64,000 nucleotides of DNA. Origin: an uncultured Nitrosomonadales bacterium. Its GTDB lineage: Bacteria; Pseudomonadota; Gammaproteobacteria; Burkholderiales; Methylophilaceae. The stretch spans positions 62,001 to 126,000 of the forward strand of contig CAJWVO010000001.1 of the NCBI GenBank assembly GCA_913048465.1. Reading direction: 5' to 3'. Below, piece after piece: positions 1 through 64,000 of this stretch (position 1 is the first letter of the stretch; each line of letters starts with the position of its first letter). The notes beneath the pieces were generated by a model, which was given only the letters and a program-made list of their open reading frames with translations, searched no databases and had not been told where the DNA came from. The position numbers and the translations under genes were made by a program.

Positions 1-489
1 CATGATTTCGATGCAGAAATTAAAGGCCTAAAAGATTTTCCAGCAGATGAAATCCCTCCAGCAGAAATCATTTTTTGGTCTTTCCGCATCATGGTTGGAA
101 TCGGCATGGCCATGATTGCTTTGGGTTTATGGAGTTTATTCTTAAGATGGAAAGATAAATTTTATTCAACCAAACTCTTTCATATTGTTTGCATGATCAT
201 GGGTCCAGCAGGCTTTATTGCTGTCATTGCCGGTTGGATCACGACCGAGGTTGGGAGACAACCATTCACTGTATATGGAATGTTAAAAACCATTGATTCT
301 GTATCACCAATTGATGCTCCTGCTGTAGCAACCTCCTTGCTTGTTTTCATAGTGACGTACTTCCTAGTATTTGGCGCTGGAACTTATTATATTTTTAAAC
401 AGTTTTCCATTAACCCTGACATAGATAAAGATCAAACAAAAAAAGTTGGTTCTTTGGGTGTTTCATTAAAGTTGTTTGATAAAGCATGA
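1..489 (+). CDS. cydA: Cytochrome bd-type ubiquinol oxidase subunit I, C-terminal part (partial)
   Basis: The reading frame is open from the first base, so the 5' end lies outside the window; about 162 residues are visible. Subunit I carries the haems and the quinol site of the bd oxidase, which reduces O2 to water in the inner membrane without pumping protons. The visible part has the conserved block PAEIIFWSFRIMVG followed by three hydrophobic segments, as at the C-terminus of the family. The stop overlaps the cydB start by 4 bases, so the two are translationally coupled. The small DUF2474-like gene after cydB suggests the cyanide-insensitive (CioA) subtype, which is inference because the Q-loop is not visible. 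Confidence 0.93.
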   Translation, partial: HDFDAEIKGLKDFPADEIPPAEIIFWSFRIMVGIGMAMIALGLWSLFLRWKDKFYSTKLFHIVCMIMGPAGFIAVIAGWITTEVGRQPFTVYGMLKTIDSVSPIDAPAVATSLLVFIVTYFLVFGAGTYYIFKQFSINPDIDKDQTKKVGSLGVSLKLFDKA

Positions 490-1484
490 GTATCGAATTA
501 ATTTGGGCCATTATTTTGTGTTTTGCCATCTTTGCCTATGTTGTACTGGATGGGTTTGATCTCGGAATCGGCATCAACTATCCTTTCATATCATCCAAAT
601 GGGAAAGAGATATCGCTATGAATACCGTTGCACCCATTTGGGATGGAAATGAAACATGGCTTATTCTAGGTGGTGGTGGTTTATTTGCCGCTTTTCCATT
701 AGCTTATAGCGTAGTTCTTCCAGCGCTGTATGTGCCATTAACTGCCATGCTAATTGGTCTGATTTTAAGGGGTGTTGCTTTTGAATTCAGATGGAAGGAT
801 AAAAGCAAAACTCAGATTTGGGATAAGGCTTTTATAATCGGTTCGATTACAGCTACATTTTTTCAAGGTGTAGCACTCGGAGCTTTTCTTCAAGGAATAC
901 CAATTGAAGGTCGATCATTCAATGGAGATTGGTGGCACTGGCTCACACCATTTTCAATTTTCACTGGGATTGCGCTGATCTTTGGTTATGGTCTACTTGG
1001 ATCAACTTGGCTTATTTATAAAACAGAAAATAAAACAAAACGTCATATGCAATTTTTAGGCAAACGATTTTTTATTCTAACTCTCGTTATGATTTTAATT
1101 GTTAGCCTGTGGACACCTTATTTACACCCTGAGTATTTTCATAAGTGGTTTAGTTACCCTCGAATTCTTTATGTACTGCCTGTGCCATTGTTAGTTTTAA
1201 TTGCCACTGTATTTTGTTTTAGAGCATTAATTAAAAACTATGATTTTCAACCTTTTCTGTGGAGCATAGTATTATTTTTGCTATCGTTTATTGGTTTGAT
1301 GATTAGTATTTACCCCAACATCGTTCCACCAGGGCTTGATATTTGGCAGGCTGCAGCCCCTAAAAAAAGTTTACAATTCTTATTGATAGGCGTTCTAATT
1401 TTTATACCTATCATCATCGCTTACACTTCTTTTACTTATTGGGTTTTTCGTGGCAAAACCAAACCCAATGAAAGCTATCATTAA
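486..1484 (+). CDS. cydB: Cytochrome bd-type ubiquinol oxidase subunit II
   Basis: This is the 332-aa integral membrane partner of CydA, needed to assemble the bd oxidase. It has the conserved N-terminal LDGFDLGIG (residues 21-29), a WDGNETWL motif near residue 52, and about eight hydrophobic helices through to the C-terminus. Length and motifs fit the CydB/CioB family. The ATG overlaps the cydA stop. The TAA is followed directly by a TTG-initiated microprotein. The high-affinity oxidase would allow respiration at low oxygen or under inhibition of haem-copper oxidases (family knowledge). Confidence 0.95.
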   Translation: MSIELIWAIILCFAIFAYVVLDGFDLGIGINYPFISSKWERDIAMNTVAPIWDGNETWLILGGGGLFAAFPLAYSVVLPALYVPLTAMLIGLILRGVAFEFRWKDKSKTQIWDKAFIIGSITATFFQGVALGAFLQGIPIEGRSFNGDWWHWLTPFSIFTGIALIFGYGLLGSTWLIYKTENKTKRHMQFLGKRFFILTLVMILIVSLWTPYLHPEYFHKWFSYPRILYVLPVPLLVLIATVFCFRALIKNYDFQPFLWSIVLFLLSFIGLMISIYPNIVPPGLDIWQAAAPKKSLQFLLIGVLIFIPIIIAYTSFTYWVFRGKTKPNESYH

Positions 1485-1577
1485 TTGAAAAAAATAATTT
1501 ACTTTATTTTTATTTGGATTTTATCTGTGGGGTTTATTTCTCTGATTGGATATTTAATTAAACTATTGATTAAATAG
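1485..1577 (+). CDS. DUF2474-like bd-oxidase microprotein
   Basis: A 30-residue frame starts with TTG immediately after the cydB stop and reads MKKIIYFIFIWILSVG, then a hydrophobic stretch ending in YLIKLLIK. The short basic N-terminus, single transmembrane helix with W..SV spacing and basic C-terminus match my recollection of DUF2474 proteins, which follow cioAB in many proteobacteria and are thought to act as small accessory subunits of the oxidase. No separate ribosome-binding site is visible, so translation would depend on coupling to cydB. It ends one base before the end of the convergent gene at 1578. The family call is from pattern recognition only. Confidence 0.6.
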   Translation: MKKIIYFIFIWILSVGFISLIGYLIKLLIK

Positions 1578-1796
1578 TTATAAATCTAAATCAATATTTT
1601 TTACCGAATTCAAAAATTGAGGCTTAAATTTTGTTTTAGTCTTACCTTTTGTAATGGACACTTTTGAATTATTGTTAAGCTTGTCAGATTTCTGATCCAT
1701 TTCTTTAAATGCATAAATGATTGAATATAGCGCAATTAAAAATGAAAGGATAAGTATTAATGATAATAAAGGTAAAGATAACTCCATATCAACCAT
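1578..1796 (-). CDS. Small membrane protein downstream of pntB, unknown function
   Basis: This 72-aa protein has one N-terminal transmembrane helix (about residues 7-30) and a polar, lysine-rich C-terminal tail (SKVSITKGKTKTKFKPQF). I do not recognise a family. The ATG overlaps the pntB stop (TAATG), so it is almost certainly co-translated as the last gene of the gyrB-oxyR-pnt series. Topology suggests a membrane-anchored cytoplasmic tail. A role with transhydrogenase is only guilt by association. An alternative start is the methionine at residue 4. Confidence 0.6.
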   Translation of the reverse strand: MVDMELSLPLLSLILILSFLIALYSIIYAFKEMDQKSDKLNNNSKVSITKGKTKTKFKPQFLNSVKNIDLDL

Positions 1797-3166
1797 TATA
1801 AATCGTCTACAGCTTTTATTAAATCTTCAACGCACTCTTTTGCATCGCCCAAGAACATCATTGTTTTATCATCATAAAATAGCTCATTATCAAGTCCCGC
1901 ATAACCAACTCCCATTGTTCTCTTATTAACAATAATCGTTTTTGCTTTTTGTGCCTCCAAGATAGGCATCCCGTAGATTGCTGTCCCTGGCTTTTTAGCT
2001 GCGGGATTAACAACATCGTTTGCACCAATAACAAAAACCAGATCAGTATCAGAAAAGTCATTATTTATTTCTTCCATCTCAGAGACTTGATCATATGGAA
2101 CATCTGCCTCAGCCAAAAGGACATTCATGTGTCCCGGCATTCTTCCAGCGACTGGATGGATTGCATAACGAACATTAATATCTTTCTCTAGAAGTTTGTT
2201 TGTCAATTCTTGCAAAGCATGTTGAGCTCTTGCAACTGCTAACCCATATCCAGGGATAATAATTATATTTTCTGATGAGGTCATTAGATAAGCGACGTCT
2301 GCAGCTGAACCTGTTTTATGTTGTTTTTTATTTTCATCAACTGATGCTTCTGCTACATCCGATCCAAAGCCTCCAAGCAAAACAGAAATAATGGACCTGT
2401 TCATTGATTTGCACATGATGTATGACAAGATTGCGCCCGAAGATCCGACGCATGCTCCCGCGATAATTAATACAGAGTTATTTAAAGTAAAGCCAATTCC
2501 TGCCGCGGCCCATCCAGAATAACTATTTAACATCGATACAACAACAGGCATATCAGCACCACCTATGGGAATAATTAGTGTGATCCCCAAAATCAAAGCG
2601 CAACAATTCATTAATATAAAGGCAAGATTATTTTCGTAAATAAAAAAGATCATTCCAAAAATAATCATCAGAATAAAAATTAATAAATTTAATAGGTGTT
2701 GTCCTTTAAAAATAATTGTTTTTGAAATAAATTTTCCTGATAATTTTCCAAAAGCAACTAAGGACGCTGTAAATGTAATTGCGCCAATAAACGATCCTAA
2801 AAATAACTCTACTCTTTGCGTTGTTGAATATGTATTTGTGAAATTATAAATAGAAGCAAAGGCAATCAGCATAGCCGCCAAGCCTACAAAAGAATGCATT
2901 AAAGCAACCAATTCTGGCATTTTGGTCATATGTACTTTTTTTGCAATAACTAATCCTATTGCCCCACCAGCAAAGACTGAAATAGCGATAAGCCAAAAAA
3001 TATAATCTAGATTCATGCTTAGGGTAGTCATGACAGCAATAGTCATACCAATCATTCCATAATAATTTCCTCTTCTTGAAGATTGGGGAGAGGATAGGCC
3101 GCGCAATGCTAAGATGATTAGAATTGCCGATATCAAATACAGAGATAAATTTAGGGTCGTCGTCAT
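1796..3166 (-). CDS. pntB: NAD(P) transhydrogenase subunit beta
   Basis: This 456-aa subunit contributes most of the proton channel and the NADP(H)-binding domain III of the proton-translocating transhydrogenase, which uses proton motive force to make NADPH from NADH. The first ~250 residues are membrane helices. His91, in the block [16 protein letters not shown], matches the conserved proton-channel histidine. [19 protein letters not shown] lies at 202-220, and [10 protein letters not shown] (306-315) is the NADPH dinucleotide fold. The start overlaps the pntAB stop by 4 bases. With proteorhodopsin nearby, light-driven NADPH supply is a plausible link (inference). Confidence 0.97.
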
Positions 3167-3468
3167 TTATTTTTATCTTTCTTTTTGAACATATCGAGCA
3201 TTCTTTGCGTAACCATGAATCCGCCAAAAATATTAATCGAAGCAAAGAAAATTGCTATGGCGCCCAAGATACTACTTAATGAAAAAATATTACCGTCAAT
3301 TTCAACGACCTGGAGTATTGCTCCAACAATCACAATTCCAGATATAGCATTAGTAACCGACATTAAAGGGGTATGAAGTGCAGGCGTCACATTCCAAACC
3401 ACATGGAATCCAACAAAGATAGCTAAAACAAAAATTGTAATATTTTGTATCGTTAATATTTCATCCAT
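3163..3468 (-). CDS. pntAB: NAD(P) transhydrogenase subunit alpha part 2
   Basis: This 101-aa membrane part of the alpha subunit is encoded separately, as in the three-gene form of the enzyme. It shows three hydrophobic helices, the family block [20 protein letters not shown] (about residues 22-41) and ISGIVIVGA just after. It lies 9 bases after pntAA and overlaps pntB by 4 bases. It supplies the alpha-chain membrane helices that pair with PntB in the proton channel. Confidence 0.95.
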
Positions 3469-3477
3469 ATTTTATTC

Positions 3478-4539
3478 CTAATTAATGGAACAAGCTTTAA
3501 CAAGCTCATCCTCTTTGTTAATTTTTAACTGATTGTCTTCAACAATTAATTCAAGAAAAGCAAATAGATTTTTTGCGTATAAAATTGAAGCGTCATGCGC
3601 CAACATAGATGGGAGGTTCTGATAGCCAACAATATTTTTTCCATCAACATTGATTACTTGATCAACCTTAGTCATTTCACAATTACCGCCAGCAATATCA
3701 ACAATCACAGATCCTGGTTTCATCGATCGCACATCGGCCTCACTAACTAATACAGGTGGTTTTTTTCCTTGAACCAGGGCCGTTGTAATGACAATGTCAG
3801 ATATTTTGATGGTCTCAGATATAATATTTCTTTGTCTCTCCAGCCAAGATTTTGGCATCATCTGTGCGTAACCGCCCTTACCTTCGGCTATTGATTTTTC
3901 TTCCTCTGTTTCATAAGGAACATTAACAAATTTAGCTCCTAAGGATTCGACTTGATCTTTGACTGACGGTCGAACATCAGATGCCTCTACAACAGCGCCT
4001 AATCTTTTAGCGGTTGCTATTGCTTGCAATCCAGCAACACCGACACCTAAAATTAATACTCTTGCAGGTTTCACAGTTCCAGCAGCCGTCATAAGCATTG
4101 GCATAAATTTTTTATAATATTCTAAGGCTAATAAAACAGATTTATATCCGGCAATATTGGCTTGTGAGGATAGAACATCCATCGATTGAGCGCGAGTATT
4201 TCTGGGTAATTTCGAAAGATCAAAGGCATTATTCTTAAAAGATATATTTTGAATTGAGCTTAAGTTTCCAATCACTATTCCTTTTTTTAAATCTTTTAAT
4301 ACTTCTTCACCTGGTATTGATACAGTTAATAGAACATCGGCTGTGTCTGTTATTTCTTTTCTTTTTTTTATTAAAGCTCCAGCATCAGTAAAATCTTTTT
4401 CCGTAAAATCAGCTTGAATAAAACATCCCTGCTCAACAAAAACTTCTATTTTATTTGCATTTAATTTTTTAATTATCTCAGGGCTTATAGCAACCCTATT
4501 TTCATTTTTATCAGCTTCATTTAATACACCAACAATCAT
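3478..4539 (-). CDS. pntAA: NAD(P) transhydrogenase subunit alpha part 1
   Basis: This 353-aa soluble domain I binds NAD(H) and exchanges hydride with domain III of PntB. It starts with a typical N-terminus (GVLNEADKNENRVAISPE) related to alanine dehydrogenase. A Rossmann glycine motif GVGVAGLQAIATAKRLGA is followed by VEASDVRP, and a VIVDIAGGNCE block lies towards the C-terminus. It lies 11 bases downstream of oxyR on the same strand, which suggests cotranscription with the redox regulator. Size fits the split-subunit form. Confidence 0.96.
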   Translation of the reverse strand: MIVGVLNEADKNENRVAISPEIIKKLNANKIEVFVEQGCFIQADFTEKDFTDAGALIKKRKEITDTADVLLTVSIPGEEVLKDLKKGIVIGNLSSIQNISFKNNAFDLSKLPRNTRAQSMDVLSSQANIAGYKSVLLALEYYKKFMPMLMTAAGTVKPARVLILGVGVAGLQAIATAKRLGAVVEASDVRPSVKDQVESLGAKFVNVPYETEEEKSIAEGKGGYAQMMPKSWLERQRNIISETIKISDIVITTALVQGKKPPVLVSEADVRSMKPGSVIVDIAGGNCEMTKVDQVINVDGKNIVGYQNLPSMLAHDASILYAKNLFAFLELIVEDNQLKINKEDELVKACSIN

Positions 4540-4550
4540 AAATTTTTACC

Positions 4551-8945
<4,395 letters not shown>

Positions 8946-9154
8946 TTCTTTAAATTATTTATATATAAAACTAATAGTAATAATAATACATTAAAAAACT
9001 GTGAAGAACATTTGTATCTCTTGTAATATGGCCCTCTTAAAAGATTCAATAAAGTGGAATTTCAGTGAATTGTTTGTGGTCAAATTGTGGACAAATTTTA
9101 TAACTTTTTTATTACTTTAATTCTTCACATTTCTTCAACAATTAATCCACATAG
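8946..9154. other. oriC: dnaA-dnaN intergenic region, candidate origin of replication
   Basis: This 209-base gene-free stretch contains DnaA-box-like nonamers. TGTGGACAA at 9086-9094 and TAATCCACA at 9143-9151 each have one mismatch to TTATCCACA or its complement. TGTGGTCAA at 9075-9083 and TTCTTCACA at 9121-9129 have two. The first two on that list at 9075 and 9086 are 11 bases apart, about one helical turn. A very AT-rich segment lies at 8946-9000, including TAATAGTAATAATAATA at 8972-8988, reminiscent of a DnaA-trio unwinding element. The position next to dnaA, strand divergence at dnaA/rpmH and nearby parS sites fit an origin. The alternative is the dnaA-rpmH gap, which has one perfect box. 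GC skew would decide. Confidence 0.5.
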
Positions 9155-10507
9155 TTATCCTCTTAATACTTGTGTTAAAAATCCTAAATCTTGACCCAGT
9201 GACTGGTTATCAAGCCTTTGGTCTTCAATTTCTTCACATGCATGCATGACAGTCGTATGATGACGTCCACCAAAGTAGTTACCAATTTCTGGATAACTCA
9301 AATTGGTTAGCTCTCTAGTTAATGCCATTGCAATTTGTCTAGGTTTTGAAAAATTTCGAGATCTTTTTTTACCTACCATATCTGAAATTTTTATCTTGTA
9401 ATAATCTGCTACGGTTTTTTGTATATTTTCTACTGTTACTTGCCTGCCTCTGACGGCTATTAAATCTTTAAGAGCCTCTTTAGCCAAAATAAGATCAATT
9501 GGTAGGTTGGTAAAGTTTGATAAAGCAACAATCCTATTCAATGCGCCTTCTAATTCTCTAACGTTTGAACGTATCTGTTTAGCAATAAAAAAAGCTACGT
9601 CTTCGGGAAGATTTATTTTTGAAATTGAGGCTTTCTTTAATAGTATAGCCACTCTCATTTCTAATTCTGGTGGCTCGATTGCCACTGTGAGTCCCCAGCT
9701 AAATCTTGTCCTTAAACGCTCATCAACACCTTGGATTTCTTTCGGGTAACTGTCGCAGGTTATTATGATTTGTTTCTTGTTCTCAATAAGGGTGTTAAAG
9801 GCATAAAAAAACTCTTCCTGTGTTCTATTTTTTTTACCAATAAATTGAATATCATCAATCAACAGAAGATCTAACGAATGATAATTTTTTTTGAATTGAT
9901 CGAATGTTTTTCCTTCATAAGCTTTAACCACATCGGTTACATATCGTTCTGCATGAAGGTACTTGACTTTAAAGTCTTTGTTCTCCTCTTTAACTTTGTT
10001 TCCAATTGATTGCAAAAGGTGAGTTTTTCCAAGCCCTACCCCACCATAAATGAATAAGGGATTGTATGATTCGCCAGGTTTTTCAGAAACTTGTTTTGCA
10101 GCAGCTGTTGCAAGTTGGTTTGCTCGACCAGTCACAAAATTTTCAAAGTTTAAATTTTTATTTAATCCTGTGGTTTTATTTATGGCTGATTTCGGTGATA
10201 AATCTTCAGGCTTTATTTTTGATTGATTTAATTTTGCTGTATTTTCAATAGGCTTAATATTTTTTTTAGCCTTGTTAGATAAAAATTTTATTTGTTTCTT
10301 ATATTTATTTTCTTTTCCAAGCTCAACTATTTCTTTAGCAAATCGATCAATAACCCATTGTTGAATAAATTGATTTGGCGCTAAAACTTCAAGATCACTT
10401 TCATTTTCTTTAAACGAAAGTGGTTTGACCCAGGTTTTAAATTGTTGCGAGGTAAGTTTCTTCTTTAGATGAGACCTTATAACTTCCCAAAATTCTTCAG
10501 TTTTCAT
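9155..10507 (-). CDS. dnaA: Chromosomal replication initiator DnaA
   Basis: This 450-aa AAA+ ATPase binds DnaA boxes and melts the origin. Domain I spans about 1-85, followed by a lysine-rich linker. Walker A GGVGLGKTH is at 155-163, Walker B LLLIDDIQF near 220, and the C-terminal domain IV has the signature GRHHTTVMHACEEI. All key motifs are intact. It diverges from rpmH across a 151-base gap that contains a perfect DnaA box (possible autoregulation) and heads the dnaA-dnaN-gyrB-oxyR-pnt series. Confidence 0.98.
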   Translation of the reverse strand: MKTEEFWEVIRSHLKKKLTSQQFKTWVKPLSFKENESDLEVLAPNQFIQQWVIDRFAKEIVELGKENKYKKQIKFLSNKAKKNIKPIENTAKLNQSKIKPEDLSPKSAINKTTGLNKNLNFENFVTGRANQLATAAAKQVSEKPGESYNPLFIYGGVGLGKTHLLQSIGNKVKEENKDFKVKYLHAERYVTDVVKAYEGKTFDQFKKNYHSLDLLLIDDIQFIGKKNRTQEEFFYAFNTLIENKKQIIITCDSYPKEIQGVDERLRTRFSWGLTVAIEPPELEMRVAILLKKASISKINLPEDVAFFIAKQIRSNVRELEGALNRIVALSNFTNLPIDLILAKEALKDLIAVRGRQVTVENIQKTVADYYKIKISDMVGKKRSRNFSKPRQIAMALTRELTNLSYPEIGNYFGGRHHTTVMHACEEIEDQRLDNQSLGQDLGFLTQVLRG

Positions 10508-10555
10508 ATTTTATTTTTTATTCTCGGAATAAAATGATAACGGAATTAAAAAAAG

Positions 10556-10564
10556 TTATCCACA
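10556..10564 (+). promoter_or_regulatory. Perfect DnaA box TTATCCACA
   Basis: The nonamer TTATCCACA is an exact consensus DnaA box in the gap between divergent dnaA and rpmH. It could mediate dnaA autoregulation or belong to the origin. It is the only exact copy I saw in the two origin-flanking gaps. Confidence 0.65.
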
Positions 10565-10594
10565 GGCAAATTATAAATATAAAAATTAATTACA

Positions 10595-10623
10595 TTGACT
10601 TTTCGCAGGTTTTTAGGTATATT
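10595..10623 (+). promoter_or_regulatory. Sigma-70 promoter of rpmH
   Basis: TTGACT at 10595-10600 and TATATT at 10618-10623 are separated by exactly 17 bases, giving a near-consensus sigma-70 promoter about 30 bases upstream of the rpmH ATG at 10659. It probably drives rpmH-rnpA-yidD-yidC-mnmE, whose genes are tightly packed. Confidence 0.7.
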
Positions 10624-10658
10624 TCGCGATCAAAATTTAATTTAGTGGAAAACAAATT

Positions 10659-10793
10659 ATGAAACGTACTTATCAACCTTCAAAAGTTAAAAGAGCTAGA
10701 ACTCACGGCTTTTTGGTTAGAATGAAGACTAAAGGTGGAAGATCTGTAATTGCTTCACGTAGGGCTAAAGGAAGAGCTCGTCTAGGTCTTTAA
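10659..10793 (+). CDS. rpmH: 50S ribosomal protein L34
   Basis: This 44-residue basic protein has the universal L34 sequence pattern: N-terminal [18 protein letters not shown], then RM-T--GR-V--RR--GR-RL at the C-terminus. It is a structural protein of the large ribosomal subunit. It is divergent from dnaA and followed after 3 bases by rnpA, the near-universal bacterial arrangement. Start ATG has no competing candidate. Confidence 0.97.
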
Positions 10794-10796
10794 TCT

Positions 10797-11129
10797 TTGA
10801 TCGTAAGTTCGCTTACAAGATTAACTGATGCGGATGATTTTTCATCCGTTTTTATTTTTACGAAGCGTTTTAGTGGCGCATTTCTCAATATTTTTCATAA
10901 ACCCAATCAATTACAGTTTAATCGTTTTGGTTTAATCGTCAGTAAAAAAATCAATAAGAAAGCTGTTAGTAGAAATTATATGAAACGTGTAATTCGTTCA
11001 GTTTTTAGAGATTTTGACACGTCAAAAAAACTTGATATTGTGATTCAAGTTAAAAAAAATTTTACCCATGAAAACTTTTTAATGGTAACTAAAGACATTC
11101 AAGATTTTTTGGACCAACATGCTAAATAA
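10797..11129 (+). CDS. rnpA: Ribonuclease P protein component
   Basis: This 110-aa basic protein is the protein cofactor of RNase P, which trims tRNA 5' leaders. The block RFGLIVSKKINKKAVSRNYMKRVIR is split across residues ~40-65 and includes the family's conserved RNR-like RNA-binding motif in the form SRNYMKR. It begins with TTG 3 bases after rpmH, with no obvious ribosome-binding site, and overlaps yidD by 11 bases. Length is normal. Confidence 0.93.
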   Translation: MIVSSLTRLTDADDFSSVFIFTKRFSGAFLNIFHKPNQLQFNRFGLIVSKKINKKAVSRNYMKRVIRSVFRDFDTSKKLDIVIQVKKNFTHENFLMVTKDIQDFLDQHAK

Positions 11130-11331
11130 ATTTTTTATATTGCTTGTCAAATTTTACCAAAAGTTGATTAGTCCCTTTTTTATTTCGTCATGTAGGTTTA
11201 CGCCTACCTGTTCTGAATATACAATTGATGCTTTAAAAAAATATAATATTTTTTACGCGTTATTTTTAGCAATGAAGCGTATTTTTAAATGCCATCCATG
11301 GAATAGAGGTGGACATGATCCATTGCCATAA
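11119..11331 (+). CDS. yidD: Membrane protein insertion efficiency factor YidD
   Basis: This 70-aa protein shows the YidD signature CRFTPTCSEYTIDALKKY at about residues 26-43 and the conserved C-terminal HPWNRGGHDPLP block. YidD is an amphipathic inner-membrane-associated factor aiding YidC/Sec insertion. Its start lies inside the end of rnpA and it is 17 bases upstream of yidC, as in most bacteria. Confidence 0.95.
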   Translation: MLNKFFILLVKFYQKLISPFFISSCRFTPTCSEYTIDALKKYNIFYALFLAMKRIFKCHPWNRGGHDPLP

Positions 11332-11348
11332 AATTTAGATAGGAAATT

Positions 11349-12956
11349 ATGGAAACTAAACGCTTAATACTTTTTGTTGTTTTTTCGTTCTCATTATTGC
11401 TGTTATGGGATTCCTGGCAACAAAAACAATTACAGATTGATTTAGCTCAAAACAATGCTGAACTAGGTGAAGTTGAGTCAGGCGACTACGATTCAAGCAA
11501 TATTGAAAATCCTGCCTATCAATTAAATACTGATCAAAAAATACTCGTTAAAACATCTTTATATGAAGCTGAAATCAATACAGTTGGTGGCGATATAAGA
11601 AAATTAAAATTAGTTAATTTTCAAAATGATAATCAAGATGGCCTTTACGAAATTCTTAATGATGAAATGAATCCTTTGTTATACATTGCTCAAAGTGGTT
11701 TGATTGGTAAAGATTTACCCTCACATAAAGATATTTTTAAATCGGAACAATCCACTTATGAATCATCAGACCAAAATATAGTTGTTCCATTGACGTTTGA
11801 AAACGATGAGGTTAAAGTCACTAAATCCTATGTTTTTTCAAATGAAAATTATCAAATCAAGCTTGTAACCTCGATTACAAATAAGAGCGATTCAGCCGTA
11901 CAGCCGCAAATTTATTACCAACTGTTACATGATCATAAGTCAGCAGAGAAGTCAGGCATGATGCCGACATTTACTGGTGTTTCATATTTTACTGAAGCTA
12001 ATAAGTTTAAGAAAATGGATTTTGATGACATAGATAACCAAAAGCCATTCAGTCAGAATTCAAACGATGGATGGATTGGAATTATTCAAAGATATTTTGC
12101 AAGCGCTTGGATAATACCAGGAAACTCACCAAGACAATTTTATACAAAACGCTTAACAGATGGCATCTCATCTGCAGGTGTCAGGGCCAAACTTGCAACC
12201 GTCGAACCTGGGTCTAGCGCAGAAGTGAGCTCAGTTCTGTATTCAGGACCACAGTTAAAAAAACAGTTAATTAAAGCTGCTCCTGGAATGGAATATACCG
12301 TAGATTATGGCTGGGTAACATTTATTGCTTCGCCATTATTTTCATTATTATCGGGGATACAAAAATTAGTTCACAACTGGGGTGTATCTATCATTTTACT
12401 TACCCTGGTTATTAAAATTTTCTTCTATCCCCTTTCTGCTTCGAGTTACAGATCGATGGCACAGTTAAAAGAGGTGGCTCCAAGACTTCAAAGCATGAAA
12501 GAAAAGTTTGGTGACGATAAACAGAAAATGCAACAAGCAATGATGGAGCTCTATAAAACAGAAAAGATTAATCCATTGGGAGGTTGTTTACCAATTTTAA
12601 TTCAAATCCCGGTCTTTATTGCTTTGTATTGGGTTTTATTAGGAGCGGTTGAATTAAGACAGGCACCATTTTTTGGTTGGATTACTGATTTATCAGTTAA
12701 GGATCCGTTATATATTTTGCCTATATTAATGGCGGCCTCTATGTTCTTGCAGCAAAAACTTAATCCAAAACCAACAGATCCAACCCAGGCAAGATTAATG
12801 ATGATGATGCCGATCATTTTTAGTATCTTCTTCTTCTTTTTTCCAGCAGGTTTGGTTCTTTACTGGTTTATTAATAATGTTTTATCAATGATGCAACAGT
12901 GGTATGTGAACAAGCAGATACATGCCAGCGCAATGAAAAAGAAAGGAAATGGTTAA
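11349..12956 (+). CDS. yidC: Membrane protein insertase YidC
   Basis: This 535-aa insertase has an N-terminal membrane anchor (about residues 6-22), a large periplasmic domain (to about residue 320) and a C-terminal five-helix Oxa1-like domain, starting around VHNWGVSIILLTLVIKI. MGGCLPILIQIP-type and LYWFINNVLSMMQQW elements are present. It inserts small or Sec-dependent membrane proteins, including in other bacteria ATP synthase subunit c, which is encoded nearby. It overlaps mnmE by 8 bases. Confidence 0.97.
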   Translation: METKRLILFVVFSFSLLLLWDSWQQKQLQIDLAQNNAELGEVESGDYDSSNIENPAYQLNTDQKILVKTSLYEAEINTVGGDIRKLKLVNFQNDNQDGLYEILNDEMNPLLYIAQSGLIGKDLPSHKDIFKSEQSTYESSDQNIVVPLTFENDEVKVTKSYVFSNENYQIKLVTSITNKSDSAVQPQIYYQLLHDHKSAEKSGMMPTFTGVSYFTEANKFKKMDFDDIDNQKPFSQNSNDGWIGIIQRYFASAWIIPGNSPRQFYTKRLTDGISSAGVRAKLATVEPGSSAEVSSVLYSGPQLKKQLIKAAPGMEYTVDYGWVTFIASPLFSLLSGIQKLVHNWGVSIILLTLVIKIFFYPLSASSYRSMAQLKEVAPRLQSMKEKFGDDKQKMQQAMMELYKTEKINPLGGCLPILIQIPVFIALYWVLLGAVELRQAPFFGWITDLSVKDPLYILPILMAASMFLQQKLNPKPTDPTQARLMMMMPIIFSIFFFFFPAGLVLYWFINNVLSMMQQWYVNKQIHASAMKKKGNG

Positions 12957-14310
12957 CTCATCATTTCTCAATGATGACGCTACCATTGCCGCTATTGCGA
13001 CTGCTGCAGGGATGGGCGGTGTTGGTGTAATCAGGATATCTGGCCCTGACGCATTCCCGATAGCTCAGCAAATAACCCACGTCCAAACCATAGAATCTCA
13101 TCGGGCGACACTCTCTTCCTTTTCATCTAAAGACGGACAATTATTAGATAGAGGCTTATTGTTAGGTTTTAGAGCTCCGAAATCATTTACAGGTGAGGAT
13201 GTGGTTGAGTTTCAACTTCATGGAGGCCCCGCCTTATTACAAACATTGCTCAAGGAAGTTCTAAATTTAGGGGCTCGAATGGCAATGCCTGGAGAATTTA
13301 CTTATCGAGCCTTCGTTAATAACAAGCTTGATTTGACACAAGCAGAAGCTGTTTCCGATATTATTAATGCTTCTACCAAAAACGCAGTCATTAATGCAGC
13401 AAATTCACTAAAAGGTGATTTCTCGAGTAAAATCAATAACTTATTGAAATATTTAATTGATATTCGCATGTATATTGAGGCTTGTTTAGATTTCCCTGAA
13501 GAAGAGATAGATTTTATTGAAAAAGGACAAATTAAAGCAAAAATTGAATCCATTAGACAATCAATCCTAGACTTAAATAAAATTGCTACAAAAGGACAAA
13601 TTATCCAAGACGGGTTTCAGGTTTGTTTAGTAGGCAAACCAAATGTTGGCAAATCAACCTTAATTAATCTTTTTTCAAAAGAGGAAGTGGCTATTGTTAC
13701 CAACATTCCTGGTACAACTCGAGATCCTGTAAGGGCGTCTATAAGCTTAAATGGAATACCAATAAACTTTGTGGATACAGCGGGAATTCGGGAAACGAAT
13801 GATGTCGTTGAGAAGGCTGGAATAGACAAAACTAGAGCAATTATCGAAAGATCAGCTCTTGTAGTTGTTTTGCTTGATGACGAGTCGGAAATAAAGGATT
13901 ATTCTGATCAAAATATTTTCTCTGACGATATGAATATAATCTGGGTTATAAATAAGATTGATCTATCTTCCAAAGCAGCAAAAGTCACCCATTTTGAGAA
14001 GAACCCCTTAGTTTATGTATCGGCCAAGTGTGACTTGGGTATAGATTTGTTGGAAAATGAAATTTTAAAATCCTTTGGTTTAGAAAGCTTAGATGCGAAT
14101 GAGCAATTATTTTCATCAAGACAAAGACATCTAGAGGCTTTGAAACAAATTAACGGTTATTTATTCAATGCTCTAGGGAAGCTAGAACAGCCTGAATTAG
14201 TTGCCGAAGAATTATTATTAGCTCAAAAAGAAATGTCCTCCATTACAGGAGAGTTTTCAACAGAAGATCTGCTAGGTGAAATATTTAGCCGTTTTTGTAT
14301 TGGTAAATAA
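12949..14310 (+). CDS. mnmE: tRNA modification GTPase MnmE
   Basis: This 453-aa GTPase works with MnmG to install 5-carboxymethylaminomethyl groups on U34 of certain tRNAs. An N-terminal tetrahydrofolate-binding domain (ATAAGMGGVGVIRISGP) precedes the helical domain with an inserted G domain: G1 GKPNVGKST, G2/G3 PGTTRD and DTAG, G4 NKID. The C-terminus is the conserved FCIGK. The start overlaps yidC. Two parS sites follow immediately after the stop. Confidence 0.97.
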   Translation: MVNSSFLNDDATIAAIATAAGMGGVGVIRISGPDAFPIAQQITHVQTIESHRATLSSFSSKDGQLLDRGLLLGFRAPKSFTGEDVVEFQLHGGPALLQTLLKEVLNLGARMAMPGEFTYRAFVNNKLDLTQAEAVSDIINASTKNAVINAANSLKGDFSSKINNLLKYLIDIRMYIEACLDFPEEEIDFIEKGQIKAKIESIRQSILDLNKIATKGQIIQDGFQVCLVGKPNVGKSTLINLFSKEEVAIVTNIPGTTRDPVRASISLNGIPINFVDTAGIRETNDVVEKAGIDKTRAIIERSALVVVLLDDESEIKDYSDQNIFSDDMNIIWVINKIDLSSKAAKVTHFEKNPLVYVSAKCDLGIDLLENEILKSFGLESLDANEQLFSSRQRHLEALKQINGYLFNALGKLEQPELVAEELLLAQKEMSSITGEFSTEDLLGEIFSRFCIGK

Positions 14311-14326
14311 TGTTTCACGTGAAACA
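14311..14326. promoter_or_regulatory. parS: parS centromere site 1
   Basis: The 16-base perfect palindrome TGTTTCACGTGAAACA is the canonical bacterial parS sequence bound by ParB. It begins right after the mnmE stop codon. ParA and ParB are encoded 2.6-4.2 kb downstream, so the whole ParABS system is present here. Confidence 0.95.
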
Positions 14327-14347
14327 TTAATTTATCTTTTATCACTT

Positions 14348-14363
14348 TGTTTCACGTGAAACA
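14348..14363. promoter_or_regulatory. parS: parS centromere site 2
   Basis: A second exact copy of TGTTTCACGTGAAACA lies 37 bases downstream of the first, in the mnmE-mnmG gap. Two perfect sites in one short gap form a local ParB loading cluster near the origin. It lies just upstream of the probable mnmG promoter, so ParB binding could affect that gene. Confidence 0.95.
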
Positions 14364-14380
14364 TCACTATTTAGAAACTT

Positions 14381-14408
14381 TTTACAGTAAAATTGCCAAA
14401 TATATATT
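14381..14408 (+). promoter_or_regulatory. Candidate sigma-70 promoter of mnmG
   Basis: TTTACA at 14381-14386 and TATATT at 14403-14408 are spaced by 16 bases, 19 bases upstream of the mnmG ATG. It is a good match to consensus and would drive mnmG-rsmG-parA-parB. It sits 17 bases after the second parS. Confidence 0.55.
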
Positions 14409-14427
14409 TTTTTTAAATTAAAACTAC

Positions 14428-16323
14428 ATGAATTTTCCTAATCAGTTTGATGTTATTGTCATTGGCGGCGGACATGCTGGTACAGAAGCTTGTTTAGCTT
14501 CCGCACGCATGGGAAAAAAAACTTTATTGATTACCCATAATCTTGAAACTCTAGGTCAAATGTCATGTAACCCCTCTATAGGTGGAATTGGTAAAGGCCA
14601 CCTGGTCAAAGAAATTGATGCATTGGGTGGTATTATGGGCAAAGCTGCTGACAGAGCGGGCATTCATTTTAGAACACTTAATGCAAGCAAAGGTCCTGCA
14701 GTAAGGGCAACAAGAGCACAAGCCGATCGTGTTTTGTATCGTTCAGCTGTAAGATCTTTTCTGGAAAATCAAGAAAACTTATGGATTTTTCAACAACCTG
14801 TCGATGATATAATTATAGAAAACGATACTGTGACCGGAGTGGTAACGGAATCAGGGATTATTTTTAAGGCTTTAAAAATAATATTGACCGCAGGAACCTT
14901 TCTTCAGGGTGTCGTACACATTGGTTTAGATAATTATGAGGCTGGAAGAGCGGGAGATCCATCAGCAAAAAGTTTAGCATCCCGTCTTAGATCCTTAAAT
15001 TTACCGATAGGTAGACTTAAAACAGGAACACCACCGAGAATAGATGGGCGATCAATTGATTACAGTGTCATGGATGAGCAGCCAGGTGACAAACCCATAC
15101 CGTATTTTTCAAGAGTGGATAATGATGTCAAATACTCAGATCAAATTTCTTGTTGGATTACCCATACCAATGATGAGACACATAATATTATTCGAGGTGG
15201 TTTAGATCGATCACCTATGTATACCGGCGTGATTGAAGGGATAGGTCCGCGCTACTGTCCGTCTATTGAAGATAAAATACATCGTTTTGCAGATAAAGAG
15301 TCACATCAAATTTTTTTAGAGCCAGAAGGTTTAAATACTCATGAAGTGTATCCAAATGGAATCTCAACCAGCCTCCCTTTTGATGTTCAATATGAATTAG
15401 TTAGATCAATTAAGGGGCTTGAAAACGCTTTTATTCTTCGCCCTGGATATGCCATAGAGTATGATTACTTTGATCCAAGGAACTTACATAAATCGCTTGA
15501 AACAAAAAGTATCTCGGGGTTATATTTCGCTGGGCAAATTAATGGCACCACTGGATACGAAGAGGCTGCTGCTCAAGGACTGTTGGCTGGAATTAATGCT
15601 GCTTTGAGTATTGATCAAGAAGATGTTTGGTGTCCGACTAGGGAAGAAGCTTATATTGGTGTGCTTATTGATGATTTGATTACTCGAGGGGTCACCGAAC
15701 CCTATCGAATGTTTACGAGCAGAGCCGAGTATCGATTGCTGTTAAGAGAGGATAATGCCGACATTAGACTAACGTCAATTGGGCATAAATTAGGGGTGGT
15801 TAGTGACCAGCAATATCAAGATTTAATCAATAAAAACAATAAGATAGCTGAATGTAAGCAGTATTTATCTAAGCTGATGGTAAAACCAGCAGATGTATCT
15901 GAAGAGGCGCAATTACAAATATTTGGCAAAAAATTAGAGAGAGAATATTCGGCCTTTGAGTTGATTAAGAGGCCAAGCGTTGAAGTTAATCAACTTTTAC
16001 ATAGCTTGCAGAAAAGCCATGAGTTTTCACAAGAAGTGATTCAGCAGGTTGAGATTGCTGCAAAGTATTCTGGTTATATTGATAGACAAAAAGATGAAAT
16101 ATTAAAAATACAGTCTCAATACGATTTAAGTATTCCTGAAGGAATAAATTATCATGAAATCAATGGTTTAAGTAATGAGGCCATACAAAAATTAGAACAA
16201 ATTAAACCAGAAAATATAAGACAAGCAAGTCAAATTTCCGGCATTACCCCAGCTAATATAGCTTTAATTGTGGTGTATTTGAAAAAAAACAATTTACTAA
16301 AAAATAAGAAATTAAAGGCTTAG
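14428..16323 (+). CDS. mnmG: tRNA uridine-5-carboxymethylaminomethyl modification enzyme MnmG
   Basis: This 631-aa FAD-dependent partner of MnmE (also GidA) has the N-terminal dinucleotide-binding motif [10 protein letters not shown] (about residues 12-21). It also has the family blocks [24 protein letters not shown] (in part), [11 protein letters not shown] and [10 protein letters not shown], plus the C-terminal helical region ending with [14 protein letters not shown]. Length is normal for the family. It is followed after one base by rsmG, an ancient gene order. Confidence 0.97.
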
Positions 16324-16324
16324 C

Positions 16325-16936
16325 TTGAATTCATTAATTTCAGAGGGACTTAATGAGCTAGGATACGAAAACGATCCTTTATTAATTGAAAAATTAGAGA
16401 TTTATTTAGCAACATTAAAAAAGTGGAATAGGGTATATAACTTAACGGCCATTGATGAAGATAGCGAAATCATCGTAAAGCATTTTCTTGATAGCTTAAG
16501 TGTTAATCAGTATATACAAAATTCAGGACGGGTTTTAGATGTTGGCACAGGCGCAGGTTTCCCTGGGTTGATTTTGGCACTTTTTAATTCTGAAAAATCA
16601 TTTGTTTTAGTGGATGGGGTTTCAAAAAAAATAAGTTTTTTACAAGAGATGATTGGTAAATTAAATCTAAAAAATGTAATAGCGGTTCACACCAAGGTTG
16701 AGCAATATTATGTAGTTGAGCAGTTTGATATCATTATTTCAAGGGCTTTTGCTGATATAAAAAAAATGACTAAACTAACAAGTCATTTAATCAAAGATGG
16801 TGGAAAGTTTATTGCAATGAAAGGACCTGATGTCATGAGCGAGTTAGATGATATAAGCTTACCATTTGAGCATCACGATATAACTGTCCCTTTTTTAGAA
16901 GGTACAAGAAAAATAATTGAGATTAAAAATTCATGA
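16325..16936 (+). CDS. rsmG: 16S rRNA (guanine-527-N7)-methyltransferase
   Basis: This 203-aa Rossmann methyltransferase modifies G527 of 16S rRNA using S-adenosylmethionine. The SAM motif VLDVGTGAGFPGLILAL lies at about residues 72-88, preceded by YNLTAI and followed by ISRAFADI. The start is TTG, one base after the mnmG stop. The last 4 bases overlap the parA start. Confidence 0.93.
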   Translation: MNSLISEGLNELGYENDPLLIEKLEIYLATLKKWNRVYNLTAIDEDSEIIVKHFLDSLSVNQYIQNSGRVLDVGTGAGFPGLILALFNSEKSFVLVDGVSKKISFLQEMIGKLNLKNVIAVHTKVEQYYVVEQFDIIISRAFADIKKMTKLTSHLIKDGGKFIAMKGPDVMSELDDISLPFEHHDITVPFLEGTRKIIEIKNS

Positions 16937-17694
16937 CAAAAATTCTGGCAATATCTAATCAAAAAGGTGGGGTTGGTAAGACAACTACCGCAGTTAATTT
17001 ATCAGCAGCCTTGGGCATGAAAGGGAAAAAGGTCTTATTAGTAGATTTAGATCCTCAGGGAAATGCAACTTCATCTTCAGGTCTTGAAAAAAATAAATTA
17101 ATAGATACGGCATATGATTTATTTATAAACGATAGTGAGACGAAATCAGTAATTGTAAAAACTAAATTTTATGATCTTATTCCTGCCAATCAAAATTTAG
17201 CAGCCGCTGAATTGGAGTTGGTAGGGGTCAAAAATCGTGAGGCACAATTGAAAAATAAACTTCATCAAAATAATCAATACGATTATATTTTGTTAGATTG
17301 CCCACCATCATTAGGGTTGATTACTATTAATGCATTAACCGCTGCACATTCAGTTTTAATTCCTATGCAATGTGAATATTTTGCATTAGAAGGACTGACT
17401 GACTTAGTAAACACAATAAAAAAAATAAAAAAACACATTAATACAGAAATACAAATTGAAGGTTTGCTGAGAACTATTTATGATCGAAGAAATAAATTAA
17501 CTAAAGAAGTATCAGATCAATTATCTGCTTATTTCCCAAACAAAGTCTACAAAACAATTGTTCCTCGAAATGTGAGGATTGCTGAAGCACCAAGCCACGG
17601 AAAATCTGCGATACAGTTTGATAAACGTTCAAAAGGAGCGAAGGCATATTTAGAGTTGGCTGATGAAATTATTGAGAAAGAAGGAAGTGTTTAA
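16933..17694 (+). CDS. parA: Chromosome partitioning ATPase ParA
   Basis: This 253-aa Soj/ParA ATPase has a deviant Walker A motif KGGVGKTT at residues 11-18 and DLDPQGNAT following. The DCPPSLGLITINAL block is characteristic of the chromosomal type, and there is no N-terminal HTH as in plasmid type Ia proteins. It drives segregation of ParB-parS complexes over the nucleoid. It overlaps rsmG by 4 bases and precedes parB by 2 bases. Confidence 0.95.
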   Translation: MTKILAISNQKGGVGKTTTAVNLSAALGMKGKKVLLVDLDPQGNATSSSGLEKNKLIDTAYDLFINDSETKSVIVKTKFYDLIPANQNLAAAELELVGVKNREAQLKNKLHQNNQYDYILLDCPPSLGLITINALTAAHSVLIPMQCEYFALEGLTDLVNTIKKIKKHINTEIQIEGLLRTIYDRRNKLTKEVSDQLSAYFPNKVYKTIVPRNVRIAEAPSHGKSAIQFDKRSKGAKAYLELADEIIEKEGSV

Positions 17695-17696
17695 TT

Positions 17697-18578
17697 ATGT
17701 CAAAAGAGAAAAGATTAGGCAGAGGTTTAAGTGCGCTATTTGAATCAGAAATTGAAGAGGATCAGGTTCAAGAAAAACCCTTAAAAGGAGAAATGATCGA
17801 AAATGTTTCGGTGGATCAATTAAGTCCTGGGCAGTATCAGCCAAGGAAAAGATTTGATGAAGTATCTCTTCAAGAATTAGCTGATTCAATAATCGAACAA
17901 GGTCTAATGCAGCCAGTTATTGTTCGTAAATCAGATAATAATTTCGAGATTATTGCAGGTGAAAGAAGATGGCGTGCAGCTAAATTAGCAAAGTTAAATA
18001 CTATCCCTGTAATTGTCCGCGATATTAATGATCGAACAGCATCTATTATCGCCTTGATAGAAAATATGCAAAGGGTAGATTTATCTTCTATTGAGGAAGC
18101 TGAAGGAATAAAAAAAATGATTGATGAGTTTGGCATGACTCATGAAGAAGCTTCAGATGCAGTAGGGAAGTCAAGATCAGCTGTGTCAAACTTGCTTAGG
18201 CTGCTTCAATTGACCGATTTTGTAAAAGATAAGCTTAATTTAGGCCATATTGACATGGGTCATGCAAGGGCATTAATTTCTTTATCTGCTGACCAGCAAA
18301 ATATGGTTTGCCAAAAAATTATTAATGAAAAGTTATCAGTTCGTAAAGTTGAAGAGTTGATTCAATCTGGAATTACGAAGGTAAACAATAAAAAAATATC
18401 GAAAGATAACAATAAAAATAATGATATTGAAATACTGCAAAAAGAGTTTTCAGACAAATTAGGGTTTCCAGTTACCATTGAGAATAAAAATAATAATTCA
18501 GGTTTAATAAAGATTAAATATCGTAATTTAGATGAATTAGATATCCTCATAAATAAACTAAAATTAAATCAATCATAA
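17697..18578 (+). CDS. parB: Chromosome partitioning protein ParB
   Basis: This 293-aa parS-binding CTPase has an N-terminal ParA-interacting segment (RLGRGLSALFE, residues 6-16) and box I QPRKRFDE. Box II GERRWRA is at 88-94, followed by an HTH (EEASDAVGKSRSAVSNLLRLLQL split over ~145-170). The C-terminal dimerisation domain follows a lysine/asparagine-rich linker. Two perfect parS sites lie 3.3 kb upstream. It closes the mnmG-rsmG-parA-parB unit. Confidence 0.95.
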   Translation: MSKEKRLGRGLSALFESEIEEDQVQEKPLKGEMIENVSVDQLSPGQYQPRKRFDEVSLQELADSIIEQGLMQPVIVRKSDNNFEIIAGERRWRAAKLAKLNTIPVIVRDINDRTASIIALIENMQRVDLSSIEEAEGIKKMIDEFGMTHEEASDAVGKSRSAVSNLLRLLQLTDFVKDKLNLGHIDMGHARALISLSADQQNMVCQKIINEKLSVRKVEELIQSGITKVNNKKISKDNNKNNDIEILQKEFSDKLGFPVTIENKNNNSGLIKIKYRNLDELDILINKLKLNQS

Positions 18579-18582
18579 AGCC

Positions 18583-18611
18583 TTGACTTGTCCTTAATTT
18601 CCATTCAAAAT
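18583..18611 (+). promoter_or_regulatory. Candidate promoter of the ATP synthase operon
   Basis: TTGACT at 18583-18588 is followed after exactly 17 bases by CAAAAT at 18606-18611, in the 68-base gap between parB and atpI. The -35 is strong and the -10 is weak (4 of 6). This gap is the only one before atpI where the operon could start. Confidence 0.45.
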
Positions 18612-18646
18612 TCAGTGTTTTTGTAAGGAACGTTTTCAGTGAGAAT

Positions 18647-19045
18647 ATGAACTTAGATTTATTCTCTGCAAAACTTGGAGGCTTACCCCAACAAATAAAG
18701 AAAATGGTGTTGCGACAATTTATTGTAGCTTCCATTGTATTTTTGTTGCTAGTCATAAACTATTCAATGGCGCTCGGTATGTCACTTTTGATTGGTTTTG
18801 GATCAGTCATTGGCGGTTTTTTATTGGCCTTCCCAATAGCAAAAACAAATATTAAGGGCCAGCCAGGATCAGCAGTTGTGGTTAATTTGATCAAAGCTGA
18901 GTTGGTTAAATTGTTGTTCATAATTGTAACGTTATGGGCAGCTTTTAAGTTTTATGCTGATATTCAGCCTTTTGGATTAGTGTTAGGTTTAGCGATTTCT
19001 GCACTGATGTCAGGATTGGCAATATCAAAGTTAGATAAAAATTAA
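18647..19045 (+). CDS. atpI: ATP synthase subunit I
   Basis: This 132-aa protein has four hydrophobic helices and is positioned as first gene of the F1Fo operon. AtpI is a non-structural protein thought to help assemble the c-ring. Sequence conservation in this family is low, so the call rests on size, topology (GFGSVIGGFLLAFPIAKTNIKG between helices two and three, in part) and location 13 bases before atpB. Confidence 0.85.
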   Translation: MNLDLFSAKLGGLPQQIKKMVLRQFIVASIVFLLLVINYSMALGMSLLIGFGSVIGGFLLAFPIAKTNIKGQPGSAVVVNLIKAELVKLLFIIVTLWAAFKFYADIQPFGLVLGLAISALMSGLAISKLDKN

Positions 19046-19049
19046 TTGA

Positions 19050-19865
<816 letters not shown>

Positions 19866-19884
19866 TTTTTTGAAGGGAATTTAA

Positions 19885-20166
<282 letters not shown>

Positions 20167-20191
20167 TTTAAGTTTTTAATCTGGAGATCAA

Positions 20192-20662
20192 ATGAACATC
20201 CATTTTACTCTAATTGCGCAAGCATTGACCTTTGCAATTTTAATCTGGTTTACAGTTAAATTTGTTTGGCCACCTCTTTTAAACGCAATTGAAAATAGAC
20301 AAAAAGAAATTGCTGATGGTTTAGCAGCTGCCAGGGAGGGTAAAGCCTCTCTTGAAATGGCTGAGAAAAAAACCACAGAAGTTTTGGATGGAGCAAAAGA
20401 GAAGTCATCTGAAATAGTTTCACAGGCTGAAAAAAGAGCAACTGAAATTATTGAAGAGGCTAAGCAAAATGCGAAAACAGACGCAGATCGTATTATTGCA
20501 AACGCTAAATCTGAAATTGATCAAGAAGTTAACAAAGCAAAAGAAGAGCTCAGAGCTCAAGTGGCATCTTTAGCAATTGAGGGAGCACAAAAAATTCTTG
20601 AAAAAGAAATTGATGCAAAAGCTCATAGCGCGATGTTAACAAAACTTTCTAAGGAACTTTAA
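20192..20662 (+). CDS. atpF: ATP synthase Fo subunit b
   Basis: This 156-aa peripheral stalk subunit has one N-terminal transmembrane helix (about residues 6-26) followed by a long charged helix rich in Glu, Lys and Ala that forms the stator coiled coil. It ends in the conserved [18 protein letters not shown] block. It lies 6 bases before atpH. Size matches the usual 156 residues exactly. Confidence 0.96.
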
Positions 20663-20668
20663 GAAAAT

Positions 20669-21205
20669 ATGGCTGAAATCTCAACAATAGCTAGACCTTA
20701 TGCACAAGCAGTTTTTGATCTTGCAAAAGAACAAAAACAACTACAAGCATGGTCTGAAACTCTGAGCTTACTATCTCATGTTGTTGATGATGAAGCTGTA
20801 AAGTCTGTAATTAATGATTCAAAGACACTGGATACAGATAAAGAAAAATTACTCCTAGATATTTGTAAAAAGAATATTAATAAGGAAGGTGAAAACTTTA
20901 TAAAATTGCTCATTGAAAATAAACGCTTATTGATTTTACCCTTCATCAGTGAAGCGTTTGAAAATTTAAAAGCAAATGAGGAAGGATCTGTGACGGCCAA
21001 TATTGTAGTTGCGACTAAGATTACAAAAAAAGAAACAGACGAAATAATTAAGAACTTAGAAAAAAAATTAAATAAAAAAATTGAAGCTACCGTTGAAATA
21101 GACCAATCTATTTTGGGCGGTAGTGTAATTACTGTAGGTGACACAGTCATAGATGCCTCAGTAAAAGGACAACTTGAAAGTTTAGCTTTCTCAATGAAAG
21201 CGTAA
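20669..21205 (+). CDS. atpH: ATP synthase F1 subunit delta
   Basis: This 178-aa subunit joins the peripheral stalk to the top of F1. The N-terminal [16 protein letters not shown] and the C-terminal [25 protein letters not shown] blocks (in part) are diagnostic of the delta/OSCP family. It is in the usual position between atpF and atpA, 17 bases before the latter. Confidence 0.96.
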
Positions 21206-21222
21206 TTACCCAGGAGAAAATA

Positions 21223-22764
21223 ATGCAATTATCAACCTCAGAAATTAGTGAACTGATTAAAAGTCGGATCAAAGATTTCAAATCTTCGTCAGAGGCACGT
21301 ACTCAGGGTACCGTTGTATCAGTTACAGACGGTATTGTACGTATACATGGTTTATCAAATGTTATGTCTGGAGAAATGATTGAGTTCCCTGGCAATACTT
21401 ACGGTATGGCTCTTAACCTGGAAAGAGACTCAGTAGGTGCTGTTGTGCTTGGTGATTACGAACACATTTCTGAAGGTGATACGTGTAAATGTACGGGTAA
21501 GATTCTGGAAGTCCCTGTTGGACCTGAATTGGTTGGTCGTGTTGTTGATGCTTTGGGTAATCCATTAGATGGCAAAGGTCCAATCAAATCAAAATTAACG
21601 GATAAAATTGAAAAAGTTGCTCCTGGTGTTATTGATAGAAAATCTGTTTCACAACCAGTTCAAACTGGACTTAAATCTGTTGATTCTATGGTGCCGATTG
21701 GTCGAGGTCAGCGAGAATTAATTATTGGCGACAGGCAAACTGGTAAAACAGCTGTAGCTGTGGATGCGATTATCAACCAAAGAGGTCAAAACATGACCTG
21801 TATTTATGTTGCAATTGGTCAAAAAGCTTCAACCATTGCTAACGTGGTTAGAAAACTAGAAGAAACCGGTGCAATGGAATACACCACTGTTGTTGTTGCA
21901 TCAGCATCTGATTCAGCTGCGCTTCAATTCTTAGCCCCATATGCCGGATGTACAATGGGTGAGTATTTTAGAGATCGTGGAGAAGACTCATTAATAATAT
22001 ATGATGACTTGAGTAAACAAGCTGTTGCTTATCGTCAAATCTCATTGCTTTTAAGAAGACCTCCAGGTCGTGAAGCTTATCCTGGTGACGTGTTCTATAT
22101 TCATTCACGTTTATTAGAAAGAGCTGCTCGAGTAAATGAAGAATATGTTGAAAAGTTTACTAAGGGCAAAGTGAAAGGCAAAACGGGTTCATTAACTGCG
22201 CTTCCTGTTATTGAAACTGCGGCTGGTGACGTGTCAGCTTTCGTTCCAACGAACGTTATTTCTATTACAGACGGTCAGATCTTCTTAGAATCTGATTTGT
22301 TTAACGCGGGTATTCGACCAGCTATTAACGCTGGTATCTCTGTGTCTCGAGTTGGTGGCGCTGCCCAGACTAAGGTAATTAAAAAGCTTGGTGGCGGTGT
22401 GCGATTAGCATTAGCTCAGTACCGAGAGCTTGCTGCATTCGCTCAGTTTGCATCTGATCTTGATGAAGCTACAAGAAAACAGTTAGATCGAGGAAGAATG
22501 TTTACTGAATTAATGAAACAGGCTCAGTATAGTCCGTTAAGTGTTTCTAAAATGGCAGTAACTTTATACGCTGCTAACAACGGCTACTTTGACGATGTGC
22601 CTGTTGAGAAGATTCTTACATGTGAATCAGACCTTCATGGATTTATTGCATCCAAGCATAAAAAGGTAATGGAAAGCATTGAGAAAAATCTTGACCTGTC
22701 TGAAAAAGATGAAAAAGATTTAGTTAAAGCAATTGAAGATTTTAAATCTTCTAGCAAATATTAA
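21223..22764 (+). CDS. atpA: ATP synthase F1 subunit alpha
   Basis: This 513-aa non-catalytic nucleotide-binding subunit has Walker A GDRQTGKT at 169-176 and the arginine-finger region [18 protein letters not shown] in the second half. The length equals that of E. coli AtpA. Codon use is enriched for GGT, CGT and ATC types, consistent with high expression. Confidence 0.98.
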
Positions 22765-22778
22765 TATTTGGAATATTT

Positions 22779-23645
22779 ATGGCTGGTAGTAAAGAAATAA
22801 GAACAAAGATCAAGAGTGTAGAAAATACCAAAAAGATTACTAAGGCGATGGAAATGGTAGCTGCATCAAAAATGCGTAAAGCTCAGGATCGTATGGCTGC
22901 TGCAAGGCCTTATGCTGAAAAAATTAGGAATGTTGCTGCACATCTTTCTTATGCCCAGTCTGAAGCTAAACATCCTTTTTTAGTTTCAAGGGACAAAGTT
23001 AAGAATGTTGGTCTTATTGTTGTTACATCAGACAAAGGATTGTGTGGCGGATTAAATACTAATGTCTTAAGAACATCATTAAATCAAATCAAGAGCTGGG
23101 AAAAAGAAGGAAAAAAAGTCCAAATTGCAGCCATTGGAACTAAAGGTTTCAGTTTCATGAATCGTGTAGGTGCAGACGTGAAGTCCAATATCACAGGGCT
23201 TGGCGATACACCACATTTAAATGATTTAATTGGAAGTATTAAGGTGATGCTGGATTCATATATAAATGGTGAAATTGATCAGCTTTATATATGTTTTACG
23301 AAATTCATTAATACGATGAAACAAGAGCCAATCATGGATCAAGTACTCCCATTAAATGGTGAAAAAATTGGTGCACCTGAAGGGCCATGGGATTATATTT
23401 ATGAGCCAACTGCGGATGCCGTGATAGAAGAATTATTAAAGAGATATATCGAATCAATAATCTATCATGCAGTGGCGGAAAATATGGCATCAGAGCAATC
23501 AGCACGTATGGTTGCAATGAAAGCTGCATCAGATAACGCAGTAAATGTGATTGATGAATTGACGTTGGTTTATAACAAAGCACGTCAGGCAGCAATTACT
23601 AAAGAGATATCAGAAATTGTGGGTGGAGCAGCCGCGGTTTCTTAA
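22779..23645 (+). CDS. atpG: ATP synthase F1 subunit gamma
   Basis: This 288-aa central shaft has the conserved N-terminal coiled-coil helix ([20 protein letters not shown], then [10 protein letters not shown]) and the C-terminal block [14 protein letters not shown] followed by [13 protein letters not shown]. The middle domain has [11 protein letters not shown]. It is in normal operon order between atpA and atpD. Confidence 0.97.
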
Positions 23646-23670
23646 TTTTTAATTTTTTTGAGATGAGTAA

Positions 23671-25113
<1,443 letters not shown>

Positions 25114-25134
25114 TTAATTTTTAGGTTATATCTT

Positions 25135-25554
25135 ATGAGTAAAGTTGTAGTAGATGTTGTAAGTGCTGAAGAGTCTCTCTTTTCAGGTGAGGCTGAATTT
25201 GTAGTTGCTCCATCAGCCATGGGTGAGGTAGGTATATACCCAAACCATGCACCAATGATTACAACCTTAAAGCCTGGTTCTGTTCGAATAAAGTTATCAG
25301 GTAAAAATGATGAAGAGTTGGTGTACGTATCTGGCGGCATCTTGGAAGTGCAACCAGGCTCAGTAACGGTATTGTCTGATACTGCTGTAAGAGGCTCAGA
25401 CCTTGATGAAGCAAAAGCGAATCAAGCTAAGAAACAAGCTGAAGATGTATTAACAAAACAAAAAGGCGATATTGATTATGCAAAAGCACAAGCTGAGCTA
25501 GCTGAGGCTGTTGCTCAAATACAAGCTATTCAGCGTTTACGAAAAAAGAAATAA
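25135..25554 (+). CDS. atpC: ATP synthase F1 subunit epsilon
   Basis: This 139-aa subunit has an N-terminal beta sandwich ([33 protein letters not shown] in part) and a C-terminal helical hairpin ending RLRKKK, which can inhibit ATP hydrolysis in related enzymes. It is the last gene of the operon, followed 16 bases later by an intrinsic terminator. Confidence 0.96.
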
Positions 25555-25570
25555 AAATTCTTAAAAAATA

Positions 25571-25596
25571 AAAAGCAGCTTCTGGCTGCTTTTTTT
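25571..25596 (+). terminator. Intrinsic terminator of the atp operon
   Basis: AAAAGCAGC and GCTGCTTTT form a 9-bp stem around a 5-base loop, followed by further T residues. It sits between atpC and glmU and ends 20 bases before the glmU ATG, so glmU-glmS must be read from a promoter overlapping atpC or by read-through. Confidence 0.85.
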
Positions 25597-25615
25597 GTTT
25601 ATACTCAACATAATT

Positions 25616-26977
25616 ATGAATTTAGATATTGTAATACTAGCAGCTGGCAAAGGGACTCGTATGAAGTCCTCGAAACCAAAAGTAATGCAGGAATTTGTTG
25701 GACAACCTTTTTTACAAAGGGTCATCAACACAGCAAAAGTATTAGATCCGAATAAGATCATACCTATAATAGGTTATAAAGCAGATGAAATAAAAAATTA
25801 TTTCGCGAATCAACAGCTTGATTTTGTTATTCAAAAAGAACAGCTTGGGACAGGCCATGCTGTAATGCAAGCGATCAATGAAATCACCAGTCAACTTACT
25901 TTAATTCTATATGGCGACGTACCATTAATTAATCATGAACTTTTACTAAGACTTATTGATGCCTCAAAAAAAACAGGAATAGGTCTAGTAACCTTTGATA
26001 AAAACAATCCAACGGGTTTTGGAAGAATAGTCAGAGATGATAATAAGCAAAAAATAATAAAAATTGTTGAGGAAAAAGACTGTGACCACGAACAAAAGAA
26101 AATCAATGAAATTAATACCGGGATAATGTGTGTTCAGTCAGATCATTTAAAGAAATGGTTAGCACAGCTGGATAATAATAATGCTCAAAAAGAATATTAT
26201 TTAACTGATATCATAGAGTTTGCGAATAAGGATAAAGTTGAAGTTGCTGGCATTAAAGCCGATACCGAAACCAGTATTCAAGGCATCAATTCAATGGAAG
26301 AACTAATTCTACTTGAGAGAATGTATATGCAAGAAAAAGCTGAGCAGTTAATAAATCAAGGTGTCAAAATTATTGATCCAAATCGGATAGACATCAGAGG
26401 TACGTTAACATGCGAGGAAAATGTCACCATTGATGTGGGCTGTATTTTTGAAGGCGATGTATTAATAAAGAAAAATTCAAAAGTCGGACCATATAATATT
26501 ATTAAAGAATCTCAAGTTGGGGAAAATACAAGCTTAAATGCCTTTAATCATATTCATGATGCGCTCATAGGGAACAATTGTAATATCGGGCCTTATGCAA
26601 GAATCCGTCCTGCAACCATACTAAAAAATAATATAAATGTTGGTAACTTTGTTGAGATTAAAAAATCTAGCATTGATGATCATTCAAAAATAAACCACCT
26701 TTCGTATGTTGGCGATACAAAAATAGGAAAAGAAGTAAATATTGGGGCCGGCACAATTACATGTAATTATGATGGCGCCAATAAGCATCAAACTATTATT
26801 GAGGATAATGTTTTTATTGGGTCAGATACCCAGTTAATCGCTCCGGTCGTAATTAAAAAAGGTGCAACAATTGGTGCTGGTTCTACAATTACAGAAGATG
26901 CTCCAGAAAATAAACTAACACTTTCTAGAGTTGAACAAAAAAATGTCGATAACTGGATAAGGCCTAAGAAAAAATAA
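25616..26977 (+). CDS. glmU: Bifunctional GlcN-1-P acetyltransferase / GlcNAc-1-P uridyltransferase
   Basis: This 453-aa enzyme makes UDP-GlcNAc for peptidoglycan and lipopolysaccharide. The uridyltransferase motif [17 protein letters not shown] lies near the N-terminus. The C-terminal left-handed beta helix has [18 protein letters not shown] and [12 protein letters not shown] place the start at the internal ATG ([11 protein letters not shown]) because the frame open further upstream begins inside the terminator stem's T-run. It precedes glmS by 2 bases. Confidence 0.96.
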
Positions 26978-26979
26978 TT

Positions 26980-28809
26980 ATGTGTGGAATTGTTGGCGGT
27001 GTTGCTGTAAATAAAAATATTGTTCCAATATTAGTAGATGGCCTAAAAAAATTGGAATACCGAGGGTATGATTCAGCTGGAATTGCTGTAATCAATAATA
27101 GCCGTATTAAAAGAATTCGTTCAGTTGGTCGAGTGGATACCATTCAACAGAAAGTTAATAAACAAAAATTAAGTGGTTCAATTGGTATAGGCCATACCCG
27201 CTGGGCAACTCATGGTGGTGTGAATGAAAAAAATGCACACCCCCATATCTCAAACGATGAAATCGTCGTAGTTCATAATGGCATCATCGAAAATCATGCC
27301 AAGTTGTGCAAATTTTTAAAAGATAAAGGGTATAAATTTAATTCTGAAACAGATACAGAAGTTATTGCACACCTTATTCATTATTTTAAAAAAGAAAAAG
27401 AAACATTATTTGATGCTGTCTTAAAAACATGCGCCAAATTAGAGGGAGCTTATGCAATTGCTATTACGGATAAAATTTCAGAAGAAATAATAGTGGCAAG
27501 AAATGGCTGTCCATTAATTATTGGTATATCCGATCGAGAAAATTATATTGCATCCGACATATCGGCTCTTTTAGCTGTTACAAATAAAGTTATTTTTCTA
27601 GAAGATGGTGACTTTGGAATACTAAACATAAATGGATACCAGATATTTAATCAAGATAAAAAGAAAATTAATCGCAAGATTCATACCAGCGCACTAAAAA
27701 ATAATCAAATGGAACTGGGCCCATATAGTCACTTTATGCAAAAGGAAATATATGAACAGCCAGTTGCAATGGCTGATACGATTGAATCAATTATTGATGA
27801 TGGAATTATTAGTCCAAAATTAATTGGTGGGAAAAAGTTTGATGCAAGTAGATTTGATTCTGTTCTTATTTTAGCCGCAGGAACGAGTTACTATGCTGGG
27901 CTAACAGCAAAATATTGGTTTGAAAATATTGCAGGTATTCCTGTCAATGTTGAAATAGCAAGTGAATATCGATATAGAGAAGTTGTAACGCCAAAAAAAC
28001 AACTTGTTATTACGATTTCACAGTCAGGTGAAACTTTAGATACACTTGAGGCATTAAAACAAGCAAAAAAAAATGGTAACAGTAAGTCTTTAGCTATTTG
28101 TAATGTTCAGGAAAGTGCTATCGCAAGGCAGTCTGATCATGTACTTTATACTCGAGCCGGGGTTGAGGTTGGTGTTGCTTCGACAAAGGCTTTTACTACC
28201 CAATTGGTCAGTCTTTTTGTCCTCGCGGTTCTTTTTGGAAGACAGAATAAGAAAATTTCTAAATCTAAAGAATTAGAACTTATCAATGAATTGAGAAAAT
28301 TATCCGGTCATATTCAAACAGCACTCAACCTGGAGCCACAAATCAAAACGTGGGCTAAAAAATTTGCTAGAAAAGATAATGCATTGTTTTTGGGTAGGGG
28401 CGTTCATTACCCGATTGCACTTGAAGGTGCTTTAAAGTTAAAAGAGATTTCCTATATTCATGCAGAAGCTTATCCTGCTGGTGAATTAAAGCATGGCCCA
28501 TTAGCATTGGTTGATAAAAACTTACCTGTAGTTGTTATTGCCCCAAATGACAAACTGCTTGAAAAAGTAAAATCTAATATGCAAGAAGTTAAAGCGAGAG
28601 GCGGTGAATTATTTGTTTTTGCTGATGCTGATAGCACTTTTGATGCTGAAGATGGGCTATCTGTGATCAGATCTCATCGGCATATTGGAATACTGTCACC
28701 TATTGTTCATACCATTCCAGTCCAATTGTTGGCATATCATGTAGCCTTGGTTAAAAAGACTGATGTAGATAAGCCAAGGAATCTAGCAAAATCTGTCACA
28801 GTCGAGTAG
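26980..28809 (+). CDS. glmS: Glucosamine-6-phosphate synthase (glutamine-hydrolysing)
   Basis: This 609-aa amidotransferase converts fructose-6-P and glutamine to glucosamine-6-P. Cys2 in MCGIVGG is the glutaminase nucleophile and [11 protein letters not shown] follows near residue 70. The two SIS domains show [23 protein letters not shown] and [17 protein letters not shown]. The C-terminus [13 protein letters not shown] is conserved. It directly follows glmU. No glmS ribozyme-like leader is possible in the 2-base gap. Confidence 0.97.
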
Positions 28810-28867
28810 TTATAATATTGAGGTTTTCTGATTTCAAGACAGGGAACTTATTAATATAAATAATCAA

Positions 28868-28885
28868 TATATTGTTGTCAATATA
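28868..28885. promoter_or_regulatory. Inverted repeat upstream of the 78-aa membrane protein gene
   Basis: TATATTG and CAATATA are perfect 7-base arms around TTGT. The site lies in the 192-base gap after glmS, upstream of the strong ribosome-binding sites. It could be an operator, but AT-rich DNA makes such palindromes fairly common. Confidence 0.3.
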
Positions 28886-28936
28886 AATATTCTAACTAAA
28901 TGTTGTATTTTTCCCTAAAAGGAGTAAGGTCTAATT

Positions 28937-28960
28937 ATGTTTAAAGCGAAGAGAGTTTAA
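28937..28960 (+). promoter_or_regulatory. Possible 7-residue leader peptide (MFKAKRV)
   Basis: ATG TTT AAA GCG AAG AGA GTT TAA is preceded by AAAGGAGTAAGG, a good ribosome-binding sequence with AAGG 7 bases from the ATG. It ends 41 bases before the 78-aa membrane protein gene. A basic leader peptide or a duplicated ribosome entry site are both possible. It could also be chance. Confidence 0.3.
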
Positions 28961-28970
28961 ACGTAATTTC

Positions 28971-28985
28971 TATAGTATTACTATA
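28971..28985. promoter_or_regulatory. 15-base palindrome next to the ribosome-binding site
   Basis: TATAGTA and TACTATA flank a single T, giving a perfect odd palindrome immediately upstream of the AAGGAGAAG ribosome-binding site of the 78-aa gene. With a 1-base loop it cannot form a simple RNA hairpin, so if functional it would be a DNA site. Confidence 0.25.
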
Positions 28986-29001
28986 TAAGGAGAAGTAATA
29001 G

Positions 29002-29238
29002 ATGGATATTTTAAAAACAGTAAGAAATTGGGCAGCTGCCCTTGCAGAGACTGTAATTAGTCTTTTAGCTCTTGGTATCGTTCTACAAATTCTCATGGGT
29101 GGCGCAGCTATCCCATTCTTTGGCGAACCAAGAATTATTGAAACTGTAACTGGCCATATTAATTCGCTTGGTGGCGAAGGTATAGTTGGTCTTGTAGCCA
29201 TCTGGGTGCTTTATTCTATTTGGAAAGCTCGTAAATAG
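29002..29238 (+). CDS. Small two-helix membrane protein upstream of proteorhodopsin, unknown function
   Basis: This 78-aa protein begins MDILKTVRNWAAALAETV and has hydrophobic segments at about residues 14-36 and 58-74. A glycine-rich polar stretch lies between them (GGAAIPFFGEPRIIETVTGHINSLGGEG), and it ends WKARK. I do not recognise a family. It has an excellent ribosome-binding site (AAGGAGAAG), its own perfect terminator 24 bases after the stop, and codons (GGT, CGT, ATC, TTC) like those of the ATP synthase genes. Together these suggest a strongly expressed monocistronic gene. It lies between glmS and proteorhodopsin. Any link to light energy is inference from position. Confidence 0.8.
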   Translation: MDILKTVRNWAAALAETVISLLALGIVLQILMGGAAIPFFGEPRIIETVTGHINSLGGEGIVGLVAIWVLYSIWKARK

Positions 29239-29261
29239 AAGTAGCGTTTAAATCACCATTT

Positions 29262-29290
29262 AAAAACCCTTGGAAACAAGGGTTTTTTTT
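29262..29290 (+). terminator. Intrinsic terminator after the 78-aa membrane protein
   Basis: AAAAACCCTTG and CAAGGGTTTTT form an 11-bp stem closed by a GAAA tetraloop, with a T-run of eight in total. This is a textbook strong terminator separating the small gene from proteorhodopsin. Confidence 0.92.
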
Positions 29291-29323
29291 GAACCTTTAA
29301 TATTACTTAAAGTCCATATCAAC

Positions 29324-29341
29324 AATCAGGTTATTCTGATT
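29324..29341. promoter_or_regulatory. Inverted repeat in the proteorhodopsin promoter region
   Basis: AATCAG and CTGATT form perfect 6-base arms around GTTATT, ending 9 bases before a TATAAA hexamer at 29350-29355 that may be a -10 element. The position suits an activator or repressor site for the rhodopsin gene. No good -35 was found, which would fit activated transcription. Function is inferred only. Confidence 0.3.
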
Positions 29342-29465
29342 ATTAGGTCTATAAATTTAAGTTAATACATGTGGAGAGGTATTCGTTTAAGTTTATGGGT
29401 TTTTTGTGTTTTTTGTGAGATGAAGATAGTCTCAAAAAGCCAATTCATTTAAATGGAGAATCTCT

Positions 29466-30215
29466 ATGGAAGTAGGCGGATATAATTTAGTCTATAATTC
29501 ACTGTCATTCGCAATTGCAACATTTGGTGCGGCTACAGTATTCTTTTTTGCTCAGCGTTCTCAAGTCGCTCCAGCATACAAAACTGCGCTATCCCTATCA
29601 GGGCTAGTTTGTTTAATCGCTTTTTATCATTATCTAAGAATGTTTGAAAGTTTCAATGATGCTTATACATTAGTTAATGGTACTGTTGAAGCAACAGGTG
29701 CTCAATTCAACGACGCTTATCGTTATGTGGATTGGTTACTAACTGTGCCTCTATTACTCCTTGAGTTAGTCTTGGTGATGAGACTCTCAAAAGAGGAAAC
29801 ATATTCTAAAGGCACAAAATTAGCTTTAGCTGCTGCAGTTATGGTCATCTTAGGTTACCCTGGTGAAGTAATTACTGATCCATCAATGTACGGTGATCGT
29901 TGGATGTGGTGGGTACTAGCTATGATTCCATTTGTATACATTGTTTGGGATCTAGTTAGCGGCCTTGGCGCATCAATCAGCAAACAGCCAAAAGCAGTTC
30001 AAGGTCTTGTAAGTAAAGCAAGAACTTTAACAATTTTGTCATGGTGCTTTTATCCAGTCGTATTCGTTTTCCCAATGATTGGTTTACAAGCAGACCCAGG
30101 CGCTGTTAATCCTGCAATCCAAGTTGGTTATACAGTTGCTGACGTGGTTGCAAAAGCACTATTCGGTGTAATGATTTATATGATTGCTCAGCGTAAGTCT
30201 GATGCAGGTGCATAA
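29466..30215 (+). CDS. Green-absorbing proton-pumping proteorhodopsin
   Basis: This 249-aa seven-helix retinal protein has proton acceptor Asp89, Thr93 and proton donor Glu100 (the D-T-E triad of proton pumps). The spectral tuning residue is Leu97 (green type), His55 is the partner of the acceptor, and the retinal Schiff-base Lys230 lies in ADVVAKALFG. These correspond to D97, T101, E108, L105, H75 and K231 of the reference marine protein. There is no cleavable signal beyond the first helix. The gene has a GGAG ribosome-binding site and sits alone between two strong terminators, just upstream of the genes that would make retinal. Pumped protons would feed the ATP synthase encoded upstream. 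Confidence 0.97.
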   Translation: MEVGGYNLVYNSLSFAIATFGAATVFFFAQRSQVAPAYKTALSLSGLVCLIAFYHYLRMFESFNDAYTLVNGTVEATGAQFNDAYRYVDWLLTVPLLLLELVLVMRLSKEETYSKGTKLALAAAVMVILGYPGEVITDPSMYGDRWMWWVLAMIPFVYIVWDLVSGLGASISKQPKAVQGLVSKARTLTILSWCFYPVVFVFPMIGLQADPGAVNPAIQVGYTVADVVAKALFGVMIYMIAQRKSDAGA

Positions 30216-30249
30216 TAGATCAGTACTACCTTTAAAATCTTGAGATAAG

Positions 30250-30280
30250 AAACGCGCCTCTTTGCAGGCGCGTTTTTTTT
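30250..30280 (+). terminator. Intrinsic terminator of proteorhodopsin
   Basis: AAACGCGCCT and AGGCGCGTTT form a 10-bp GC-rich stem around CTTTGC with a T-run of eight. It isolates the rhodopsin transcript from the crt operon. Confidence 0.92.
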
Positions 30281-30288
30281 AATATGAA

Positions 30289-30294
30289 TATAAT
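30289..30294 (+). promoter_or_regulatory. Consensus -10 box for the crt-blh operon
   Basis: TATAAT, a perfect -10 hexamer, lies 8 bases after the proteorhodopsin terminator and 29 bases before the chosen crtE start. A TG dinucleotide lies 2 bases upstream, near an extended -10. The -35 would fall in the terminator stem and is not recognisable. Transcription would begin near 30301. Confidence 0.45.
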
Positions 30295-30322
30295 TATCAG
30301 TAGTCATTTTGAAGAATTTTTT

Positions 30323-31195
30323 ATGCCACCAGAGGCGACAGCTGATTTGCATCTCGTAAAAAAAGAAATTCAAAAAGCTTTACAAGATAAAAAAACACTC
30401 TTAAATGAATGGCTTAAATTTCAAAGTCAATCTAAAGGTAAATTCATTCGTGCACAACTTGCTCTAGCTTCAGGAGAGTTATTAAATTTACCAAAAAATA
30501 CTGTCATTAAATGGTCTGTTGCCTGTGAGTTAATTCATACAGCGTCTTTGATTCATGATGATATATGTGATCAAGATGAGAAAAGAAGAGGTTTAACCAC
30601 CATATGGAAAAAGTATGGCGTACCTGCTGCCATATGTCTTGGTGACTTTATTATTGCTCAAGCGTTTCAAAAACTATCGGAAATAGAAACAGGTTGGCAT
30701 CAAACTATTTTATTAGATTCATTATCATTGAGCATGAAAAAAATTATCGTTGGACAAGTGTCTGATGTCGGAGTGGACATAAAAAAAATAAGTATGAGAG
30801 ATTATGAACAAATAGCTTATGAAAAAACTGGACCTCTATTGATGACGCCATTAGATGGAATGTTTCGTTGCAAAGAACTGCCTGAATCAGAATTAAACGG
30901 GCTCAATAAACTAATGAATAGTATAGGTCTCGCCTACCAGATGATTAACGATTATAAAAATATTAAAAGTAAAAAAACTGATATATCGCTAAACCATTTA
31001 AATTTTATAAGCATTCTAATGAAAGAAAACAACATAAAAAATAGTGATAAGCATTCCATTAAATTGTCATTAACAGATGCACATGATCGAATCATAAAAA
31101 AATTAAACGAGATTGATAAATATATACATCAGGTTCCCATTATTCTTCAACCAATATTTATAAGTATCGCAAATCAACTGAAAGAAACATTATGA
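30323..31195 (+). CDS. crtE: Geranylgeranyl diphosphate synthase (polyprenyl synthetase)
   Basis: This 290-aa trans-isoprenyl diphosphate synthase probably makes the C20 precursor for carotenoids. The first aspartate-rich motif is intact (LIHDDICDQDEKRRG). The second, usually DDxxD, reads INDYKNIKS, so two acidic positions are Asn. The start at 30323 (MPPEATADL) is preferred: it has GAAGAA upstream and leaves room for the TATAAT box, while the ATG at 30284 abuts a terminator. It overlaps crtI by 4 bases. The crt role rests on context; other chain lengths are possible. Confidence 0.85.
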   Translation: MPPEATADLHLVKKEIQKALQDKKTLLNEWLKFQSQSKGKFIRAQLALASGELLNLPKNTVIKWSVACELIHTASLIHDDICDQDEKRRGLTTIWKKYGVPAAICLGDFIIAQAFQKLSEIETGWHQTILLDSLSLSMKKIIVGQVSDVGVDIKKISMRDYEQIAYEKTGPLLMTPLDGMFRCKELPESELNGLNKLMNSIGLAYQMINDYKNIKSKKTDISLNHLNFISILMKENNIKNSDKHSIKLSLTDAHDRIIKKLNEIDKYIHQVPIILQPIFISIANQLKETL

Positions 31196-32658
31196 AAACA
31201 ACCGTTATTGGCTCAGGTTTTGGAGGAATAGCAGCCGCATTAAGATTGCGAGCGATGGGCCATGAAGTGACTTTATTGGAAAAACTAGATGAAGTTGGAG
31301 GAAGGGCGCAACAATTCAAAAGAGAAAAATATATCCATGATGCAGGACCAACAGTTATCACAGCCCCAAACTTATTTTACGAACTCTTTGAACTATTCAA
31401 TGAAAATCTTGAGGATCATCTGGAATTTAAGCCATTAGATCCTTGGTATCGATTCTATTTTGTAAACGGATTTGAATTTGATTATGTACCTGATCGAGAA
31501 CAAATGCTGGAACAAATTCAACAGATCAACCCAAAAGATGTGGATGGATACAACCGTATGCTAAAAAAAGCACAAGAAATATTTGAAATTGGTTACCAAG
31601 ATCTTGCTGATAAACCATTTCATAAATTATCAACAATGCTCAAACATGCTCCAGATATTCTGAGATTAAAGGGATACCAATCAGTCTATAAGTTTGTCTC
31701 GACTTACCTAAGTGATCTAAATTTACGAAATGTATTTTCAATTCAACCATTACTGGTCGGAGGTAACCCATTTCAAACATCATCGATATATGCATTAATT
31801 CATGCGTTGGAACAAAAATGGGGTATTTATTTTGCCATGGGAGGGATGGCAAAAGTTGTGGAAGAGTTGAAAAATTTAATGATTAGACAGGGTGTCACCA
31901 TAAAAACAAATCATGAGGTAGAGAGATTAGAAGTAAATGGAAAAAATATATCCAGAGTTCACATTAAGAACCAAGCGTCCATTAATACTGATTTAGTGGT
32001 TTCTAACTCTGACCCAATCACTGTAAATTCAATCTTTTTAGGAGAAGAAAGAAAATCAATCCAAAATAGATTCTTGAAAAAATATGCAAAACATTCCATG
32101 GGCTTATTTGTATTATTCTTTGGAACAAGAACAACTTATCCAGAGATTGCGCATCATACTATATGGATGGGACCACGCTATAAAGAATTACTTGATGATA
32201 TTTTTAATAAGAAAGTCTTAGCAGAAGACTTCTCAATCTATCTGCATAGACCAACAGCTACAGATCAGAGCTTTGCTCCTAAAAATCATGATAGTTTCTA
32301 TGCCTTAGTTCCAGTGCCAAATTTACAAGCAGATATATCATGGAATGAAATAAAAAATGAATATGCAAACAAGGTGGTCAAAGCATTAGCTAAAACAATT
32401 ATGCCTGATTTAGAAAAAAATATTGATGATCTATTCGTAATGACACCTAATGACTTTAAGGAGTCTTATATGACACCTCATGGTTCGGGCTTTTCAATTG
32501 CTCCAATTCTCACCCAATCAGCATGGTTTAGAACACACAATAAAGATGATTATTATAAAAATTTATTCTATGTTGGGGCTGGTACCCATCCTGGCGCAGG
32601 TGTTCCTGGTGTATTAAATTCTGCCAAAGTTGTAGAAAGAATATTAAATGAGCGATAG
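31192..32658 (+). CDS. crtI: Phytoene desaturase
   Basis: This 488-aa FAD-dependent CrtI-type desaturase turns phytoene into lycopene. The N-terminal dinucleotide-binding segment VIGSGFGGIAAALRLRAMG is followed by VGGRAQQF and HDAGPTVIT. The C-terminal bacterial signature LFYVGAGTHPGAGVPGVLNSAK is complete in the frame. It overlaps crtE by 4 bases and crtB by 11, so the operon is translationally coupled. Confidence 0.95.
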   Translation: MKTTVIGSGFGGIAAALRLRAMGHEVTLLEKLDEVGGRAQQFKREKYIHDAGPTVITAPNLFYELFELFNENLEDHLEFKPLDPWYRFYFVNGFEFDYVPDREQMLEQIQQINPKDVDGYNRMLKKAQEIFEIGYQDLADKPFHKLSTMLKHAPDILRLKGYQSVYKFVSTYLSDLNLRNVFSIQPLLVGGNPFQTSSIYALIHALEQKWGIYFAMGGMAKVVEELKNLMIRQGVTIKTNHEVERLEVNGKNISRVHIKNQASINTDLVVSNSDPITVNSIFLGEERKSIQNRFLKKYAKHSMGLFVLFFGTRTTYPEIAHHTIWMGPRYKELLDDIFNKKVLAEDFSIYLHRPTATDQSFAPKNHDSFYALVPVPNLQADISWNEIKNEYANKVVKALAKTIMPDLEKNIDDLFVMTPNDFKESYMTPHGSGFSIAPILTQSAWFRTHNKDDYYKNLFYVGAGTHPGAGVPGVLNSAKVVERILNER

Positions 32659-33532
32659 TAGACAAATAATTAAACAGAATGGTAAATCATTTTACTGGGC
32701 TTCAAAATTTCTTGGTAAAGACTATATTGATCCCATTTATTCAATCTATGAGATGTGTAGAAAATTAGATGACATTGTAGATGAGCAAAGTAAAGAAGCT
32801 GCGATAAAAGAAATAGGCTTATTAAAAAAAGATCTTACTAAAGAAAATTTACAGAAAAAGTTTGAGTCTTTGAAAAGATTAGATGATGATCAATTTCCTC
32901 AAATTAAATACTTTGAAGAATTTATATTGGGACAAGAGAGTGATATAAATTTTAGACAACCGAAATCAATCAATGAGCTATTGAGGTATTGTTACCGCGT
33001 TGCAGGTGTTGTTGGACTAATGGTATGTGATGCAGTTAATATAAAAGATGAAAATCTTAAATTTTTTGCAATTGACTTAGGAATAGCAATGCAGCTTGTT
33101 AACATCGTTCGTGATATTCAAGAAGATGCACTCAGGGGAAGGGTATATATTCCTGAAAATTTAATTGGAGCTGTATTAGCCAGTGATGTTTTAACAAAAC
33201 CTGATCTTATTACAAAGGTAGAGCAAGAGAAATTAAGAATTTTAAATATTGCTGACAAATATTTTAATAGTGCTAATTATGCTATAAGATTTTTACCAAA
33301 AGAAGTTTCAATGGCATTCGGATTAGCATCAAATCTATATCAAGGCATCGGAAAAAAAATAATTAAAAAGGAACAACCCTTCACGAATGGGAGGGTGTAT
33401 TTGAATGGTGCCGAAAAGTTATTTCATACATTAAAATTTTTACTCAAGAGTAAAAAAAATAAAAATTATCAGCCTACTCATAATAATATGCTTCATCTTC
33501 CAATTAAGAATTCACCGAGTACCAACAATTAA
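32648..33532 (+). CDS. crtB: Phytoene synthase
   Basis: This 294-aa squalene/phytoene synthase family enzyme condenses two geranylgeranyl diphosphates. The first Asp-rich motif is in CRKLDDIVDEQ (about residue 37). The second is in NIVRDIQEDALRGRVYIP (about residues 154-171). Order and overlaps with crtI place it in the retinal-making operon. The C-terminal ~30 residues are lysine- and asparagine-rich and probably disordered. Confidence 0.95.
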   Translation: MSDSRQIIKQNGKSFYWASKFLGKDYIDPIYSIYEMCRKLDDIVDEQSKEAAIKEIGLLKKDLTKENLQKKFESLKRLDDDQFPQIKYFEEFILGQESDINFRQPKSINELLRYCYRVAGVVGLMVCDAVNIKDENLKFFAIDLGIAMQLVNIVRDIQEDALRGRVYIPENLIGAVLASDVLTKPDLITKVEQEKLRILNIADKYFNSANYAIRFLPKEVSMAFGLASNLYQGIGKKIIKKEQPFTNGRVYLNGAEKLFHTLKFLLKSKKNKNYQPTHNNMLHLPIKNSPSTNN

Positions 33533-33533
33533 A

Positions 33534-34625
33534 ATGTATGACTTAATCGTTATTGGACGTGGGTTATCAGGCTTATTATTTTTAAAACAGTACTTAGACA
33601 CACATTCTGATTTAAAAGTATTACTAATTGAAAAAAGTAAAAAAATTGAAAGCAGATATATTAGTAGTTGGCAGGGCCCAGGATTGCTTGATCTAAAAAA
33701 AGAGTATGGTATTCATGCAGATAAAGTATATAAAAAAATATCAATCAGCAATGAAGAAATTTTGATTAAAAAAAATATTTCACCCTACAGCTATAACACT
33801 TATGACTATAAGCATGTAATTGAAACTATTTTTAATAGTTTAAAAAATAAGGTTGAAATTATTTATGATCAGGTTATTTCAGTTAAAGAAATGTATAACG
33901 AAGTCAACGTCAAGACTAAAAAACATACGTTTCAAAGTCAGTATTTAATTTCTAGTACTTCTTTAGCTGAGCAACCACTGAAAAATAATAAAATGTTATT
34001 TCAATATTTTGTTGGTACTAAAATACAAATAAAAGATAACCACAAACACGACACATGCCAATTAATGCATTTTTTACAATCAAATAATGAAGTTTTGTTT
34101 AACTATAATTTACCCTTTGACCAGAAATCGATACTAATTGAAACCACTGCATTTGGGAAAAAAGTACATTTTGAGAATCTTGAGAAGATTCATAAGAAAT
34201 CATTAGCAACATTTAATTTTGCAAAAATTATAAAAAAAGAAAAAGGCGTCATCCCAATGTCGGTAGATCATAAATTTCATAGAACTACTCGTATCATTAA
34301 TATAGGTCTTGATGGTGGCTTTGCACGTCCATCTTCTGGGTATATGCTTTTAAGAGCAGCACAGTGGTCAATAATTAATAGAAATACAAATCTCAAAGAC
34401 CTAGTTTTTAAAGAAAAAAAACTTATTAGTTTTTTAGATAAAATATTTTTGAAAGCTTGTTATTATTATCCAGGTCTTGCTAGCTCTATATTTGTAAAAT
34501 TATTTAATTCAAATGATATTGCATCAGTGATAAGGTTTTTAGCAGATATTCCAAAATTATATGACATCGTCAAAATATTAATGAATACCCCTAAGAAAAT
34601 AATGATAAATGCACTTATTAAATAA
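33534..34625 (+). CDS. crtY: Lycopene beta-cyclase
   Basis: This 363-aa CrtY-type flavoprotein would cyclise lycopene to beta-carotene. It begins with a dinucleotide-binding motif DLIVIGRGLSGLLFLKQYL and contains GGFARPSSGYMLLRAAQW, matching the cyclase motif usually written G-xRPxxGY. Sequence is otherwise divergent and AT-driven (rich in Lys, Ile, Asn). It starts one base after crtB and overlaps blh by 17 bases. Confidence 0.88.
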   Translation: MYDLIVIGRGLSGLLFLKQYLDTHSDLKVLLIEKSKKIESRYISSWQGPGLLDLKKEYGIHADKVYKKISISNEEILIKKNISPYSYNTYDYKHVIETIFNSLKNKVEIIYDQVISVKEMYNEVNVKTKKHTFQSQYLISSTSLAEQPLKNNKMLFQYFVGTKIQIKDNHKHDTCQLMHFLQSNNEVLFNYNLPFDQKSILIETTAFGKKVHFENLEKIHKKSLATFNFAKIIKKEKGVIPMSVDHKFHRTTRIINIGLDGGFARPSSGYMLLRAAQWSIINRNTNLKDLVFKEKKLISFLDKIFLKACYYYPGLASSIFVKLFNSNDIASVIRFLADIPKLYDIVKILMNTPKKIMINALIK

Positions 34626-35466
34626 AATAAATATTCATCATCTCCTTTTTTCAATCTTAGGTATACTCTTGATTAGCTTTTATCCTTACCAAAGTCTTGA
34701 TGAAGTTTATTCTTTAGGTATTCACCCTTTAATTCTGATAGTTTTTATTGCGATAACAACTGTTGGTTTGGGACATGGTGCGCTTGATGGAAAAATAGTT
34801 TGGGAACTAAGCATTAAAAAAAATTCTCGATTCAAAATATATTTAATTTATCTTCTCATTGTTTTAGTTTCAATTTTAATTTGGTTAGCCTTTCCAACTA
34901 TAGGATTATTTATTTTATTTTTGATGTCTATATATCACTTCGGTGATAGCGATCTTAAAAATTATTCATTAAATAAATTACAGAAAATAACATGGGGTTT
35001 CCTAGTCACAATGATCCCAATATTTTTCCATGCCGAAACTGTCAATTTAATTTTTGTTAATTTAGCTGAATATCAGATGAATAAAATAGTAATTATATGC
35101 ATACAAATTTTATTTATTGTATGTTTTATAGGATGGTTGAGAATTGCTTTTAAAAAGATGCTGTGGAGTGAGACGTCAGTATTATTTGTGATGCTGATAT
35201 CCGGGTACTTTTTAGATCCACTATTTTGGTTTGGTTATTATTTTTGTTTTTATCATGGAATGAGAGCATTAATGAATCATCAATTTCAGCTAAAAAAAGA
35301 TACGATTTGGATGATAATTTTTACAATTCCTGTTTTGATTGTATGGCTGATATGTAATGAATTAATTCAGGTTTCGTTTATCGAATTATTATTTCCATCA
35401 TTATTTGCATTAACTGTTGCCCATATGCAGTTAGATAACATTATCAAGTTAATTTATGTTCGTTAA
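34609..35466 (+). CDS. blh: Beta-carotene 15,15'-dioxygenase, Brp/Blh family
   Basis: This 285-aa membrane enzyme cleaves beta-carotene into two retinal molecules, the last step before rhodopsin assembly. About eight hydrophobic helices carry the conserved histidines: GHGALDGK (near residue 56), YHFGDSDL (about 103), CFYHGMRALMNHQ (about 220) and AHMQLDNI near the C-terminus. It ends the crtE-I-B-Y-blh operon and overlaps the convergent gene downstream by 18 bases. Confidence 0.93.
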   Translation: MHLLNKINIHHLLFSILGILLISFYPYQSLDEVYSLGIHPLILIVFIAITTVGLGHGALDGKIVWELSIKKNSRFKIYLIYLLIVLVSILIWLAFPTIGLFILFLMSIYHFGDSDLKNYSLNKLQKITWGFLVTMIPIFFHAETVNLIFVNLAEYQMNKIVIICIQILFIVCFIGWLRIAFKKMLWSETSVLFVMLISGYFLDPLFWFGYYFCFYHGMRALMNHQFQLKKDTIWMIIFTIPVLIVWLICNELIQVSFIELLFPSLFALTVAHMQLDNIIKLIYVR

Positions 35467-35787
35467 AAAATAATTGAGAGTGTATGTGACTAAACATATA
35501 CCAATCGTCACTAAAAATAAGGACAGATAAAAATTCATACCTAACTTCAGCAATACTGATAAAAGATATAAAAAGGGTAATACCGGTAGGATATAAAGTA
35601 CAGTTTCGTGCGTTAATTTTGCTATGTGTAAATTGTCTTTATTTTGTTGATAAATCAGTGCAAAAGAAACAAATAGGACGATGGGCATGGCTAAAAGCAT
35701 GGCAGCAAGGGTAGTGCTTTTTTTACTGAGCTCAGAGGCAACCAAAATGATGGCGACAGCGATAGTTGTTTTTATAAAAAATATCAT
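35449..35787 (-). CDS. DUF3147-like small integral membrane protein
   Basis: This 112-aa protein has four hydrophobic helices. The segment VASELSKKSTTLAAMLLAMPIV is the pattern I associate with DUF3147 proteins, whose function is unknown. Its last 18 bases overlap the end of blh on the other strand, leaving no room for a separate terminator. It is divergent from the SDR gene with a 37-base gap. Confidence 0.65.
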   Translation of the reverse strand: MIFFIKTTIAVAIILVASELSKKSTTLAAMLLAMPIVLFVSFALIYQQNKDNLHIAKLTHETVLYILPVLPFLYLLSVLLKLGMNFYLSLFLVTIGICLVTYTLNYFLTNIN

Positions 35788-35824
35788 GTGCTATAGATAA
35801 ATAAATATAAGAAAGATTCAATAA

Positions 35825-36508
35825 ATGAAACAAATACTGATAATAGGTGGTTCTGGAGCTATAGGGTCAGCCTTGATCAATGAATATGATGGAAAAGATG
35901 TCCAGCTTACTATTGCGTCTAGAAAAAAACAAAATTTAGATCCACATATTAACCAAATTATCTATGATTATGATCAACATGAAGAGATAAATTTAAATGT
36001 GGAAATTAAGTTTGATCTAATTATTTTTGCTACAGGACATCTGCATAACGAGCACTACAAACCTGAAAAAAGCTTAAAGGATATTGATAAAAATGCTTTT
36101 CAATTTTCGTACCATATTAATTGTGTTGCACCGCTAATATTGCTAGGACAGTTGAGTAATAATCTCACTGATTATACAAAAATAGTTTTTTTATCAGCTC
36201 GTGTAGGGAGTATTTCTGAAAATGAATTGGGGGGTTGGTATGCTTATAGGATGAGTAAAGCTGCACTAAATATGATGATTAAAAATTTATCAATTGAGTT
36301 AAAAAGAAAATATAAAAATATTATAGTTTGCGGCATGCATCCTGGAACAGTTGATAGTAAATTATCTAAACCCTATTCAGGATTTGTTAAGCATGAAATA
36401 TTTACTCCATCTCAGTCCGCAGCAATGTTAAAAAAAGTAATTGATGAATTAAATTTTAAGCATTCAGGAAAGATTTATGATTATGCTTTTCAGGAAATTT
36501 CTTATTAG
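35825..36508 (+). CDS. Short-chain dehydrogenase/reductase family protein
   Basis: This 227-aa Rossmann-fold oxidoreductase has cofactor motif GGSGAIGSAL at residues 8-17 and catalytic YAYRMSKAALNMM with the Tyr-x3-Lys pair near residue 140. A Ser in FLSARVGS lies before it. Its substrate is unknown. Its sequence resembles the 'C-factor'-like SDRs that often lie near photolyase genes in marine bacteria (recollection), and photolyases are indeed 4 kb downstream. It ends exactly where the 29-aa gene on the minus strand ends. Confidence 0.85.
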   Translation: MKQILIIGGSGAIGSALINEYDGKDVQLTIASRKKQNLDPHINQIIYDYDQHEEINLNVEIKFDLIIFATGHLHNEHYKPEKSLKDIDKNAFQFSYHINCVAPLILLGQLSNNLTDYTKIVFLSARVGSISENELGGWYAYRMSKAALNMMIKNLSIELKRKYKNIIVCGMHPGTVDSKLSKPYSGFVKHEIFTPSQSAAMLKKVIDELNFKHSGKIYDYAFQEISY

Positions 36509-36598
36509 TTAACGATTGGCTAAATATATAATAATAATCAGCAATAGAATAAGGATGATAAATATAATTATTTCTATCCAAAAAAAATCTATTTGCAT
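36509..36598 (-). CDS. 29-aa single-helix membrane microprotein, unknown
   Basis: The frame reads MQIDFFWIE followed by about 17 almost purely Ile/Leu residues and ends YLANR. This is a single transmembrane helix with a short polar end. The ribosome-binding site GGGAGA lies 5 bases before the ATG, which overlaps the stop of the upstream secreted protein gene. This is a strong sign of real translation. It fills the gap between that gene and the convergent SDR gene completely. I know no family for it. Confidence 0.55.
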   Translation of the reverse strand: MQIDFFWIEIIIFIILILLLIIIIYLANR

Positions 36599-37053
36599 TT
36601 AAATCTCCCTGAGGCAATTTCACTAGATTGAATTTTTTTTGGTTTACTCACTGTTGAATTTATTTGGTGATCAAAACTAAGAATTCTGCTTTCATTATCA
36701 TAAATAATTTCCATAAAGTATTGTGTATGGGCTGTTGATTCATACTGTGTTCCTGTATTAGGGTCACGTTCTCCCATTTCTGATAAAAAAGTAGCCTTTT
36801 TTGAACACACTGTTCTTGATGATTGTGGCTCACATGGGTAATTCATCTCATTATTGATTCTTAGTTTATTTTCAATATCAAAATTAATCGTTTTATACTT
36901 TTTATCGAATGAAATATTTAACAAAATGTTTGAAAGATCTTGTTGGTCGTGAATTAGATCATTAATTTCGTAGCGTTGAGAAACCTGACCAATACACTCT
37001 AATGCAAATGAATGATGACACATCATTAGAGATAGAAAAAAAAGATATTTCAC
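36589..37053 (-). CDS. Secreted hypothetical protein
   Basis: This 154-aa protein has a Sec signal peptide (MKYLFFLSLMMCHHSFA, cleavage likely after Ala17). The mature part of about 137 residues is mainly polar with several cysteines (one just after the signal, a pair around the middle, one third from the end). I do not recognise a family. It overlaps the upstream 101-aa gene by 4 bases and the 29-aa gene by 10, so three genes form one unit on the minus strand. Confidence 0.7.
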   Translation of the reverse strand: MKYLFFLSLMMCHHSFALECIGQVSQRYEINDLIHDQQDLSNILLNISFDKKYKTINFDIENKLRINNEMNYPCEPQSSRTVCSKKATFLSEMGERDPNTGTQYESTAHTQYFMEIIYDNESRILSFDHQINSTVSKPKKIQSSEIASGRFKCK

Positions 37054-37355
37054 TTTTTAACCAAGTAGAAATGAATGAGGAAATATAATCCAAAGACAAG
37101 TGATACAAAAAGAATAGCTTCTAGCTCACCTATTAATTTAATAATAAAGTTATTTGAACAAAATAAATTGAATACCTCACATGCTGATAAAGACTTTACC
37201 CATACCCCTCCTTTAATATACTTATACAAACTAAAACCGATATAGATGAGAAAGGTGATCACAGCTGTAAGGAATGTAGAGCCTAAAATGATGGCATCAA
37301 AACGTGTAAATTTTGTATCTTTTTGCATATCCATTATTATAACGTCATGAGACAT
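37050..37355 (-). CDS. Two-helix membrane protein, unknown
   Basis: This 101-aa protein has helices at about residues 22-43 and 78-97 and a cysteine-containing loop between (SLSACEVFNLFCSNN). No family is recognised. The first methionines at 1, 8 and 10 are all possible starts. TATAAT lies on this strand just upstream of Met8/Met10, and its 5' end overlaps the 5' end of the divergent gene, so the true start is uncertain. Confidence 0.6.
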   Translation of the reverse strand: MSHDVIIMDMQKDTKFTRFDAIILGSTFLTAVITFLIYIGFSLYKYIKGGVWVKSLSACEVFNLFCSNNFIIKLIGELEAILFVSLVFGLYFLIHFYLVKK

Positions 37356-37622
37356 AATTTTTGGTCCAGACTGGGTGGAATTGTTGTACTTATTTCACTC
37401 TGTGTATGCTTTTGGTTAGGATTTAAAGAGCAAAAATGGTTATGGGTAATTGCTATATTGCCCTCTTACCTTGTCGGTTTTTATTTATATCGTATTATTA
37501 ATAGCAATGATCTTAGGGCTGAGTTTGTTCGCAAGATTTTTTTTATAATCATTGCTTCAATCATATCTTTATCAATTGTTTACTATATCGGTTTATTTTT
37601 TAATATAATCTTAAATATATGA
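37347..37622 (+). CDS. Small membrane protein, unknown
   Basis: This 91-aa protein has four hydrophobic segments (about 9-22, 29-44, 60-75 and 78-90). It is read from the ATG at 37347; an upstream ATG at 37323 is in frame but lies deeper in the divergent gene. No family is recognised. Its stop overlaps the next gene by 4 bases (ATGA), so the two are coupled. Confidence 0.6.
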   Translation: MRHNFWSRLGGIVVLISLCVCFWLGFKEQKWLWVIAILPSYLVGFYLYRIINSNDLRAEFVRKIFFIIIASIISLSIVYYIGLFFNIILNI

Positions 37623-38107
37623 GACCACCAATCCTATCAAAATACCCTGTCGATGAAATTGTTGCTAATCTGAAAAAATCAAAACTATCAGATAAATGGA
37701 TCGTTCGTTTTATCCCACAGATTTTGAGTAAAGATAAGCTTAATGCAAATGCAATTTCTTTAACAAAAAGAGTGAGTTTATTAAAAACTGAACCGATTAC
37801 TAAAGAAGAATTAGATAGATTAAAAAAATATTTTAAAGAATTAAAGCGTGATGATTTAGTCATCATCCGTCAAGAGGATAGTAGGCAACAGCGAGTATTA
37901 ATATTTTGTGCTCATGATGATGCCCCTGAAACAATTGATGGTTTAGAAAGGCATATATATCGTGTTATTCCAAATGCTAAACTAAAATTTGGCGCTTCTG
38001 ATATTAATCGAGATCGGTGCCGAATTGTCAAAAGAAGATCATGGAAAACAGAAAAAGATCGTCCAACCGGGGTATATTCTATAACAGACCTCTCCGGTTC
38101 GGATTAA
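37619..38107 (+). CDS. Soluble basic protein, unknown
   Basis: This 162-aa protein has no signal peptide or membrane helix and many Lys and Arg residues. It begins MRPPILSKYPVDEIVANLKKS and has a C-terminal RCRIVKRRSWKTEKDRPTG segment that could contact nucleic acid or phosphate. I do not recognise a family. It is coupled to the small membrane protein upstream, and its end overlaps a third frame by 67 bases. Confidence 0.6.
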   Translation: MRPPILSKYPVDEIVANLKKSKLSDKWIVRFIPQILSKDKLNANAISLTKRVSLLKTEPITKEELDRLKKYFKELKRDDLVIIRQEDSRQQRVLIFCAHDDAPETIDGLERHIYRVIPNAKLKFGASDINRDRCRIVKRRSWKTEKDRPTGVYSITDLSGSD

Positions 38108-38325
38108 TATTTAGTTTATTCCTTAATCCCCAATTTATTTTTTCTTCTGAAAAAATAAGTGGAAAAAATAAAACTATAAGTTCTGATCATAACAACAATC
38201 AGGTTCAATTTTATGAACCGATCCGGACAAAAATAACAGGAAATAGTTGCGGACCTCAGTCTGATTGGCCATGCATGGACCCCGACGGCTGTTTAATAAT
38301 TGATGGGTTTAAAAAAAAGGAGTAA
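38041..38325 (+). CDS. Probable small secreted protein, overlapping the previous gene
   Basis: This 94-aa frame is read from ATG 38041, with AAGAAG just upstream. It has a long basic N-terminus, a hydrophobic stretch (FGLIFSLFLNPQFIF) that could be a signal peptide, and a short mature part with cysteines in SCGPQSDWPCMDPDGC. Its stop codon lies inside a perfect terminator stem, which supports a real gene end here. The 67-base overlap with the preceding gene is unusual. No family is recognised. Confidence 0.5.
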   Translation: MENRKRSSNRGIFYNRPLRFGLIFSLFLNPQFIFSSEKISGKNKTISSDHNNNQVQFYEPIRTKITGNSCGPQSDWPCMDPDGCLIIDGFKKKE

Positions 38326-38344
38326 TGTACATTTACTCCTTTTT
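38314..38344. terminator. Bidirectional intrinsic terminator
   Basis: AAAAAGGAGTAA and TTACTCCTTTTT form a 12-bp perfect stem around a 7-base loop, with A-rich and T-rich flanks so that it works on both strands. It separates the plus-strand unknown genes from the minus-strand small heat-shock protein gene. Confidence 0.88.
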
Positions 38345-38354
38345 AAAAAGATGC

Positions 38355-38822
38355 TTAAGCAGTTAAAGAATTTAACTGTTGTGATGCAAGATTCTTTATT
38401 CCATTAATCTCAATTTTTTTTGGTTTTTTTGATTCTGGAATAATATTTTCAAGCGCGATTTTAAGGACACCAGATTCTAGATCTGCCCCTTTAACTTCAA
38501 TGGTATCTGCTAATCGAATTGTTTTTGTAAATGATCGATTAGAAATACCCTTATGAAGGTACTGAATACTTGTATCATCTTTTGACTTATCACCTTTAAT
38601 AATAAGTAGTCCATCCTTAACTGTGACGTCAATGTCAGATTGGTTAAAGCCAGCAACAGCTAATTCAACTGAATACGAGGTCTCATTATGTTTAATAATG
38701 TTATGGGGAGGAAATTTTTCATGGACGGACTCAATCGAGTTCTCCATCAGTGCTTCAATATCTCTTAAAACAGTTTCAAAACCCAGTGTACTTGGATATA
38801 AGTTACCAAATGAAATTTTCAT
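38355..38822 (-). CDS. Small heat-shock protein, Hsp20/IbpA family
   Basis: This 155-aa alpha-crystallin-domain chaperone holds unfolding proteins. The start at MKISFGNLYPS is fixed by AAAGGAG 6 bases upstream. The alpha-crystallin domain spans about 35-130, with YSVELAVAGFNQSDIDV, the IRLADTIEVKGADLESGVLKI region and the typical G-x-L motif (GVL). It has a consensus-like sigma-32 promoter and a hairpin in the leader, so it is probably heat-induced. Confidence 0.92.
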   Translation of the reverse strand: MKISFGNLYPSTLGFETVLRDIEALMENSIESVHEKFPPHNIIKHNETSYSVELAVAGFNQSDIDVTVKDGLLIIKGDKSKDDTSIQYLHKGISNRSFTKTIRLADTIEVKGADLESGVLKIALENIIPESKKPKKIEINGIKNLASQQLNSLTA

Positions 38823-38854
38823 GTTTATCTCCTTTAATTTAAGCAAAATAAAAA

Positions 38855-38890
38855 ATTATGGTGTTACCCATTAGGCATAACAACCATAAT
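38855..38890 (-). terminator. Stem-loop with T-tract in the hsp20 leader
   Basis: ATTATGGT and ACCATAAT form an 8-bp stem that continues inward with GTTAT pairing to GTAAC-type bases after a one-base bulge. On the minus strand it is followed by TTTTTT and TTTT. It could terminate transcription coming from the MORN-like gene, whose stop is at 38924. It also sits at the extreme 5' end of the predicted hsp20 mRNA. Confidence 0.5.
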
Positions 38891-38893
38891 TTA

Positions 38894-38923
38894 TATATGG
38901 GAGCTCTTAAAGAAGATTTCAAG
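38894..38923 (-). promoter_or_regulatory. Sigma-32 (heat-shock) promoter of hsp20
   Basis: On the minus strand CTTGAAA (38923-38917) and CCCATATA (38901-38894) are separated by 15 bases. Both boxes match the RpoH consensus (CTTGAAA and CCCATnTA). It starts one base after the upstream gene's stop codon. Confidence 0.8.
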
Positions 38924-39367
38924 TCATTTAACTATTTTTCCATTTTGATATAAGTCTTTGGAAATCAATTGACCCTCTTTATTCCAAATCCATTCATGTC
39001 CATCTTTGGTTCCATTGACCCACGAACTTTTTGATTTTTGTTGACCATCGTCAAACCATTGTTCCCAAAGACCATTTTCTTTTCCATCTTTATATTCAAC
39101 TTTAAGTTTTATCTGTCCGTTCTCATACCACTGCTTCCAGTAACCATGTTCCTTACCATCTTTAAAGTCACTTTCCATTTTAATTTGACCATTCTCATAC
39201 CAAAATTTTTCTTTCCCATTTTTCTTTCCATCTTTATAAGTGATTTCAAATTTTGAAGATTTATTTTCAAAGAATTCTTGATAGAGGCCATCTTTAATTT
39301 CTTCAGCAGATAATGGCTTAAGGAATACTACACAGGATAATATTGTTATATGAAAATATTTAAACAT
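38924..39367 (-). CDS. Secreted MORN-like repeat protein (YwqK-type)
   Basis: This 147-aa protein has a signal peptide (about residues 1-22). It then carries about four tandem ~23-residue repeats built on 'YKDGK-NG-W--WYENGQIK', the pattern of the toxin-antitoxin YwqK-like/MORN-type repeat family. These are beta-hairpin repeats of unclear function and often exported. The start at 39367 has GGAG 5 bases upstream; an upstream GTG is less likely. It lies last in the minus-strand series starting at 40406. Confidence 0.75.
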   Translation of the reverse strand: MFKYFHITILSCVVFLKPLSAEEIKDGLYQEFFENKSSKFEITYKDGKKNGKEKFWYENGQIKMESDFKDGKEHGYWKQWYENGQIKLKVEYKDGKENGLWEQWFDDGQQKSKSSWVNGTKDGHEWIWNKEGQLISKDLYQNGKIVK

Positions 39368-39421
39368 AATCACTCCAAATTTATAATATGAAATGACTAG
39401 ATCAATTTTGTTAAGTTTCTG

Positions 39422-39685
39422 TTATTTGAATAATTTTTTATACTCTGGAAAGTAATTTGCTATGACTTCAATATTGAATTTTCTTAGAATAGAAGTATTA
39501 GATTCCCTCTCTAAAAGAAATATGAATGATTGTTCAATAATTTCTTTTTTTGTGAGATTTTTTATTTGATATTCAGTGATGAAGTTATCAGAAATTGTCA
39601 CTTGGTGATTTGTTTCTGTATTTGAGTATATTGTTACATCAAAAGTATTAGGAGATAGCTCTTTAATATTTATTTGATTTGACAT
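39422..39685 (-). CDS. Small cytoplasmic protein, unknown
   Basis: This 87-aa protein, with no signal or helix, begins MSNQINIKELSPNTFDVTIY and ends with a charged helical region (SILRKFNIEVIANYFPEYKKLFK). The block TETNHQVTISDNFI suggests a small beta domain followed by helices. I have seen similar small conserved hypothetical proteins but cannot name a family. It overlaps the upstream secreted protein gene by 16 bases. Confidence 0.6.
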   Translation of the reverse strand: MSNQINIKELSPNTFDVTIYSNTETNHQVTISDNFITEYQIKNLTKKEIIEQSFIFLLERESNTSILRKFNIEVIANYFPEYKKLFK

Positions 39686-40011
39686 TGGCCCTCAAAATTT
39701 TCAATATAATGCCCAAAACCCTTATTTCCTGATATCGAATCAGTAATTTTTAATGTTTTTAAATCCAAATTGAGTGATCTGATATTTAAGAGAGTTGATT
39801 TACATATCATGGTAGTTTTAGATTTTTCGCATTCAATGTTATTTAGATCAATCAAGGTTAAGTTTTTAAATTTGTATTCCCTCGACTGCTGTTCCTCTTT
39901 TGCACCACTGGCGCCGACAAGTTCAAAATGACTTAATCCTTCACAGACATAAGTTAGCTCATCAGCAAAAGAGTAGTTGGCAAGGAACAACAGTAAAAAA
40001 AGCTTCTTCAT
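39670..40011 (-). CDS. Secreted hypothetical protein
   Basis: This 113-aa protein has a clear Sec signal peptide (MKKLFLLLFLANYSFA). Its mature part contains four cysteines (YVCEGL, NIECEK, MICKST and GQCQIK) that could form two disulfides in the periplasm. No family is recognised. It is coupled to the lipoprotein gene upstream by a 4-base overlap. The thiol-disulfide genes dsbD and tlpA elsewhere in the window would be relevant to folding. Confidence 0.65.
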   Translation of the reverse strand: MKKLFLLLFLANYSFADELTYVCEGLSHFELVGASGAKEEQQSREYKFKNLTLIDLNNIECEKSKTTMICKSTLLNIRSLNLDLKTLKITDSISGNKGFGHYIENFEGQCQIK

Positions 40012-40406
40012 TGCGTAAGCTCTTGAAGACAGTTTACAAAATCTTTAGAGCCCACTGTAAAACCAAGTCTTTCGCATTTCTGTTTGGCCACTGTGCCGTT
40101 CAAGCGCTTGGATGATTTCCCATCGATTTCTAACTCGTCAGATAACTTATTGGCAAAATTACATTTAAATTCAAATATATCTTGAAGTAGCAGATCACTA
40201 TCCTTTTTTTGAACACTATCCTGATTGAGGCCGCCATACACCTTACATGCACGCATCATGTAGTCATTTGCATCTTCTCCAGCAAAATGTTTTTCAACAA
40301 ATTTGCCAGTAAAGTCATTATGTGGTGCAGGGCGCTGTATATTTTGATTAGTCGTAGCACATGAGGCTAGGAATAAAGAGATAATGAGTGTTAATTTAAA
40401 ATGCAT
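40008..40406 (-). CDS. Probable lipoprotein, unknown function
   Basis: This 132-aa protein has a type II signal peptide and the lipobox LASC (Cys16), followed by ATTNQN, so it is probably a lipid-anchored envelope protein. The mature part contains four further cysteines, around CKVY, KCNF, KCERLGF and NCLQE. The family is not recognised. It is the first gene of the four-gene minus-strand unit and diverges from the photolyase operon across a 75-base gap. Confidence 0.7.
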   Translation of the reverse strand: MHFKLTLIISLFLASCATTNQNIQRPAPHNDFTGKFVEKHFAGEDANDYMMRACKVYGGLNQDSVQKKDSDLLLQDIFEFKCNFANKLSDELEIDGKSSKRLNGTVAKQKCERLGFTVGSKDFVNCLQELTQ

Positions 40407-40481
40407 AAATAATTATAAGCACATTTTATTAAATAAGCTAAATATTGAAGAACCAAAACCCTTTAATATCATCTTAGAGAT

Positions 40482-40616
40482 ATGCACAAACAAAACTTAC
40501 CACAAAAAATATGCGTCACATGTCAGCGACCTTTCTCGTGGCGAAAGAAATGGGAAAGATGTTGGGATGAGGTAAAGTATTGCTCACAAAGGTGTAAAAA
40601 TCATCGTGTCACATAA
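40482..40616 (+). CDS. DUF2256 zinc-ribbon microprotein
   Basis: This 44-residue protein has N-terminal [18 protein letters not shown] and then [19 protein letters not shown]. The cysteines at 11, 14, 34 and 38 form a zinc-binding ribbon, with an extra one at 27. This is the DUF2256 pattern, a family often found beside or fused to photolyase/cryptochrome genes (recollection). It overlaps the GTG start of the downstream photolyase by 11 bases, so it is the first gene of the photolyase operon. Confidence 0.85.
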
Positions 40617-41856
40617 TATTTTCTGGTTTAGAAACAACCTAAGACTTAATGATAATTACCCCTTGTTACAATGTATCAAAGACTCAACATGTATTTCTTT
40701 TGTTTACATAGTTAATCGGAATCTAAAAATTCTTGATGTCGAAGAAAATCATAAGAATAAATTTTTAATTGATGCTCTGAATCAACTTCAGACAAATTTA
40801 TCCAACTTAGGGCATGAGCTCTATGTTATTGAGGGTGAGCCTTCAGTCTTATTTTCTTCTATAGCTAAACAGCACCAGATTAATAAAATATATTGTGAAA
40901 AAATAATTAGTCCTTATGAAAAGGACGAGGAATTAAGCATTACTCAACCTGATGTGGTGTCCCTCTGGGACTCTTCATTGCTTAATACTGAGGATCTTGA
41001 ATTTGATGTAAGCAATTTACCTGACACCTTTACGACATTCAGAAAGAAGGTCGAATCAAAGCCAATTACAGTCACCCTAAGTGAAAGTTTACCTCTTCCA
41101 AAGCCTGCAGATCTTTTAAATATTAAATCATGCAAATTACCCAAATATGAAAACATATTCAGGGGCAGTGTAGATTTTTTAAATCACTATACCATCTGTG
41201 AAAATGGTGCTCAAAGCTTTGTGAAGGACTATTTTTCAGATAATAAAGCACTTGAATATAAACAGACAAGAAATGAGTTAATGGGCAATGATTTTTCAAC
41301 AAAATTTTCAGTGTGGCTTGCACATGGTTTAATTTCAGCGAGACAAATTTTTACTTCCCTCAAAAATTATGAAGAAAATAATAGGGCAAACGAGAGTACT
41401 TATTGGATATTGTTCGAACTTTTGTGGAGAGATTACTTTAGGTTTTTACACTTTAAATATGACAGGAAACTATATTTCCCTTTCGGGCTAAAAAATAAAG
41501 AGATTAATGAGACAAGCCAGGTCAACATAATTAATTTAGAAGAGGCAAATACAGGGTCATCTTTTATCAATGCAGGTATCAGAGAGTTGCAAAATAGTGG
41601 CTTCTTATCAAATCGAATGAGACAGATATTAGCTTCCTTTATTATTTTTGAAATGAAAATAGATTGGCGAGTTGGTGCTGATTTTTTCCAAAAATATTTG
41701 ATCGATTTTGATATTTACTCTAACCAGGGTAATTGGATATACATCGCTGGGTATGGAACGGATCCCAGAGGCGGTAGACGATTCAATGTTGAAAAACAGA
41801 AGAATACTTACGATATAGATAATCAATATGAGATGTACTGGAATGAAAACACTTAG
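40606..41856 (+). CDS. Cryptochrome/photolyase, CRY-DASH type
   Basis: This 416-aa flavoprotein has the N-terminal photolyase domain ([16 protein letters not shown]) and the C-terminal FAD-binding domain. [22 protein letters not shown] and [19 protein letters not shown] are typical of the DASH subgroup, which repairs cyclobutane dimers mainly in single-stranded DNA. The start is GTG inside the DUF2256 gene. It is somewhat shorter than usual (about 430-490). It overlaps the next photolyase gene by 14 bases. Confidence 0.87.
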
Positions 41857-43372
41857 ATTATTATTGGGTGATCAGTTAAATAAGAAGCACAGCTGGTTCA
41901 AGCAAATTGATCATAATGTGATCTATCTGATGATGGAAATTATTCCTGAAATGACTTATGCGAAGCACCACATTCAAAAAATGCTCGCGTTCATGCATGC
42001 GATGCGAAAATTTGCAAAAGAATTAGAGCAAGAAGGCCATGTTGTGAGGTATATCAAATTAAAAGATCCGGACAATCAGCAATCCTTTTATAAAAATATT
42101 CAGAAATTAATTGAAATAAATTCAGATATAAATAAATTTGAATATCAGATGCCAGATGAATATCGATTGGATCAAGAATTGAAAAAAATAGCCAATCAAA
42201 TCGGTTTAGAACACCAATCTTATTCGACGGAACATTTTTTGACCCATAGACAGGACTTAAGTGATTTTTTCACAAATAAAAAAATATGGAGAATGGAAGA
42301 ATTTTACCGCCACATTAGGAAAAAATATTCCATTTTAATGGTTGGTGATAAACCTATCGGTGATAAGTGGAATTATGATCAAGATAATAGGAAAAAGTGG
42401 GATCCAAAACAATCAGTTCCAGATCGTATCAAGTTCAATCATGAAGTGGAACATCTCAAGGATGAAATTGATGAATTAGAAATTGGGTACATTGGGTCCG
42501 TTGATGTAAAAGATTTTAATTGGCCAAGTAACGAGGAGGAGTCATTACAAGTTCTAAATCATTTTATAAAATCTAGCCTTGATAAATTTGGTGATTTTCA
42601 GGACGCCATGGCGAATGAAAATCCATTTTTGTTTCACTCATTAATATCTTTTGCTCTCAATACTAAAATGTTATCACCATTTATGATTGCTAAAACAGTC
42701 GAGGGGTACTTAAAAAAAGATTTATCTAATTTAAGTACTGTTGAAGGATTTATAAGACAGATTATTGGTTGGCGAGAATACATCCGAGGAGTGTATTGGG
42801 CAAAGATGCCTGAATATGAACTCAGTAACTATTTAGAATTTAAAAATAAGTTACCAGAGTTTTTTTGGCATGGAAAAACTAACATGAACTGCCTGCAAAA
42901 ATCGATACAACAATCTTTGCAACATGCATATGCCCACCATATCCAAAGATTAATGATACTCGGAAATTTTATGTTACTGAGTGAAGTTGATCCAAAGCGT
43001 GTTCATGAATGGTTTTTAGCAATTTACATAGATGCCATCGAATGGGTTGAAATACCAAATGTCTTAGGCATGTCACAATATGCTGACGGAGGTTTGTTGG
43101 CCACAAAACCGTATGTCTCATCCGGCTCTTATATTAATAAGATGGGAAATTACTGTAAATCCTGTCAGTACGATGTGAAGACTAAATTTGCAGACAACTC
43201 ATGTCCATTTAATAGTCTCTACTGGAACTTCTTTTTAAACAACCCAAGGTTATTAGAAAATAATCCAAGAATGGGCATTGTGAAAATGCAGATAAATAAA
43301 ATGAGTGAAGAGGATAAGGGCTTATATATTAAAAAGAGTAAACAAATATTGAAGAATATCGAACAGCTATGA
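41843..43372 (+). CDS. FeS bacterial cryptochrome/photolyase, PhrB-like (6-4) photolyase
   Basis: This 509-aa protein starts [19 protein letters not shown], typical of the 'photolyase-related' family that carries a [4Fe-4S] cluster. From this start the cysteines fall at 350, 438, 441 and 454, the positions I recall for the cluster ligands of Agrobacterium PhrB, which repairs (6-4) photoproducts. This supports both the call and the ATG at 41843 rather than the one at 41828. The central VEGFIRQIIGWREYIRGVYW is conserved. Its last 6 bases overlap prmA on the other strand. Confidence 0.9.
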   Translation: MKTLRLLLGDQLNKKHSWFKQIDHNVIYLMMEIIPEMTYAKHHIQKMLAFMHAMRKFAKELEQEGHVVRYIKLKDPDNQQSFYKNIQKLIEINSDINKFEYQMPDEYRLDQELKKIANQIGLEHQSYSTEHFLTHRQDLSDFFTNKKIWRMEEFYRHIRKKYSILMVGDKPIGDKWNYDQDNRKKWDPKQSVPDRIKFNHEVEHLKDEIDELEIGYIGSVDVKDFNWPSNEEESLQVLNHFIKSSLDKFGDFQDAMANENPFLFHSLISFALNTKMLSPFMIAKTVEGYLKKDLSNLSTVEGFIRQIIGWREYIRGVYWAKMPEYELSNYLEFKNKLPEFFWHGKTNMNCLQKSIQQSLQHAYAHHIQRLMILGNFMLLSEVDPKRVHEWFLAIYIDAIEWVEIPNVLGMSQYADGGLLATKPYVSSGSYINKMGNYCKSCQYDVKTKFADNSCPFNSLYWNFFLNNPRLLENNPRMGIVKMQINKMSEEDKGLYIKKSKQILKNIEQL

Positions 43373-44254
43373 CTTTCTTAATGCAGTCATACATACCCAA
43401 CCATCTTGATATAAAGAGTCTTCAAAAACAAAGTTATGGGAATATATTTCTTTGATTTCATTTTCCTGTGATTGCAAAATACCAGATAGTGCAATGCGTC
43501 CTTGCGGTTTACATTTAGAATGTATTAGCGGTTCTAACACTTTCAGTGCGCTTGATAATATATTTGCAACAACAATGTCGTACAGGTCATTTGTTGATTC
43601 ATCTGAAGTATAAAAATTAATGGTACTCGTTTGGTTATTCTCTGCATTTTGATTACTGGAGGTAATTGCCTGAGGATCAATGTCGGTTCCAGCAACTGAT
43701 TTGGCCCCTAATTTTTTTGCCGCAATAGCTAAAATTCCTGAACCACATCCATAATCTAAAACAGATTTATCAATAAGATCAATTTTGGTTAACCAATCTA
43801 AACAAAGTTTGGTGGTGGGATGAGACCCAGTCCCAAATGCCAATCCAGGGTCTAGGTGAATGTTAATCGCACTATTATTTTTTATTTTGTGCCAAGAGGG
43901 AATGATCCAAATTTTGTCATTAATTTGGATCGGCTTAAATTGCGACTGAGTTTCTTTAACCCAATCTTTTTCTGCAACCGGCTCAACCTGAATCTGGTCA
44001 ATATGAATGTTAAACTCATTGTGAATGGAATGAATAACCTCTGTGAGAGCATGATCATCCTGGAATAGGGCTATGACCTTGGTATTTTTCCAATATCTTT
44101 CATGATCATCAGGGTCCTCACCAAAAATTGCAACTTCATTATGTGTGTCTAAATCAGAGTCGCTAAAGCTTAAAGACAGTGCGTCAAGTTCAATGAGATG
44201 GTCACCAATGGACTGTGCAATATCATCATCTACTATCAGTGATAAAGAGATCAC
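43367..44254 (-). CDS. prmA: Ribosomal protein L11 methyltransferase
   Basis: This 295-aa SAM-dependent enzyme trimethylates L11. The SAM motif VLDYGCGSGILAIAAKKLGA and the family motif DPGLAFGTGSHPTTKLCLDWL (in part) are present in the catalytic domain, preceded by an N-terminal L11-recognition domain. It starts directly after accC on the minus strand, the usual accB-accC-prmA order of beta- and gammaproteobacteria. Confidence 0.95.
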   Translation of the reverse strand: MISLSLIVDDDIAQSIGDHLIELDALSLSFSDSDLDTHNEVAIFGEDPDDHERYWKNTKVIALFQDDHALTEVIHSIHNEFNIHIDQIQVEPVAEKDWVKETQSQFKPIQINDKIWIIPSWHKIKNNSAINIHLDPGLAFGTGSHPTTKLCLDWLTKIDLIDKSVLDYGCGSGILAIAAKKLGAKSVAGTDIDPQAITSSNQNAENNQTSTINFYTSDESTNDLYDIVVANILSSALKVLEPLIHSKCKPQGRIALSGILQSQENEIKEIYSHNFVFEDSLYQDGWVCMTALRKS

Positions 44255-45601
44255 CTATTTTTTCATTCCTAATTTTTCTTCCAAATAATGAATACTTGCA
44301 CCACCTTTGAGGAAAGCCAGATCTATTAATAAATCACGGTGGAGATCAATATTAATTTTAATTCCCTCGCAATACATTTCTGAAAGAGCCATTTGTAGTT
44401 TTGCAGCAGCTTTTTCACGTGTGTCCCCATGAGCGATTAGCTTACCGATCATTGAGTCATAATGCGACGGAACGCGATAACCGCCATAAACATGGGTATC
44501 AACCCTGATGCCCGGACCTCCGGGCACATGGAACCGATTGATGAGGCCAGGAGAAGGTATGAAAGAATATGAATCTTCAGCATTGATACGACATTCCATT
44601 GCATGACCATTAATCACGATATCTTTCTGGCGGTAGCTTAACTTCTCCCCAGCTGCGATTTTTATTTGTTCTTGAATGAGGTCAACACCGGTAATCATTT
44701 CTGTCACAGGATGTTCTACCTGAATTCGAGTATTCATTTCAATAAAGTAAAATTCATCATTTTCGTAAAGAAACTCAAAGGTGCCGGCTCCTCGATAACC
44801 AATTTTTCTACAGGCATCAGCACATTTGTCACCCATTTTTTTTCTTAATTTGTCTGATAATCCTGGAGCAGGAGCTTCTTCAATAACTTTTTGATGTCTC
44901 CGTTGCATGGAGCAATCTCTCTCGAAGAGGTGGATCGCATTTTTATAATTATCTGCGAGCACTTGGTACTCAATATGCCTAGGTTTCTCTAGATATTTTT
45001 CCATGTACACCGCGGCATTACCAAAAAAGCTGTGCGCTTCATTTTTTGTCATTGAAACGGCATTTAGCAGTGATGCTTCAGTATGAACCACTCTCATTCC
45101 TCGTCCACCACCACCACCAGCTGCTTTAATAATTACTGGGTACCCAATTTTTCTAGCGGTGTCTATAATCTCATCAGGATTGCTACTCAATTCACCATCA
45201 GAGCCAGGAACAACAGGAATACCAGCTTTTATCATCGCCTCTTTGGCACTTACTTTATCTCCCATCAATCTGATGGTTTCTGATTTAGGCCCAATAAAAG
45301 TAAATCCACTTTTTTCAACTTGTTCAGCAAAATCTGCATTTTCAGAAAGGAAACCATATCCAGGATGAATGGCTTGTGCATCAGTTACTTCCGCAGCGCT
45401 AATAATGGCAGGGATATTTAAGTAACTGAGATTTGATGGCGCTGGACCTATACAGACGGACTCATCAGAAAGTTTGACATATTTTGCATCTACATCAGCC
45501 TCTGAGTGAACGGTTACCACTTTAATACCCATCTGGCGACAGGCTCTTAGGATGCGAAGTGCAATCTCTCCGCGGTTAGCAATAAGGATTTTTTCAAACA
45601 T
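44255..45601 (-). CDS. accC: Biotin carboxylase of acetyl-CoA carboxylase
   Basis: This 448-aa ATP-grasp enzyme carboxylates biotin on AccB, the first step of malonyl-CoA formation. It shows the ATP-binding loop [21 protein letters not shown], and the catalytic block [16 protein letters not shown]. Length is typical. It lies 3 bases after accB and directly before prmA. Confidence 0.98.
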
Positions 45602-45604
45602 AGA

Positions 45605-46063
45605 TTACTCAATAATAAAAAGTGGTTCACCAAATTCAACCGGCTGAGCGTTCTCAACCATAATCTTCTTAACAATTCCGTCACGGTCGGCTTCAATTTC
45701 ATTGAGTAGTTTCATCGCCTCGATAATGCATAAAGTGTCACCTTTTTTCACGGTACTTCCAACTTCGACATATGGATCAGCTTCGGGTGACGATGATCTA
45801 TAGAAAGTACCTACCATTGGTGAAGTAAGGGCATGCCCAGCATCCTCAACTATGTCTTCTGCCTCTGCACTAGCTGTTGGTGTTGGTACTTGGTTTTGTA
45901 AGGGTGGTGTCGGTTGTTGAGGTATAGTGTATTGCTGAGGTTGCTGCACCACTTGACCTTGGCGACTGATACGAACACTTTCTTCACCTTCAGTTAATTC
46001 TAATTCACTAATTCCTGATTCTTCAACCAGGTCGATTAGTTTTTTTAGTTTTCTTAAGTCCAT
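45605..46063 (-). CDS. accB: Biotin carboxyl carrier protein
   Basis: This 152-aa carrier has the biotin attachment lysine K118 in [14 protein letters not shown], a variant of the usual EAMKMMN. The N-terminal helical part (1-30) is joined to the lipoyl-like domain (about 75-152) by a Pro/Gln-rich flexible linker (38-70). It is followed by accC after 3 bases and preceded by aroQ. Confidence 0.97.
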
Positions 46064-46075
46064 GATTCTTACCTT

Positions 46076-46492
46076 TTATGAATATTTAACAATGTGTTGA
46101 ATTGCTGCTGAATAACCATCCTTACCTAAACCACATATCACTGCCTTGGCTTTATCTGAAAAATAAGATTTATGCCTAAACTCCTCCCGAGCATGAACAT
46201 TTGATAAATGAATTTCGTAAAAAGGTATACCTACTCCTAAAATAGCATCTCTAATGGCTACTGAAGTATGGGTAAATGCTGCAGGATTAATAACGATATA
46301 GTCAACTTTTAATGTATGAACAAAATTTACAATCTCTGATTCACTATTGCTTTGAAAAAAACTAAAAGTTATTCCTGGAAATAGAGTTTGCAGTTCATTA
46401 TTAATATCTTCTAAACCTTGATTGCCGTAAACATCTGGCTCTCGCTGTCCAAGAAGATTTAGATTAGGTCCATTAATTAAAGCTATTTTCAT
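46076..46492 (-). CDS. aroQ: 3-dehydroquinate dehydratase, type II
   Basis: This 138-aa dodecameric enzyme acts in the shikimate pathway. The motifs are [17 protein letters not shown] near the N-terminus, [16 protein letters not shown] in the middle and [17 protein letters not shown] with the catalytic His and Arg. The start is placed at [10 protein letters not shown] because the family begins there; an in-frame extension of 15 residues has no support. It heads the aroQ-accB-accC-prmA unit. Confidence 0.96.
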
Positions 46493-46571
46493 AATAATCT
46501 CTACAGTAGTACACCAGTTTGCCGAATTTAACGACATTTGTCTACTAAAATAGTGATATTAATATATAAAT

Positions 46572-46590
46572 AAAAAGATAAAATCTTTTT
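46572..46590. terminator. Weak AT-rich terminator after tlpA
   Basis: AAAAAGAT and ATCTTTTT form an 8-bp stem with a 3-base loop, flanked by A and T on both sides. It lies in the 157-base gap between the tlpA stop and the aroQ start on the minus strand. No other signal was recognised in this gap except the unassigned aroQ promoter. Confidence 0.5.
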
Positions 46591-46649
46591 TCTTGGATAT
46601 TTAAAATTTAGATAATGATAAATAGACTACATTTAAAAACATTTAGAAG

Positions 46650-47171
46650 CTATTTAACGACATTTAATAGGTCTTTTTCGGTTATTTCACCATAAAATTT
46701 ATGTTGGATTTGATAGTTTTTATCTATTACGACAGTAAATGGCAATACACCCTTGTCATTGCCAAAGTGACGACTTAATAAAAAGCCATTTTTTTCATCT
46801 GTTAGATTCGAGTATGAAATTGGTATTTCCTTCATAAAGGAAATGACCTCATCCATATCATCTATTGCAACCCCAATAAGACGGGTATTGTTGTTCTTAT
46901 CTAAACTCGCATTGAAGCTATTGAGTTCGGGTATTTCTTTTTTACATGGCTCACACCAGCTAGCCCAAAAGTTAATGATTAACATTTCTTTAAATTCAAT
47001 ATCATTTAATGATACCTTTCCTGCATTTTCAATCATAAAGGGAAGATCCATAGCTGATTTACTCTCTGTTTCGGTAATCTGCGGTTCTCCAGATGAATTT
47101 ATAAAAATATTAGTTCCAATGCCAACAATAAAGGCCAAAGAAATTAATACGATGATGGGAAATTTTTTCAT
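46650..47171 (-). CDS. TlpA/ResA-like periplasmic thioredoxin
   Basis: This 173-aa protein has an N-terminal membrane anchor (about 4-22) and a thioredoxin domain with active site WCEPC (Cys73, Cys76) in NFWASWCEPCKKEIPEL. Such proteins reduce disulfides in the periplasm, for example during cytochrome c maturation. It overlaps dsbD by 4 bases; DsbD is the usual electron donor to TlpA-like proteins, so the pair forms a pathway. Confidence 0.9.
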   Translation of the reverse strand: MKKFPIIVLISLAFIVGIGTNIFINSSGEPQITETESKSAMDLPFMIENAGKVSLNDIEFKEMLIINFWASWCEPCKKEIPELNSFNASLDKNNNTRLIGVAIDDMDEVISFMKEIPISYSNLTDEKNGFLLSRHFGNDKGVLPFTVVIDKNYQIQHKFYGEITEKDLLNVVK

Positions 47172-48841
47172 TTAATGCCCTTGATGTGTTTGAGAAAATT
47201 TTCAGCATTCATGAATCCAAAAATTTGTTTTCTTTGTAACTCTTCATTATTCGAGTTAAAAAATACAATGGCGGGAGGTCCGAAAATATTGAATCGATTC
47301 ATAATTTTTTTATCATTCTCGTTAAAATCTGTCACATCCACTTTTACGAGGATGAACCTATCGAGCTCACCTCGAACATTTATATCTTGGAAAGTATATT
47401 TTTCAAATTCAAGGCAGGCGACACACCAGTCTGCATAAAAATCAATGAGTATTGGTTTGTTTGCTTCTTGAATTATTGAGTTTAATTCATTCTCAGTTGT
47501 GACCATGCTAAATTGAATTTTCTCTTTTTCATTTAGCTGATATTGTTTGAAAGAATCGATGGACATAAATATAGAGGCAATAACGGCAAGCATCAATAAA
47601 ATAATTTGAATAAATTTTTTAAGCTTTAAAGCTATCAATGCGTAAATAAAAACGATTAGTCCTAATATGATAAAGAGCAATTCGATCACAAAAATATTTA
47701 ATAGCGGCTTGGTAACATAAATGGCAGAACCAAGCAGAATAAAGCCAATTAATTTTTTAAAAAAGATGTTGACTTGATTTGTCTTGGGAATAAATTTTAT
47801 AGATGTTAATCCAATTACTAGCAGTGGCAAAGACATCCCTAATGCCAAAAAGAATAGAGAAGACATCCCAATAAGTGCATTCCCTGTTTGGCTAATATAC
47901 AAGATGGCGCTTGCCAGCGGGGGTGCCACACACGGACTCAATATTAGCGAAGAGATCATGCCTAATAGGACAATTCCTAAATAATTTTTTGCATTTAAAT
48001 TATTGGCAAAATTATTAAGTTTCGTTTGAATAGAAGATGGGAGATTTAAATCGTACACATCAAACATGGCCAGGGAAAATAATATAAATAACAGAGCTGT
48101 GAACAATAAGATAAGCTCACCTTGCAGGTAAATCGATAAAACACTTCCTGTTTTTGCGGCGATGAGGCCAATGAAGCTGTAGGTGATACAGATACCAACA
48201 ACATAGGCAATCGTAGCAAGCCCCCTGTTATTTTTCAGATTACTTAACATGGCGAGAAGAACTGGAATTAGTGGCAGTACACAGGGCGTTAATGACAATA
48301 GAATTCCACCAAAGAGGAAAAGTGCAAATGTTTTATAGATGCTAGATTTAAAGGCTTCCTGATAAATATCTGATCCTTTGATACTCGTCTTATCGAGATT
48401 TTTCATGTCATTAGAAATTTGTTGTGGCGGATAACATAGCCCCTGGTCACTGCACCCCTGGAAGTGGATGACAAATGATTCATCATCAGTTAGGGGTTCC
48501 TTTAAATTAATTTGAAATACCAGTGGCTGGTCATAAATAATTTGTTTGCCAAAAAACTCATCTTCCTTTTCTTTACCTTCGGGAAAATTAAATTGGAAAT
48601 CAGTATTGCTTGATGAAGAAAATTTAAATTTAGATTGGTAAAGATAGTGGCCCGGTTGAGTATTAAATTGGACTGAGATAGAACTATTGGTTGGGGATAT
48701 AGAAATTTCGTATGGAAACGCCTCCTCAACCGTTAAAATTTTATATGCATTTTTTGTTAATGACTTTAAATCATTAAAATCATCCGCATATAAAAGCCAG
48801 GGTGCTAAAATAAAAAAGAATAAGGTTAAGTATCTGGTCAT
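47168..48841 (-). CDS. dsbD: Thiol:disulfide interchange protein DsbD
   Basis: This 557-aa protein moves electrons from cytoplasmic thioredoxin to the periplasm. The signal peptide is at about 1-19. The N-terminal immunoglobulin-like domain has cysteines spaced C-x5-C in GCSDQGLCYPPQ. Eight transmembrane helices follow, with conserved cysteines in SLTPCVLPLIPV and ILSPCVAPPL, and the C-terminal thioredoxin domain has DWCVAC. All three domains are intact. It is divergent from fxsA. Confidence 0.95.
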   Translation of the reverse strand: MTRYLTLFFFILAPWLLYADDFNDLKSLTKNAYKILTVEEAFPYEISISPTNSSISVQFNTQPGHYLYQSKFKFSSSSNTDFQFNFPEGKEKEDEFFGKQIIYDQPLVFQINLKEPLTDDESFVIHFQGCSDQGLCYPPQQISNDMKNLDKTSIKGSDIYQEAFKSSIYKTFALFLFGGILLSLTPCVLPLIPVLLAMLSNLKNNRGLATIAYVVGICITYSFIGLIAAKTGSVLSIYLQGELILLFTALLFILFSLAMFDVYDLNLPSSIQTKLNNFANNLNAKNYLGIVLLGMISSLILSPCVAPPLASAILYISQTGNALIGMSSLFFLALGMSLPLLVIGLTSIKFIPKTNQVNIFFKKLIGFILLGSAIYVTKPLLNIFVIELLFIILGLIVFIYALIALKLKKFIQIILLMLAVIASIFMSIDSFKQYQLNEKEKIQFSMVTTENELNSIIQEANKPILIDFYADWCVACLEFEKYTFQDINVRGELDRFILVKVDVTDFNENDKKIMNRFNIFGPPAIVFFNSNNEELQRKQIFGFMNAENFLKHIKGIK

Positions 48842-48879
48842 GTCTGAAATATGACTTGCAAAAGAAAAATGGTTCAGAC
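48842..48879. promoter_or_regulatory. Inverted repeat between dsbD and fxsA
   Basis: GTCTGAA (48842-48848) and TTCAGAC (48873-48879) are perfect 7-base arms 24 bases apart in the 64-base divergent promoter region. They could be regulator half-sites. No regulator gene is adjacent. Confidence 0.25.
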
Positions 48880-48905
48880 CATTATCTCATAGGAAAGCTA
48901 ACATC

Positions 48906-49325
48906 ATGAAATTTATAGGTATTTGGTTGTTAATATTGGTTCCGTTTATAGAAATATGGGGCTATTTTAAATTAGGCTCATTGTATGGGTGGTGGTATTT
49001 TCTATATATAGTTGTAGTTGGTGTGCTTGGCTGGAGAATGATAAAAGAAGAAAAGTCCCAGCTTCTCTTTAGAATGATGAATTCATTTCAGAGTGCTGGT
49101 TCGCCATTTCAGATGATCATGGGCACAGCAAAAAATATGATAGCTGGTGGACTATTTCTTTTTCCAGGCATCGTCACTGACTTGATAGCCATAATATTGC
49201 TTGTTATGCCATCGAAAAATCCAAACGACAATTTATTTCAAGAAATGCAAAATCGTTTTAATCAAAAAAAACAAAAAGATGATTCGGTGATTGAGGGTGA
49301 GTTTAAAAAAGAGGATGACGATTAA
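48906..49325 (+). CDS. fxsA: FxsA family membrane protein
   Basis: This 139-aa protein with three to four hydrophobic helices begins MKFIGIWLLILVPFIEIWGYFKLGSLYGWW. It contains the family motif GWRMIKEE near residue 43 and the LFLFPGIVTDLIAIILL block. FxsA is a cytoplasmic-membrane protein whose overproduction interferes with phage exclusion in E. coli; its normal role is unknown. The C-terminus is charged. It overlaps the reductase gene by one base. Confidence 0.88.
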   Translation: MKFIGIWLLILVPFIEIWGYFKLGSLYGWWYFLYIVVVGVLGWRMIKEEKSQLLFRMMNSFQSAGSPFQMIMGTAKNMIAGGLFLFPGIVTDLIAIILLVMPSKNPNDNLFQEMQNRFNQKKQKDDSVIEGEFKKEDDD

Positions 49326-50314
49326 TGTATGTTGGAAAAGTTGATGGCATTGAATTTGAAATAAAGCCAAGTCAAACCATCCTTGAAGCGGCAATATCCT
49401 CTGGAATAACGCTACCTTATGGATGTAGAAGTGGATCATGTGGATCATGCAAGGCAACAATTATCAAAGGTGAGGTTTTTCATGAAGATATCATGCCAGG
49501 AGTACTCACTGACCAAGACAAGAGTGAGCAGAACTTTTTATTGTGTAAAACTTATGCGACGAGTGATGTCACAATAGCAAGCCTAGTTGAAAAAAAACTT
49601 GATGAATTTCCAAAAAGAATAACACCCGTCAGGGTCGAAAAATTAAACTTGCTAAATCATGATGTCATGCAGATTCTATTAAAGCTGCCTGCAGGTGAAA
49701 ATTTGCAATTTAAAGCAGGACAATACCTTGAATTTATTTTAAAAGATGGAGCACGAAGAGCCTTTTCAATGGCCAATGCACCGGGCGATGATTTGATTGA
49801 GTTGCATGTTCGTTTAATTGAAGGAGGTACATTTACCAACTATGTCTTTAATGAGATGAAAGAAAAAAGTATCCATCGCATTGAGGCGCCTATAGGAAAC
49901 TTTTTCCTCAGAGAATCCGATCGACCAATCATTTTTGTTGCCGGTGGAACTGGTTTTGCCCCAATAAAATCAATCATTAATGATTACTATCGAGCTGGGG
50001 AGGAAAGAAAAATATATCTATACCGAGGCTTCAAGACTCATAAAGATTTATATCAAGATGAGGTTGTTGAGAATTGGAAAAAAAATATTAATAATTTTGA
50101 GGCCATAAATATATATTCTGAAGAAGTTGTAAATGGACAAGAAAAAAGTTTAGTGCATAAAAAAGTAATCAAAGATCTAGGCCCATTGGATTCATTTGAC
50201 GTATATTGTTGTGGTGCCCCTGGAATGATTGAGGTGGCATATAAAGAATTTGTCGAAGCCGGTTTAAATCCCAATAGCTTCTACTCAGATGCATTTACCT
50301 TTGCGCCGAAATAA
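49325..50314 (+). CDS. 2Fe-2S ferredoxin-FAD/NAD(P)H reductase (AscD/UbiB-reductase-like)
   Basis: This 329-aa modular oxidoreductase has a plant-type 2Fe-2S domain with ligands Cys34, Cys39, Cys42 and Cys74. An FAD domain follows (RAFSMANAPGD for the flavin-binding R-x-S motif), then an NAD(P) domain (VAGGTGFAPIKSII and YCCGAPGMIEVA). It resembles proteins annotated as CDP-6-deoxyglucoseen reductase, but the true partner is unknown. It probably supplies electrons to an oxygenase or other iron-sulfur enzyme. Confidence 0.85.
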   Translation: MYVGKVDGIEFEIKPSQTILEAAISSGITLPYGCRSGSCGSCKATIIKGEVFHEDIMPGVLTDQDKSEQNFLLCKTYATSDVTIASLVEKKLDEFPKRITPVRVEKLNLLNHDVMQILLKLPAGENLQFKAGQYLEFILKDGARRAFSMANAPGDDLIELHVRLIEGGTFTNYVFNEMKEKSIHRIEAPIGNFFLRESDRPIIFVAGGTGFAPIKSIINDYYRAGEERKIYLYRGFKTHKDLYQDEVVENWKKNINNFEAINIYSEEVVNGQEKSLVHKKVIKDLGPLDSFDVYCCGAPGMIEVAYKEFVEAGLNPNSFYSDAFTFAPK

Positions 50315-50316
50315 TC

Positions 50317-51057
50317 CTAATCAATACATAAAGATTGTAATTTTTCAGGATCCAAAGTGGGCGTGATTTTTATATCACACTCAAACACTGATAACTCTTT
50401 TGCAATATTTTCATGATTTACTATGAAGCTAATGTTATCAAAGTGAATTTGATCTGGATTTTCAAACAATCCAAGCTGATCAATAAAATGTTGTGCTATT
50501 TGTGAGCTTGTAATCAAAATATACAAAGTTTCCTTTTGTGAATAATTAGCAATTACATTGAAATCTATCAGTTTAAAGATTCTCTGGTAACACTCCAGGT
50601 AGGCTATATTGGCTTGTTTTTTTTCTAACTCGTTTTTTAATAGTTCTTTACCGCCAACGCCTCTCACAATCAATATTGACTCATCTGTCACATTTTGCAT
50701 TTCAGATAACTCAAGGAGTGTTTTTGAGTCAAATTGGTCAATCGGGGAAAAAATTTTCTTATTTAGAAAAGATAATTCATTTTTTGTGGTTGGACCAATT
50801 GCAAATATTTGCACATTATCAGCAAATTTTATTAAGTGATGTTCTGAAATTATTTTAAAGCATTGTGCGGCATTTGAACTGATAAAAATTATTTTTGAAT
50901 ATAAGTGCATGTCATCAATAATTTTTTTAATTTCAGGTGTTGAAGATATAGGCTCAATTTCAATAAAAGGATAATCAATGACATTTAGAGAAGTGCCTGT
51001 AAAAAAATTTATGATGGATTGATTTTGTAAACTAGATCGGGTTGCAATTAAATTAGC
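50317..51057 (-). CDS. hemD: Uroporphyrinogen-III synthase
   Basis: This 246-aa enzyme closes hydroxymethylbilane into uroporphyrinogen III, for haem and related tetrapyrroles. The family is poorly conserved. N-terminal IATRSSLQNQ, IFISSNAAQCFK and IFAIGPTTKNEL are typical blocks. The ATG overlaps the end of hemC, which fixes the start; an upstream in-frame extension reaches into hemC and is unlikely. It ends 2 bases from the convergent reductase gene. Confidence 0.88.
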   Translation of the reverse strand, partial: ANLIATRSSLQNQSIINFFTGTSLNVIDYPFIEIEPISSTPEIKKIIDDMHLYSKIIFISSNAAQCFKIISEHHLIKFADNVQIFAIGPTTKNELSFLNKKIFSPIDQFDSKTLLELSEMQNVTDESILIVRGVGGKELLKNELEKKQANIAYLECYQRIFKLIDFNVIANYSQKETLYILITSSQIAQHFIDQLGLFENPDQIHFDNISFIVNHENIAKELSVFECDIKITPTLDPEKLQSLCID

Positions 51058-51976
51058 CATGCTCAAGTCCAAGAATATTTTTGGCACCCTGATCAATCAG
51101 TGACTGAGCTACATTATTGGCAAGTGAAAGATGCTCTGTGTATGGTCCAGTATCAGTAGCACGAATCATTTTAATTCCATCCGGAGAGGATACAAAGGCT
51201 TGAATGGTGAGCAAATTATTTTTAATGGATGCGTGGGCTCCCATTGGCACTGTGCAACTTCCTGCGAGGGTTTTACTGATCTTCCTTTCAGCCTCGACTT
51301 GAATCTGTGTTTGTTCGTCATTTAAAAAATCTAATAATTCTTTTAACTCAGATTTATTTTTAAGGATTTCAATGCCAAGTGCTCCTTGACCTACTGATGG
51401 GGTGTACTGTTTCACATCAAGTGTGCTTTTAATTCTATTTTCTAGGTTAAGCCTGATCAGACCTGCAGAGGCAAGGATAATGGCGTCATATATTCCAGAA
51501 TCTAGTTTTTTCAGTCTTGTTTGTAAATTTCCACGTAGGCTTTCAATAATTAAGTCAGGCCTTGTATGTTTAATCAGGCTCTGGCGCCTTAAGCTTGAGG
51601 TCCCTACAACAGCATTTTGTGGAAGGTCATCTAGTGAAGCATATTTATTACTGATAAAAGCGTCGCTGGGGTTTTCTCTTTCAGAAATTGCACATATTTC
51701 AAATGGTTCTGGCAGGTCCATGGGAACATCTTTCATAGAATGAACTGCTAAATCTGCATCATCACTTAATAAGGCATGTTCCAGCTCCTTGATGAACAAA
51801 CCTTTACCGCCAATCTCAGCAAGAGGTTGGTCCAAAATAATATCACCTTGAGTTTTAAAACTTAGCACGCTGACTTCTGTGTCGGGATATTTTTCTCTAA
51901 TTCGATCAGCAATATAGTTGGCTTGCCACATTGCCAATTGGCTTTCACGAGATGCGATACGGATCATTTTTTTCAT
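51053..51976 (-). CDS. hemC: Porphobilinogen deaminase (hydroxymethylbilane synthase)
   Basis: This 307-aa enzyme polymerises four porphobilinogens. Cys241 in LAGSCTVPMGAHA is the attachment site of the dipyrromethane cofactor. IRIASRESQLAMWQA, GKGLFIKELEHALL, HSMKDVP and GTSSLRRQ complete the active site. It is coupled to hemD and divergent from argH, an order seen in betaproteobacteria. Confidence 0.97.
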   Translation of the reverse strand: MKKMIRIASRESQLAMWQANYIADRIREKYPDTEVSVLSFKTQGDIILDQPLAEIGGKGLFIKELEHALLSDDADLAVHSMKDVPMDLPEPFEICAISERENPSDAFISNKYASLDDLPQNAVVGTSSLRRQSLIKHTRPDLIIESLRGNLQTRLKKLDSGIYDAIILASAGLIRLNLENRIKSTLDVKQYTPSVGQGALGIEILKNKSELKELLDFLNDEQTQIQVEAERKISKTLAGSCTVPMGAHASIKNNLLTIQAFVSSPDGIKMIRATDTGPYTEHLSLANNVAQSLIDQGAKNILGLEHG

Positions 51977-52043
51977 GCTGAAATTCTAGCATAGGGCTTG
52001 CTTATTAGTGATGTATAAAAGGGTTTGATATATACTTACGACT

Positions 52044-53438
52044 ATGAAAGAACAAAATAAAAAATGGTCTGGCAGGTTTGATGAACCGGTGGATAAATTA
52101 GTACAGATTTTTACGGCATCTGTTGATTTCGATCAAAGATTGGCGCTCTATGATATTCAGGGTTCATTGGCTCATGCAGAAATGTTAAAAAAACAAAAAA
52201 TTATCTCTGCAACTGATTTTAAAAAAATTGATCAGGGACTAAAAAAAATTAGTGAGCAAATAATGCTGGGAAAATTTAAATGGAGTGTGTCTGATGAAGA
52301 TGTTCATTTAAATATTGAAAAAAAATTAACACAATTAATTGGCGATGCTGGGAAAAAGCTCCACACGGGTAGATCCAGAAATGATCAAATTGCGACAGAC
52401 TTGAGACTCTTTTTAAGAGACATCACAGATGAAGTTGTTTTAAAGATAACAAAATTACAAAAAAATATTGTCAGCTTAGCTAAAAAAAATATTAATTCTT
52501 ACATGCCTGGCCTAACTCACTTACAAATTGCCCAGCCCATTAGTTTTGCCCATCATATGATGGCTTATTATGAGATGTTGGACAGAGATAAGAATAGATT
52601 TTTTGATGGAAGAAAAAGAATAAATCAACTACCTCTGGGTTCAGCTGCTTTGGCAGGAACCACCTATCCAATTGATAGAAAATTTGTCGCTAAAAAATTG
52701 AAATTTGAGGGCATTTCGATGAATTCGTTGGATGCCGTTTCTGACAGAGATTTTGCAATTGAATTTTGTTTTAATGCTTCAATGTTGATGACTCATTTAT
52801 CTAGACTTTCTGAAGAATTAATTATGTGGATGAGCCCATTCTTTAATTTTATCGATATTGCAGATAAGTTTTGTACTGGATCTAGCATCATGCCGCAAAA
52901 AAAGAATCCTGACGTACCAGAGCTCATCAGAGGAAAGGTTGCGAGAGTGAATAGTAATCTTCTGAGTTTATTGACACTAATGAAGTCTCAACCTTTGGCC
53001 TACAATAAAGATAATCAAGAAGATAAAGAGCCTGTCTTTGATTCGGTGGATACGGTCATTGGTAGTCTCGAAATATATGCTGATTTAGTTAGGCACATTA
53101 CAGTGAATAAAAAGCAAATGTTACATTATGCTGAAGAAGGTTTTTCAACAGCAACCGATCTTGCAGACTACTTAGTTAAAAAAGGAGTGCCATTCAGGAC
53201 CTCACATGAAATCGTTGCAAATTTAGTGAATCATGCCGTGAAGAATGATTTGTCACTTCATGAAATTAAATTAGCTGATCTGAAAAAATTTAGCAGCGTA
53301 ATTCAAAAAGATGTCTATGATTTTTTAACTGTTGAAGGGTCAGTTGCAGCGAGGTCACACATTGGTGGAACCAGTCCAAAACAAGTTAACAAAGCTATTA
53401 GCTCGGCAGAAATTCAGTTAAAGAAAAAGTTGCGATAA
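52044..53438 (+). CDS. argH: Argininosuccinate lyase
   Basis: This 464-aa enzyme performs the last step of arginine synthesis, releasing fumarate. The superfamily signature [20 protein letters not shown] lies near residue 283, and the substrate-binding block [18 protein letters not shown] is in the N-terminal third. The start ([12 protein letters not shown]) is normal. Its last 21 bases overlap the convergent gene. Confidence 0.97.
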
Positions 53439-53822
53439 GTCGTAACCGGCTCCTTTAGCCTGATCTACAATTTCATTACCCGTCATCTTATCTCGATTCG
53501 CAAGCGCCCATAGTGTGCATGAACGCGTGCCTGTCCGACAATAGGCAAAAATAGGGCTATTCTCTTTTTCTAAAAATATTTCGTTGAATTCATCGACTGC
53601 CTGTTGAGTGAACTGACCCGGAAAAATAGGAATAAAAAAATAGTTTAGACCAACAGATTCAGCGGCATTTTTGATAATCTCTTGAGGAGTTTGGTCGGCT
53701 GATTCATTGTCAGGCCGATTACAAATAATGGTATTGAATCCCGCATCCTTAATAATCTTTAAATCATCAACATGAATTTGTTCAGAGACGCTTATTTCGT
53801 CATTAATCTTATTTATTTTCAT
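53418..53822 (-). CDS. TIGR01244-type sulfurtransferase/phosphatase-like protein
   Basis: This 134-aa protein of the DUF442 family (beta-lactamase-hydrolase-like, dual-specificity-phosphatase fold) has the active-site loop AYCRTGTRS with Cys95 and Arg100. The pattern [14 protein letters not shown] near residue 34 is family-typical. Some relatives handle sulfane sulfur; the substrate here is unknown. It lies 15 bases after hemW on the minus strand. Confidence 0.85.
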
Positions 53823-53837
53823 AATAATTTTCCTTTG

Positions 53838-54983
53838 TTAGATTAAATTATGCAGTATTTCATTTAAAAAAAACACACCCTTTTCAGTCGGTTTTAGTAT
53901 CTCATGATCTTCATATAATAAATTTTGTTGGAATGATGGATGGAGTTTTGATTTGATGTCATCAAATGATAAGCCTGTTCTTTCAGAATATGTTTTTTTA
54001 GAAAAACCATGTTTCAGACGAAGCGCATTCATTAAAAACTCAAAGGGCAAGTCTTGTTGATGAATAAAAGTTTTATTAGAGAAGAAGTTCTGTTTGACTA
54101 CCTCTGTAATGTATTGCTTTGGATTTTTAGTATTATCCATTCTAAAAATTTCGTTCTCATGCGTAAGTTTTGAATGTGCACCTGCTCCGATTCCTAAATA
54201 GTCACCAAATGTCCAATAATTTAAATTGTGTCTGCATTGATGACCTGTTTGAGCAAAAGCTGAGGTCTCATAATGCTCAAAGTGTGAATTTTCTAATTCT
54301 GTTAACACAAGACTTAACATTTCATAAGCATCATCATCTGAAGGAATTTCTGGTTTGGATTTAAAGAACCTAGTTTGAGGTTCAATCGTGAGATGATAAA
54401 AACTAAGATGATTTGGATCAAATGATATGGCGGTATCAATATCTTGTTTTAATTCAGCCAGGCTTTGATTGGGTAAGCCAAACATCAAATCAAGATTAAA
54501 ATTATTAAAATATTTTTTTATGACATTAATGGCTTGTTTTGCTTCCGAGGATGAGTGAATTCTTTCAAGGGACTGAAGGTGGTTATCGTTAAAGCTTTGT
54601 ATACCCAGTGATACTCGATTGATACCTAAATCGGCATAGGATTGAAAATATTTAATGTCAATTGTCCCTGGGTTAGCCTCGAGTGTAATTTCAGTTTGTG
54701 ATAAGTTAAAATTTTTGTGGATGGCATTAATAAATTTTTCAAATAGTTTGGGTGAAATAAGACTAGGGGTGCCTCCACCAAAAAAAATAGATGTAATGAT
54801 TCGTTCTTTGATTAAATCTTGGTAAAAATTAAATTCCTCAATCAGAGTATCAACATATTCTTCCTCTATTGATCTCACCTTTTTTTGAGATGCTTCATGC
54901 GAATTAAAATCACAATAAGGACATTTGTGAATGCACCATGGAAGGTGCACATAAACACCAACAGACTGTGGTGTGGTTATCAT
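53838..54983 (-). CDS. hemW: Radical SAM haem chaperone HemW-like protein
   Basis: This 381-aa radical SAM protein has the Cys17-x3-Cys21-x2-Cys24 cluster motif in HLPWCIHKCPYCDFNSH. The C-terminal HemN-like part includes GIGAGAHSKL. HemW inserts haem into target proteins and is often misannotated as coproporphyrinogen oxidase. It is preceded by a 73-aa gene with a 4-base overlap and lies in the rph-rdgB-orf-hemW unit. Confidence 0.93.
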   Translation of the reverse strand: MITTPQSVGVYVHLPWCIHKCPYCDFNSHEASQKKVRSIEEEYVDTLIEEFNFYQDLIKERIITSIFFGGGTPSLISPKLFEKFINAIHKNFNLSQTEITLEANPGTIDIKYFQSYADLGINRVSLGIQSFNDNHLQSLERIHSSSEAKQAINVIKKYFNNFNLDLMFGLPNQSLAELKQDIDTAISFDPNHLSFYHLTIEPQTRFFKSKPEIPSDDDAYEMLSLVLTELENSHFEHYETSAFAQTGHQCRHNLNYWTFGDYLGIGAGAHSKLTHENEIFRMDNTKNPKQYITEVVKQNFFSNKTFIHQQDLPFEFLMNALRLKHGFSKKTYSERTGLSFDDIKSKLHPSFQQNLLYEDHEILKPTEKGVFFLNEILHNLI

Positions 54984-55201
54984 TTTTTATTTTTGTAAGG
55001 ATTATTGAGTTGATTAACTATATCGTGGAAAACATCTCTTATTTGTTGATCAGATACTTCCATAATCACGCCATCTTCGAAAGCATCCTGCATGAGCTGA
55101 TTAATCTCATCAAGATTCTCTTTCATGACTTTAATTTTTTCTGTACAGGAAACGGTTGTTCCATCATCTCGCTTCCATACAGGCCATTTATTTTTACTCA
55201 T
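54980..55201 (-). CDS. Conserved small protein between rdgB and hemW, unknown
   Basis: This 73-aa acidic protein begins MSKNKWPVWKRDDGTTVSCTEKIKVM and is then mostly helical (LDEINQLMQDAFEDGVIMEVSDQQI in pieces). Small proteins with this WP-W-RDDG--V-C-EK pattern occur at this position in other betaproteobacteria (recollection); function is unknown. Overlaps with both neighbours (8 and 4 bases) show cotranslation. Confidence 0.75.
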   Translation of the reverse strand: MSKNKWPVWKRDDGTTVSCTEKIKVMKENLDEINQLMQDAFEDGVIMEVSDQQIRDVFHDIVNQLNNPYKNKK

Positions 55202-55787
55202 ATTTTATTGTAAGTTTCAGTTTTAATTGTTGCAAGGCTTGGCCTCGGTGACTTAGTTTATTTTTTAGTTGAGGATCTAGTTCTGCTGCGGTATTTTCTG
55301 TCATAAAATCTTCAAAAATTGGATCGTATCCAAAACCATTAGTCCCCCTTGGCTGTTCAACAATTTTTCCTTTCCAAATACCTTCACAAATGATGGGCTG
55401 AGGGTCATCTGGCGTTGTTACAAAAACAATGGAGCAATAATAGTGTGCATTTCTGTTTTTAACTCCCTCTAAATCATGAAGGAGTTTTAATAAATTTTCA
55501 TCATCTGTGGCGTTTTCGTGTGCAAATCTTGCAGATCTCACACCAGGATTAAAATCAAGATGATCAACACAAATTCCAGAATCATCAGCAATCGCAGGTA
55601 AATTAGTTTTTTTAGATGCATACCTTGCTTTGGCTAGAGCATTTTCAACAAATGTCTGATATGGTTCATCGGCTTCACCGATATTAAAAACTGATTGTGG
55701 TATGATTTCCAAATTAATATCCGAGAGCAAATGTTGCATCTCATTTATTTTTTTTTGATTATTTGAGGCAAGTACAACTTTTGTCAT
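55194..55787 (-). CDS. rdgB: dITP/XTP pyrophosphatase (non-canonical purine NTPase)
   Basis: This 197-aa enzyme hydrolyses dITP, ITP and XTP to keep mutagenic purines out of nucleic acid. VLASNNQKKINEM at the N-terminus, PAIADDSGICVDHL and GTNGFGYDPIF are the Ham1/RdgB motifs. The start at MTKVVLASNN is chosen because it gives the usual 197 residues and lies one base from the rph stop. Confidence 0.96.
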   Translation of the reverse strand: MTKVVLASNNQKKINEMQHLLSDINLEIIPQSVFNIGEADEPYQTFVENALAKARYASKKTNLPAIADDSGICVDHLDFNPGVRSARFAHENATDDENLLKLLHDLEGVKNRNAHYYCSIVFVTTPDDPQPIICEGIWKGKIVEQPRGTNGFGYDPIFEDFMTENTAAELDPQLKNKLSHRGQALQQLKLKLTIKYE

Positions 55788-55788
55788 A

Positions 55789-56493
55789 TTATTTGTGTGT
55801 AATTTGAAAAATAGATTCAATTGCATCAGAGCTCAAAGTTAAAATTTCATTTAACTCATCTTGACTGAATGGATTACCTTCAGCTGTCCCCTGAATTTCT
55901 ATGAACTGTTTATCCTCTGTCATTACAATATTCATATCCGTCTCACAATTACTGTCCTCAACATAGTCTAAGTCAACAAGCACTTTTGAATCCACAATCC
56001 CTGCTGAGATGGCTGCAATTTTTTTTATGATAGGCGACTCTGAGATTAACTTAGCTTTTAGCATGTATTCAACTGCATCTTCAATTGCACATGCTGCGCC
56101 AGTAATAGATGCAGTTCGTGTACCTCCATCAGCTTGGAGTACGTCACAATCAACCTGTAATGTATTTTCCCCAATCTTAGTTAAATCAATCATGGCTCTT
56201 AAACTTCTTCCGATTAGCCTCTGTATTTCTTGAGTTCGTCCAGATTGTTTTCCTCTGGCCGCCTCTCTTTGCATACGTGATGAGGTTGAACGAGGCAACA
56301 TGCCATACTCAGCTGTTAGCCAACCCTGGCCCTGACCCTTGAGGAAAGAAGGGACCCCTTCAATGACACTGACGTTACACAAAACATGAGTTTGTCCACA
56401 TTTAATTAATACAGACCCTTCCGCATGACATGTATAATTCCTAGTAATTTCGATTGGGCGATGCTGACTATTAGTTCGGTTGTTTGATCTCAT
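55789..56493 (-). CDS. rph: Ribonuclease PH
   Basis: This 234-aa phosphorolytic 3'-exonuclease trims tRNA ends. Family motifs are [19 protein letters not shown] (in part), [45 protein letters not shown] and the C-terminal [12 protein letters not shown]. Complete, and followed by rdgB. It is divergent from the yicC gene across a 92-base gap. Confidence 0.97.
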
Positions 56494-56585
56494 AAGTTAC
56501 CTAAATTAATTTATTATGTTTTAAGATTATAAAGATAAAATGAGAAAAAAATTTTCATTAATTTGTCAAAGTAGAGAAAATTTAT

Positions 56586-57446
56586 ATGATTAATAGCATG
56601 ACCGGATATGCGAACGGCTCCTTTAAACTTGATTCAAGTGTAAGTTTGTCCGTTGAAATACGTGCATTAAATAATAGATATTTTGATTTGAATATTCGTC
56701 TTGATGATGACCTTAAATATTTAGAAACAAAAATTAAATCCTTGCTCAGTGACACAATTAAAAGAGGTAAGGTTGAATGTCGCATCACTAAGTCTTTTAA
56801 TCAACAAAGTAAATTAAGTTATTCTGATGATCAAATCAGAGATGCCTTAAAGATTATGAAAAGAGTTGCATTATTATCAAAACAGGAGTTTTCAGCTACG
56901 CCACATGAAATCATCAATTTTATCAATTTGAATCAAAAACCAAAAAATATAAATATTAATGAAAAAGCTCTACTTAAAGCTTTAAGTAATGTTTTAAAAA
57001 ATTTTAATAAAGATCGAGCCAGAGAAGGCAAAAATTTATCCAGTATTTTAAAGCAAAATGTTAATGCTATTAATGCACATGTTAAAAATGTCAGAATATT
57101 TTATAAAGACGATGCAAAAGACCATCATCAGAAATTAATAAAAAAATTAAGTGACATTAATAGCGACATTGACCAACAAAGACTTCAACAAGAAGTAGTT
57201 TATTTTTTACAAAAATCAGATATTGAAGAAGAGTTGAGCAGAATCTTGTCTCACAATAAAGAAATTATAGATTTACTTAAGAGTAAAGATCCTGTTGGGA
57301 AAAAACTCGATTTCATGATGCAAGAGTTAAATCGTGAAGCAAATACATTAGGATCAAAATCAATATCAACAAGAATTACATCACTTGCAGTAGATATTAA
57401 AGTTTTAATTGAGCAGATGCGAGAACAAATACAGAATATAGAATGA
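56586..57446 (+). CDS. yicC: YicC family endoribonuclease-like protein
   Basis: This 286-aa member of the YicC/YloC family has N-terminal INSMTGYANGSF and EIRALNNRYFDLNIRL and a C-terminal DUF1732 domain ending KVLIEQMREQIQN with FMMQELNREANTLGSKS. Members act in RNA turnover. It lies upstream of gmk with a 4-base overlap, a widely conserved order. Confidence 0.93.
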   Translation: MINSMTGYANGSFKLDSSVSLSVEIRALNNRYFDLNIRLDDDLKYLETKIKSLLSDTIKRGKVECRITKSFNQQSKLSYSDDQIRDALKIMKRVALLSKQEFSATPHEIINFINLNQKPKNININEKALLKALSNVLKNFNKDRAREGKNLSSILKQNVNAINAHVKNVRIFYKDDAKDHHQKLIKKLSDINSDIDQQRLQQEVVYFLQKSDIEEELSRILSHNKEIIDLLKSKDPVGKKLDFMMQELNREANTLGSKSISTRITSLAVDIKVLIEQMREQIQNIE

Positions 57447-58003
57447 CAAACTTAAATAAAAATAAATTATTTATCATTAGCGCCGCCTCTGGTGCTGGCA
57501 AAACGACAATTGTCAAAGAATTATTAAAAAAATGTAGCAACTTGAAAGTTTCTATTTCCCATACAACCAGAAAACCAAGGCCATCCGAGGTGAATGGCAA
57601 GGATTATTTTTTTACTGAAATAACAGAGTTTGAAAAGATGATTGAAGAGGGGTTATTTCTTGAGTATGCACATTGCCATGGAAATTTTTATGGAACCTCA
57701 AAAAAATCTGTTCATTCATTACTAGAAAATGGTAATGATGTAATTTTAGAAATTGATTGGCAGGGTGCACAAAGTATCAAAAAAATTTTTCCAGAAGCTG
57801 TCAGTATTTTTATTATGCCGCCAAGTTTAGAAATTTTAAAAGAGCGATTAATTGATAGAAAGCAGGATTCATTAGAGGTTATAAAAACACGAATGCAATC
57901 TGCAGAGGAGGAAATCTCTCATGCCAACGAATTTGACTATGTTACAATTAACGAGGAATTAACACATACAGTAAGTGAACTAATGAAGTTATTTACAGCA
58001 TAA
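57443..58003 (+). CDS. gmk: Guanylate kinase
   Basis: This 186-aa enzyme phosphorylates GMP to GDP. The P-loop is ISAASGAGKTTIVKEL (about residues 11-26), with SHTTRKPRPSEVNGKDYFF and the GNFYGTSK lid following. It is 15-20 residues shorter than the common length at the C-terminus, ending soon after the FDYVTINEEL block. This may reflect streamlining. It is followed by rpoZ after 19 bases. Confidence 0.95.
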   Translation: MTNLNKNKLFIISAASGAGKTTIVKELLKKCSNLKVSISHTTRKPRPSEVNGKDYFFTEITEFEKMIEEGLFLEYAHCHGNFYGTSKKSVHSLLENGNDVILEIDWQGAQSIKKIFPEAVSIFIMPPSLEILKERLIDRKQDSLEVIKTRMQSAEEEISHANEFDYVTINEELTHTVSELMKLFTA

Positions 58004-58022
58004 TTTATAGAGAAGGATAAGT

Positions 58023-58289
58023 ATGGCAAGAATTACCGTTGATGATTGTTTAAAAAAAATACCGAATCGATTTCAATTAACTCTAATTGCATCTATCAGA
58101 GCTCGTCAATTGGCTAATGGTGCTGAATCAATGATTGAAAATGTGAATGAAGATAAACCTTCGGTTTTAGCATTAAGAGAGATCGCTGCAGGAGCCATTG
58201 GATTAGAATTATTGACAGGAAATCAACCATCTTCTTCAGATGACAGCCAAGTCACAGATGAACCTGAGGAGCAGTCAGCCCCACTCTAA
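58023..58289 (+). CDS. rpoZ: RNA polymerase omega subunit
   Basis: This 88-aa subunit begins [19 protein letters not shown] and contains [10 protein letters not shown] and [13 protein letters not shown], diagnostic of omega. It helps RNA polymerase assembly and ppGpp binding. It is directly upstream of the ppGpp synthetase/hydrolase gene. The ribosome-binding site is AGAAGGATAAG. Confidence 0.95.
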
Positions 58290-58307
58290 ACTTATTGGAG
58301 AATAATT

Positions 58308-60497
58308 TTGGCTGACCCAAATTTTTTAACTAAAGATACTGGCGATGCAATCATTATTCCAGCAGACCATCCTGAATCAAAATTATCACTAGCAATAACT
58401 TATCTAAAAAAAAGTGAAATTCAGGATGTATACAGAGCATACCATTATGCTTTTGAGTGCCATATAGATCAAAAAAGAAGAAGTGGTGAACCTTATATAA
58501 CGCACCCAGTTTCAGTGGCGTGTATTGCAGCAAATCTTCATCTCGATGGGCCTTCAATTATAGCTGCACTTTTGCACGACGTTGTCGAAGATACTCCAGC
58601 TACTCTTAAAGAGGTTGAATCAAAATTTGGCAAACAAGTTGCAAAGCTTGTTGATGGATTATCCAAGTTAGATAAATTAAATTTTAATGATGTTGTTGAG
58701 GCTCAGGCTGAAAATTTTAGAAAAATGCTTTTAGCGATGTCATCAGATATCAGAGTTATGATTATCAAGTTGTGTGATCGTACACATAATATGCAAACCC
58801 TGGGACATCTTAATGAGCAAAAAAGAAGACGTATTGCACAAGAAACGGTTGATATTTATGCACCAATTGCAAATCGACTGGGCCTCAACCGAATATATCA
58901 AGAGTTAGAAAATCTGTGTTTTAAACATATTCATCCTCTTCGACATCAAACAATTACCAAAGCAATAGCATCTGCTCGTGGAAATCGTAAAGAAATTGTT
59001 GAAAAAATTCTCATAGAAGTTGAGGAAAAATTAAAAAAAGAAAAGATTAACGCGGAAATTCTGGGACGAGAAAAACAGCCTGCTAGTATTCATAAAAAAA
59101 TGGCAGAAAAAAATCTTGGATTTTCAGAAATTTCGGATATTTATGCATTTAGAATAATTGTTGAAGATATCAAGGATTGTTATCATGCATTAGGTGTCCT
59201 TCACTCTCTGTATAAACCCATCCCAGGAAGATTCAAAGATTATATTGCGATTCCAAAAGCAAACGGATACCAATCATTACATACCACGCTGTTTGGTCCA
59301 TTCGGAATGCCATTGGAGATTCAAATAAGAACTTTATTGATGAATAATTTGGCCGAAGCCGGCGTGGCTGCTCACTGGATGTACAAAACCAAAGAAAATC
59401 AAGTCACACGCCTCCAACAAGATACCAATCAATGGTTAAAAAGATTATTGGAAATCCAGTCTGATAGTGCAGACTCACTTGAATTCTTGGAACATTTAAA
59501 AGTAGATCTTTTTCCTGATGAAGTCTATGTATTTTCTCCCAAAGGAAAAATATTTGTTTTGCCTAAAGGTTCAACTGCTGTGGACTATGCCTATGCTGTT
59601 CATACCGATGTTGGTAATAGCTGCTTCGTTTGTAAAATAAATAATGAATTGGTTCCCTTGAGAACAGAAGTGAAAACGGGTGATCATATTGAAATCATTA
59701 CAGGCCCGATGGCCAAACCTAACCCATCTTGGCTAAATTTTGTAATTACAGGAAAAGCAAGATCACAAATTAGAGCTTTTATGAAAAAAGCTGAATCAAG
59801 TGACCTTGTGATACTTGGCTACAGTATTCTTAATAAGGCATTGAAAGCTTTTCATATTGAACCAGACAGCATCAAGAAGAAACATTGGGATAAATTACTG
59901 CACGACTATCATTTAAAGAATAAAGATGAAATTTTAATAGATATTGCTTTAGGAAAAAGAGTCAATATTATGGTGGCTCATCAATTATCTACAATTGTCA
60001 GTGGTCAATCTAGTGTTGGACGTCAAGAAAAGTTTTTAGATGTAATTTCTATTAAAGGGTCTGAGGGCATGGCCATAGATTTAGCTGATTGTTGCCATCC
60101 AATTCCTGGAGACCCAATTTTAGGTTACATTGATAAAGATCGTGGTTTGATTATTCATACCCATGAATGTAATGAAATTAAAAAAATTAAAGTTGATCCA
60201 GAAAAATGGGTTGATGTTGAATGGGAGCCAAATCCAGATCGATTGTTTAAAGTTAAATTAGATATTTTAGTTAGTAATGAACGGGGCGTCTTGGCAAAGA
60301 TTGCTTCTGTTATTGCTGAAATGGAATCTAATATTGACAAGCTTACAACTGAAGAGAGTGATGGTGGAGGCTTTACGTCAATTAATTTCTTAATTGAAGT
60401 GAAGAGTCGAATACATTTAGCGGATATTATTAGAAACTTAAGAAAAATTGAACAAGTAAGTAGAATTACAAGATTTAAATTAGGAACTATTAAATAA
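58308..60497 (+). CDS. spoT: Bifunctional (p)ppGpp synthetase/hydrolase
   Basis: This 729-aa Rel/SpoT protein has an intact HD hydrolase domain (ALLHDVVEDTPATL near residue 90). The synthetase domain carries the RFKD motif of bifunctional enzymes (GRFKDYIAIPKANGYQSLHT). A TGS domain (VYVFSPKGKIFVLPKG) and a C-terminal ACT domain follow. It starts at TTG with GGAG 11 bases upstream. It would control the stringent response in this organism; no separate RelA is visible in the window. Confidence 0.95.
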   Translation: MADPNFLTKDTGDAIIIPADHPESKLSLAITYLKKSEIQDVYRAYHYAFECHIDQKRRSGEPYITHPVSVACIAANLHLDGPSIIAALLHDVVEDTPATLKEVESKFGKQVAKLVDGLSKLDKLNFNDVVEAQAENFRKMLLAMSSDIRVMIIKLCDRTHNMQTLGHLNEQKRRRIAQETVDIYAPIANRLGLNRIYQELENLCFKHIHPLRHQTITKAIASARGNRKEIVEKILIEVEEKLKKEKINAEILGREKQPASIHKKMAEKNLGFSEISDIYAFRIIVEDIKDCYHALGVLHSLYKPIPGRFKDYIAIPKANGYQSLHTTLFGPFGMPLEIQIRTLLMNNLAEAGVAAHWMYKTKENQVTRLQQDTNQWLKRLLEIQSDSADSLEFLEHLKVDLFPDEVYVFSPKGKIFVLPKGSTAVDYAYAVHTDVGNSCFVCKINNELVPLRTEVKTGDHIEIITGPMAKPNPSWLNFVITGKARSQIRAFMKKAESSDLVILGYSILNKALKAFHIEPDSIKKKHWDKLLHDYHLKNKDEILIDIALGKRVNIMVAHQLSTIVSGQSSVGRQEKFLDVISIKGSEGMAIDLADCCHPIPGDPILGYIDKDRGLIIHTHECNEIKKIKVDPEKWVDVEWEPNPDRLFKVKLDILVSNERGVLAKIASVIAEMESNIDKLTTEESDGGGFTSINFLIEVKSRIHLADIIRNLRKIEQVSRITRFKLGTIK

Positions 60498-60513
60498 ATA
60501 AAGAAAGATAATA

Positions 60514-60894
60514 ATGACAAAAGAAATTATTTCAACTGAAAATGCACCCAAGGCGATTGGTACTTATTCGCAGGCTGTCAAAAAAAACAACATTGTTTTT
60601 CTATCTGGACAAATTGGCTTGGATCCAAAGACGATGGAATTAGTCGACGGGATTGAAAATCAAATTAATCAGGTTTTTAAAAATTTATTATCAGTGATAG
60701 AGGCAGCAGACGGAAAAAAGTCAGATATCGTTAAATTAAACATTTTTCTTACCGATCTTAGTCATTTTGTTATGGTCAATGAAATCATGGAACAATATTT
60801 TGATTCACCCTATCCAGCAAGGGCTGCAGTTGGAGTTGCTCAATTACCTAAAGGGGCACTTATTGAAGCGGATGGATTTTTAGTGCTTGATTAA
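60514..60894 (+). CDS. ridA: RidA family enamine/imine deaminase
   Basis: This 126-aa trimeric YjgF/RidA protein hydrolyses reactive enamines from amino acid metabolism. N-terminal [16 protein letters not shown] and C-terminal [20 protein letters not shown], including the catalytic arginine, are intact. It sits between spoT and recG, as commonly seen in proteobacteria. Confidence 0.95.
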
Positions 60895-60897
60895 TTA

Positions 60898-62946
60898 TTG
60901 AAATCTTTTTTTACACCACACCAAGAGAAGCTTTTAAATAAACTCAATATTCAAAATTGGTTTGATCTTTTACTACATCTTCCTGTGCGCTACGAAGATA
61001 GAACTAAGATTACAGATATTCAAGATTTAAAAGATAATGCATTCTCACAGGTGCTTGGAAAAGTAATAGATGTTGATATTGTTTTTCGCGGAAAAAGAAA
61101 TTTAGTAATTCAGCTTGAAGACGGTTATGGTGATCAAATTTCATTAAGATATATGCACTTTTATCCAAATCAAAAAGCACAATTTGAGATTGGAAAATAT
61201 GTACTTGCAGCAGGAAATATAAGAAAAAATTTGATTACTACAGAGATCATTCATCCTGAAACTACATTATTTAAATCTCAAGAAGCTATCCTTCCTGAAA
61301 ACTTAACGCCAATATATCCAGTCACTTCTGGATTGGGGCAAAAAAATATTTATAGATTAATTAATAAAGCTTTAGAGTTTGCCTCTTCACAAAAACTTTT
61401 AAATTTCGAAATATTGAATCATAAAACTAAAACAGATGGAGTTAATCTGCTTGACTCGCTTTATACAATTCATCGTCCAAGCAAAGATAGTGATTTAAAT
61501 AAACTTAACAGCTTCTCTACGATATTTCATCAACATATAAAATATGCAGAATTATTATCACAGCAATTATATTTAAAACTATCGAAGGATGAATTCAAAA
61601 ATCAAAAATCTAAGATATTTAGTTTAGAAAATAATAATTTAAAAGATGATATTTTTAAATGCCTTCCTTTTAATTTAACAGAATCTCAGGAACAAGTTAT
61701 TCACGAAATTGAATCCGATATGTCATCTGGAAAAGCAATGCATAGGCTTCTTCAAGGTGATGTTGGTTCTGGGAAAACCATTGTTGCAGTTATTATTTCA
61801 ACTCTAATATTAAATAATGAATATCAGGTTGCCTTGATGGCTCCTACTGAAATACTAGCAAATCAGCATTTTAAAAAAATTAAGGAATTATTCCAAAGCA
61901 CTGATGTACGAGTAGAACTTTTGACTGGAAGTATTAAAGGAAGAAAGCGTAATGAAATTATTGATGATATTGAATCAGGGAAAATTCATTATGTCATTGG
62001 AACTCACACATTATTTCAAGATAATATTTACTTCAAAAACCTAGGACTTTGTATTATTGATGAACAACATCGTTTTGGTGTTAAGCAAAGATTAGATCTA
62101 ATGAGTAAAGGAAAAAAAGATGGACATCAACCCCATCTATTGATGATGAGTGCTACACCAATTCCAAGAACACTATCGATGAGTTATTTTGCAGATCTTG
62201 AGGTAAGTACATTGTTAGAATTACCTAAAGATAGGGTTCCTGTCGTCACTAAACTTGTGCGTGATTCAAGGCGAAAAGAATTAATGCAAATGCTAAAAAA
62301 CGAATTAGACAATGATAATCAAATATATTGGGTGTGTCCTTTAGTAGAGGAAAGTGAAAAGTTAACCCTCTCTGATGCAGTAAATACCTATGAAGAGTTT
62401 ATTTCTTTTATTCCAAAAGAGATGGTGGGCGTTATTCATGGCAGAATGAAGGATCAAGAGAAAGATGAAGTGATGTCAAAGTATCTTGAAAAAAAGATAA
62501 AGTTATTAGTTGCAACCACTGTAATTGAAGTAGGCGTAGATGTTCCCAATGCATCATTTATGGTGATTGAGCATGCAGAAAGAATGGGGCTATCTCAGCT
62601 ACATCAACTCCGAGGTCGGGTTGGTAGAGGAGCAAAAAAAAGTATATGTATTTTAATTTTTAAAGAAAATCTCAGCGAGCTGGCAAAGCAGCGTTTAAAA
62701 ATTATCTATGAAAATCAAGATGGGTTTTTAATTGCTGAAAATGATCTTAAAATACGTGGTCCTGGTGAAATGATTGGAACAAGACAGAGTGGAGTACCTG
62801 GATTAAGAATTGCTAACCTTGTTGAGGATGCTGATTTAGTAAAAGAAGTGAGTGATTATTCAGGAAATGCGATAAAGTCCAATAAACTTGCAGCTCAAAG
62901 ATTTGTTGAATTCTGGTTTCAAGATAAAAATTATTTAAGAATTTAA
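60898..62946 (+). CDS. recG: ATP-dependent DNA helicase RecG
   Basis: This 682-aa branch-migrating helicase rescues stalled forks. The N-terminal wedge domain with DLLLHLPVRYEDRT precedes the helicase core: Walker A LLQGDVGSGKTIVA, DEQHRFG box, SATPIPRT, and motif VI QLRGRVGRG. The start is TTG 3 bases after the ridA stop, with no clear ribosome-binding site, so coupling is likely. Length is typical. Confidence 0.96.
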   Translation: MKSFFTPHQEKLLNKLNIQNWFDLLLHLPVRYEDRTKITDIQDLKDNAFSQVLGKVIDVDIVFRGKRNLVIQLEDGYGDQISLRYMHFYPNQKAQFEIGKYVLAAGNIRKNLITTEIIHPETTLFKSQEAILPENLTPIYPVTSGLGQKNIYRLINKALEFASSQKLLNFEILNHKTKTDGVNLLDSLYTIHRPSKDSDLNKLNSFSTIFHQHIKYAELLSQQLYLKLSKDEFKNQKSKIFSLENNNLKDDIFKCLPFNLTESQEQVIHEIESDMSSGKAMHRLLQGDVGSGKTIVAVIISTLILNNEYQVALMAPTEILANQHFKKIKELFQSTDVRVELLTGSIKGRKRNEIIDDIESGKIHYVIGTHTLFQDNIYFKNLGLCIIDEQHRFGVKQRLDLMSKGKKDGHQPHLLMMSATPIPRTLSMSYFADLEVSTLLELPKDRVPVVTKLVRDSRRKELMQMLKNELDNDNQIYWVCPLVEESEKLTLSDAVNTYEEFISFIPKEMVGVIHGRMKDQEKDEVMSKYLEKKIKLLVATTVIEVGVDVPNASFMVIEHAERMGLSQLHQLRGRVGRGAKKSICILIFKENLSELAKQRLKIIYENQDGFLIAENDLKIRGPGEMIGTRQSGVPGLRIANLVEDADLVKEVSDYSGNAIKSNKLAAQRFVEFWFQDKNYLRI

Positions 62947-62950
62947 ATAT

Positions 62951-63451
62951 ATGTGGTCAAAAAAAAATTATTCGGCTTTAAGACTTGCTTCATCAAAAAA
63001 ATCACTGACAAAATATTTAAGCCAGTTTGGTGATTTAGAAATTCAGTTGATCTCAAGTAATATACAGAAAATAAGTGAGTATGAAAAAAAAATTTATGGC
63101 GGCGTCTCAAAAAATTTTTATGTCAGGGATGTATTAATAGGTTTCAAAAAAAAGCCACTCATTTTTGCAAGATCCATTACAGAATTACATAATTCAAAAA
63201 GATTGATTTATTTGTTAAAAAAATTAAATAATCGATCATTAGGTAGTATTTTATTCAGTCGTAATTATATCCGTAGCCAGTTTAAATATTCAAAATCAAA
63301 ACAGATTCAATTTTCAACTGAAAGATTTAGAAAAATAAATGTTGAATTAGAAAAATTATTAGTCCTCAGACAATCCTTTTTTACAAACAGAAAAGAAAAA
63401 ATTCTTCTGTTTGAGGGATTTTTAGAAAATGCAAGAATGTATGATGAATAA
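62951..63451 (+). CDS. ubiC: Chorismate pyruvate-lyase
   Basis: This 166-aa protein converts chorismate to 4-hydroxybenzoate, the first step of ubiquinone synthesis. The family is divergent; visible landmarks are VLIGFKKKPLIFARSI with the active-site arginine, the RSLGSILF block and a C-terminal LLFEGFL with the glutamate. The overlap with ubiA supports the call. It is rich in Lys, as are its neighbours. Confidence 0.85.
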   Translation: MWSKKNYSALRLASSKKSLTKYLSQFGDLEIQLISSNIQKISEYEKKIYGGVSKNFYVRDVLIGFKKKPLIFARSITELHNSKRLIYLLKKLNNRSLGSILFSRNYIRSQFKYSKSKQIQFSTERFRKINVELEKLLVLRQSFFTNRKEKILLFEGFLENARMYDE

Positions 63452-64000
63452 TTACTTTTACAACTATCTCAAATTGGCAAGACTGGATAAGCCTGTAGGT
63501 ATTTTACTTTTACTTTGGCCAACTATATGGGCATTAATCCTATCTTCAGATGGTCAGATCAGATTTCAAGATCTTTTAATATTTTGCGTCGGAGTAATTT
63601 TAACAAGATCAGCTGGGTGCGTGATTAACGATATTTTTGATCGTGATATCGATACTAGAGTGAAGAGAACAAGCAATAGACCTTTGGCACAAAATGCACT
63701 TACTCTTAAAAATGCATCTATTTTTTTCCTTTTTTTAAGCTTTGGGGCACTATCTTTACTATTTTTTTTGCATAGTTATGCAATACAAATTATTTGTCTT
63801 TCAGCTTTTTTACTAATGTTTTATCCATTGTCCAAAAGATTTTTCCCTATCCCACAACTTTTTTTGGGATTAGCCTTTAGTTCAAGTATTTTGGTGGTCT
63901 TTGCACATGTTCAACAGAGTCTTCCATTAGAGTCTTGGATTTTATTTTTCCTGAATTTCTCTTGGGTAATGGCTTACGATACGATTTATGCTAAAGCAGA
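63441..64000 (+). CDS. ubiA: 4-hydroxybenzoate polyprenyltransferase (partial, runs off the window)
   Basis: About 186 residues are visible, starting with MMNNYFYNYLKLARLDKPVG. This membrane enzyme attaches the polyprenyl tail to 4-hydroxybenzoate. The first Asp-rich motif is INDIFDRDIDTRVKRT, and the second begins at AYDTIYAKA at the window edge. Several hydrophobic helices are seen. It overlaps ubiC by 11 bases; the second of the two initial ATGs is equally possible. Confidence 0.95.
   Translation, partial: MMNNYFYNYLKLARLDKPVGILLLLWPTIWALILSSDGQIRFQDLLIFCVGVILTRSAGCVINDIFDRDIDTRVKRTSNRPLAQNALTLKNASIFFLFLSFGALSLLFFLHSYAIQIICLSAFLLMFYPLSKRFFPIPQLFLGLAFSSSILVVFAHVQQSLPLESWILFFLNFSWVMAYDTIYAKA

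Follow-up and report, generated by a model that had tools for sequence, protein, structure and literature searches.

A 78-residue hairpin membrane protein of an OM43-clade genome belongs to a broad undescribed family of bacteria and tailed viruses

The window, i.e., the whole stretch of 64,000 nucleotides that was analyzed, comes from a 1.2-Mb genome in 46 contigs, and its nearest named relatives are OM43-clade Methylophilaceae, e.g., KB13, LSUCC0717, and HTCC2181. On its forward strand, between glmS and a rhodopsin gene, lies an ORF that starts with an ATG at 29002, ends with a stop codon at 29236-29238 and encodes a protein of 78 amino acids. The features of the locus are as follows:

28937..28963, + strand: conserved leader element ATGTTTAAAGNGNNGAGAGTTTAAACG, recognized by eye in six relatives
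28987..28992, + strand: ribosome-binding site AAGGAG, read from the sequence, 9 nt before the ATG
29002..29238, + strand: gene of the 78-aa hairpin membrane protein, based on the ORF, AlphaFold2, amphipathicity tests, and selection
29262..29287, + strand: intrinsic terminator with an 11-bp stem and a GAAA loop, read from the sequence, stem kept in relatives

Comparison of the window gene with its counterpart at locus L003 gave a pS of 0.36 and a pN of 0, the comparison with L007 gave a dS of 1.9 and a dN of 0.077, and three named genomes encode the identical protein; the 78-aa ORF is certainly coding, and purifying selection on it is strong within OM43-clade Methylophilaceae. A preliminary description of this DNA had pointed to a strong ribosome-binding site and a GAAA-loop terminator, and both were borne out. 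Of the six relatives printed, five have AAGGAG upstream of the gene and the sixth has AGGAG, and the arms of the terminator stem, AAAAACCCTTG and CAAGGGTTTTT, with the GAAA loop between them, are kept in five relatives printed, the loop being changed in two of them (L005 and L006). The hairpin was absent from the list of an automatic terminator scan, which we think is because of the T-run inside its stem. The 27-nt leader element is conserved in six relatives with one mismatch, in L007, and occurs once in the window, where 0.01 copies of its 24-nt core are expected; it reads as a putative seven-codon uORF (MFKAKRV in the window) or a putative promoter/operator. Two further remarks of the preliminary description fared less well. 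The codon choice, described as ATP-synthase-like, is not distinctive, since 14 of the 58 other window ORFs of at least 90 aa have a higher codon index than the 0.654 of this gene (reference, nine ATP-synthase ORFs), and 63 of 193 windows of 78 codons have an index at least equal to it. Likewise, intergenic space is not spared at this gene, with 192 nt before it and 227 nt after it. Its broader statement, that this is a real, undescribed membrane protein with an independently transcribed-looking gene, stood, and many homologs were found.

The AlphaFold2 models of the window protein (helices 2-32, 45-58, and 61-77; mean pLDDT 76, pTM 0.44) and of a viral copy (helices 2-31, 45-58, and 61-75; pLDDT 79, pTM 0.50) agree with each other, and the predicted monomer runs from an amphipathic helix through a first transmembrane helix, a loop, and a second amphipathic helix to a second transmembrane helix. 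Together with amphipathicity, the models place the elements as follows:

Residues 2-14: amphipathic helix H1 (AlphaFold2 and amphipathicity)
Residues about 14-32: transmembrane helix TM1 (AlphaFold2 and amphipathicity)
Residues 33-44: loop (AlphaFold2)
Residues 45-58: amphipathic helix H2 (AlphaFold2 and amphipathicity)
Residues 61-75: transmembrane helix TM2, with a basic C-terminus after it (AlphaFold2 and amphipathicity)

The two helices joined by a Gly-rich loop that had been read from the sequence earlier are thus roughly right, except that a further interfacial helix precedes TM2 in the AlphaFold2 model. Over 101 thinned sequences, the hydrophobic moments of H1 and H2 exceeded those of shuffles (0 of 2000 as high; p 0.001), whereas the moments of TM1 and TM2 did not exceed the shuffles (p 0.67 and 0.32), indicating that there is no polar pore face. 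Basic ends combined with a net acidic loop, seen in most groups, argue for an orientation with both termini inside; as regards the loop, the two OM43 paralogs and three other gammaproteobacterial members are exceptions. The most conserved sites include G60 (95%), F39 (92%), G57 (88%), G33 (82%), and G63 (77%), and at position 16, where TM1 begins, 65% of sequences have E or D and 21% have K or G.

The homolog search called for in the preliminary description was productive, in that the family was found in the OM43 genus, in two other orders, in another class, and in IMG/VR viruses. Within the OM43 genus, 26 of 31 genomes carry the 78-aa gene, the source genome of the window included, and a profile of OM43 copies plus one more distant member detected the family in four other genomes when 369 genomes of the class were searched. 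With a wider profile it was found in 100 of 121 genomes (0.7-1.8 Mb) of a first order, which is probably SAR86, and in 36 of the 39 most complete of these, as well as in 49 of 83 genomes of a second order, probably the SUP05 group. The other class, probably the Alphaproteobacteria, has the family in 31 of 289 genomes by the broader profile A3, one of these matches being weak; the match in G1028 of that class is doubtful (506-aa frame, E 4e-4). The narrower profile A2 yielded no convincing new member in a 398-genome sample of the phylum, its two matches outside the source genome, in G616 (inside a larger membrane protein) and G601 (a 50-aa frame overlapping another ORF), being judged false, and the distribution counts depend on the profile, because the broader A3 then found the 31 of 289 in one class. 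A Eubacteriales match (L024) with 31% identity in a gapped alignment was judged to be due to chance. Together, these data show that the window gene is a member of a broad undescribed family of about 72-80 aa with two predicted transmembrane helices, whose units are single genes or same-strand neighboring pairs in unrelated gene contexts with no tie to rhodopsin, the flanking genes differing between groups. One gammaproteobacterial member (L052/L057) has a long Lys/Thr-rich C-terminal tail and 183 aa in all. In the second order, the family was not found in any of the 12 genomes of g141 or in 11 of the 12 of g276, most of which are near complete; these may be symbionts, in which case a free-living role of the family would fit.

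The family often occurs in pairs. All of the 30 best-scoring loci opened in the first order contain a same-strand pair with the copies 10-82 nt apart, while of 30 loci opened in the second order nine have two copies, one has three, 18 have one, and two have none in the ORF list. For the first order, the neighboring genes are what we take to be pnp and ychF relatives, and the 3-kb loci hold pnp in 24 of 30 and ychF in 22 of 30 cases, both in 18 and neither in two. Trees were built after thinning near-identical rows to 105, and the p-AU tree on the 97 rows left after eight long-branched or far rows were dropped. Each of the two first-order copy types (13 and 17 thinned rows) forms a clade (99/93; 99 and 84 in a quick tree), and the duplication is therefore old. 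A further clade of 24 rows (98/86) unites the OM43 copies, two of their paralogs, and the first viral type, and the marine viral types form a separate clade (94/87). A topology with all viral copies in a single clade gave a p-AU of 0.078, which is not decisive on a single viral origin. In profile-profile comparison, the main family groups matched each other at 99.1-99.7%, as opposed to 0.1-0.3% for an unrelated membrane family, and the OM43 copies together with one viral type matched the first-order members at 99.1% and the other-class members at 99.5%. The values for the main groups support a single family for the hairpin proteins. For the most divergent pair partners, three sequences in all, the match to the family taken as a whole was 96.8% and those to two of the groups were 89.9 and 79.8%, but the match to the OM43 subset was only 2.6%.

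The rhodopsin beside the 78-aa gene is probably of the xantho-like type, because OM43 is said, in the portion of the source available (PMC6794327), to carry that type only. Its adjacency on the same strand in 10 of 22 OM43 loci (L002-L009, L011, and L012) speaks for the suggestion, made in the preliminary description, that the 78-aa protein is associated with the light pump, i.e., that it is an accessory subunit of the rhodopsin. Against this, the remaining 12 loci have no rhodopsin within the examined stretch, some of these stretches being short, and the gene still lies downstream of glmS in them wherever glmS is included; in the rhodopsin-less loci opened it adjoins other genes, e.g., those of small multi-TM proteins that are presumably DUF3147-like. 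In genome G018 the family gene at 817,730 is more than 500 kb away from the rhodopsins at 284,275 and 285,057. Among the 31 genomes of the OM43 genus, several of which are incomplete, 24 have gene and rhodopsin, two the gene only (one of these is 92% complete), two rhodopsin only, and three neither. The corresponding numbers in the 83 genomes of the second order are 11, 38, two, and 32, so that 38 of the 49 gene-bearing genomes have no rhodopsin match and homologs do not follow rhodopsin. In addition, the conserved terminator lies between the two genes. The rhodopsin-partner reading is thus largely refuted, and an accessory subunit is hardly credible. At HTCC2181-type loci, a second copy with 33-36% identity was seen between the 78-aa gene and the rhodopsin, at these positions:

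L009, 6309-6533: second family copy
L011, 842-1072: second family copy
L012, 374-604: second family copy

Searches of known families and structures gave no clear match of the window protein to a known unrelated family in Pfam, NCBIfam, PHROGs, PDB, or BFVD, in agreement with the preliminary description. No Pfam or NCBIfam family was found for it at E ≤ 10, and the one PHROGs match had an E of 0.42. Among the matches listed for family members, the best in Pfam, NCBIfam, and PHROGs had E values of 0.0038, 0.0002, and 0.0075, for few members each, and those with known cut-offs fall far below them. The matches listed from the three databases for the window protein and family members include no holin-named family and one endolysin-named PHROG (E 0.9). 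PDB sequences had no match with profile A2 and two chance-level matches alone with profile A5 (E 0.41 and 1.9), and Foldseek found no fold match in PDB or BFVD. Two members from the other class gave weak full-length HMM matches (E 0.00025 and 0.0013) to the T4SS pilin-like DUF2976/TIGR03745, but they score 20.8 and 18.5 against a cut-off of 52.5 bits, and the hairpin family, unlike these pilins, has no signal peptide and a net acidic loop; of above-cut-off homology, a signal peptide, and a basic inner loop, it thus shows none. This homology was rejected at ≤4.6% in hhalign (8 DUF2976 sequences), two halves of the DUF2976 set reaching 99.9% as positive control. ATP synthase subunit c was likewise rejected, because the window protein has no match in Pfam and its TM2 lacks an acidic residue. 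Among the papers listed by literature searches none names the family, which is undescribed.

The IMG/VR set comprises at least 165 viral loci with one family member each, 119 of them distinct by protein and upstream sequence; one scan contributed the best 80 of 108, and some contigs were brought in by two queries. With Pfam names taken from one representative per neighbor cluster, 42 of the 119 distinct copies adjoin a T4 baseplate protein and a 72-aa ORF, 38 adjoin dUTPase, often with Hsp20 and clamp-loader genes, six adjoin what we take to be a polymerase, or a phosphoribosyltransferase, 10 lie directly before a SleB-type hydrolase, and 23 have other contexts. The nearest records to the baseplate neighbor are large myophages with ≤35% identity, which makes these viruses only loosely T4-type. 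Many tailed viruses thus have a family member, surrounded by genes of tailed phages. In 54 of the 119 viral copies, a [C/G]TAAATA box, presumably resembling a T4-type late promoter, lies 36-81 nt before the ATG, and of the other ORFs at these loci 20 of 737 have one; this comparison is not a statistical test because the motif was chosen after viewing the sequences and the loci are related. By context, the box precedes 27 of 42 copies at the baseplate (all at 48-61 nt before the ATG), 7 of 38 at dUTPase, none of six at polymerase or phosphoribosyltransferase, 6 of 10 at SleB, and 14 of 23 elsewhere. For the dUTPase type, the sequences inspected show the box overlapping the end of the gene before it, and it may not be a promoter. 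Over longest-ORF starts of the first viral type, CTAAATA is unremarkable (12 of 414), which we think is because many starts of the family are internal to longer frames or masked by antisense frames. The partial text of a report on an OM43 T4-like myophage gives 15 late promoters (PMC9004378). A tblastn search of INPHARED phages with four family members as queries gave no match; with masking on, q78 and L046 find 163 and 165 of the 165 viral loci, so low-complexity masking does not explain the null for these two, whereas it may account for it with the remaining two queries, which find 65 and 100 of the 165 loci. Viral scans queried with cellular members of other orders, two in all, found none. 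An 89.5-kb contig of an OM43-genus bin (L046, G029:C2) has phage-like genes and a family member beside a SleB-like hydrolase, its 75-aa protein being identical to one in an IMG/VR contig.

A hairpin of two transmembrane helices fits many roles. Our tentative reading, which we consider possible at best, is that of an autonomous, oligomer-forming organizing protein of the inner membrane that is also carried by phages. The protein would sit in the inner membrane with both ends cytoplasmic, H1 lying along the inner and H2 along the outer side. Where TM2 begins, a conserved G60-x-x-G63-x-x-A66 stripe may let this helix pack against TM1, itself, or the paired paralog. A small self-assembling packing or stress-buffering protein of this kind would change a bulk property of the membrane such as its order, curvature, or leakiness; for that reason it would need no fixed gene partner, and phages would carry their own copy, apparently often late-expressed, for the membrane of the infected cell. 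The lack of a fixed gene partner agrees with a protein acting on the membrane itself, and the anatomy of the hairpin appears to suit a self-packing, membrane-acting protein more than it does a water-filled channel. In style, the Hli (high-light-inducible) proteins, small membrane proteins of cyanobacterial hosts and cyanophages, may come closest as a precedent. Like these, the hairpin family consists of small autonomous membrane proteins present in several copies in hosts and carried by phages, but it has two transmembrane helices and other hosts, and we know of no sequence relation to Hli and of no pigment motif in the hairpin family.

Class II holins are about 70 aa long with two transmembrane helices, both ends inside, and a basic C-terminus, and pinholins also have no strongly polar face. 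The hairpin proteins resemble class II holins and the S21 pinholin in all these traits of size, basic C-terminus and, as predicted, topology. The viral copies might accordingly permeabilize or depolarize the inner membrane late in infection, the bacterial copies and pairs being domesticated holin/antiholin-like proteins, which we regard as rather unlikely. Such a pore is nevertheless the main rival of our reading. The strongest pointer to it is that the gene lies directly upstream of one hydrolase cluster in 23 of the 165 viral loci (10 of 119 distinct), the representative tested being Hydrolase_2 (SleB) with a signal-like N-terminus; the box before the 54 viral copies described above also speaks for it. 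The available portion of the OM43 myophage paper, in which a curli pore is proposed to act like a pinholin, contains no word beginning with holin (PMC9004378). However, of the nine among 30 longer contigs searched that have SleB, five have it beside the family gene and four 16-29 kb away. In one of the latter (L303, about 1282-3090) the SleB lysin overlaps a separate hydrophobic ORF of 105 aa and is followed by ORFs whose N-termini look lipoprotein-like, likely a separate lysis cassette. Moreover, 44 of the 119 distinct copies lie among dUTPase/Hsp20/clamp-loader or polymerase/phosphoribosyltransferase genes, with the box in 7 of the 44. Unlike class II holins, the family has no holin-family match, has two interfacial helices, lies mostly away from lysins, and is retained by the majority of genomes in entire bacterial groups. 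In the one viral lineage with the gene beside the lysin it may act in lysis; these data do not extend such a role to the family in general.

A small osmotic or mechanosensitive valve replacing MscL in streamlined bacteria would account for the presence of MscL in none of 31 same-genus genomes as against 24 of 30 more distant relatives. MscL runs from an amphipathic helix through TM1, an outer loop, and TM2 to a basic end, an order of elements that the hairpin protein shares. The hairpin protein is shorter, though, and has no C-terminal bundle, and MscL (PF01741) homology was rejected at 0.3-3.4% in hhalign with 21 MscL sequences, which leaves the valve a weak rival only. Genome reduction alone can explain the loss of MscL, no polar face is seen on the transmembrane helices, and viral carriage would be unexplained; we consider a valve improbable. 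A T4 Imm-style superinfection exclusion protein, with which phages would keep out rivals and bacteria would keep out phages, is very improbable to us, even if a small protein with two transmembrane helices is common to tailed viruses and bacteria and clamp-loader or polymerase genes are close to some of the viral copies. T4 imm lies in the clamp-loader/polymerase region and is an early gene, whereas the late-promoter-like box precedes nearly half of the viral copies. Imm_superinfect was not among the matches listed for the window protein (E ≤ 10) or for sets of 17 and 21 members (E ≤ 1) in Pfam scans in which the HMMER filters drop most weak matches, and presence in most genomes of an order would be unusual for a defense gene.

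The roles weighed here, membrane organizer, pore, valve, and exclusion factor, give different read-outs. A bolder version of our preferred reading, that one ancient hairpin family controls inner-membrane integrity in pelagic bacteria and that late-expressed versions of tailed phages take over this control, is doubtful at present; under it, the conserved bacterial pairs could form a built-in agonist/antagonist (holin/antiholin-like) switch for membrane leakiness or lysis. What we describe is a membrane protein of most genomes of a whole order, scattered elsewhere and common to many viruses, for which Pfam, NCBIfam, and PHROGs have no model. Genes retained in small genomes and also carried by phages frequently bear on a limiting step of cell physiology or infection.
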